Position numbers and translations under genes: made by a program. The notes beneath the pieces are model-generated. The model saw only the letters and a list, made by a program, of their open reading frames with translations, ran no database searches and was not told the DNA's origin. Of a stretch of 34,957 nt of DNA, positions 1-34,957 are shown in pieces. Numbering within the stretch: position 1 is the stretch's first letter; every line of letters begins with the position of its first letter. Origin of the DNA: Thermoflexus sp. (lineage in GTDB: Bacteria; Chloroflexota; Anaerolineae; Aggregatilineales; Aggregatilineaceae). The DNA is taken from the NCBI GenBank assembly GCA_020724485.1, contig DYGW01000012.1, forward strand, positions 1 to 34,957, written 5' to 3'.

Positions 1-5
1 GACCC

Positions 6-98
6 AGACGCAATCGATCTGCCGTGTCCTTCTCCTTTCTATCATACTAGACGCAATCGATCTGCCGTGTCCTTCTCCTTTCTATCATACTAGACGCA
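6..98. repeat. 43-bp tandem duplication
   Basis: A 43-base unit at 6-48 is repeated exactly at 49-91, and a third copy begins (agacgca, 92-98) before the sequence changes into the inverted repeat that follows. The unit starts agacgcaatcgatctgcc. The repetition is direct observation; no coding or regulatory role is evident. It may continue left of the window. Confidence 0.9.
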
Positions 99-165
99 GA
101 GAGCGCGGAGAAAAGCAAAGACTCTTCATAGTTCTCCTCAATGTTTTCCTCTGTGCCCTCTGCGT
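94..165. repeat. Palindromic repeat of the 'acgcagag' type, copy 1
   Basis: The left arm at 94-114 (acgcagagagcgcggagaaaa without the last base) pairs imperfectly with the right arm at 144-165, which ends in ctctgcgt. A related palindrome with the same acgcagag core lies at 12721-12804. The two copies suggest a dispersed non-coding repeat (MITE- or REP-like); that class assignment is inference. Confidence 0.65.
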
Positions 166-228
166 CTCCTCGGAAAAATGGGCTTCCGCCCTGACTGACA
201 GTTCGATCCTTCCCGTGCGCAACCTCAC

Positions 229-300
229 CCCCTGACCCCCTCTCCGCCAGCGGAGAGGGGGAAGTTGAGCGCAGCGTGGGGGAAGGGGTTGGGGGATGGG
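229..300. repeat. C/G-rich palindromic repeat, copy 1
   Basis: A perfect 11-bp inverted repeat (ccccctctccg at 236-246, cggagaggggg at 251-261, 4-base loop) is followed by G-runs up to about 300. The layout, a hairpin then ggggaagggg-type runs and ggggatgggg, recurs at 21083-21160. It is probably a dispersed intergenic repeat. Short reading frames through it are Pro- and Ser-rich and not credible as proteins. Confidence 0.65.
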
Positions 301-319
301 GGGCAATCCCAACGCCCAA

Positions 320-538
320 GTGCCCAGCCCTAACAGCTTGTTCGTGGACCCTGAGCGGGCGACCGGCCGGCGTGCCCGGCGTAACGCGCGTCCTGGTCAC
401 CGGGCCGGTGCCCGGCGTGGTGTATAGCATCACCGGCGCGGGCACGCGGCGCAAACGCAGGTCGCCAGCGAGGCCGGCACCCTGGTCATCGCCGATCCAT
501 GGCCGGGACTGATCACCCTGCAACTGGTGGGATACTGA
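320..538 (+). pseudogene. Possible decayed 3' end of a gene (frameshifted)
   Basis: One frame reads protein-like through about 375-446 (GVTRVLVTGPVPGVVYSITG). A different frame reads protein-like from about 449 to the stop at 536-538 (SEAGTLVIADPWPGLITLQL, then VGY). A single-base change near 440-450 would join them. I recognise no family. The alternative is chance open frames in GC-rich DNA, so this is weak. No convincing start codon or ribosome-binding site is present. Confidence 0.25.
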
Positions 539-700
539 ACGGTGCAGCGATACCTCAAGAATTCATCAATTCTTTATAAATCACACGCGATTTTTATGGT
601 ATATTGATCCCGTTTGTGTAGGATGGAAGGGCCAAAGTAAAGGGCCTCTGTATCTCGTTTAGTACTGGTAGACTTTGCCTGCCAGCCGGAAACAATTCCC
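539..700. other. AT-richer leader upstream of the histidine kinase
   Basis: This stretch is visibly richer in A and T than its surroundings and contains a -10-like tatatt at 600-605 without a convincing -35 element. It probably holds the promoter of the sensor kinase that starts at 701. No repeat or RNA is recognised. Confidence 0.35.
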
Positions 701-2737
701 ATGCTCTTCCCGAAAAAAACACCTCTGATGATCATCGCCCTGCTCACAGGGTTCGTTGTGTTGATGGCTATTGCGTCCAATGCCTTCATCGCGCACAGCA
801 TAGCCCAATTGGAACAGGAACACGCGCGCCAGCACATGCTCAGTGTGCAGCATCTCTACGATCGCGAACTGGCTGGGCTGGCGGCGCAGGCCGCCGACTG
901 GGCGAACTGGGACGACACCTATACGTTCCTGGCAGACCACAACGAAGAGTACATCGAGTCGAACTACCCATTGGAGATGTTCCAGACGCTGGGACTCAAC
1001 CTGGCCGTGCTGACCGATCTCTCTGGCCAGGTAGTTTTCAGCAAAGCCTATGATGCGCAGGCCGAGCGCGAAGCGCCCCCGCCTCCCTCGCTGCAAGGCG
1101 ACCTGCTCGCGTCGCTGCTCGAACCCCCGCGCCCCCTGGCTGGCCTGCTAGACCTGCCCGAAGGGCCGTTGCTGGTCGCCGCCGAGCCGATCCTCACCAG
1201 CACGCGCACCGGCTCACCCAGGGGCGTGCTCACCTTCGGGCGCTGGCTGGATGACGACGTGCTCTCCTTCTTCGAAGAGGCCACAGGCGGCGAAATTGCC
1301 CTCGTCCCGTGGCAGGCTGACACTGTGCCCGCCGACTTCGCCGAGGCGCGCCAGCAGCTATCTGGCGCGGAGACGGTGTTTGCGCGCGCGCTCAACGACC
1401 ACCGGATCGCAGCGTATGGGGCGCTATACGATATTTCCGGCAACCCGACGGTGATCTTGCGGACCGCCATCGAGCGCGACATTTACCAGCACTTCCTGGC
1501 CAGCCACGCGTTGTACACCACCCTGCTGATCATGTTTACGGCAGTGATGGGTCTGGTGATCATCCTGTTGGTGTGGCAGATGAAGGAGCAAGGGCAGGAA
1601 CTGAGCGATATCCTCAACGGCAGTGCCGACCCGATCGTGGTTGTGACCGCCGACGGCACCATCCTGAAAGCCAATATAGCGTTCGAGACCCTGTGTGGGC
1701 CAGGGCAGCGCTCGCTGCTGGACGTTGTCTGCCCGGAACATCCCGAACACCAGGAGGCACTCCAACACAAGCTGCGCGAAGCGTCCACCCTGCAAACCAC
1801 CCAGACCCTGGCCGAAGTGTCGTTCCGCCGCCAGTCTATGGCGCGCGAGACGGTGGAATTCGAGGTGATGCTCTCGCCCATCCGCGCCCGTCTCAAGCGT
1901 TCGCCGCGCCTCATCGCCACCCTGCACGACCTGGCCCTGCAAAAGCAGGTGGAGGCACACCTGCGCAGCGCCCTGAACCGCGAAGCGGAGATCAACCGGC
2001 TGAAGACGCAGTTTCTGTCCATCGCGTCGCACGAATTCCGCACACCACTGGCCGTCATCCTGTCTTCTACCGACACCCTCGAACATTACTGGGATCGTCA
2101 GACGGAGGAGGAACGCCACAAGCGTTTTGCCCGGATCAAGAACGCTGTCCAGACCATGCGTCAGCTCACCGACGATCTGCTAGTGCATGTCCGGACGGAG
2201 ACGGGCGCGCTGGAAGTCCGCCCGGAGCCGACAGACATCAACACGCTGTGCGAGCGCCTGGTGAGGGAACTCTCGTTATCTCAGGAAAAAGACGTGCCAA
2301 TCACTTTCCAGGCGGCGCCCTCGCCGCTGGTGATCCAGGCCGATCCCAACCTGATCACGCTGGTCGTGCGCAACCTGCTCTCCAACGCCGTGAAGTACTC
2401 TCCGGCGGGCAAGACGGTGTCGCTGAGCGTCGCTCAGGAGGCTGAGCGAACGACACTCACCATCCGCGATGAGGGGATCGGCATCCCGCTGGAGGAACAG
2501 TCTCACCTGTTCACGCCGTTCTTCCGGGCCAGCAATGTGGACACCATCGCGGGCAGTGGCCTGGGGCTGTCCATCATCAAGAAGGCGGTCGAGCTGCAGG
2601 GCGGGACGATCAGCTTTGAGAGCGTCCCCGGCCAGGGCACGACCTTCCGGGTGACACTGCCGCACCATGCGCCGGCTGTCGCTCCGGGAAACGGAAACGG
2701 ACACACACAAGCCCTGCCGGTAGCTCCCCAGAACTGA
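701..2737 (+). CDS. CHASE4-PAS sensor histidine kinase
   Basis: A 678-residue membrane-bound sensor kinase that should autophosphorylate a histidine and pass the phosphate to an unseen response regulator. A transmembrane segment lies at about residues 10-30. A periplasmic CHASE4-like domain follows (about 45-255, with the typical AADWANWDDTY motif), then a second transmembrane segment (about 271-293) and a PAS domain (about 300-415, DPIVVVTADGTILKAN). The HisKA domain carries the phospho-acceptor His444 in SHEFRTPL. The HATPase domain shows the N box (NLLSNAVKYSP) and the G boxes (DEGIGIP, GSGLGLSI). No response regulator is adjacent, so it is an orphan and its signal cannot be read from the window. 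The ATG at 701 directly precedes the first hydrophobic stretch. Its 3' end converges on trpA. Confidence 0.9.
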   Translation: MLFPKKTPLMIIALLTGFVVLMAIASNAFIAHSIAQLEQEHARQHMLSVQHLYDRELAGLAAQAADWANWDDTYTFLADHNEEYIESNYPLEMFQTLGLNLAVLTDLSGQVVFSKAYDAQAEREAPPPPSLQGDLLASLLEPPRPLAGLLDLPEGPLLVAAEPILTSTRTGSPRGVLTFGRWLDDDVLSFFEEATGGEIALVPWQADTVPADFAEARQQLSGAETVFARALNDHRIAAYGALYDISGNPTVILRTAIERDIYQHFLASHALYTTLLIMFTAVMGLVIILLVWQMKEQGQELSDILNGSADPIVVVTADGTILKANIAFETLCGPGQRSLLDVVCPEHPEHQEALQHKLREASTLQTTQTLAEVSFRRQSMARETVEFEVMLSPIRARLKRSPRLIATLHDLALQKQVEAHLRSALNREAEINRLKTQFLSIASHEFRTPLAVILSSTDTLEHYWDRQTEEERHKRFARIKNAVQTMRQLTDDLLVHVRTETGALEVRPEPTDINTLCERLVRELSLSQEKDVPITFQAAPSPLVIQADPNLITLVVRNLLSNAVKYSPAGKTVSLSVAQEAERTTLTIRDEGIGIPLEEQSHLFTPFFRASNVDTIAGSGLGLSIIKKAVELQGGTISFESVPGQGTTFRVTLPHHAPAVAPGNGNGHTQALPVAPQN

Positions 2738-2766
2738 TGGCGCCTTGCTGAGATCGCAGTGTTTCG

Positions 2767-2793
2767 CCCTCCGGCCAGTCACAGGCCGGAGGG
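2767..2793. terminator. Terminator-like hairpin between kinase and trpA
   Basis: A perfect 10-bp stem (ccctccggcc at 2767-2776, ggccggaggg at 2784-2793) with a 7-base loop lies between two convergent genes. On the plus strand tattcattt follows; on the minus strand there is no clear U-run. It probably stops the kinase transcript and may also serve the trp operon. Confidence 0.6.
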
Positions 2794-2796
2794 TAT

Positions 2797-3612
2797 TCAT
2801 TTCCGCCCAATCGCTGCCTTGATCTGCGCCGCCAGGTCGCGCACCGTTCCCACACCCTGCCCGCCGGCGCGCACCAGCGCGCTGCCGACGATGAAGCCCT
2901 CGGCCAGGCCGCTCATGGCCCGCGCCTGCTCCGGCCCGCTGATGCCGAAGCCGACCACGCGCGGGCAGTCGGTCTGCGCGCGCACCCGCGCCAGGAAGTC
3001 GCCCAGGCCGGGCGGCAGGGCCGCGCGCGCGCCGGTCACGCCCGTCACCGAGACGACGTAAATGAAGCCGCGTGTCCGTTCGGCCACCAGGCGGATGCGC
3101 GCGTCGGTGCTGGTGGGGGCCAGGAAGAAGATCAACGCCAGCCCTTCGCGTGCGCAGGCGGCAGCGAGCAGATCGGCCTCTTCTGGCGGCAGATCGGGGA
3201 TGATCAGGCCGTCGGCACCGGCGGCGCGCGCATCGCGGGCGAAGGCATCCGGCCCGTAAGCCAGCACGGGGTTGAGGTAGCCCATCAGCAGCATAGGCTG
3301 GTGCACGCCGCGCGCGCGTAGCTCGCGCACCGCCTCCAGGCAGCGCCGGACGGTGACGCCGTTGCGCAGCGCGACCTGTGTCGCCGCCTGAATGGTCGGG
3401 CCGTCGGCCAGGGGGTCGCTGAAGGGTATGCCAATCTCAAAGCCGTCCACGCCCACTGCGGCCATGGCCTGGATTGCTTCCAGCGATGCCTCCACCGTCG
3501 GGTAGCCGACTGGGTAGTAGGGCAGAAAGGCGGCCCGCCCTTCGGCGCGGGTGCGGGCGAACATGGCGGCGAGGGCGTCCAGGCCAGTCTGCGTGCGTGT
3601 TGCCTGGCTCAT
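2797..3612 (-). CDS. trpA: Tryptophan synthase alpha subunit
   Basis: TrpA cleaves indole-3-glycerol phosphate to indole and glyceraldehyde-3-phosphate and channels the indole to TrpB. The 271-residue length is normal for the family. The signature around [15 protein letters not shown] contains the two catalytic acids, Glu59 and Asp70 here (family Glu49 and Asp60). [12 protein letters not shown] and the glycine-rich phosphate-binding end ([12 protein letters not shown]) are also present. It is the last gene of the trp operon, and its start overlaps the trpB stop by 4 bases (3609-3612), which suggests translational coupling. Confidence 0.97.
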
Positions 3613-4838
3613 GACTCACCTCCCAGCGCACTGATGACCGTGTCCAGGTCTTTGTCACCACGCCCGGACAGGTTGATCAGCAGGATGGCGTCGCGGGGCA
3701 TGGTCGGCGCGCGCTTGATCGCTTCAGCGATGGCGTGTGCGCTCTCCAGGGCGGGGATGATCCCCTCAAGCTGGCTGAGCAGTTGAAACGCGGCCAGGGC
3801 TTCGTCGTCGGTCGCCACCGTGTAGAAAGCGCGCTCGATCTGCCGCAGGTAGGCGTGCTCCGGCCCCACCGACGCATAGTCCAGCCCGGCGGAGATGCTG
3901 TGCGTGTCGGTGATCTGTCCGTCGGCGTCCTGCAGGACGAACGAGCGCGTGCCATGCAGCACGCCGGGCCGCCCACGCGCCGAATCGGCGAAGCGGGCGG
4001 CGTGCTCCCCGGTGGCAATACCCCGCCCGCCCGCCTCCACGCCGATCAGGTCTACGTCCTCGTCGTCGCGGAAAGCGTGGAACAGGCCGATAGAATTGCT
4101 GCCGCCACCCACGCAGGCGATGCAGGCGTCGGGCAGTCGCCCAGCCTGAGCGAGAATCTGGGCGCGGGCCTCGACCCCGATCACGCTCTGGAACTCGCGC
4201 ACGATCAGGGGGTAGGGGTGTGGGCCGAGCGCCGAGCCGAGCAGGTAGTGCGTGGTGGTGACGTTGGTCACCCAGTCGCGGATGGCTTCGTTGATGGCGT
4301 CCTTGAGCGTGCGGCTGCCGCTTTCGACGGGGATCACTTCTGCGCCGAGCAGCTTCATGCGGAAGACGTTGGGACGCTGACGGGCCATGTCCACGCTGCC
4401 CATGTAGACGTGACACTCCATGCCCAGCAGGGCGCAGACGGTCGCCGTCGCCACGCCATGCTGACCCGCGCCTGTCTCGGCGACGATACGTCGTTTGCCC
4501 ATGCGCTCGGCGAGCAGCGCCTGGCCGAGGGCGTTGTTGATCTTATGCGCGCCGGTGTGTGCCAGGTCTTCGCGCTTGAGGTAGATGCGCGCCCCGCCCA
4601 GGTAATCGCTGAGACGGGCGGCGTAGGTGAGCGGCGTCGGGCGGCCCGTGTAGGTCGCCTGGAGATCGGCGAAGCGCCGCTGAAAGGCCGGGTCGTGCCG
4701 CGCGCTCTCAAAGGCGGCGATCAACTCGTCCAGCGCGGGGACGAGCGTCTCCGGCACGAAGCGCCCGCCGAATTCGCCGAAGTAGCCGCGCGCGTCGGGC
4801 AGCGCGGAGGTCATCACAGGAGGTTGTGCAGTCATCAT
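3609..4838 (-). CDS. trpB: Tryptophan synthase beta subunit
   Basis: The PLP enzyme that joins indole to serine to make tryptophan, working as an alpha2-beta2 complex with TrpA. The 409-residue length fits TrpB1. Lys99 in [14 protein letters not shown] is the PLP lysine, [13 protein letters not shown] is the phosphate-binding loop, and GRGDKD near the end is typical. Two ATG codons lie in tandem at the start (4836-4838 and 4833-4835). The start overlaps the trpF stop by 4 bases. Regulation should be by the T-box upstream of trpE. Confidence 0.97.
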
Positions 4839-5512
4839 GTGCTTCCCATTCCTTGATCGGCTGATTTCACTGCCGCAATGAAGGCGCGGACGCGCTCGAA
4901 GTCTTTGACGCCGGGGGCGCGCTCGACGCCGCTGGCCACATCCACGCCCCAGGGCCGGATGGCCCGTACCCGCTGTGCTACGTTCTCCGGCGTCAGTCCA
5001 CCAGCGAGCATGACGCGCGGCGCAATCTCAATCACTGCCCGCGCCACGTCCTCGCTCGCCTGCTCGCCCGTACCCCCGTAGAGCAGCGGGTGATAGGCGT
5101 CTACCAGCAGTGCTGGCAGGCGGTCATCGCCAGGGGCATGAGGCAGAGCAGACAGCGCCGAGGCGCGCGCGTCGGGCACATCCCGCGGACGCAGCGCCTT
5201 GAAGGCGCGCCCGTCCAGGGCGGCGAGTGTCTCCGGCGGCTCGTCCCCGCTGAGCTGCGCCGCGTCCAGTCCCACTTCGGTCAGGATGGAGGCGATGGTG
5301 GAGGCATCGGCGTTGACGAAGACGCCTACCAGCAGTGGGCAGGCTGTCCCCAGGATGCCGCGCAGCCCCGCGACGAGCGCGCGCGCTTTCTCCGGCGCAA
5401 GGTAGCGCGGGCTGGACGGGTAGAAGTTCAGGCCGAGCAGGTCGGCCCCTGCCACGGCGCAGCGCAAGGCGTCGTCGAGGGTCGTCACGCCGCAAATCTT
5501 GATGCGCGTCAT
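4835..5512 (-). CDS. trpF: Phosphoribosylanthranilate isomerase
   Basis: TrpF performs the Amadori rearrangement of phosphoribosylanthranilate to CdRP, the step before TrpC. The 225-residue protein has the family N-terminus [14 protein letters not shown] with the catalytic Cys. It also has [14 protein letters not shown], the conserved [10 protein letters not shown] loop, and GVDVASGVE near the end. It overlaps both neighbours by 4 bases (trpC stop, trpB start). TrpF is separate from TrpC here, not fused as in enteric bacteria. Confidence 0.95.
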
Positions 5513-6327
5513 CGGGATACCTCGCGCGGCTGACTGCTCAGTTCGCGGACGCGCTCCCCTACGTCCGACGCGGTCACCAGCGCCTCGCCGACCAGCACGG
5601 CGTGTGCGCCCGCCGCGCCCATGCGCCAGACATCGTCCACAGTGAAGATGCCACTCTCGGCGACCAGGGTCACGCCTTCTGGCAGCAGGCCGGCCAGGCG
5701 CTCGGTCGTCGCCAGGTCCACGGTGAAAGTGCGCAGGTCGCGATTGTTGACGCCGATCAGCGGCGCGCCGAGGGCCAGCGCGCGCGCCAACTCGGTCTCC
5801 TCGTTCACCTCGACCAGGGCAGCCATGCCCAATTCCGTCACCAGCGCGTGCAGATCGGCCAGGCGCGCGTCGTCCAGGGCAGCGACGATGAGCAGTACAG
5901 CGTCCGCGCCCGCAGCGCGCGCCTCGTAGACCTGATAGGGATCGAGCACGAAGTCCTTGCGCAGGACGGGGACGCTCACTGCCGCGCGGACGGCGGTCAG
6001 GTGAGCCAGGTCGCCGCCGAAGAAGCGTTCGTCGGTGAGCACGGAGATAGCTGCTGCGCCGTTGGCGGCGTAGATCGTCGCCAGGGCGACCGGATCGAAG
6101 TCGGCGAGCAATATGCCGCGCGAGGGTGATGCCCGCTTGATCTCGGCGATCAGCGCGACGGTCTCGCGGCGCACGGCGGCCAGCATGTCGCGCGGCGGGG
6201 GCGCTTCCCGCGCGGCGGCGATCACTGTTGCCGCGCTCGCGCTGGCCTTGCGCGCCGCGATCTCCTCGACCTTGTGCGCCAGGATATTGTCCAGCACGGT
6301 CTGCGTGCGGACGAAGTCACTCGCCAT
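5509..6327 (-). CDS. trpC: Indole-3-glycerol phosphate synthase
   Basis: TrpC closes the indole ring, converting CdRP to indole-3-glycerol phosphate with loss of CO2. The 272-residue single-domain barrel shows LIAEIKRASPSRG with the catalytic lysine, VPVLRKDFVLDPYQVYEARAA, LIGVNNRDLRTF, and VAESGIFTVDDV. Its start lies inside the end of trpD (11-base overlap at 6317-6327), and its stop overlaps the trpF start by 4 bases, so it is part of one tight polycistron. Confidence 0.96.
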   Translation of the reverse strand: MASDFVRTQTVLDNILAHKVEEIAARKASASAATVIAAAREAPPPRDMLAAVRRETVALIAEIKRASPSRGILLADFDPVALATIYAANGAAAISVLTDERFFGGDLAHLTAVRAAVSVPVLRKDFVLDPYQVYEARAAGADAVLLIVAALDDARLADLHALVTELGMAALVEVNEETELARALALGAPLIGVNNRDLRTFTVDLATTERLAGLLPEGVTLVAESGIFTVDDVWRMGAAGAHAVLVGEALVTASDVGERVRELSSQPREVSR

Positions 6328-7363
6328 GGGCCAACTCCTGGCTGAAGGCGATCAGCGCGTCCAGTTTGGCCAGCGCCGCGCCGCTGGCGATGGAGTCAGC
6401 GGCCAGGGCGATGCCTTCCTCGAAGTCGCGCGCGCGCCCCGCTGCCACCAGCGCCGCGCCCGCGTTGAGCAGCACCACGTCGCGCTTGGCGCTGTTGATC
6501 TCGCCGCTGAGGATGCCGCGCAGGGTGCGCGCGTTCTCCTCGGCATCGCCGCCGAGCAAGTCCCAGATGTGGGCAGGGGTCAGATGATAGTCCATTGGAT
6601 CGAGTTCGAAGGTGCGCACCGCGCCGTCGGCGTAGTGACTGACAATGTTGGGGCCGGTCGTGGTCAGCTCGTCAATGTTGCCATAGCCGCAGACCACAAT
6701 GGCCGAGATCGCCCCCAACTCGCCGAGCACGCTGGCCAGGTATTCGGTCAGGTCGGGCGCGAAGACGCCCATCAGTTGGCGGCGCGCGCCCGCCGGATTG
6801 GTGAGCGGGCCGAGAATGTTGAAGATGGTGCGCACGTGCAGGTCGCGGCGCGGGCCAAGCGCGTACTTCATGGCCGGGTGCAGCCTGGGCGCGAACAGAA
6901 AGCCGATGCCGATCTCGTCCACGCAGCGCCCGACCTGTTCGGGCGTCAGGTCGAGGTTGACGCCCAGGGCGGCGAGCACGTCAGCGCTGCCGCAACGGCT
7001 GGTGCTGGCGCGGTTGCCGTGCTTGGCGATGCGCACTCCTGCCCCCGCCGCTACAAAGGCCACCGTCGTGCTGATGTTGAACGTGCCGGATTTGTCGCCG
7101 CCGGTGCCGCAGGTGTCGAGCAGGTCGCCGTCGGAACGGGTGGGGACTTTGATGGCGTTGGCGCGCATGGCGCGGGCGCTACCCAGAATCTCGGCTTCGG
7201 TCTCGCCCTTCATGCGCAGCCCCATCAGGTACGCGCCGATCTGCGCGTCGGTTGCTTCGCCGCGCATGATCTGGTTCATCACCGCCTCGGCTTCTTCGGC
7301 GCGCAGTTGCCCGAAGCGGCTGATGATGTCAATGGCTCGTTGGATGTCAAGTGCTGGGGTCAT
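6317..7363 (-). CDS. trpD: Anthranilate phosphoribosyltransferase
   Basis: TrpD transfers phosphoribose from PRPP to anthranilate. The 348-residue protein shows the PRPP-binding DTCGTGGDKSGTFNIST, the substrate loop KHGNRASTSRCGSADVL, and the conserved ILGPLTNPAGARRQLMGV. It is free-standing, not fused to TrpG. A 143-base gap separates it from trpG upstream, filled by degenerate short repeats (7380-7450) and without an obvious terminator, so read-through from trpE-trpG is likely. Confidence 0.96.
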   Translation of the reverse strand: MTPALDIQRAIDIISRFGQLRAEEAEAVMNQIMRGEATDAQIGAYLMGLRMKGETEAEILGSARAMRANAIKVPTRSDGDLLDTCGTGGDKSGTFNISTTVAFVAAGAGVRIAKHGNRASTSRCGSADVLAALGVNLDLTPEQVGRCVDEIGIGFLFAPRLHPAMKYALGPRRDLHVRTIFNILGPLTNPAGARRQLMGVFAPDLTEYLASVLGELGAISAIVVCGYGNIDELTTTGPNIVSHYADGAVRTFELDPMDYHLTPAHIWDLLGGDAEENARTLRGILSGEINSAKRDVVLLNAGAALVAAGRARDFEEGIALAADSIASGAALAKLDALIAFSQELAHGE

Positions 7364-7379
7364 GGTATTTCCTCGTGGT

Positions 7380-7450
7380 GGTGAGTTATCGGTTATCAGT
7401 GATCAGTTGTCAATGGTCAGTTACCGGTGATCAGTGGCCGGCTGCCAGTC
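7380..7450. repeat. Degenerate ggtcag/gatcag short repeats
   Basis: The gap between trpG and trpD consists of variations on a roughly 10-base word (ttatcagtgatcag, tcaatggtcag, accggtgatcag). Similar low-complexity tracts, in the complementary sense (accaataacc, ccagtaacc), occur at about 16855-16935 and 19935-20025. They are probably dispersed intergenic repeats of unknown origin. Confidence 0.55.
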
Positions 7451-7506
7451 AGTAGGGTGTATGCGCTCTACTGAAAACTGAAAACCGATCCCTGAACACT
7501 CCTTCC

Positions 7507-8073
7507 CTACAGACGGTTTTCCAGGAAATTCTGCAGAATGCGCGCCCCGAAGCGGGTGAGGATGCTCTCCGGATGGAACTGCACGCCCACCACCGGATGG
7601 TGCTTGTGGCGCAGCGCCATCACCTCGCCCGCCTCGGTGAAGGCGGTGACCATCAGCGCGTCGGGCAGTGGCTCCTCGACGATCAGACTGTGATAGCGCG
7701 TGGCCTCGAACGGGCTGGGCACGCCGGTGAACAGCGCGGCGTTCTTGTGGTAGATCAGGCTGGTCTTGCCGTGCATCAGGCGCGGGGCGCGCACGACGCG
7801 CCCGCCATAGGCCTGGCCGATGCACTGCTGGCCCAGGCACACGCCCAGGATCGGCGTCGTCGGCCCCAAGGCGCGGACCACGTCGAGCGAGATGCCGCCG
7901 TCGTCGGGCGTGCCGGGGCCGGGCGAGATGACGATGTGCGACGGGCGCAGGGCGCGTATCTCGTCAAGGGTGATCTGGTCGTTGCGGGCCACCGTCAGAT
8001 CGGCGCCCAGCTCGCCCATCAATTGCACCAGGTTGTAGGTGAAGCTGTCGTAGTTATCAATCACCAGGATCAT
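7507..8073 (-). CDS. trpG: Anthranilate synthase, glutamine amidotransferase subunit
   Basis: TrpG hydrolyses glutamine and supplies ammonia to TrpE (it may also serve 4-amino-4-deoxychorismate synthase as PabA). The protein has 188 residues. I chose the ATG at 8073 because [15 protein letters not shown] is the exact family N-terminus and a strong ggagg site lies just upstream at about 8080-8086, although the frame stays open further. The nucleophile is Cys79 in GVCLGQQ, where Gln82 replaces the more common His. GVQFHPES supplies the catalytic His and Glu. An 85-base gap separates it from trpE. Confidence 0.95.
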
Positions 8074-8158
8074 GGCCGCCTCCCTCGAAAGCAGCCTTCC
8101 GTAGGGGCGCTGCTCTGCCGCGCCCGTGAACCGCAAGGCATCATCCTGTGTGCTCCTG

Positions 8159-9679
8159 CTATCCCAATCCACGCTCGGCGTTCTGCACGGCCACGGCCAC
8201 TGCCCGCGCCTTGTTGACCGTCTCCTCATACTCGCGGGCCGGGTCGCTGTCGGCGACGATCCCCGCCCCGGCCTGGAAGGTCACCTGGTCGCCGCGCATG
8301 AGCATGGTGCGGATGGTGATGCAGGTGTCCATCGAGCCGTCGAAGCTGAAGTAGCCCACCGCGCCGCCATACGGCCCGCGCCGCGTGCCCTCAAGCTCCT
8401 CGATGATCTCCATGGCCCGCACCTTCGGCGCGCCGCTGAGCGTCCCGGCGGGGAAGGTGGCCCGCAGCAGGTCGAAGGCGCTCAGCCCGGCGCGCAGCCG
8501 CCCCTGTACCTGGCTGACGATGTGCATGACGTGCGAGTAACGCTCGACGATCATCATGTGCGGCACGCGCACTGTGCCATACTCGCACACGCGGCCCAGG
8601 TCGTTGCGCCCCAGGTCCACCAGCATGACGTGCTCGGCGCGTTCTTTCTCGTCGGCCAGCAGCTCGGCGGCCAGCGCGTCGTCCTCGGCTTCGTCGCGCC
8701 CGCGCGGGCGCGTCCCGGCGATGGGCCGCACGGTGGCGATGCCCTCCTCCAGGCGCACCATCATTTCCGGCGAGGCGCCGATCAAGGCCAGGTCATCGCT
8801 GAAGCGCAGAAAGAACATGTAGGGCGAGGGGTTGAGCGCGCGCAGTGCCCGGTAGATGGTGAACGGCGGCGCGCACGTCCGGCGGCTGAAACGCTGCGAG
8901 AGCACGATCTGGAAGGCGTCCCCGGCGGCGATGTACTCTTTGGCCGCGCGGACGTTGGCCTCGAACTGGGCGCGGGTGACGTTGGAGCGCAGATCGCCGT
9001 CGCTCGCTTCGGGGCACTCATCAATATACGGCAACGGGGCGGCCAGCGCGTCGAGAATCTGGTCAATGCGGCGCACGGCGTCGTCGTAGGCGGCGTCGGG
9101 ATCGCCGGTGTTGTGCGCGTTGGCCAGGACGATGAGCTGGTGCTTGGCGTGGTCGAAGATGACCAGCGTATCGGCCAGCAGGAAGGCGGCGTCCGGCACG
9201 TTCAGGTCGTCGCCCGCGGTGGCCGGCAGCCGCTCGAAATGGCGCACGACATCGTAGCTGAGGTAGCCGACCGCCCCGCCGACGAAGCGCGGCAGCCCTT
9301 CCAGCCGCACCGGGCGGACGCGCTCAAACTCGGCGGCGATGACGTGCAGCGGGTCTTCGCCGGGGGCCAGGTCGCGTGTGGTCGTCTGGCCGTGCCGGAC
9401 GACCGTCACCGCCCGGCCCTGGACGGTGATCATCCCCTTGGGGTTCACACCCAGGAACGAGTAGCGCCCGACCTGCTCGCCGCCCTCGACACTTTCCAGC
9501 AGGAACGACGACGTGCCCATGCCGGCCAGCTTGAGATAGACCGAGACGGGCGTCTCCAGGTCGGCCAGCAGCGTGCGATAGACGGGGAGCAGATCGCCGC
9601 GCTCGAACAGGCGCTGAGCCGCCGTCCGATCCGGGGTGATCGGCGCGCGTGTGCGCAGGTGTTCCGGTGACAGTGCCAT
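8159..9679 (-). CDS. trpE: Anthranilate synthase component I
   Basis: TrpE converts chorismate and ammonia to anthranilate, the committed step of tryptophan synthesis. The 506-residue protein carries the chorismate-binding signature [39 protein letters not shown] and [17 protein letters not shown]. Near the N-terminus it has VYLKLAG and [10 protein letters not shown], close to the feedback-inhibition element LLES of this family. The ATG at 9677-9679 follows a ggagg-type site at about 9688-9693. It is the first gene of the operon and lies 30 bases downstream of the T-box terminator, so tRNA-Trp charging should control it. Confidence 0.97.
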
Positions 9680-9710
9680 CAGTGCGCCTCCCGCAGAATT
9701 GCCCCAAACG

Positions 9711-9753
9711 AAAAGAATCTCCCCCTGCGCTCAAGGACGAGAAGAGGAGATTC
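9711..9753 (-). terminator. T-box-controlled intrinsic terminator
   Basis: On the minus strand gaatctcc (9753-9746) pairs with ggagattc (9722-9715), extended by neighbouring bases, followed by tttt (9714-9711). The 5' arm directly follows the T-box core (9770-9754), so antiterminator and terminator are close enough to be alternatives, as expected for transcriptional T-boxes. Confidence 0.85.
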
Positions 9754-10075
9754 CCGCGGTGCCACCCTGATTAAGCGACTGTCCCCAGAAACAAAAACAT
9801 CCCCGGTGAATGCGCGGAGATGCGGGAGAAGCCAGCTTCACTCGTTGAGGTACGGACGCAGCCTGGCTGACCTGGGCTGCCTCGATACCCGTCACCCTGC
9901 TAACGGTGGTGTCTCCGGTGCGGGCTAGTGGCGCGAGCGCGTTCGACCGCACAGCTCCCTGGCCCATTCCACACCGGCGCTTGTACCGCCTTCGCAGCCC
10001 CTGGCGGCTCTCTGAACACCGCTTCGGTGTGTACTATTCCAGATCAACGCTTTTGCGCGTATGCAACTGTCTCCA
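9711..10075 (-). promoter_or_regulatory. Tryptophan T-box riboswitch upstream of trpE
   Basis: On the minus strand 9770-9754 reads tcagggtggcaccgcgg, the T-box consensus. Its UGGC bulge is complementary to the GCCA acceptor end expected of tRNA-Trp. Stem I is visible: an AGTA S-turn at 10035-10032, the AG bulge agagag at 10013-10008, the distal ctgcgaa at 9997-9991, and GAA followed by the specifier TGG at 9966-9964. The specifier loop is closed by ctgg (10042-10039) with ccag (9962-9959). Downstream comes an intrinsic terminator. Uncharged tRNA-Trp should stabilise the antiterminator and switch the operon on. The family assignment is firm; Trp specificity rests on two agreeing features. Confidence 0.93.
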
Positions 10076-10076
10076 A

Positions 10077-10105
10077 AAGGTAGCAGGGTTTGGCGGGGTT
10101 GTCAA
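10077..10105 (-). promoter_or_regulatory. Promoter of the trp operon
   Basis: On the minus strand a perfect -35 TTGACA (10105-10100) is followed, after exactly 17 bases, by TACCTT (10082-10077) preceded by TG, an extended -10. Transcription would start around 10070, just ahead of stem I of the T-box. The -10 is a weak match but the geometry is right. Confidence 0.6.
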
Positions 10106-10164
10106 GGAGTTTGGGCAAAGCGACCAAAGGGGACGTTGAGCTTCACCGAGGGGCGTTCCATAGC

Positions 10165-10198
10165 AGACTTCCGAAGTCTTCGAAAACTTCGGAAGTCT
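10165..10198. repeat. cttccgaag hairpin, copy upstream of gatA
   Basis: Perfect 13-bp arms, agacttccgaagt (10165-10177) and acttcggaagtct (10186-10198), with an 8-base loop. Each arm is itself almost palindromic. A second element of the same kind lies just after gatA (11799-11829). They look like copies of one dispersed short inverted repeat. Confidence 0.8.
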
Positions 10199-10272
10199 GG
10201 CGAGCCGCCGCCCACCGGCCTCGCGCCCAAAACGTGCAGCGCCTCCCGCTCCCCCTATTCGCCGCGCGGCTG

Positions 10273-10281
10273 TGGTATACT
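10273..10281 (+). promoter_or_regulatory. Possible extended -10 promoter for gatA
   Basis: The sequence tggtatact at 10273-10281 matches an extended -10 element (TGnTATACT). It lies 50 bases upstream of the gatA start, with no good -35. The divergent trp leader promoter lies about 170 bases to the left. Confidence 0.4.
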
Positions 10282-10330
10282 CCCGCGCGACACACGGACA
10301 CGCGATCACCCAAAGGGAACGAGCAACCCG

Positions 10331-11782
10331 ATGCTGACCGATCTGACGCTGAGCGAGGCGCAGGCCCAACTGCACGCGGGGGCGATCACCGCCGTCGCGC
10401 TGGCCCAGGCGCACCTGGAGCGCATCCGCGCGCTGGAGCCAGACCTCCACGCCTACCTGACCGTGACTGAAGACCTGGCCCTGCAAGCCGCCGAAGACGC
10501 CGACCGCCGCCGCGCCAACAGCGACGACTCCCCGCTATTGGGCATTCCCCTGGCGATCAAGGACGTGCTGATGACGCGCGGCGTGCCAACGACCGCCGGA
10601 TCGCGCATCCTGGAGGGCTTCGTCCCGCCCTACACCGCCACCGCCGTGCAGCGCTTGCTCGACGCCGGGGCGGTCATGCTCGGCAAGACCAACACGGACG
10701 AGTTCGCCATGGGGTCGTCCACCGAGAACTCCGGCTACGGCCCCACGCGCAATCCCTGGGACGTGACGCGCGTGCCCGGCGGCAGCAGCGGGGGCAGCGC
10801 CGCTGCCGTCGCCGCGCGCATGGCCCTCGGCGCGCTGGGCACGGATACCGGCGGCAGCGTGCGCCAGCCGGCGTCGTTCTGTGGCGTGTGCGCGCTCAAG
10901 CCGTCCTATGGCCGCGTGTCGCGCTACGGGCTGATCGCCTTCGCCTCATCGCTGGATCAGGTGGGCGTGTTCGGGCGGTCAGCCGCCGATCTTGCCGTGT
11001 TGCTGGGTGCCATCGCCGGGCACGACCCGCGCGACAGCACCAGCATGGCCCTGCCCGCCCCGGACTATACCGCCGCCCTGACCGGCGACATTCGCGGGCT
11101 GCGCGTGGGCGTCCCGCGCGAGTATTTCGTCGAGGGAATGCAGCCGGAGGTCGAGGAAGCGGTGCGCGCGGCCATTGACCAGCTCGCCGCGCTCGGCGCG
11201 GAGGTGCGCGCGATCAGCTTGCCGCACACCGAGTACGCACTGCCGGTCTACTACCTGATCGCGCCGTCGGAGGCGTCGGCGAACCTGGCCCGCTTCGACG
11301 GGGTGCGCTACGGCCCGCGCGACGCGCAGGGGGCGCTGTGGTCCACCTACAAGGCCACGCGCGGCAGAAGCTTCGGCCCCGAAGTCAAGCGGCGGATCAT
11401 GCTCGGCACCTACGCACTCTCCGCCGGCTACTACGACGCCTACTACCTGAAAGCGCAGAAAGTCCGCACGCTGATCAAGCAGGATTTCGACCGCGCCTTC
11501 GCCGAGGTAGACGTGATCGCCGCGCCCACCACGCCGACGACCGCCTTCCGCATTGGCGAGAAAGCCGACGATCCGCTGGCGATGTACCTGTCGGACGTGT
11601 TCACGCTCTCGGCGAGCCTGGCGGGGATCGTGGGGGCGACCGTGCCCTGCGGCTTCGACGGGGGCGGCCTGCCCATCGGCCTGCAGATCATCGGCCCGGC
11701 GTTCGACGAGCCGACCGTGTTACGCGCCGCCGACGCCTACCAGCGCGCGACCGCCTGGCACACACGCCGCCCGCCGCTGTGA
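10331..11782 (+). CDS. gatA: Asp-tRNA(Asn)/Glu-tRNA(Gln) amidotransferase subunit A
   Basis: GatA is the amidase of the GatCAB complex, which releases ammonia from glutamine to amidate mischarged Glu-tRNA(Gln) or Asp-tRNA(Asn). The chosen ATG at 10331 gives 483 residues, the usual length; the longer open frame upstream lacks family sequence and overlaps the repeat hairpin. The Ser-cisSer-Lys triad is visible as Lys77 ([10 protein letters not shown]), Ser152 ([15 protein letters not shown]) and Ser176 ([14 protein letters not shown]). A purine-rich aaaggga lies upstream. gatB and gatC are not in the window. A plain amidase is the alternative, but the match over the whole length favours GatA. 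Confidence 0.92.
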
Positions 11783-11798
11783 GCGGGGGCGGAAAGCG

Positions 11799-11829
11799 GA
11801 CTTCCGAAGTTTGGTGGACTTCGGAAGTC
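11799..11829. repeat. cttccgaag hairpin, copy downstream of gatA
   Basis: Arms gacttccgaagt (11799-11810) and acttcggaagtc (11818-11829) are perfect over 12 bp with a 7-base spacer ttggtgg. It resembles the element at 10165-10198. It lies 17 bases after the gatA stop and could act as a transcript end, but no U-run follows. Confidence 0.8.
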
Positions 11830-11893
11830 TATGTCAGAGAGCCTGACTATGAGGGACAGCGGGGCAGCGTCTCCCAAAAGCGGTTTCCCCCGC

Positions 11894-12583
11894 TCACAAC
11901 GTGTAGGTGCCGCCCGGATCGAGCACGACCGGCATGGCGTCGGTCTCGTTCTGGACGCGGCGCGCCCATAGCGTCACGTCCTGGGCGATGGCGTCGAAGG
12001 TGTTGTAGTGCATGGGCATGACCACTTTGGGCCGCAGCAGGGCAATGGCCTTCAGCGAGCCGTCAATGCCCATCGTGTAATAGTCGCCAATGGGCAGCAT
12101 AGCCAGGTCAATCCCCTCCTCGCCGATGAGCTGCATCTCCAGGAAGACGGCGGTATCGCCCGCATGGTAAATCTTCGGCCCGGCGTCGGTCTTGATCAGG
12201 ATGCCGTTGGGCTGCCCGCCGTAGGAGCCGTCCGGCAGCGATGAGCTGTGGTGGGCGATGGTCAGCTCGACGCGCCCGAACGGCAGCCTGACCCCGCCGC
12301 CGGGATTGATGCCGTGCACGTGCTCCAGACCGTGCCTGGTGCGCAGCCAGCCGCCGATCTCATTGTTGGCGACGACGGTCGCCCCGGTGCGCCTGGCGAT
12401 GGCCGGCGCGTCGCCGATATGGTCGCCGTGCCCGTGCGAGAGCAGGATGAAGTCCGCGTCCAGGTCGCCGGACCTGGCCGACGCCAGGGGGTTGCCCGTC
12501 AGGAAGGGGTCAATCAGGATGCGGTGCGTGCCAATTTGCAGCGCAAAACCCGAATGACTGAGCCACGTCACTTGAATCGCCAT
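11894..12583 (-). CDS. Metal-dependent hydrolase, UPF0173-like (metallo-beta-lactamase fold)
   Basis: A 229-residue cytoplasmic protein of the metallo-beta-lactamase superfamily. The zinc motif HGHGDH (His50, His52, Asp54, His55) follows the short N-terminal strand region typical of UPF0173 proteins (VTWLSHSGFALQIG, HRILIDPFLTGNP). Further ligands appear in IAHHSS, IYHAGDTAVF and VVMPMHYNTF. The ATG at 12583 was chosen over one 14 codons upstream because it begins the conserved domain and has agggag upstream at about 12594-12599. The substrate is not known. It is transcribed toward gatA. Confidence 0.85.
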   Translation of the reverse strand: MAIQVTWLSHSGFALQIGTHRILIDPFLTGNPLASARSGDLDADFILLSHGHGDHIGDAPAIARRTGATVVANNEIGGWLRTRHGLEHVHGINPGGGVRLPFGRVELTIAHHSSSLPDGSYGGQPNGILIKTDAGPKIYHAGDTAVFLEMQLIGEEGIDLAMLPIGDYYTMGIDGSLKAIALLRPKVVMPMHYNTFDAIAQDVTLWARRVQNETDAMPVVLDPGGTYTL

Positions 12584-12685
12584 CGTCACAAACTCCCTTC
12601 GTAAGCCTCCAAAACGTTCTGTCATTCATAGTTGAGCTATGTCAAGTATACGCTGCGGCGCGCGCATTGGCAATTCGCTGCGCGG

Positions 12686-12835
12686 TGGGGGCATCTCACG
12701 CCAGGGGCGAGATTCTTCGAACCGCCGAGACGCAGAGGACGCAGAGTAAAGACAGGTGAAGAACGTTTATTGGTTCTTCTCCGCATTCTCGGCGTCTCTG
12801 CGGTGCTGCTCTGCCCCACAGACGAAATGCCCCCA
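12686..12835. repeat. Nested palindromic repeat, 'acgcagag' type, copy 2
   Basis: An outer inverted repeat, tgggggcat (12686-12694) and atgccccca (12827-12835), encloses an inner imperfect palindrome whose arms are at 12721-12746 (accgccgagacgcagagg) and 12779-12804 (ending ctcggcgtctctgcggt). The inner part shares its acgcagag core with the palindrome at 94-165. With the LexA promoter it explains most of the 418-base gap between the hydrolase and lexA. Confidence 0.65.
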
Positions 12836-12924
12836 TGCGGTGCGGAACGCACACAATCTTCGGGCGCGCCCAAGATTTCAGGCAGCCCGCGCCGCTGTGC
12901 AACTTAAGCCATTCCTTAAATGAC

Positions 12925-12981
12925 TTGACATCGAACATAGGTTCGGCCTATAATGAAGAGCAAAATGCGAACTATTGTGCG
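12925..12981 (+). promoter_or_regulatory. lexA promoter with SOS boxes
   Basis: A near-ideal promoter, TTGACA (12925-12930) and TATAAT (12949-12954) with an 18-base spacer. The spacer contains cgaacataggttcg (12932-12945), a perfect CGAAC-N4-GTTCG LexA box of the Bacillus type. A second, one-mismatch box, cgaactattgtgcg, lies at 12968-12981, just past the expected start of transcription. LexA bound here would block its own promoter, the usual SOS autoregulation. Confidence 0.88.
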
Positions 12982-13001
12982 AAAAGCACGGAGCGACTCC
13001 T

Positions 13002-13685
13002 ATGGAACGACACGCCCTCTCTGAACGCCAGAAGAAGATTCTCAAGTTCATTGAGAATTTTCTGGCCAAGCATGGTTACCCGCCGACCATCCGCGATATT
13101 GGCGAGGCGGTTGACATCGCCTCGACCTCGGTGGTCAACTACAACCTCAACAAGCTGGTGGATCGCGGTTACATCAAGCGCGATCCCAAAGTCTCGCGCG
13201 GGCTATGGCTGGCTAACCAGGAACCGCCGGCCAAAGAGCTGTCGGTCGGTTATGCTGACCCGGCCAGCCTGATCCAGATTCCGTTGGTGGGCAAGATCGC
13301 GGCCAGCGCCCCGGTGCCGCTGCCCGGCGAGGACTTCGGCTACTACTACGACACCGACGACCTGATCGAAGTGCCGCAGTCCATGATCGGCGCGGCGCAC
13401 CGCGAAGACCTGTTCGCGCTGCGCGTCACTGGCGATTCGATGATTGACGCGATGGTGGCTGACGGCGACATCATCATCCTCAAGCGGCAGAATGTCGCGC
13501 ACAACGGGGACATGGTGGCGGTGTGGCTCACCGAGCGCGGCGAGACGACGCTCAAGAAATACTTCCACGAGGGCAAGAAAGTCCGCCTGCAGCCGGCCAA
13601 CCCGCTGATGGACCCGATCTACGTGGACGCCGACAAGGTGAACGTTCAGGGCCGCGTGCTGGCCATTCTGCGCGCGCTGCATTAG
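13002..13685 (+). CDS. lexA: LexA repressor
   Basis: The SOS regulator: it represses DNA-repair genes until RecA on single-stranded DNA triggers self-cleavage. The 227-residue protein (about 25 more than E. coli LexA) has a winged helix at about 1-70 (GYPPTIRDIGEAVDIASTSVV). The S24 peptidase domain follows, with Ser146 (VTGDSMIDAMVADGD) and Lys185 (ETTLKKYF) as the catalytic pair. The expected cleavage region IAASAPVPLPG has Ala101-Ser102 where most LexA proteins have Ala-Gly. The ATG at 13002 has ggag upstream and begins the typical helix; a start 9 codons earlier would overlap the second operator. Confidence 0.95.
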   Translation: MERHALSERQKKILKFIENFLAKHGYPPTIRDIGEAVDIASTSVVNYNLNKLVDRGYIKRDPKVSRGLWLANQEPPAKELSVGYADPASLIQIPLVGKIAASAPVPLPGEDFGYYYDTDDLIEVPQSMIGAAHREDLFALRVTGDSMIDAMVADGDIIILKRQNVAHNGDMVAVWLTERGETTLKKYFHEGKKVRLQPANPLMDPIYVDADKVNVQGRVLAILRALH

Positions 13686-13855
13686 GCTGCGCCTGCGCCA
13701 CACGCCAGGTCCTTGCCCTGTATAACCGGCTCCTTCCCCTCGCCCGCCGTGCTGTCGCTCCGTGCTGGCGCAAGGGAGGGAGTCGGTGTGTGTCTGGGCG
13801 GCAGTGTGCTACATTCTGGGCGGTGATCAGTCTGCATCCGAGGGAGAGAGCACCC

Positions 13856-14314
13856 ATGCCCGCTGTTGGTGAGAAAGCGCCCGATTTCGCCCTGAAGAAC
13901 CAGAACGGCGAGACCGTCCGCCTGAGCGATTTTCGCGGCCAGAGGGTCGTCCTCTTCGCCTTTCCGAAGGCGGCCACATCCGGCTGCACTACCCAGGCGT
14001 GCGGTTTCCGCGACCAGTTCCCCAAGATCGAGGTCGCCAACGCGGTTGTGCTGGGCCTCAGCCCGGACGAGCCAGGGGACTTGCTCAAGTGGCAGCAGGC
14101 CGAGAACCTGCCCTACGACCTGCTTTCCGACCCCGATCATGCCGTGCTGGAGGCATGGGGCGCGTGGGGCGAAAAGTCCATGTACGGCAAGACCTACATG
14201 GGCGTGCTTCGCTCGCACTGGATCATTGACGAAGAGGGGCGGATTGCCGACGCGCAGATCAAAGTCAGCCCGACGGACAGTGTGGCGCGGGCGGTGGCGT
14301 TCCTGGGCGGGTAG
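13856..14314 (+). CDS. Thiol peroxidase of the Bcp/PrxQ type
   Basis: A 152-residue cytoplasmic peroxiredoxin that reduces hydrogen and organic peroxides using thioredoxin-like donors. Cys44 (peroxidatic) and Cys49 (resolving) lie in KAATSGCTTQACGF, the C-X4-C spacing of the Bcp/PrxQ group. The N-terminus VGEKAPDFALKNQNGETVRLSDFRG is typical. The ATG at 13856 has gagggagag upstream. The long open frame further upstream overlaps lexA and has no family sequence. The 170-base gap after lexA shows no repeat or terminator. The 3' end converges on the rhomboid gene with 12 bases between. Confidence 0.9.
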   Translation: MPAVGEKAPDFALKNQNGETVRLSDFRGQRVVLFAFPKAATSGCTTQACGFRDQFPKIEVANAVVLGLSPDEPGDLLKWQQAENLPYDLLSDPDHAVLEAWGAWGEKSMYGKTYMGVLRSHWIIDEEGRIADAQIKVSPTDSVARAVAFLGG

Positions 14315-14326
14315 CGGCTCCCGTCG

Positions 14327-15121
14327 CTAGACCGTCACCGCGTAGGCCATCAACGCCGCCAGCCCCGCCGCATAGGCGACTGACGCCAGCGCCCACCGCT
14401 CGACCGGGTTCTTGTCCACGACGCTGAACCCGCTCTCGGCGGTGGGATCGCGCTGGAGCCGATAGGCTGGCCCGATGAACCAGGCCAGGACAACACCCCC
14501 CACCAGCCCGCCGATGTGCCCCGCGTTGTCAATGCGGAAGCTGGTCGCCCCCGTCGAGGCGAAGAAGCCCAGTCCCAGGTTGATCAGCATCAGGACGACC
14601 AGGTGAGTCAGGTGTTGGCGTCCGGCGGTGCCGTGTAGCTCGCGGTGCTGGTGGAAATAGACCATCTCTGCGCCGAAGATGGCGAAGATGGCCCCCGACG
14701 CGCCGACCGACGGCGCATCGGTGAAGATGAAGCTGGCCAGCGAGCCGGACAGCCCGCCGAGCAGATAGACGATGGCGAAGCGCGGCGTGCCAAACAGCGC
14801 CTCCACATCGCGCCCCAGCACGAACAGCGCATAGCCGTTGAAGATGATATGCGTCAGGTTCAGGTGCAGGAACATCGAGGTGAACAGCCGGTAATATTCG
14901 CCGTCGCGGATCGCCTCGTTGATCTTGGCCCAGTCATTCAGGAACAAGACCTGTTCGCGGGCGGGCAGGCTGAAGAAGTAGAAGAAGATGAGCACGATGA
15001 CGCCCAACAGCACGTAGGTGAGGCGCGGCTCGGCGACCGTCATGCGCACGGCAACGCGGCGCACGCCGGGCGGCTGCGGCGCTTCGGGCGAGTCGCTGGG
15101 CGGCTGGAAGGGATGTCTCAT
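14327..15121 (-). CDS. Rhomboid family intramembrane serine protease
   Basis: A polytopic membrane protein of 264 residues with a cytoplasmic, proline-rich N-terminal tail of about 20-30 residues and six or more hydrophobic helices. The catalytic serine is Ser142 in PSVGASGAIFAIFGAE, and the catalytic histidine is His202 in NAGHIGGLVGG, which gives the rhomboid Ser-His dyad. LTHIIFNGYALFVLGRDVE is the conserved helix 2 region. I chose the ATG at 15121, which has aagga 8 bases upstream; a TTG six codons earlier is possible. Substrates are unknown. Confidence 0.88.
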   Translation of the reverse strand: MRHPFQPPSDSPEAPQPPGVRRVAVRMTVAEPRLTYVLLGVIVLIFFYFFSLPAREQVLFLNDWAKINEAIRDGEYYRLFTSMFLHLNLTHIIFNGYALFVLGRDVEALFGTPRFAIVYLLGGLSGSLASFIFTDAPSVGASGAIFAIFGAEMVYFHQHRELHGTAGRQHLTHLVVLMLINLGLGFFASTGATSFRIDNAGHIGGLVGGVVLAWFIGPAYRLQRDPTAESGFSVVDKNPVERWALASVAYAAGLAALMAYAVTV

Positions 15122-15420
15122 CGGGTGGTCCTTGCTCAATCGCTGCGAGTGATAGGTTTTGAGTCAGGAGTACGGGACAGCCTCCGGCTCATCACGCAAG
15201 ACACATAACCCGCTGACCCAGGTTTGGCCTGGCTTCTGCACCAGATTGTACCCCAATCCCCGCGCGCATCGCCCGTGTCCAGCATGAGAGTCGTGTTAGA
15301 ACTCCTGCCCCAAAAAGTTGCGTTTGCGCCGTTTTCCACTAAACTGAGAGTAGCATGAGTTGCCTCACCTCCTGTGAGGCCAGGGCGTTTTCGTCAAAGG
15401 ATGTTAAGAGGAGCAAACGT
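15122..15420. other. Divergent intergenic region, weak promoter for the BMP gene
   Basis: The 299 bases between the rhomboid and BMP genes contain a small hairpin ccaggtttggcctgg near 15219 and a possible promoter, ttgcgt (15318-15323) with taaact (15340-15345), 16 bases apart. I looked for a purine riboswitch because of the downstream genes and saw no matching aptamer. Confidence 0.35.
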
Positions 15421-16656
15421 ATGTTGAAGAGACTCACTGTCTTGGCAGTTCTGGTGGCGCTGGTCGCCAGCGGAGTCGCGTCCGTTGTCGCGCAGGACGA
15501 GATCATTTTCGGCATGGTGCTGGTCGGCCCCAAAGATGACCGGGGCTGGAGCCAGGCGCACTACACCGCCGGGCAGTACGTTGAGGCGAACCTGCCCGGT
15601 GCCAAGATGATCGTCCTGGAGAGCCTGAACACGGCAGCCCGCCCGGAAACGACGCTCGACCAGGTCGTGGAGGACATGGTGGCCCAGGGCGCTCAGCTCG
15701 TTCTCACCACGTCGGCGGACTTCGAGGTTGACACCACTGTAGTCGCGGAGCTTTACCCGGATGTCGTCTTCATCAACATCTCCGGCGATGACGCCCTGTG
15801 GGGCATTGCCTCGGACAACCTGGGCAACATCATGGGCCAGATGGAATACGGCAAGATGATCGCCGGCTGCGCCGCTGCCCTCAAGACGCAGACGGGCAAG
15901 ATCGGCTACGTCGGCCCGCTGATCGATCCGGAGACGATCCGCCTGACCAACTCGGTCTATCTGGGGGCGCGCTACTGCTACGAGAATTATCGCGGCATGG
16001 ACCCCGACACGCTGGACTTCGCCGTGACCTGGATCGGCTTCTGGTTCAACATCCCCGGCTTCACACTCGACCCGACCGAGGTCTCCAACGCCTTCATTGA
16101 TGACGGGCGCGACGTGCTGATCTCCGGCATTGACACCACCGAGGCGATTGTCGTGGCCAAGCAGCGCGCCGCTGAAGGCGCTGCCGTCTGGGCCATCCCC
16201 TACGACTTCGAGGGTGCCTGCGAAGAAGCCCCCGAGATCTGCCTGGGCGTGCCGTACTTCCACTGGGGGCCGGCTTACCTGGAGACGGTCAAGGCCGTGC
16301 AGGACGGCACCTGGACCGCCTCGTGGGACTGGAACGGCCCGGACTGGTCGGACATCAACAATCCTGAGGCCACCGCGGTGGGTTACCTCTATGGCGACGG
16401 CCTGACCGATGAGGACATCGCCACGCTCGACGAGTTCATTGCCGGGCTGGCGGCGGGCGCGATGGGCGAAGAGGGCGGCATCAACCTGTGGGTTGGCCCG
16501 CTCAGTTTCCAGGATGGCTCAGTCTTCCTGGCCGAAGGTGAGGTCGCCACGCCGAAGCAGGTCTGGTTCCAGGCGGCCAACGCCGAGGAAGCCACCGCGC
16601 CTGAGGAAGTGACTCCGCCGCAGCTTCTGGCCGGCGTGCAGGGCGCGAGCAAGTAG
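15421..16656 (+). CDS. BMP-family ABC transporter substrate-binding protein
   Basis: An extracytoplasmic binding protein of the BMP/PnrA (Med) family, which mostly bind purine nucleosides. The 411-residue precursor begins with a signal peptide (MLKRLTVLAVLVALVASGVA) and probable cleavage after SVVA near residue 24. There is no lipobox cysteine, unusual for a single-membrane-type lipoprotein. Family sequence includes FGMVLVGPKDDRGWSQAHYT, LVLTTSADF and GNIMGQMEYGKMIAG. The ATG at 15421 follows agaggag. A strong terminator separates it from the ATPase and permease genes, allowing excess binding protein. Specificity for purines is inferred from the family and from xpt and guaA downstream. Confidence 0.88.
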   Translation: MLKRLTVLAVLVALVASGVASVVAQDEIIFGMVLVGPKDDRGWSQAHYTAGQYVEANLPGAKMIVLESLNTAARPETTLDQVVEDMVAQGAQLVLTTSADFEVDTTVVAELYPDVVFINISGDDALWGIASDNLGNIMGQMEYGKMIAGCAAALKTQTGKIGYVGPLIDPETIRLTNSVYLGARYCYENYRGMDPDTLDFAVTWIGFWFNIPGFTLDPTEVSNAFIDDGRDVLISGIDTTEAIVVAKQRAAEGAAVWAIPYDFEGACEEAPEICLGVPYFHWGPAYLETVKAVQDGTWTASWDWNGPDWSDINNPEATAVGYLYGDGLTDEDIATLDEFIAGLAAGAMGEEGGINLWVGPLSFQDGSVFLAEGEVATPKQVWFQAANAEEATAPEEVTPPQLLAGVQGASK

Positions 16657-16675
16657 CATTGACCGTGCAGTGTGC

Positions 16676-16713
16676 AGGGAGAGGGGTGCTGTTGCCCCTC
16701 TCCCTTTAGTTTT
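16676..16713 (+). terminator. Intrinsic terminator after the BMP gene
   Basis: A perfect 11-bp stem (agggagagggg at 16676-16686, cccctctccct at 16695-16705), an 8-base loop and the tail ttagtttt. It lies 20 bases after the stop codon. Partial read-through would give a graded binding protein to membrane component ratio. Confidence 0.85.
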
Positions 16714-16761
16714 ACTTGTAGAAGATGCCTAGTGCGATTTGACGATCGTGATCGGTAGTCG

Positions 16762-16797
16762 CTTGTAGGAGCGGGTTTGGAAACCCGCTCCTACAAG
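16762..16797. repeat. Perfect 17-bp inverted repeat
   Basis: cttgtaggagcgggttt (16762-16778) and its exact complement aaacccgctcctacaag (16781-16797) are separated by only gg. No U-run follows. With the terminator and a degenerate caataacc tract (about 16855-16935), it fills the 350 bases before the ABC ATPase. It looks like a dispersed palindromic (REP-like) element. Confidence 0.85.
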
Positions 16798-17006
16798 ACA
16801 TCTTGCGCGCGCTGCCCGTCTTGAATGTCAAATCTCACTAGACTTCGCTGGAAAGCTGGTTGTTGGTTTCTGGTTCTTGGCTGTTGGGCGGGCATCAAGC
16901 GCCAGCCACCAATTACCAATAACCTATCATCAATCACCGGCGGTAGCGGCATCATACTATTCTGATTTCGTCCTGATCGCTCCATCAACCTCGTATTGAG
17001 ACGCTT

Positions 17007-18470
17007 ATGCGCGTTGAACTGCAACACATCTCCAAGGCTTTCGGGCGCGTGCGAGCCAACCAGGACATCTCGCTGACGTTCGAGGGCGGGCGTATCTACG
17101 CCATCCTCGGCGAGAACGGCGCCGGCAAAAGCACGCTGATGAAGATCATGTCCGGCTACCAGTCGGCGGACAGCGGCGCCATTCTCGTTAACGATCAGCC
17201 GGCCACGCTGAGCGCGCCGACCGACGCCATTGAGCACGGCATCGGTATGCTCTACCAGGACCCGCTCGACTTCCCGCCCTTCACCGTGCTGGAGAACTTC
17301 ATCGCCGGGCGACCGGGCGGTTTTTTCCCCGACAGCGAGCGCGCGCGGCGCGCCTTCCTGGCTCTGACCGAGCGTTTCGGCTTCGCCCTGGACCCCGATG
17401 CCTACGTGGATATACTGACCATCGGCGAGCGCCAGCAGCTTGAGATTATGCGCCTGCTGTCGCTCAATGTGCAGGTGCTGGTGCTCGACGAGCCGACGAC
17501 GGGCATCAGCGCCGAGCAGAAGAACGCCCTGTTCAGCGTGCTCAAGTCGCTGGCCCGCGACGATGGGATGACCATCATTCTGGTCTCGCACAAGCTCGAA
17601 GACGTGATCGAGCTATGTGACTACGCCTTTGTGCTGCGGCGCGGGCGACTGGTTGGCCAAAAAGCTATCCCCTGCCCGATCAGCGACCTGGTCGCGCTGA
17701 TGTTCGGCAAGGTCATCGAGCGCCAGGAGCGCCCGCTGGTTGTCTGCGGCTTGCCGGTGCTCAGCGTCCAAGACCTGCGCGTGATCAGCCAACGCCTGAC
17801 GGTTGAGCACCTTTCGCTGGAAGTGTGCGAGTCGGAGGTGATCGGCCTGGCCGGGCTAGATGGCAGCGGGCAGGCCGAGTTCATTCGCGCCTGCACCGGC
17901 CTCTACCCGCCAGAGAACGGCGTGATCCGCATCAATGGCCGCGACATGACCCGCGCGTCCTATCACGCCTTCAAGCGGGCGGGGGTCGCCTTCCTGCCCG
18001 CCGGACGCATGGAGGAGGGGTTGATCAAGGGCATGACCCTCACCCAACACTTCGCGCTGACGCTGCCCAGCCGTGCGCCCTGGGTCAACTGGATGCGCGC
18101 CTGGCGCGTGACCGGCGAGCGTATCCAGCACTTCAACGTCAAGGGGCGGCCCGGCAGTCCCGTCCAGACGCTCTCTGGCGGCAACCAGCAACGCTTCGCG
18201 CTCTCGCTGCTGCCGCAGAAACTCAGGCTGCTGCTGCTGGAGCACCCCGCACGCGGCCTGGACGTGGAGAGCGCCAATTACATCTGGGAGCAGCTTCTGG
18301 CCCGCCGGGCCAATGGCACGGCCATCGTGTTCATTTCCGCCGAACTGGACGAGATCGTCGCCTACAGCGACGGCATCCTGGTCTTCTTCGGCGGGAGCGT
18401 GACGCTGGTCGAAGACCCGACCGAGATGACGGCCAACCGCCTGGGTGAGCTAATCGGAGGGAGGCTATAG
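17007..18470 (+). CDS. ABC transporter ATP-binding protein, nucleoside type (two ABC domains)
   Basis: A 487-residue cytoplasmic ATPase with two fused ABC domains, as in sugar and BMP-type nucleoside importers. Domain 1 has a complete Walker A (GENGAGKST, residues 35-43), Q-loop region MLYQDPLDF, and Walker B VLVLDEPTTG (Asp161, Glu162), but its signature is replaced by TIGERQQLEI. Domain 2 has a degenerate Walker A (GLDGSGQAEF) with no Lys, a proper signature LSGGNQQR, and LLLLEHPARGLD in place of Walker B. One composite active site is therefore likely, as known for this family. The start has a weak ribosome-binding site. It is followed directly by permease 1. Confidence 0.9.
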   Translation: MRVELQHISKAFGRVRANQDISLTFEGGRIYAILGENGAGKSTLMKIMSGYQSADSGAILVNDQPATLSAPTDAIEHGIGMLYQDPLDFPPFTVLENFIAGRPGGFFPDSERARRAFLALTERFGFALDPDAYVDILTIGERQQLEIMRLLSLNVQVLVLDEPTTGISAEQKNALFSVLKSLARDDGMTIILVSHKLEDVIELCDYAFVLRRGRLVGQKAIPCPISDLVALMFGKVIERQERPLVVCGLPVLSVQDLRVISQRLTVEHLSLEVCESEVIGLAGLDGSGQAEFIRACTGLYPPENGVIRINGRDMTRASYHAFKRAGVAFLPAGRMEEGLIKGMTLTQHFALTLPSRAPWVNWMRAWRVTGERIQHFNVKGRPGSPVQTLSGGNQQRFALSLLPQKLRLLLLEHPARGLDVESANYIWEQLLARRANGTAIVFISAELDEIVAYSDGILVFFGGSVTLVEDPTEMTANRLGELIGGRL

Positions 18471-18471
18471 C

Positions 18472-19659
18472 ATGGCTCCAACAATCCGCCAACGCCCATC
18501 CTCCAGCGCGCGCACCGGCGCTACGTGGCGCTATGTGCTCGACCTGCTGCCGGCGATCCTCGCTCCCTTCTTCGGAATCGCGGCGGCTCTGCTGATCATC
18601 GTGCTCATCCTGGAATGGCAGGGCGCCGATCCGCAGGTGGCCTGGGATTACGTCTATGAGGGCACGCTGGAGTCGGCGGCCAAGCGCGCCGACCTGGTCG
18701 CCTTCTGGATGCCGCTGGCCGTCGCCTCCTTCGGCCTGGTGCTGACCTACACCGCCGGATTGTGGAACATCGGCGTGGAAGGCCAGATCATGATGGGCGC
18801 CATCGGCGCGACGTGGGCGGTGCGCCTCTTCGCCGAGAGCAGCAGCCCGCCGCTGGGCCTGCGCCTGGGGCGCGACGGTATTCTCTTCATGTGCTTCGTA
18901 TTCGCAGCGCTCACCGGGGCGCTGTGGGCATTCCTGGCCGGCGTGCTCAAGACGCGCGGCGGCGTCAACGAGATTTTCAGCGGCGTGGCACTCAATTTCA
19001 TCGCCCAGACGTTCAACATGTACCTGATCTCCAACGGCGGGCCGTGGCAGCCGCCCGGCAGCCGTGCCACTGAGACCGCGCGCTTCCCGGAGAACGCGCG
19101 CCTGCCCAGCTTTGAAGAGTACCGGCGGCTCAGCCCCACCACGATCTACATCACCATCGGGGCGTTCGTGGTGGTGGCGTTGATCATGTACGTCTCGCGC
19201 TGGGGCTTGCAGCTTCGCGCCCAGGGCAAGAACCGCAAATCGGCGTTCTTGCTCGGCGTGCGCACCGACCGCAACACCCTGCTGGCGATGGCCGCCTGTG
19301 GGAGCATGGCCGGGCTGGCCGGGGCGTTTCGCGTGCTGGCCCCGGACGTGACCAAGCTCACCGCCACGCCGTCCGGCGGGATCGGCTTCCTGGCGATTCT
19401 GGTCGTGCTGCTGGCGAGCATGTCGGCTATCCTGACGCCGTTCGTCTCGTTCGTGTTCGCCGTGCTGTCCAAGGGCGGCCAGCGCCTGGAAAGCGGCTTC
19501 CAGTGGGATCACGACCTGCTGCTCGACCGCTCGCTGGTGCGCGTGTTGCAGAGCACGATCGTGCTGATGGTCGTGTTGGCCTTCGGCGCGCGCAACCGCT
19601 TCTTCCCGCCGCACAGCGCCCAGCCCGCCGTGGACGATGAAGACGTAGACCGGACGTAG
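18472..19659 (+). CDS. ABC transporter permease 1, nucleoside type
   Basis: A 395-residue inner-membrane permease of the branched-chain/ribose-type family, similar to NupP/BmpC-type subunits. A cytoplasmic N-terminus is followed by about eight to ten hydrophobic helices. Typical segments are TAGLWNIGVEGQIMMGAIGA, GGVNEIFSGVALNFIAQ and RAQGKNRKSAFLLGV (the ATPase-coupling loop). It starts one base after the ATPase stop with ggaggga upstream. It should form a heterodimer with the second permease at 20036-21004. Confidence 0.9.
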   Translation: MAPTIRQRPSSSARTGATWRYVLDLLPAILAPFFGIAAALLIIVLILEWQGADPQVAWDYVYEGTLESAAKRADLVAFWMPLAVASFGLVLTYTAGLWNIGVEGQIMMGAIGATWAVRLFAESSSPPLGLRLGRDGILFMCFVFAALTGALWAFLAGVLKTRGGVNEIFSGVALNFIAQTFNMYLISNGGPWQPPGSRATETARFPENARLPSFEEYRRLSPTTIYITIGAFVVVALIMYVSRWGLQLRAQGKNRKSAFLLGVRTDRNTLLAMAACGSMAGLAGAFRVLAPDVTKLTATPSGGIGFLAILVVLLASMSAILTPFVSFVFAVLSKGGQRLESGFQWDHDLLLDRSLVRVLQSTIVLMVVLAFGARNRFFPPHSAQPAVDDEDVDRT

Positions 19660-19664
19660 CGGCG

Positions 19665-19898
19665 ATGGCACGGTGGGAGTACCTGATGGTTTATCTGTCG
19701 GGTGAGCTTGACTTCCCCGACGCGGTTGAGCGGGGCGAGCGGCTCAGTTGGGCGGGCAAATCGCTTACCCAGCAGTTGAACGAGCGCGCCGCGCAGGGCT
19801 GGGAGATCATTGACCTGCGCTGGCTGGCGGAGATTGAGCTGATGGTGACTTTCCGCCGCCCGCTGGCAAACCTGGCGCATGAGGATCAGGAGGGGTGA
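19665..19898 (+). CDS. Small DUF4177-like protein
   Basis: A 77-residue soluble protein starting five bases after permease 1. It opens with WEYLMVYLSGELD and has a later LNERAAQGWEIIDLRWL, the pattern of DUF4177 proteins (WEY at the start, G-W-E in the middle). Function is unknown. It lies between the two permeases of one transporter, an unusual place. Codon use and GC match its neighbours, so it is probably a real gene. Confidence 0.6.
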   Translation: MARWEYLMVYLSGELDFPDAVERGERLSWAGKSLTQQLNERAAQGWEIIDLRWLAEIELMVTFRRPLANLAHEDQEG

Positions 19899-19934
19899 TG
19901 GCTGTCCGGTTGGCGAGCGTGGCCCAAAACCATA

Positions 19935-20025
19935 CCGCTTGACGACAACCAGCAGCCAATCGCACCCTTCAACCAATAACCAGTAACCAACAACCGACAC
20001 TGAAGACTGACGACTGATCACCGAA
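19935..20025. repeat. Degenerate ccagtaacc/accaataacc tract
   Basis: The gap between the DUF4177-like gene and permease 2 contains short near-repeats (aaccagcagccaat, accaataaccagtaacc, actgaagactgacgactgatcacc) like those at 7380-7450 and 16855-16935 in the opposite sense. Non-coding. Confidence 0.5.
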
Positions 20026-20035
20026 TGAGGCAATC

Positions 20036-21004
20036 ATGACCGGCTTAGAAAGCACCCTGCGCGGGATTGTGCGCGCTGCCGCCCCCATCGTCATCGCTGG
20101 GCAGGGCGAGTTGCTCACCGAGCGCGCCGGCGTGATCAACCTGTCGCTGGACGGGACGATCATGCTGTCGGCCATGACCGCACATGTCGTCGCCCGGCAG
20201 ACGGGCAGCCTGGTGCAGGCAGTGCTGGCGGCGATGGCCGTCGGCGCGGTGGTGGCGCTGATCGTCGTTTTCTCCAGCATCGCCCTCAAGCTCAACCAGG
20301 TGGCGGTCGGCTTCGTGCTGACCATCCTGTGCGCTGACCTGGCCGTGTTCCTGGGCAAGCCGCACTTCAACCAGCCCGGCAAAGAAATGCCCCACGCCCC
20401 GATCCCGTTCTTGCGCGACATCCCGCTGCTGGGGCCGGTGCTGTTCGACCATAACATCCTGATCTATTTCAGCCTGCTCTTAATCGTGTTGATGTGGTTC
20501 TACATCTACCGCACGCGGCCCGGCCTGACCCTGCGCAGCATCGGCGAGCAGCCCGAAGCGGCCTTTGTGCGCGGCACGCCGGTCAATGCGCTGCGCTACG
20601 TCTATGTGGTCGCCGGCGGGGCGCTGGTGGGGCTGGCCGGGGCGACGTACTCGCTGTCGGTCAAGCTCGGTTGGAAGGAAGACCTCAGCGGCGAGGGCTG
20701 GATCGCGCTGGCTATCGTCATCTTCGGGCTGTGGGTGCCAGCGCGGGTGGCCCTGGGCGCGTACCTGATCGTCGGCCTGCGCTCGATTGCCATTGACCTG
20801 CAGGACAACGACGTGATTGACCTGCCCTCGCAGATCGTCAACATGCTGCCCTGGATGCTGATGATCATTACCTTGCTGGTGGCGACCAGCGGCGCGCTGA
20901 CCCGGCTGGACCGCTACACGCCGGAACGCTTCCGCCCGATGATGCGCCGCTTCACGCGGGCGGCGCCGCCGCGCGCGCTGGGCACGACGTTCGAGAAGCA
21001 TTAG
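20036..21004 (+). CDS. ABC transporter permease 2, nucleoside type
   Basis: A 322-residue inner-membrane permease of the same family as the one at 18472, shorter as is usual for the NupQ/BmpD-like partner. Family segments are the N-terminal PIVIAGQGELLTERAGVINL, LKLNQVAVGFVLTILCADLAV, and the coupling loop LRSIGEQPEAAFVRG. It should complete the importer with the BMP protein, double ATPase and permease 1. No terminator hairpin with a U-run follows, but two repeat palindromes do. Confidence 0.9.
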   Translation: MTGLESTLRGIVRAAAPIVIAGQGELLTERAGVINLSLDGTIMLSAMTAHVVARQTGSLVQAVLAAMAVGAVVALIVVFSSIALKLNQVAVGFVLTILCADLAVFLGKPHFNQPGKEMPHAPIPFLRDIPLLGPVLFDHNILIYFSLLLIVLMWFYIYRTRPGLTLRSIGEQPEAAFVRGTPVNALRYVYVVAGGALVGLAGATYSLSVKLGWKEDLSGEGWIALAIVIFGLWVPARVALGAYLIVGLRSIAIDLQDNDVIDLPSQIVNMLPWMLMIITLLVATSGALTRLDRYTPERFRPMMRRFTRAAPPRALGTTFEKH

Positions 21005-21082
21005 CGCGTGTTATGAACTCCGCACGCTAGGCGTGGTGTGCAGTGTGCGGCGCATGTGTGACGCACTGACCCCACCCTGTGG

Positions 21083-21160
21083 TCCCTCCCCGCTGCGGGG
21101 AGGGACAGGCTGCTCCCCTTTCCCTGCTAGCGGGGAAAGGGGCCGGGGGATAGGGGTCGA
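21083..21160. repeat. C/G-rich palindromic repeat, copy 2
   Basis: Two adjacent hairpins: tccctccccg/cggggaggga (21083-21105) and cccctttccc/gggaaagggg (21115-21142), followed by gccgggggataggggtc. The arrangement resembles 229-300. They lie in the 295-base gap between permease 2 and xpt, which also holds a -10-like tacaat at 21243-21248. Confidence 0.65.
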
Positions 21161-21299
21161 AAAGTGCATAACACGCTCTAGCGCGCAGCGGCAGGCGGCG
21201 ATTTGGAGATTCTCAACAGGGGGCGTAGCGCCCCTTGTTTGGTACAATGAGCAGTTGCTAGGCTCGCCAGGCGTAGTCACGTGCAGGGGAGAACACACC

Positions 21300-21899
21300 A
21301 TGCAGGCGCTCAAAGACAAGATTCGGGCCGAGGGCAAGTACCTCGGCGACGGCATCCTCAAGATTGACAGCATCCTCAACCACCAGATGGATCCCAAGCT
21401 GATCAAGGCGATGGGCGAGGAGATCGCGCGGCGTTACAGGGACGCCAGGCCGACGCGCATCCTCACCGCTGAAGTGTCGGGCATCGCCCCGGCGCTGATG
21501 GCGGCGCTGGCCCTCGACATCCCCATCGTCTACGCGCGCAAGCACAAGCCGGTCACCATGTACGGCCCCATCTTCCTGGAGACCGCGCCCAGCCACACCA
21601 AGGGCGGCGAGATCAACCTGATGGTCGCCGCCGAGTACCTGCCGCCGGGCGAGCGCGTGCTGATCGTGGACGACTTTCTCGCCTCCGGCAAGACGCTGTT
21701 CGCCCTGGCGCGCATGGTTGGCGAAGCGCGCTGCACGCTGGTGGGCATCATCACCGTCGTCGAGAAGGCGTTCGAGGGCGGGCGCGAGACGCTGGAGCGC
21801 AAATACGGCGCGCCCGTTGACGCGCTGGTGACCATCACCTACATTGACGAGCATCACATCGAGTTCGCCGACGACCCGCCACGCGGCGTGGAGATTTAG
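21300..21899 (+). CDS. xpt: Xanthine phosphoribosyltransferase
   Basis: A 199-residue purine phosphoribosyltransferase that converts xanthine (and probably guanine) plus PRPP to the nucleotide. The PRPP motif ERVLIVDDFLASGKT lies at about residues 118-132. KIDSILNHQMDPKLIKAMG near the N-terminus and YARKHKPVTMYGPIF match Xpt rather than adenine phosphoribosyltransferase. The ATG at 21300 has gggga upstream; the open frame further left runs through a repeat. It is followed after 3 bases by guaA, giving xanthine to XMP to GMP in one transcript. Confidence 0.9.
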   Translation: MQALKDKIRAEGKYLGDGILKIDSILNHQMDPKLIKAMGEEIARRYRDARPTRILTAEVSGIAPALMAALALDIPIVYARKHKPVTMYGPIFLETAPSHTKGGEINLMVAAEYLPPGERVLIVDDFLASGKTLFALARMVGEARCTLVGIITVVEKAFEGGRETLERKYGAPVDALVTITYIDEHHIEFADDPPRGVEI

Positions 21900-21902
21900 C
21901 CG

Positions 21903-23459
21903 ATGGCCCTCAAGGACGGCGGCATTGTCATCCTCGACTACGGCTCGCAGACCGCCCAACTGATCGCCCGCCGCGTGCGCGAGCTGGGCGTCTTCGCCGC
22001 CCTCGTCCCCTACGACGCCAGCGCTGCCGATGCCCAGGCCGCCGCGCCCGCCTTTCGCGGCGTGATCCTTTCCGGCGGCCCGGCCAGCGTCTACGAGCCG
22101 GGCGCGCCCACCCTGCCCGATTGGGTGCTGGCCAGCGGACTGCCCGTGCTGGGCATCTGCTACGGGATGCAGCTTCTCACGCAGTGGTTTGGCGGGCAGG
22201 TCGCCGCGTCGGCGCAGCGCGAATACGGCATGGCAACCGTCACCGTGCGCGCAACGGGCGGGCTGTTCGCTGGGCTGGACGCGCAGCAGACCGTGTGGAT
22301 GAGTCACGGCGACCGCCTGGAGCGCCCGCCCGATGGCTTCGCCGCCGTCGCTTCTACGCCCAGCGCCCCCTACGCGGCCATCGCCCACGCCGAGCGCCGC
22401 CTGTTTGGCGTGCAGTTCCACCCGGAAGTACAGCACACGGCGCACGGGCGCGACATCCTGCGCAACTTCGTGATCGGCGAGTGCGGCGCGGCCACCGACT
22501 GGACGCCGGAGAACTTCATCGCGGCCAGCGTGGAGAGCATTCGCGCCCAGGTCGGCGGCGGGCGCGTGCTGCTGGGCATGAGCGGCGGCGTGGATTCGTC
22601 GGTCGCCGGCGAGCTGATTCACCGCGCGGTGGGCGAGCAGCTCATGCCCGTCTTTGTCAACCACGGGATGCTGCGCCAGGGCGAGGCGGATGCTGTTGTC
22701 GCCCTGGGCGAGCGGCTGGGCTGGCAGAACATGGTCGCCATGGATGCTACCGAGGAGTTCCTCGACGCACTGCGCGGCGTGGCTGAGCCGGAGGATAAGC
22801 GCCAGATCATCGGGCGGACGTTCGCCGAGGTCTTCGAGCGCGAGGCGAGTCGCCTGGGCGCGCTCGACTGGCTGGCCCAGGGCACGATCTACCCCGACGT
22901 GATCGAGAGCGCGGGCACGGGGCGGCCCGGCGCCAGGCGTATCAAGTCGCACCACAACGTCGGCGGGCTGCCCGACCGCCTGAAGGAGCGGCTGGTCGAG
23001 CCGCTGCGCGACCTGTTCAAAGACGAGGTGCGCCAGGTGGGGGCGCGGCTGGGCATCCCCGACGAGATCGTGTGGCGCCAGCCGTTCCCGGGGCCGGGGC
23101 TGGGCGTGCGCTGCGTCGGCGAAGTGACGTGGGAGCGGCTGGAGATTCTGCGCGCCGCCGATCACATCTTCACCGGAGAGCTGCGCGAGGCCGGGCTGCT
23201 ACGCGAGGGGACCGCGCAGGCGTTCGCCGTGCTGCTGCCGGTGCGCAGCGTCGGGGTGATGGGCGACAAGCGCACCTACGATGAGGTGATCGTCCTGCGC
23301 GCGGTGACGACGACCGATTTCATGACCGCCGACTGGGCACGGCTGGCCCCCGACCTGCTGGCCCGCGTCAGCAGCCGCATCGTCAACGAGGTGCGCGGCG
23401 TCAACCGCGTGCTGTACGACATCACCAGCAAGCCGCCCGCCACGATTGAGTGGGAGTGA
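21903..23459 (+). CDS. guaA: GMP synthase (glutamine-hydrolysing)
   Basis: GuaA amidates XMP to GMP using glutamine and ATP. The 518-residue enzyme has the class I glutaminase domain with Cys86 (GICYGMQ), His173 and Glu175 (QFHPEV). The ATP-pyrophosphatase P-loop follows (GMSGGVDSS, about 226-233), and the dimerisation domain ends in the family-typical PPATIEWE. Its ribosome-binding site, ggag, lies inside the end of xpt. Together with xpt and the BMP transporter it forms a purine salvage block. Confidence 0.97.
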
Positions 23460-23545
23460 GAATTTGCCGCAGACAAGTATTCCCTTACAATTCATATAGG
23501 GTAAGGATGATCGTGTTCAACGAATGAGGCGAGAAAGCTCTGACT

Positions 23546-24391
23546 ATGGAAGCGTGGCGAGAAGGCTTTCATTTTCCTTCCGATATCACACTTGGCACTT
23601 CCCCTCTTGTTGAGGCATGGCTAGATCTTCGCTGGCAACTTCAGCCCGGTTCACAAGAGGGGTTCTTCCTAGATCCGCAATTCCCTTTGGCGTTGGGGAC
23701 TTTCTACCAGAGTGTCAGGGAGCGGTTCGGCTATCAAGAACCTCTTAAAGCGAGTACAGCGCCTTTAGAGTTCCTCCCACATGTGGTGCGATACCGGTTT
23801 CGCCCGGCTCCAGATGAATGGCCCCTATTGCAGTTGGGGCCAGGAGTCGCCACTGTGAATTTTACTCGCCCCCCCTACTCGTGGACAGAGTTCAAGGAAG
23901 CCTCTCTTTACCTTCGAGCGAAGCTCACCGACTCGTATGAAACGGGGCTACGCCCTGACAGAATCAGTCTGCAATACCGGAACGCCGTTCCGTGCAGTTA
24001 CAGTTCGGGTGAATTGCTCCGCTTCCTGAGAAGCAGATTGAACACCACTATAGAGTTACCCCCACACATTCCAGGGCCTGTGGGAATTCCTGATACGCCT
24101 GTCAACATGGACATGGCCTTCACATATAATCTAGAGAGGCCGCGAGGCAAAGGGAACATTCAGTTCGTTACTGGTACAAAGAGGAACGAAACAGAAGACC
24201 GTGAAGAGATCGGAACGGAGCATCTTCTATTTGAGCTTCGCGTTATGTCGCAAGAAGATGAGGTTCCCGACTACACCGATCCATCACAATTCGAAGACTG
24301 GCTCGAAGCGGCTCATGCCGTGATCCATGAGTGGTTCTTCTCGTTAATTGCAGGGCCATTGTTCGACGAATATCGGTCTCTTCAGGAGTAA
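23546..24391 (+). CDS. TIGR04255-like protein of unknown function
   Basis: A 281-residue protein of the sporadically distributed TIGR04255 type. The order of features fits: SPLVEAWLDLRW near the start, YRFRPAPDEWPLLQLGPGVATVN, PPYSWTEFK, RISLQYRNAV, and a C-terminal helix with AAHAVIHEWFFSLI. No catalytic motif, signal peptide or membrane segment is visible. The base composition is clearly more A/T-rich than the flanking guaA, which suggests horizontal transfer. It is the first gene of a three-gene cassette; five bases separate it from the next start. The function of the family is unknown to me. Confidence 0.7.
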   Translation: MEAWREGFHFPSDITLGTSPLVEAWLDLRWQLQPGSQEGFFLDPQFPLALGTFYQSVRERFGYQEPLKASTAPLEFLPHVVRYRFRPAPDEWPLLQLGPGVATVNFTRPPYSWTEFKEASLYLRAKLTDSYETGLRPDRISLQYRNAVPCSYSSGELLRFLRSRLNTTIELPPHIPGPVGIPDTPVNMDMAFTYNLERPRGKGNIQFVTGTKRNETEDREEIGTEHLLFELRVMSQEDEVPDYTDPSQFEDWLEAAHAVIHEWFFSLIAGPLFDEYRSLQE

Positions 24392-24396
24392 ATGGG

Positions 24397-24945
24397 ATGA
24401 TTTCCCCGATCTTACCTTTTGCTGGCACCGGTCGAAACTCCGCTTTCGTCAGCGTGGGGAGTACCCTGCTCGACATTGACCCTTTGAACACTGCCGAAGG
24501 CCCGGATACCTTCTGGCCATGGCCGATCTATCCACCGGAGGCCAAGAGACAGGTCAATGATTCCGATACCCGCTACGTTAGGAATGTTCCCAGTAAAGCG
24601 GGTGAGGATATTCGCGCCGATCGATTCGTGACGCTTGATGCCCTATATCATGGTCACAACTCTCGGGCTGTTAGAGAATATCTGGATAAGCACCGCGTTC
24701 TACAGTCTGTCCTCGTTGAAGCGCACGAATATCTACAGCGGTGCTTCGGCCCAAACCTTGATGTTGAACTGTGCTTGAGGCCAGACCCCGAAGTTGAAGG
24801 GCTAGACGTGTTGTTCGGATACATCTCAACCGATTTGCCAGTCGAGGAGGCACTTGAGCGCCTTGAGCGTTTCGATGAGTTGTGGTTCCTCGATGCCATG
24901 CCGGATATCCCTGCCAGACTGAATTTCAACTTAAGATTCGTATGA
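24397..24945 (+). CDS. Unknown protein, partner of the HEPN gene
   Basis: A 182-residue protein with aggag ahead of the ATG at 24397, five bases after the previous stop. The N-terminal part is unrecognised. The C-terminal half (from about residue 100) reads EAHEYLQRCFGPNLDVELCLRPDPEVE, then ISTDLPVEEALERLERFDELWFLDAM. It resembles, from memory, small acidic cyanobacterial proteins encoded beside HEPN genes. The start of the HEPN gene overlaps its stop by 4 bases (ATGA at 24942-24945), so the two are translationally coupled. An antitoxin or partner role is inference only. Confidence 0.6.
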   Translation: MISPILPFAGTGRNSAFVSVGSTLLDIDPLNTAEGPDTFWPWPIYPPEAKRQVNDSDTRYVRNVPSKAGEDIRADRFVTLDALYHGHNSRAVREYLDKHRVLQSVLVEAHEYLQRCFGPNLDVELCLRPDPEVEGLDVLFGYISTDLPVEEALERLERFDELWFLDAMPDIPARLNFNLRFV

Positions 24946-25325
24946 GCTTCGATTGGTCTGACTTTCTGAAGTTAGCGGAATCGCTTGCGCGCGCTGAAAG
25001 AGCCTCTTCTCTTGAGGAAGCCGCCCTCCGGAGTGCTGTCAGTAGAGCCTATTATGCTGCATTCTGTGCGTCTCGGAATCATGCGCGTGACCTGGGAGAG
25101 ATAATTCTCATGAGGGGGCCAAGAGATCACGGTATTGTTCAAGATCACTACAAGCATTCGAGGGTTCGTGATTATCAAAAGATTGGCACTTGGCTAGAGC
25201 GTCTGCGAGATAACCGCAATTGTGCGGATTATGATGATGTTCTCCAAGAGAACCTCAAATCGCTGACCCAATCGTCACTTGCACAGGCTCATAATGTCTT
25301 CAGGCTACTCTATGGGCTCGGGTGA
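24942..25325 (+). CDS. HEPN-fold protein
   Basis: A 127-residue all-helical protein. RSAVSRAYYAAFCASRNHARD is the typical second helix of HEPN proteins, and LRDNRNCADYDD is the C-terminal motif. HEPN domains are often RNases with R-X4-6-H; here the equivalent stretch reads RNCADY, without the His, so activity is doubtful. The ATG at 24942 overlaps the stop of the upstream gene. GC is low, as in the rest of the cassette. Two small hairpins follow the stop (25333-25348 and 25352-25371). Confidence 0.7.
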   Translation: MSFDWSDFLKLAESLARAERASSLEEAALRSAVSRAYYAAFCASRNHARDLGEIILMRGPRDHGIVQDHYKHSRVRDYQKIGTWLERLRDNRNCADYDDVLQENLKSLTQSSLAQAHNVFRLLYGLG

Positions 25326-25332
25326 CAAGTAA

Positions 25333-25371
25333 TTCGAGTTTGCTCGAAGGGTCTCACACTTGTTTGTGAGA
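25333..25371. terminator. Twin hairpins closing the HEPN cassette
   Basis: ttcgag/ctcgaa (25333-25338, 25343-25348) and tctcaca/tgtgaga (25352-25358, 25365-25371) are perfect small stems in the gap before the TIR-WD40 gene. Neither has a U-run, so a terminator role is uncertain; they mark the boundary where GC content rises again. Confidence 0.4.
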
Positions 25372-25425
25372 ATCAGATCCTGTTCGCCAGTAGTTTGACG
25401 CCCCTCTTCTATCTGAGCGCCGCCC

Positions 25426-26781
25426 ATGACCCGCGTCTTCATCAGTTACAGCCGCGTTGACGAAGGCTTCGCCCGCCGCCTGGCCACCGATCTCGACCGG
25501 CTGGGGGCCGAAGTGTGGATTGATGTGGACGACATTCCCCCCGGCGCCAACTGGAGCACCGCCATCCAGCAGGGCCTCGACACCTGCGACGCGCTGGTGC
25601 TGATCATCTCCCCGGACTCGCTGGCCTCCAAGAACGTCGAGGACGAGTGGCAATACGTCCGCGACGAGAGCAAGGCGATCCTGCCCGTGCTGTGGCGGCC
25701 CGTCCCCAAGCTGCACTTCCAACTGCGCCGCATCCAGTACGTGGACTTCCACCGCCAGAGCTATGAGACGGCGCTCGGTCAATTGTACGCCCGCCTGTTC
25801 GACGGGGCGGGGAGCGCCCCAGCCGGCCCGTCCGCTCCCGGCGCGATCAGCGCGAGCAGCGCGCGCCAGGTCGTCGCCCTGCGCGAACTGAGCGCCCACC
25901 GCGACAGCGTGCGCGCCGTCGCCTTCAGCCCGGACGGGTCGCTGCTGGCCACCGGCTCCGACGACAAGACCGTGCGCCTGTGGCATACGGGGCAGCGGGC
26001 GCGCATCCGCGCGCTGATCGGTCACGAGAAGCCGGTCAATGCGGTGGCCTTCAGCCCGGACGGATCGCTGCTCGCCTCGGCATCGGACGACCGCACCGTG
26101 CGCCTATGGGACGTGCAGCGGCGCTTCTGCCTGACGGCGCTGCGCGGGCACAGCGAGCGCGTCACGCACATCGCCTGGCACGCGACGGGCGAGCGGCTCC
26201 TTTCCAGCGGCGATGATGGCGCGCTGCGCGTCTGGGATGTGGGGGCGCGCCGCCCGATTGCTGATGCGGGTCACCAGGGGGCCGGGCCGTTGGTCTTCGT
26301 CGCCAGCCAGGACGGGGCGACGCTGGCCGAGATCGCGGGCGGGGAGCGCGTCCGCGTGTGGGATGGGCCGCGCCGGGGGGTGCGGCTAGAGCGCGCCCTG
26401 CCCGCCGAGGGGTGCTGCCTGGCCCTCAGCCCGGACGGGACGCTGCTGGCGGTTGGCTTCACCGATGGCGGGCTGGCCCTGCTCGACGCAGCCTCCGGCG
26501 ACGAGATAGCGCGCGTGACTTACGCCGACTACAACGCCAACTGCGTGCGCGGCGTCGCCTTCAGCCCGGACGGGTCGCTGCTGGTGGCGGCTTCGCTGGA
26601 TGGCGGCCTGCGCCTGTGGAAGGTGGCGACGATTCGCGCGGGGAAGAGCACGCGCGCCCTGCGCGCCCTGCACGCCCACGACGGCGGGCTGACCGGGGTG
26701 GCTTTCAGCGCGGACGGGACGCGGCTGGCGACCGCTTCGCACGACGGCACGGCCCGGCTGTGGGGGACGGGGGGGAAGTAG
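25426..26781 (+). CDS. TIR domain-WD40 repeat protein
   Basis: A 451-residue fusion. Residues 1-125 are a bacterial TIR domain (RVFISYSRVDEGFARRL, GANWSTAIQQGLDTCDALVLIISPDSLAS). Glu74 in VEDEWQYV sits where TIR NADases have their catalytic Glu. Residues from about 145 form a beta-propeller of about seven WD40 units, several repeating VAFSPDGSLLA and ending VRLW or ALRVWD. Such fusions are signalling or defence proteins in which the propeller may sense a partner and TIR may cleave NAD; both roles are inferred here. GC is high like the host genes. It converges on the methyltransferase. Confidence 0.88.
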   Translation: MTRVFISYSRVDEGFARRLATDLDRLGAEVWIDVDDIPPGANWSTAIQQGLDTCDALVLIISPDSLASKNVEDEWQYVRDESKAILPVLWRPVPKLHFQLRRIQYVDFHRQSYETALGQLYARLFDGAGSAPAGPSAPGAISASSARQVVALRELSAHRDSVRAVAFSPDGSLLATGSDDKTVRLWHTGQRARIRALIGHEKPVNAVAFSPDGSLLASASDDRTVRLWDVQRRFCLTALRGHSERVTHIAWHATGERLLSSGDDGALRVWDVGARRPIADAGHQGAGPLVFVASQDGATLAEIAGGERVRVWDGPRRGVRLERALPAEGCCLALSPDGTLLAVGFTDGGLALLDAASGDEIARVTYADYNANCVRGVAFSPDGSLLVAASLDGGLRLWKVATIRAGKSTRALRALHAHDGGLTGVAFSADGTRLATASHDGTARLWGTGGK

Positions 26782-26836
26782 CGTCCGCCAATTACACGGC
26801 CAGATCAAGTGGCAGGTCGCCTTAGTTCAGCAATTC

Positions 26837-28126
26837 TCATTGGGGTGCTCCAGGCTTGTAGAAGCCAATGACGTATTCCCGGTGCATTCTGTTCTCGATC
26901 TGGGAGTTTCGTTCCTGCCCTCTGCGCGCGGGCATCATGCGCCGGTCACGATCCAGGTTGCGCACGCCGATATGCGCAATTTCAAAGCCGACCTGCTGCC
27001 CGATTTCCGCCAGACAATCATATGTGCGCGTATCTATGCCCCGAATGACTGAACTGCCTACTACGAGGACAGCGGCTCGGCCTGGTCTGAGGACGCGGAT
27101 CATCTCGCCGAGCACCCGCGCCATCTCAGAGTAGTAGCGGTGCAACCCGGCTCCCTTACCGCGGTCTCTGGCGGCGATAGCCTGGATGATTTCGGCGGTC
27201 GTGGAGGGCAATACCTCCGTCCTGGTGCCATCCAGGGCCTCGCTCCCGATGTACCGCTTGCGATACTGGGATAGCACATCTATCGGATAGCCCATCCAGA
27301 CGAGCGAGAACTTGTGTGCTCGCATGTAATCTATGGCGTTGGCGGGGTACGGTGGCGAAGTAACAACCAGGTCTACTGAGTTGCTCTTGAGCGGCAGACT
27401 CTGAGCGTTGCCGCAGCCCAGCACAACCAGGGGCCGAGCGGCTGGAAGGGCCGCTAAACCGGTCAGGTTCTGTTTCAGGCGCTTCTCGAATTCCCTGATC
27501 GGCGACCGGTATGGCTTGTCTTTGGCGCGATGGGGGCGCGTATGAGCCAGGTCGAGCGCCAGGGAAACGCCTCCCGATTTCGTGATGATCACGGATGAAA
27601 ATGCCAGTTCCAGGAAGCTGCGCACGCCGCCTTCTTGCAGGGCTTCGATCTGCTTCAAGAGGGCCAGCAGCTCAATCTGCGCCTCTGGCGCAAACCAGTA
27701 GTCTACGAATTCCTGGGTCTTGGCATCAAAACGCCTGGCAAGCTCTGCCCGCAACTCATCGCTGGATTCAGAGGCAGCCAGTTTCGCTTTCCTGAGCATC
27801 AGCAGTCCCGCTTGGGCAGCGTCCAGCGGGGCGACAGAGGTTGTCTTCGCGTTACACAAGCGCAACGCCAACGGGTCAATATCGAACCCGACAGCACAGC
27901 GGCCAGCCAACACTGCCTCCGACAATGTGGTGCCCGATCCCACCATCGGATCGAGCACCACATCGCCGGGCTGAGTCAGGCCATCAATGAACTTGCGCGG
28001 GAGTTGAGGCGGAAACTTGGCCGGAAATGCGTGTAGATCGTGCGTGAACTCTCGACTTGAACTGCTATGGAAGTCCAAGTCGCTTGAAAGCAGCGAAACT
28101 AGCTTTGACTGATAGGTCTCAGACAT
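26837..28126 (-). CDS. Orphan DNA methyltransferase (SPPY type)
   Basis: A 429-residue S-adenosylmethionine-dependent DNA methylase. HAFPAKFPPQLPRKFI precedes the AdoMet-binding motif I DPMVGSGTT (59-67) and AVGFDIDPLA. The catalytic motif IV is TSPPY (256-260), followed by NAIDYMRAHKFSLVWMGYP. A roughly 190-residue stretch between motifs I and IV probably holds target recognition. TSPPY suggests N4-cytosine or N6-adenine modification. No restriction endonuclease is adjacent, so it is orphan within this window. GC is somewhat lower than in core genes. Confidence 0.82.
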   Translation of the reverse strand: MSETYQSKLVSLLSSDLDFHSSSSREFTHDLHAFPAKFPPQLPRKFIDGLTQPGDVVLDPMVGSGTTLSEAVLAGRCAVGFDIDPLALRLCNAKTTSVAPLDAAQAGLLMLRKAKLAASESSDELRAELARRFDAKTQEFVDYWFAPEAQIELLALLKQIEALQEGGVRSFLELAFSSVIITKSGGVSLALDLAHTRPHRAKDKPYRSPIREFEKRLKQNLTGLAALPAARPLVVLGCGNAQSLPLKSNSVDLVVTSPPYPANAIDYMRAHKFSLVWMGYPIDVLSQYRKRYIGSEALDGTRTEVLPSTTAEIIQAIAARDRGKGAGLHRYYSEMARVLGEMIRVLRPGRAAVLVVGSSVIRGIDTRTYDCLAEIGQQVGFEIAHIGVRNLDRDRRMMPARRGQERNSQIENRMHREYVIGFYKPGAPQ

Positions 28127-28178
28127 TGGCTCGACATATGCTCGTTAAAGTCAGACTACACCTGACTGCCTAGAAGCA

Positions 28179-28226
28179 ATTATACCAACTCAAGGGGAGC
28201 AGCAAACTTTCAACTTATGCTACAAT
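28179..28226. promoter_or_regulatory. Divergent extended -10 promoters
   Basis: On the minus strand TGGTATAAT (TATAAT at 28184-28179) faces the methyltransferase. On the plus strand TGCTACAAT (TACAAT at 28221-28226) precedes the radical SAM gene by 35 bases. Neither has a clear -35, but both carry the extended TGn. They share a 134-base divergent space. Confidence 0.45.
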
Positions 28227-28260
28227 GCGGGGTAGGGCACGCCAGAACGAGGAACAGCCC

Positions 28261-29199
28261 ATGCCCCGCCCCGAACCCGCTTACCGCCGCCTGCTGCGCG
28301 AGGGCGGCTTCCCCGACCGCGTCCGCGCGGCGCAGGCCGCGCTGAAGGACTGCGACCTGTGCGCCTGGGCCTGCCACGTGGATCGCACGCAGAAGATCGG
28401 CTTCTGCCGCACGGGGGCGGAGGCCATCGTCAGCAGCGCCTTCCCGCACATGGGCGAGGAAGACCCGCTGACCGGCGGGCACGGCTCTGGCACCATCTTC
28501 TTCGCCCAGTGCAACCTGCGCTGCCAGTTCTGCCAAAACTACGAGATCAGCCAGGAAGGCGCCGGGCGCATCACCAGCGTCGAGGAGCTGGCCGAGGTGA
28601 TGCTGCGGCTGCAGGCGGTGGGCTGCCACAACATCAACTTCGTCTCGCCCAGCCACGTCATCCCGGCGATCATCGCCGCCGTGCATCTCGCCGCCGAAGC
28701 CGGGCTGAGCATCCCGCTCGTCTACAACACCGGCGGCTACGATTCGCTGGCCGGGCTGCGTCTGCTGGACGGCATCATTGACATCTATATGCCGGACATG
28801 AAATACGCCGATCCCGTCCTGGCTCAACGTTACTCGAAAATCCTCGACTATCCGGCGCACAACCAGGCCGCCGTGCGCGAGATGCACCGCCAGGTGGGCG
28901 ATTTGCAGCTCGACGACGAGGGCATCGCCACGCGCGGGCTGCTGGTGCGTCACCTGGTGCTGCCAGAGGGCATCGCCGGGACGGAGGCCATCGTGCGCTT
29001 CCTGGCCGAGGAGATCTCGACCAACACCTACATCAACGTCATGGGCCAGTACCGCCCGGCGTGGCGCGTCCGCGAGCGGGATATCGCGCCGCTCAACCGC
29101 CCGGTCACGCGCCAGGAGGTCGAGGAGGCGACGGCCATCGCGCGGCGGGCTGGGCTGCGTCTGGACGAGCGCGGAAGCCGCATCCTACGCTGGTTGTGA
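28261..29199 (+). CDS. Radical SAM protein, PflA/PflX-like
   Basis: A 312-residue radical SAM enzyme of the group once named PflX (COG1313), whose substrate is unknown. Cys84, Cys88 and Cys91 in QCNLRCQFCQN bind the 4Fe-4S cluster that cleaves AdoMet. An N-terminal Cys cluster (CDLCAWACHV, GFCR) probably binds another metal or cluster. Other family sequence is NINFVSPSHVIPAI, VYNTGGYDSL and DIYMPDMKYADP. The ATG at 28261 has gagga upstream; an in-frame ATG 12 codons earlier overlaps the promoter element. A small gene follows after 33 bases and may be co-transcribed. Confidence 0.88.
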   Translation: MPRPEPAYRRLLREGGFPDRVRAAQAALKDCDLCAWACHVDRTQKIGFCRTGAEAIVSSAFPHMGEEDPLTGGHGSGTIFFAQCNLRCQFCQNYEISQEGAGRITSVEELAEVMLRLQAVGCHNINFVSPSHVIPAIIAAVHLAAEAGLSIPLVYNTGGYDSLAGLRLLDGIIDIYMPDMKYADPVLAQRYSKILDYPAHNQAAVREMHRQVGDLQLDDEGIATRGLLVRHLVLPEGIAGTEAIVRFLAEEISTNTYINVMGQYRPAWRVRERDIAPLNRPVTRQEVEEATAIARRAGLRLDERGSRILRWL

Positions 29200-29232
29200 G
29201 CGGCAGTCGCCGCCAGGGGAAGGAGGAACGCT

Positions 29233-29487
29233 GTGGACTATCGCTACGTGGGCGTCGTGACGCACTACTTCAGCCGGCTGGGCGTGGCGGCTATTCTGCT
29301 CGACGACGAGTTGTACCTCGAAGACTGGGTGCTGTTCAATGGGCCGCATACCCAGTTCGAGCAACAGGTGCTCTCGATGCAGATCAACCACCAGGCCGTT
29401 GATCAAGGGCTGCCCGGCGAGGAAGTCGCCGTCCAGGTGGATGACGTGGTGCGCGCTGGCGACGAGGTGTACGTGATCGTGGACTGA
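29233..29487 (+). CDS. Small EF-Tu domain-2-like protein
   Basis: An 84-residue protein starting with GTG at 29233, 8 bases after aaggagga. VGVVTHYFSRLGVAAILLDD, DWVLFNGPHTQFEQQVLSMQINH and VRAGDEVYVIVD follow the strand pattern of the translation-factor beta-barrel, like the small elongation-factor-like proteins of peptidase U32 neighbourhoods. It has no GTPase domain. It is probably in one operon with the radical SAM gene. Function unknown. Confidence 0.7.
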   Translation: MDYRYVGVVTHYFSRLGVAAILLDDELYLEDWVLFNGPHTQFEQQVLSMQINHQAVDQGLPGEEVAVQVDDVVRAGDEVYVIVD

Positions 29488-29495
29488 TTCCCCGC

Positions 29496-30170
29496 TCAGC
29501 CCAGGTCTTTGGCACCGGACAGGCTGGCGACGGCCCGGCGCGGGCTGTCGGCTTCACTGCCCAGTTCTTCGTCGGCGAACTGGCAGTCGCTCTTGCGGAT
29601 AAATTCGGCCAGCTCGCCTTGCAGCCGCCTCCAGATCGCCTGCTGGAGTGCCAGCAAGCGCGCTTTGGCGGGAAGGCCCGCGCGTGAGTCCAGCGCCGCG
29701 CGCAGGTGGGGCAGGCATAGTCCCGCCGACGCGCCAAACCCTTCGGCGAAGGCGGGCTGATCCAGGTGATCAAGCAGGCTGCGCAGCAGGTGTTCCTCGA
29801 CGATGGCGCGGTGCGCGCAGACGGGGCACGTCGCCTTGGGCTTGAGCGCCTCGGCTGCCGCCGCGACCTGGCGCCGCCCGCTGCCCGGCCTGACCTCGCC
29901 CATGTCCTTGAGCAGGTTGCGCACCAGCCCTTCATAGAGCAGGGCAATGCCCAGCGCGCTGGCGTTGATCTGGTCGAGGGCGTGCCAGGCGTGCGCCGCG
30001 CAGAAACCGCGCGCATCGCGCACAGCGAAATGCGTCGCCGGCTCGTTGGCGTACTCGTAGACCAGGCTGCCAATGTGGGCGTGCACGCTGTCCGCCACCA
30101 ACCGGCAGACGGGGCAGCCGGGCTGCTCAAACGCCTGGGCCAGTTGGTGGGCGCGGGCCGAAAGAGTCAT
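29496..30170 (-). CDS. DUF6062-like Cys-rich protein
   Basis: A 224-residue protein with two repeated Cys/His sets: CPVCR (near 20) with FCAAHAW, and CPVCAHRAIVEEHL with CLPHLRA. It is likely a zinc-binding protein of the DUF6062 kind. The ATG at 30170 was chosen over one 49 codons upstream because MTLSARAHQLAQAFEQPGCPVC is the domain start and aaagga lies ahead. Its 3' end converges on the small EF-Tu-like gene with 8 bases between. The molecular role is not known. Confidence 0.65.
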   Translation of the reverse strand: MTLSARAHQLAQAFEQPGCPVCRLVADSVHAHIGSLVYEYANEPATHFAVRDARGFCAAHAWHALDQINASALGIALLYEGLVRNLLKDMGEVRPGSGRRQVAAAAEALKPKATCPVCAHRAIVEEHLLRSLLDHLDQPAFAEGFGASAGLCLPHLRAALDSRAGLPAKARLLALQQAIWRRLQGELAEFIRKSDCQFADEELGSEADSPRRAVASLSGAKDLG

Positions 30171-30280
30171 TGAAGACGGTCCTTTATACTGTTGATCCGC
30201 TGTGCTGATTATAGCGCAGCGTGCGAAGGGGTATTGCGCTGGCGGGTCGCTTCCGGTAAGATTAGGGCAGAATGGTTGCT

Positions 30281-30351
30281 GCGGGCATGGTGTAGCGGTA
30301 ACACAACAGCCTTCCAAGCTGTTGTCACGGGTTCGAGTCCCGTTGCCCGCT
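30281..30351 (+). tRNA. tRNA-Gly(UCC)
   Basis: A complete cloverleaf of 71 bases. The acceptor stem is gcgggca (30281-30287) with tgcccgc, the D arm is gtgtagcggtaacac, and the anticodon loop is cttccaa with anticodon TCC at 30313-30315. The T arm is cgggttcgagtcccg, and the discriminator is T at 30351. No CCA is encoded. Confidence 0.95.
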
Positions 30352-30392
30352 CTGACAGCGCCCGGTGTATTTGCTGGGCGCTGAGTTTAGCA

Positions 30393-30703
30393 GGGCCTGT
30401 AGCTCAGCGGTGAGAGCAGCCGGCTCAAGGCAGCAAATCGCGGATCGCGGATTTGCGCAGCATGGGCTATCTGGAGAGTAATCACCAGACGAAAACCTGT
30501 CAAATTCGGGGAAGCCTTCGTCGCCGGACATGGTAATCCCGAGCCAAGCCCCATGACCTGGGGAAGGTGTAGAGACTGTACGGCAGGCCCCCCCCAACCG
30601 AGGGGTGAAGAGACAGTCCAGCCCACAAACCCGAAAGGGGCAGCGAAAGCTGTAGCTGGGAAGCATAACCGGTCGGTCGCAGGTTCGAATCCTGCCGGGC
30701 CCA
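30393..30703 (+). tRNA. CAU-anticodon tRNA, probably tRNA-Ile2, split by a group I intron
   Basis: Exon 1 is 30393-30425 (acceptor gggcctg, D arm, anticodon stem gccgg, then C32 and U33). Exon 2 is 30664-30703 (anticodon CAT, aa, ccggt, T arm gcaggttcgaatcctgc, acceptor cgggccc, discriminator A). Joined, they give a normal cloverleaf with loop ctcataa. G1-C72 excludes the initiator. The GGGCC acceptor and A73 favour Ile2, whose C34 would be changed to lysidine; elongator Met is the alternative. No CCA is encoded. Confidence 0.9.
30426..30663 (+). ncRNA. Group I intron (IC3-like) in the anticodon loop
   Basis: A 238-nt self-splicing intron without a protein gene. Conserved core segments occur in order: caaattcggggaagcc (P3/P4), ggtaatcccgagccaagcc (P5/J6), gaaggtgtagagact (P3/P7 side, R) and aagagacagtcca (S), where actgt and acagt form P7. 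These closely resemble the Azoarcus tRNA-Ile and cyanobacterial tRNA introns. The exon ends in U33 and the intron in G, as required. ggcu near 30468 can pair with the exon end as P1. A hairpin gcaaatc/gatttgc fills the P1 loop. Confidence 0.93.
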
Positions 30704-30715
30704 CTCTCCGCACCC

Positions 30716-30746
30716 CCGCCGCAAGACTCGCTCGCGGCGGTTTTTT
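30716..30746 (+). terminator. Terminator after the tRNA pair
   Basis: ccgccgc (30716-30722) and gcggcgg (30734-30740) form a 7-bp GC stem followed at once by six T (30741-30746). It lies 13 bases after the intron-containing tRNA and would end the tRNA-Gly/tRNA-Ile2 transcript. Confidence 0.85.
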
Positions 30747-30826
30747 GTCGCTCTGGCAGCGCGCAAAGCATAAGGGCCTCCCGTTCAGGAGGCCCCTGCT
30801 GTGCTGCGTGGGACGGGCGGGCCGCG

Positions 30827-32116
30827 CTAAGGGTGCGGCGGCATACGCCCTTCCTTGCTGTTGATCTCCTCGTGCGGATCGGACATCGGATACAGGTCGT
30901 CCGCTTCCACGTCTTGCGTCAGGCGCAGGGCAGAAGCGCCCGGCAGGGCCGGGTTGACCGAGAATAGCTCGCGCTGATCGGGGTTGTTTGCGTCAGCAGC
31001 GGCGTCTGAGTGGAAGACGACAGCGGTGTTGTCGCAACGGAAGCTGGGCGCGCGGTCGTCGGCGTCATTGTCGGTCAGGGCCGTCACCTGGCCGGTAGCC
31101 ACATCCACCAGGAAGATGTCGTAGTCGCCGTCCGCATTGGCATGGAACGCGATGGAGCGCCCGTCCGGTGAGAAGGTGTGCCCGGCGACAGCCACGCCCA
31201 GGTCGGTCAACTGGCGGCTTTCCAGCGTCGCCAGGTTCATGATCCACAGGTCATAGACACCGGCCTCGTTAAGCTGGAGCCAGGCCATCCACCTGCCGTC
31301 GCGCGTCAGAATCGGCACCACGTCCTCGGTGTCGTTGTCGGTCAGTTGCGTCAGCTCGCGCGAGTACACGTCCAGCAGATAAATCTCCCAGTCGTGGACG
31401 CCGTCCTGGTCACCCTCGCGCTCGCGGTCGCTCTGGAAGACCAGGCGTCCACCTGCCGGCTCATAGCAGCCACCGTCCGGGAACCAGAACGGGTTAATGT
31501 CGTTGCCTGGGTCGTTGGTCAGGCGAATGGGCAGCCCGTCGCCCATCACGTCAGCCATGTACAACTCCCAGTTGCCGTCGCGGTTGCTTTCCCAGGCAAT
31601 CAGGCTGGCTGGCCCCCACACCGGGTTCACATCATTGCCACTGTTGTAGGTCAGGCGCACCTGCTGCGACCCATCGGGCTTGGCCAGGTAAATCTCCCAG
31701 CCGCCGAGTTCGTCGCGATTGGTCGTGAAGGCGACCCAGTCACCTTCAGGCGCGTAGCTCGGCTGAATGTCGTGGCTGTCATCGCCCCGGGTGACGTTGT
31801 TGGCCGGGATGTTAAGGCCATCGTCGGTCAGGCGATAGATGTCCCAGTCGCCGTCGCTGTTGCTGTGATAGAAGACCAGTTCTGGCAGGCACACCGTGCA
31901 GATGAACGGCACCGGCCCGCCAACGCCAGACACAATGATGCCCAGGCTGATCGGGTCCCAGGTTGGGCGCGGCAGGTCGGTGCCCGGCTCGCCGGGGGTC
32001 TCTGGCACTGTGGGGAATTCTGGCTGGCCCGGCTCCTGCGCCTGTGCGTACTGGGGCGCTGGCACGATAGTGGCTAGTACGGCTATCACACAAAGCATCG
32101 CTATTTTCAGATACAT
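30827..32116 (-). CDS. Secreted TolB/PD40-type beta-propeller protein
   Basis: A 429-residue exported protein. The signal peptide is MYLKIAMLCVIAVLATIVPA with likely cleavage after AQA near residue 26, followed by a Pro/Glu-rich linker. From about residue 75 come repeated propeller units of the PD40 kind (NSDGDWDIYRLTDDG, TTNRDELGGWEIYLAKPDG, WESNRDGNWELYMADV, FHANADGDYDIFLVDV). The ATG at 32116 has aaggag upstream; the longer open frame has no signal peptide. No catalytic domain is visible, so it is probably a binding or surface protein. Its 5' leader is the structured region described next. Confidence 0.82.
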   Translation of the reverse strand: MYLKIAMLCVIAVLATIVPAPQYAQAQEPGQPEFPTVPETPGEPGTDLPRPTWDPISLGIIVSGVGGPVPFICTVCLPELVFYHSNSDGDWDIYRLTDDGLNIPANNVTRGDDSHDIQPSYAPEGDWVAFTTNRDELGGWEIYLAKPDGSQQVRLTYNSGNDVNPVWGPASLIAWESNRDGNWELYMADVMGDGLPIRLTNDPGNDINPFWFPDGGCYEPAGGRLVFQSDREREGDQDGVHDWEIYLLDVYSRELTQLTDNDTEDVVPILTRDGRWMAWLQLNEAGVYDLWIMNLATLESRQLTDLGVAVAGHTFSPDGRSIAFHANADGDYDIFLVDVATGQVTALTDNDADDRAPSFRCDNTAVVFHSDAAADANNPDQRELFSVNPALPGASALRLTQDVEADDLYPMSDPHEEINSKEGRMPPHP

Positions 32117-32167
32117 GGATGACTCCTTAGTGCTCAATACGCCCCTGCGGAAAAACTGTTTGCAGTG

Positions 32168-32532
32168 CTCACGTGGCGCGAACGTGAGTAGCCAGGGCAA
32201 AGACACCCCTCCCACAGGAGGACACACGAAACCACCGCAAAGGTCGAAGGGCAGCGTATCTACCTTCGGGTGTCAATAGCGGGACTCTCTGGGACCCCCA
32301 CGCCTTTCCCCTCGCCCCAGCGCAATGCAAAGGCCAGGGATGGATATCAGGCATGAGAGTCATTGCCCCATAGACCTTGGTATTTCCACCGGAGAAGACC
32401 CCCTCCCCTTCAACGCGGTTGCCCCGTGCAGTGTCCCCAACAAGGCAGCGCAGCCCCATAATGCGCCGCATCCCCACGTGATGCGGATGATGCCCTTGTT
32501 GGCAACTCCCGCCTGCGCTAACTAAGCCAGGC
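32168..32532. other. Strongly structured intergenic region, candidate ncRNA or element relic
   Basis: At least six perfect or near-perfect stems lie here: ctcacgt/acgtgag (32168-32188), cctcc/ggagg (32208-32221), gcctttnn/aaaggc (32302-32334), and gcctg/caggc (32511-32532). The nested set is gttgc/gcaac (32418-32422, 32502-32506) around caacaaggca/tgcccttgttg, which itself encloses gcgca/tgcgc (32448-32466) and cgcatc/gatgcg (32467-32485). The strand is not decided. On the minus strand it would be the leader of the TolB-like gene. No known family was recognised. Confidence 0.5.
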
Positions 32533-32831
32533 AAGCGGCGCTCAGAGCAATTCACCCTAATAGTACATGGTTTGGCCGCGCTAGGCAACTACCCTGTAAG
32601 CACATTTGGTTATTTTGTGGAATTTGGTGGCAATGATCAGTGTTGCTACGTCCCGTCCCCCTCCCCCCGCGCCGACTCCCTGCCGCGCATCAGTCGCTTG
32701 ACTTCACCCCCCGCTCGGCCCTGGCGCCCCCGCGCTCATTTTTGCTTTTGCGCTATTTCAGGTTATTGTTGCAGGCGGGATATTAGTGGGATCACACCCA
32801 CAGCCGGGCCAGCCTGCGCCCGGATCAGATC
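32533..32831. other. Rest of the gap before the DUF4012 gene
   Basis: Apart from C-rich low-complexity stretches near 32655-32680 and an AT-rich patch near 32605-32630, nothing is seen. The promoter of the DUF4012 gene is probably here but I cannot pick one with confidence. Confidence 0.3.
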
Positions 32832-34874
32832 ATGGAACACAAGCTCATGCCAGATATTGAGACTCCCTCGCTGCCCGACCTGCGCAATCCGGTGGAGCAG
32901 AGTTTTCGTGAGAAGCGGCGGCGCCGGCGGCGGAGCAGACGCCGCTGGTACAACCGCGCGCTGCGCCGGCTGGGGCGCTACAACTGGCGTATTCTGCTGC
33001 TCATGGCGGTGACCTTCTCGGCGACCATCGTCATGGGCGGGCTGATCCTCGCCTTCAATGCGCGCACCCAGGTCGAAACCTCGTGGGAGAGCCTGGATCG
33101 CATCTGGACTTCGCTGGGCAAGAAGTCGGGCACTGACCTGACCCTGGCCGATTTCGAGCGCCTGCGCTCTGGCGTCCGCGACCTCAACCGGAGCCTGGGC
33201 AGCGCCAGGAAGCAAACGCTATTTCTGCGACCGCTCACCTTCCTCAGCGGTGACCTGGTAACGACGTTCGACATGCTCGATGCAGCGCAGGAACTGACCG
33301 TCGCTGCCGATGATATGCTGACCGGCCTGCAACCGGCGTTGTTCTTCTTGAGCGGAGGGGAAGGAGACGAACGAGTCACAGCGCAGTTCTCATCTGGCGA
33401 GCGCGTGGTCGAGCTATTGGGTTTGGGGCGCGGGCGCTTCGTCAGCGCCGGGCACCATCTGGACGCGGCCAGAGCCATCATCGAACGCCTGGACCCGACC
33501 AGGGTTTCGTCCGGCCTGTTGGCGACAGTGGACGGCCTGACCCAAACCTATGACGAGCTGGCCGACTTCCACCGCGTGCTGCTCGCCTCGCCTGACTTGC
33601 TCACGGCGGCGTTGGGCCTCAACCAAACCCAAGCCTATCTGATCCTGGCCCAGAACAACGACGAGTTGCGCCCTTCCGGCGGCTACGTGAGCACGTATGG
33701 CTGGCTGCGCGTGCGCAACGGGCGCGTGATAGATTACGATTACCGGGCGACAACAACCACCAGTCCCAACCCGCCGCCGTCCACCCTGGCCAGCCAGGTA
33801 CAGATTCCCGACTGGTGGATTCAATACCGGCAGCCGATCTATGCCGCCTGGGACTCTAGCTGGTACGTGGACTTCCCCTCGACAGCGCGCATGGCAGCCT
33901 GGTACTACGACAACGGCGGCAATCCTAACAGTCCGGTTGACGGCGTGATCGGAATGGACCTGGTGGCCTTCGAGTACATTCTGCAAGAGCTAGGCAGCGT
34001 GTACGTGCCCGACTACGATGTGACCGTCTCCGGGGCCAATTTCCGCCAGACGGTGTACACCATTCGCGCGGCGGGCGAAGGTCACAAGCAGTTCGTGGCT
34101 GCCGTCTACCGCCAGATTCTTAACGACTGGCAGCGCGTGGATCAGGAGAAAAGCATCGAGATACGCGGGGCGCTGCTCAAGGCGCTGCTCGAAAAGCACA
34201 TCATGCTCTACTTCCTGGACGATGCGCTCAACGATGCCGTGCAGGTGCTCGGCTGGCTGGGCGAGCAGAAACCAGCCCTGGACACCGACTACCTGTTGGT
34301 GGCCGACGCCAACCTGGGCAACAAGGCCAACCGCTCGGTCAAGCGCCAGTTTACCTATGACGTGACCATTGAGGACGACGGCTCGCTGAGCAGCAGCCTG
34401 GCGATTGCTTACGACTTCTCAGAGCGCGTCGCCGAGCTAGACCCCGCCGTTGGGCCGGAGCACGGCGACACCAACTACCGCAGCCTGACCCAGGTCTTCG
34501 TGCCGGCCAACAGCACCCTGACCCAGACCGAAGACCTGAGCGGCCCTCCGACCGTCGTCAACACGGACACGCACACGGCCTTTGTGGCACGCCTGGGCGT
34601 GGACTACAACGAGAGCGAGCGTTACCAGTTCTTCTACACCACGCCCCCCCTGGTTGAGCCTTTCGGGTCGTTCTACCGCTACCGGCTCCTGGTGCAGAAG
34701 CAGCCCGGCACGCTCAGCGATCCGGTCAGCGTGCAGCTCCGGTTGCCCCCTGGCGCGCGGACGGTCTACACCGATCCAGCGCCAGCGGCCAGTTACAGCC
34801 TGGATCAGCCGGTGCTGGAGTTCCGCCTCAGCCTGACTTCCGACCAGGCCATCGAGGTGGTCTTCACGCGGTAA
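32832..34874 (+). CDS. DUF4012 domain membrane protein
   Basis: A 680-residue single-pass membrane protein. A cytoplasmic tail of about 50 residues is extremely basic (runs of Arg at 29-38 and 43-50). One transmembrane helix lies at about 53-75, and the rest is outside. The DUF4012 hallmark NQTQAYLILAQNNDELRPSGGYVSTYG lies at about 264-290, followed by the family pattern up to a C-terminal beta-rich region. DUF4012 proteins are common in Gram-positive bacteria and Chloroflexota, often near cell-surface polysaccharide genes; the function is unknown. The ATG at 32832 lacks a strong ribosome-binding site; an ATG at 32847 is possible. Confidence 0.85.
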   Translation: MEHKLMPDIETPSLPDLRNPVEQSFREKRRRRRRSRRRWYNRALRRLGRYNWRILLLMAVTFSATIVMGGLILAFNARTQVETSWESLDRIWTSLGKKSGTDLTLADFERLRSGVRDLNRSLGSARKQTLFLRPLTFLSGDLVTTFDMLDAAQELTVAADDMLTGLQPALFFLSGGEGDERVTAQFSSGERVVELLGLGRGRFVSAGHHLDAARAIIERLDPTRVSSGLLATVDGLTQTYDELADFHRVLLASPDLLTAALGLNQTQAYLILAQNNDELRPSGGYVSTYGWLRVRNGRVIDYDYRATTTTSPNPPPSTLASQVQIPDWWIQYRQPIYAAWDSSWYVDFPSTARMAAWYYDNGGNPNSPVDGVIGMDLVAFEYILQELGSVYVPDYDVTVSGANFRQTVYTIRAAGEGHKQFVAAVYRQILNDWQRVDQEKSIEIRGALLKALLEKHIMLYFLDDALNDAVQVLGWLGEQKPALDTDYLLVADANLGNKANRSVKRQFTYDVTIEDDGSLSSSLAIAYDFSERVAELDPAVGPEHGDTNYRSLTQVFVPANSTLTQTEDLSGPPTVVNTDTHTAFVARLGVDYNESERYQFFYTTPPLVEPFGSFYRYRLLVQKQPGTLSDPVSVQLRLPPGARTVYTDPAPAASYSLDQPVLEFRLSLTSDQAIEVVFTR

Positions 34875-34957
34875 AGCGCGCCGGGCGACGGTGAGACTAA
34901 CCCCGCCGCGCCGGGTTTCAGGGGCGGACAGCAACACAGGAAGCATTAAGAGACCAT
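34875..34957. other. Right end of window, no feature seen
   Basis: The 83 bases after the DUF4012 stop contain no reading frame, clear terminator or repeat that I can support. Confidence 0.5.

What the first reader, a model, noticed from the sequence alone, without database searches (positions are those of the whole stretch)
32168..32532. Undescribed structured RNA or element relic between the TolB-like and DUF4012 genes
A 365-base stretch outside any accepted gene contains at least six stems, including a nested multibranch fold at 32418-32506 whose outer stem encloses two separate hairpins. Such nesting is rare by chance and unlike the simple palindromic repeats elsewhere in the window. It could be a leader RNA of the TolB-like gene (minus strand), a free small RNA, or the remains of a mobile element. 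A minus-strand frame of 139 codons crosses it, and I cannot exclude that coding constraint explains part of the sequence.
Basis: partly seen in the sequence, partly recalled or inferred. Interest (0 to 1): 0.72.

Follow-up and report, generated by a model that had tools for sequence, protein, structure and literature searches.

The report
Ordinary untranslated leader before a gene

Summary
The stems are in the sequence, but the claim made from them does not hold. The nested fold at 32418-32506 folds well on the minus strand (z -3.7). However, multibranch folds of that size occur in 7.5% of other 103-nt windows here and in 8.4% of shuffles; 13 of 682 unselected windows reach that stability. In the only alignable relative (G004), 6 of 16 outer-stem pairs break, and its segment folds no better than shuffles. 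The whole leader folds unusually well only in this genome, not in three congeners.

The interval has no Rfam match, codon pattern, second genomic copy or empty site, so it is neither a hidden gene nor an element relic. It lies between a minus-strand promoter-like element at 32560-32588 (TTGCCT-17-TACTAT), in place in four congeneric genomes and (core pattern) in a second genus, and the Shine-Dalgarno/ATG of the TolB-like gene. I read it as a ~437-nt 5' leader.

Ordinary finding; interest low.

The parts
32560..32588 (-). Putative promoter of the TolB-like gene: TTGCCT (32588-32583), 17-nt spacer, TACTAT (32565-32560)
   Evidence: Full 32-nt pattern in G000, G002, G003 and G004 with 0-1 mismatch and nowhere else in 13 genomes. 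Core TTGC-N17-TGTACTAT occurs once in the window (expected 0.00) and once in G009, upstream of the same gene (expected 0.01). The generic sigma-70 scan did not flag it.
32117..32553 (-). Inferred ~437-nt 5' untranslated leader of the TolB-like gene; contains the reported interval 32168-32532
   Evidence: Lies between conserved promoter-like element and Shine-Dalgarno. 69% identical to G004 within the interval, below the 79% at four-fold degenerate sites. No codon periodicity. Leader lengths 437-478 nt in four congeneric genomes.
32168..32188 (-). Hairpin CTCACGT-TCGCGCC-ACGTGAG, 39-40 nt upstream of the Shine-Dalgarno
   Evidence: 26 of 28 cells paired over four species; two pairs with compensatory changes; no invariant pair. 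Only hairpin site of the leader shared by all four at a fixed distance from the SD; 7 of 300 shuffled sets give one.
32437..32502 (-).
   Evidence: Outer helix loses 6 of 16 pairs in G004; G004's segment folds with z +0.46 and a different structure.
32122..32128 (-). Shine-Dalgarno AAGGAGT of the TolB-like gene
   Evidence: Conserved AAGGAGT/GAGGAGT in four congeneric genomes.
30827..32116 (-). TolB-like (PD40 repeat) gene, 429 aa from ATG 32116; N-terminus looks like a signal peptide (by eye)
   Evidence: Pfam PF07676 E 9.6e-25; 87% identical orthologue in G004.
32832..34874 (+). DUF4012 gene, divergent neighbour
   Evidence: Pfam PF13196 E 5.3e-22; orthologues 76-90% identical in all four congeners.

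Best explanation
The interval is the bulk of a ~437-nt untranslated 5' leader of the TolB-like gene. RNA polymerase would start near 32553 from the minus-strand promoter 32588-32560, transcribe through the interval, and ribosomes would start at ATG 32116 using the Shine-Dalgarno 32122-32128. Most of the leader is free to drift: sequence and large-scale fold differ between species while place and length stay similar. The exception is a short hairpin (32168-32188) a fixed 39-40 nt upstream of the Shine-Dalgarno, which probably stabilises the transcript or keeps the ribosome-binding region open. Shown: promoter-like element, Shine-Dalgarno, lack of coding signal, loss of the nested fold in the relative, retention of the hairpin. 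Inferred: that the promoter is active, the start site, and the hairpin's role.
For: Syntenic interval in four congeneric genomes. Promoter element unique in each of those four genomes and in place, with its core also before the orthologue in G009. Conserved Shine-Dalgarno. Interval identity to G004 (69%) below that of four-fold degenerate sites (79%). Flat codon-position differences and frameshifts. Fold z near zero in three relatives. Hairpin 32168-32188 retained with compensatory changes.
Against: No transcript data. The promoter hexamers match the sigma-70 consensus only partly, and a generic scan missed the site. A promoter nearer the gene, making the real leader shorter, cannot be excluded. 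Only two sequence pairs align well, so a lineage-specific functional structure in this genome (leader z -3.9) is not formally excluded.
Confidence: 0.74

Rival explanations
1. A lineage-specific regulatory RNA: in this species the leader folds into a real multibranch element that controls the TolB-like gene, as a riboswitch-like or attenuator device would.
For: Minus-strand z -3.2 to -3.9 in this genome; it sits in a leader; inner hairpin 7 (GGCGCA/TGCGCT) is kept in G004.
Against: Outer stem loses 6 of 16 pairs in G004 and G004 folds differently; the leader of three relatives is no more stable than shuffles; pair retention is little above random substitution (0.74 against 0.70); no Rfam match; such folds are common in this GC-rich window.
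Confidence: 0.07
2. A separate small RNA transcribed on the minus strand from promoter 32588-32560 and ended before the TolB-like gene.
For: Promoter position; a weak terminator-like stem at 32222-32207 on the minus strand.
Against: That stem is not kept in G004 (alignment) and has no proper T run; no sequence conservation beyond the genus; the leader runs straight into a conserved Shine-Dalgarno.
Confidence: 0.06
3. Decayed gene or mobile-element remains.
For: 139-codon open minus frame; a 134-nt block 78% identical to G004.
Against: No other copy in the genome; no phage or plasmid match; same-sized interval at the same place in congeners, so no empty site; no Pfam or PHROG match; differences spread evenly over codon positions, 38/43/43.
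Confidence: 0.04
4. Non-transcribed intergenic DNA with scattered protein-binding sites; the real TolB-like promoter lies nearer the gene and the 32560-32588 element is an operator.
For: Sigma-70 consensus match is imperfect; no transcript data.
Against: Hexamer spacing of 17 and a TG before the second hexamer are fixed in five genomes and two genera; the hairpin changes keep pairing on the minus-strand RNA through G-U pairs, which a DNA palindrome would not need.
Confidence: 0.09

Closest known systems
Long bacterial 5' untranslated leaders (non-riboswitch)
   Same: Promoter far upstream, no coding capacity, ends in a Shine-Dalgarno before the gene
   Different: Transcription not demonstrated here; nothing else unusual
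Structured cis-regulatory RNAs found in long GC-rich intergenic regions (approach of PMC6429828, PMC8632094, PMC11109978; abstracts seen)
   Same: Long GC-rich intergenic region upstream of a gene, stable predicted fold
   Different: No conserved architecture, no covariation above control over the main fold, no alignable homologues beyond the genus

Membership tests
Structured cis-regulatory RNA (riboswitch-like leader) | Main fold conserved among homologues | tested here: not met
   Outer helix loses 6/16 pairs in G004; relative folds with z +0.46
Structured cis-regulatory RNA (riboswitch-like leader) | Covariation above control over the main fold | tested here: inconclusive
   3 compensatory pairs against 1.5 in shuffles for the 103-nt fold (56/500), 5 against 3.5 for the leader; only two sequences
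Structured cis-regulatory RNA (riboswitch-like leader) | Match to a described RNA family | tested here: not met
   No Rfam match at gathering score; only chance-level hits at E 2.1 and 4.9
Untranslated 5' leader | Promoter upstream on the same strand, conserved | tested here: met
   Promoter-like element conserved in place; its activity was not tested
Untranslated 5' leader | No coding signal | tested here: met
   Flat codon-position differences in both species pairs, stops and frameshifts in G004; no Pfam match
Untranslated 5' leader | Transcript covering the region joined to the gene | not testable with these tools
   No RNA-seq available
Mobile-element remains | Other copies, or an empty site in relatives | tested here: not met
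Protein-coding gene (139-codon frame) | Frame and codon-type conservation | tested here: not met

The most novel reading that the evidence does not exclude
The leader carries a genus-specific regulatory RNA module for a PD40 protein: a hairpin at a fixed distance from the Shine-Dalgarno with two alternative pairings sharing a 3' arm (CTCACGT/ACGTGAG or GTTCGCG/CGTGAGC), acting as a small switch on translation or stability.
Probability: 0.1. Interest if true: 0.4.

Novelty: new member of a known kind. Interest (0 to 1): 0.1.

Why it matters
It matters little beyond annotation. It places a likely promoter and a long leader before a TolB-like gene in an Anaerolineae lineage. It also shows that a strong single-sequence fold in GC-rich intergenic DNA is not evidence of an RNA: the same place in the nearest relative folds no better than shuffled sequence.

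Tried and rejected
Rfam at gathering and relaxed thresholds gave nothing meaningful. Blastn of the intergenic region over 100 relatives found one alignable homologue, G004. Tblastn of the 139-aa frame matched the G004 syntenic place with a stop; the remaining hits were weak and scattered. Pfam and PHROG gave nothing for that frame. Phage and plasmid searches gave nothing. RNAalifold on the two species pairs gave similar z on both strands for G000/G004 (-2.12 and -2.05) and a consensus without the outer stem. The hairpin sequence has no other copy in the seven genomes scanned apart from the G004 orthologue. I considered that longer TolB-like proteins in G002/G003 might mean this leader was the remains of their N-terminal domain; it is not, because that domain lies after the signal peptide, inside the gene. 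A first promoter pattern with the wrong spacing was corrected. A literature search for long leaders in this phylum found nothing.

Full report
Setting. The window is a contig of a genome (G000) whose nearest held relatives are Anaerolineae/Anaerolineales metagenome-assembled genomes (record titles). The reported interval 32168-32532 lies between a minus-strand TolB-like gene (PD40 repeats, ATG at 32116) and a plus-strand DUF4012 gene starting at 32832.

Observation. The stems are real. The outer stem is a perfect 9-nt inverted repeat, 32437-32445 / 32494-32502. On the minus strand it encloses two hairpins, with z -3.67 for 32410-32512 and -3.22 for the whole interval; the plus strand is less remarkable. 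To see how unusual this is, I folded 682 other 103-nt stretches of the window, counting both strands. Thirteen (1.9%) reach z <= -3.67. An outer stem of at least 8 pairs closing two branches of at least 5 pairs is present in 7.5% of them and in 8.4% of dinucleotide shuffles. The nesting itself is therefore common in sequence of this composition, and the stability is what one expects of the best few among several hundred stretches.

Homologues. Of 100 relatives, only one congener (G004) has an intergenic region alignable end to end, at 70%. Two more congeners (G002, G003) have the same gene pair with a similarly sized but strongly diverged spacer. In the fourth congener (G001) the contig ends before any TolB-like gene. 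A four-way alignment shows islands of conservation: a minus-strand element at 32560-32588, the Shine-Dalgarno region of the TolB-like gene, and the DUF4012 promoter region. The minus-strand element reads TTGCCT-17 nt-TACTAT with TG before the second hexamer. It is unique in each of the four genomes and in place. Its core TTGC-N17-TGTACTAT also occurs once upstream of the orthologous gene in another genus, G009 (expected by chance 0.01), and once in the window (expected 0.00). A generic sigma-70 scan does not flag it, so calling it a promoter rests on its position, spacing and conservation. If it is one, the transcript begins near 32553 and the reported interval is most of a ~437-nt leader; the corresponding stretch is 437-478 nt in the other three congeners.

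Constraint. Within the interval G000 and G004 are 69% identical (block 32343-32476: 78%), below the 79% of four-fold degenerate sites in the two flanking genes. The 139-codon minus frame is not a gene: differences fall evenly on codon positions (38/43/43), G004 has stops and frameshifts in it, no family matches, and the likely promoter lies inside it.

Structure. The nested fold is not retained. In G004, 6 of 16 pairs of the outer helix and 3 of 10 of one inner hairpin are broken, and the G004 segment folds differently with z +0.46. Over the whole leader, 74% of the G000 pairs are retained against 70% under randomised substitutions, and z is -3.9 in G000 but -0.9, +0.5 and -0.7 in G004, G003 and G002. 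Consensus folding of the G000/G004 pair gives similar modest z on both strands and omits the outer stem.

One stem does stand out. The hairpin 32168-32188 (minus strand CTCACGT-TCGCGCC-ACGTGAG) is kept in all four congeneric genomes, 39-40 nt upstream of the Shine-Dalgarno. All seven pairs vary, 26 of 28 cells remain paired, two pairs show compensatory changes and the other kept variants are G-U pairs valid only for the minus-strand RNA. It is the only hairpin site of the leader shared at a fixed position; independently shuffled sets give one in 7 of 300 cases. That shuffle ignores relatedness, and only four sequences are available, so the support is modest. An alternative pairing sharing the 3' arm is also seen.

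Element remains. The interval has no second copy in the genome, no phage or plasmid match, and no empty site: congeners carry a spacer of similar size between the same two genes.

Conclusion. Best reading: an ordinary, mostly neutral 5' leader of the TolB-like gene with a conserved upstream promoter-like element and one small conserved hairpin near the ribosome-binding site. The hairpin's role (transcript stability or keeping the start region open) is inference. Transcription itself was not testable here.

Noticed in passing
window 30393-30704 (+): A tRNA with anticodon CAT is split in its anticodon loop by a ~238-nt group I intron (about 30428-30665; Rfam Intron_gpI, 55.5 bits; joining the flanks gives a clean 74-nt tRNA). 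Its 3' end is also present in congener G004. From memory, group I introns in tRNA-Ile(CAU) of other bacteria are the nearest lead; not tested.
   Followed up: partly
window 32680-32730 (+): A ~35-50-nt dispersed repeat (consensus like CGCTTGACCTCACCCCCGCTCGGCGCTGGCGCGCC) with about 35-40 partial copies in this genome, several at contig ends, and copies in congeners. It lies just outside the reported interval.
   Followed up: partly
window 30827-32116 (-): The TolB-like protein here and in G004 lacks a ~330-aa N-terminal region that orthologues in G003, G002 (same genus) and G009 carry after their signal peptide: 429 aa here against about 750-760 aa in G003 and G009.
   Followed up: partly
window 16710-16812 (-): The most stable fold relative to shuffles in the background scan (z about -7.3, minus strand), probably a strong hairpin; several stretches at 12700-13900 are also below z -4.
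   Followed up: no
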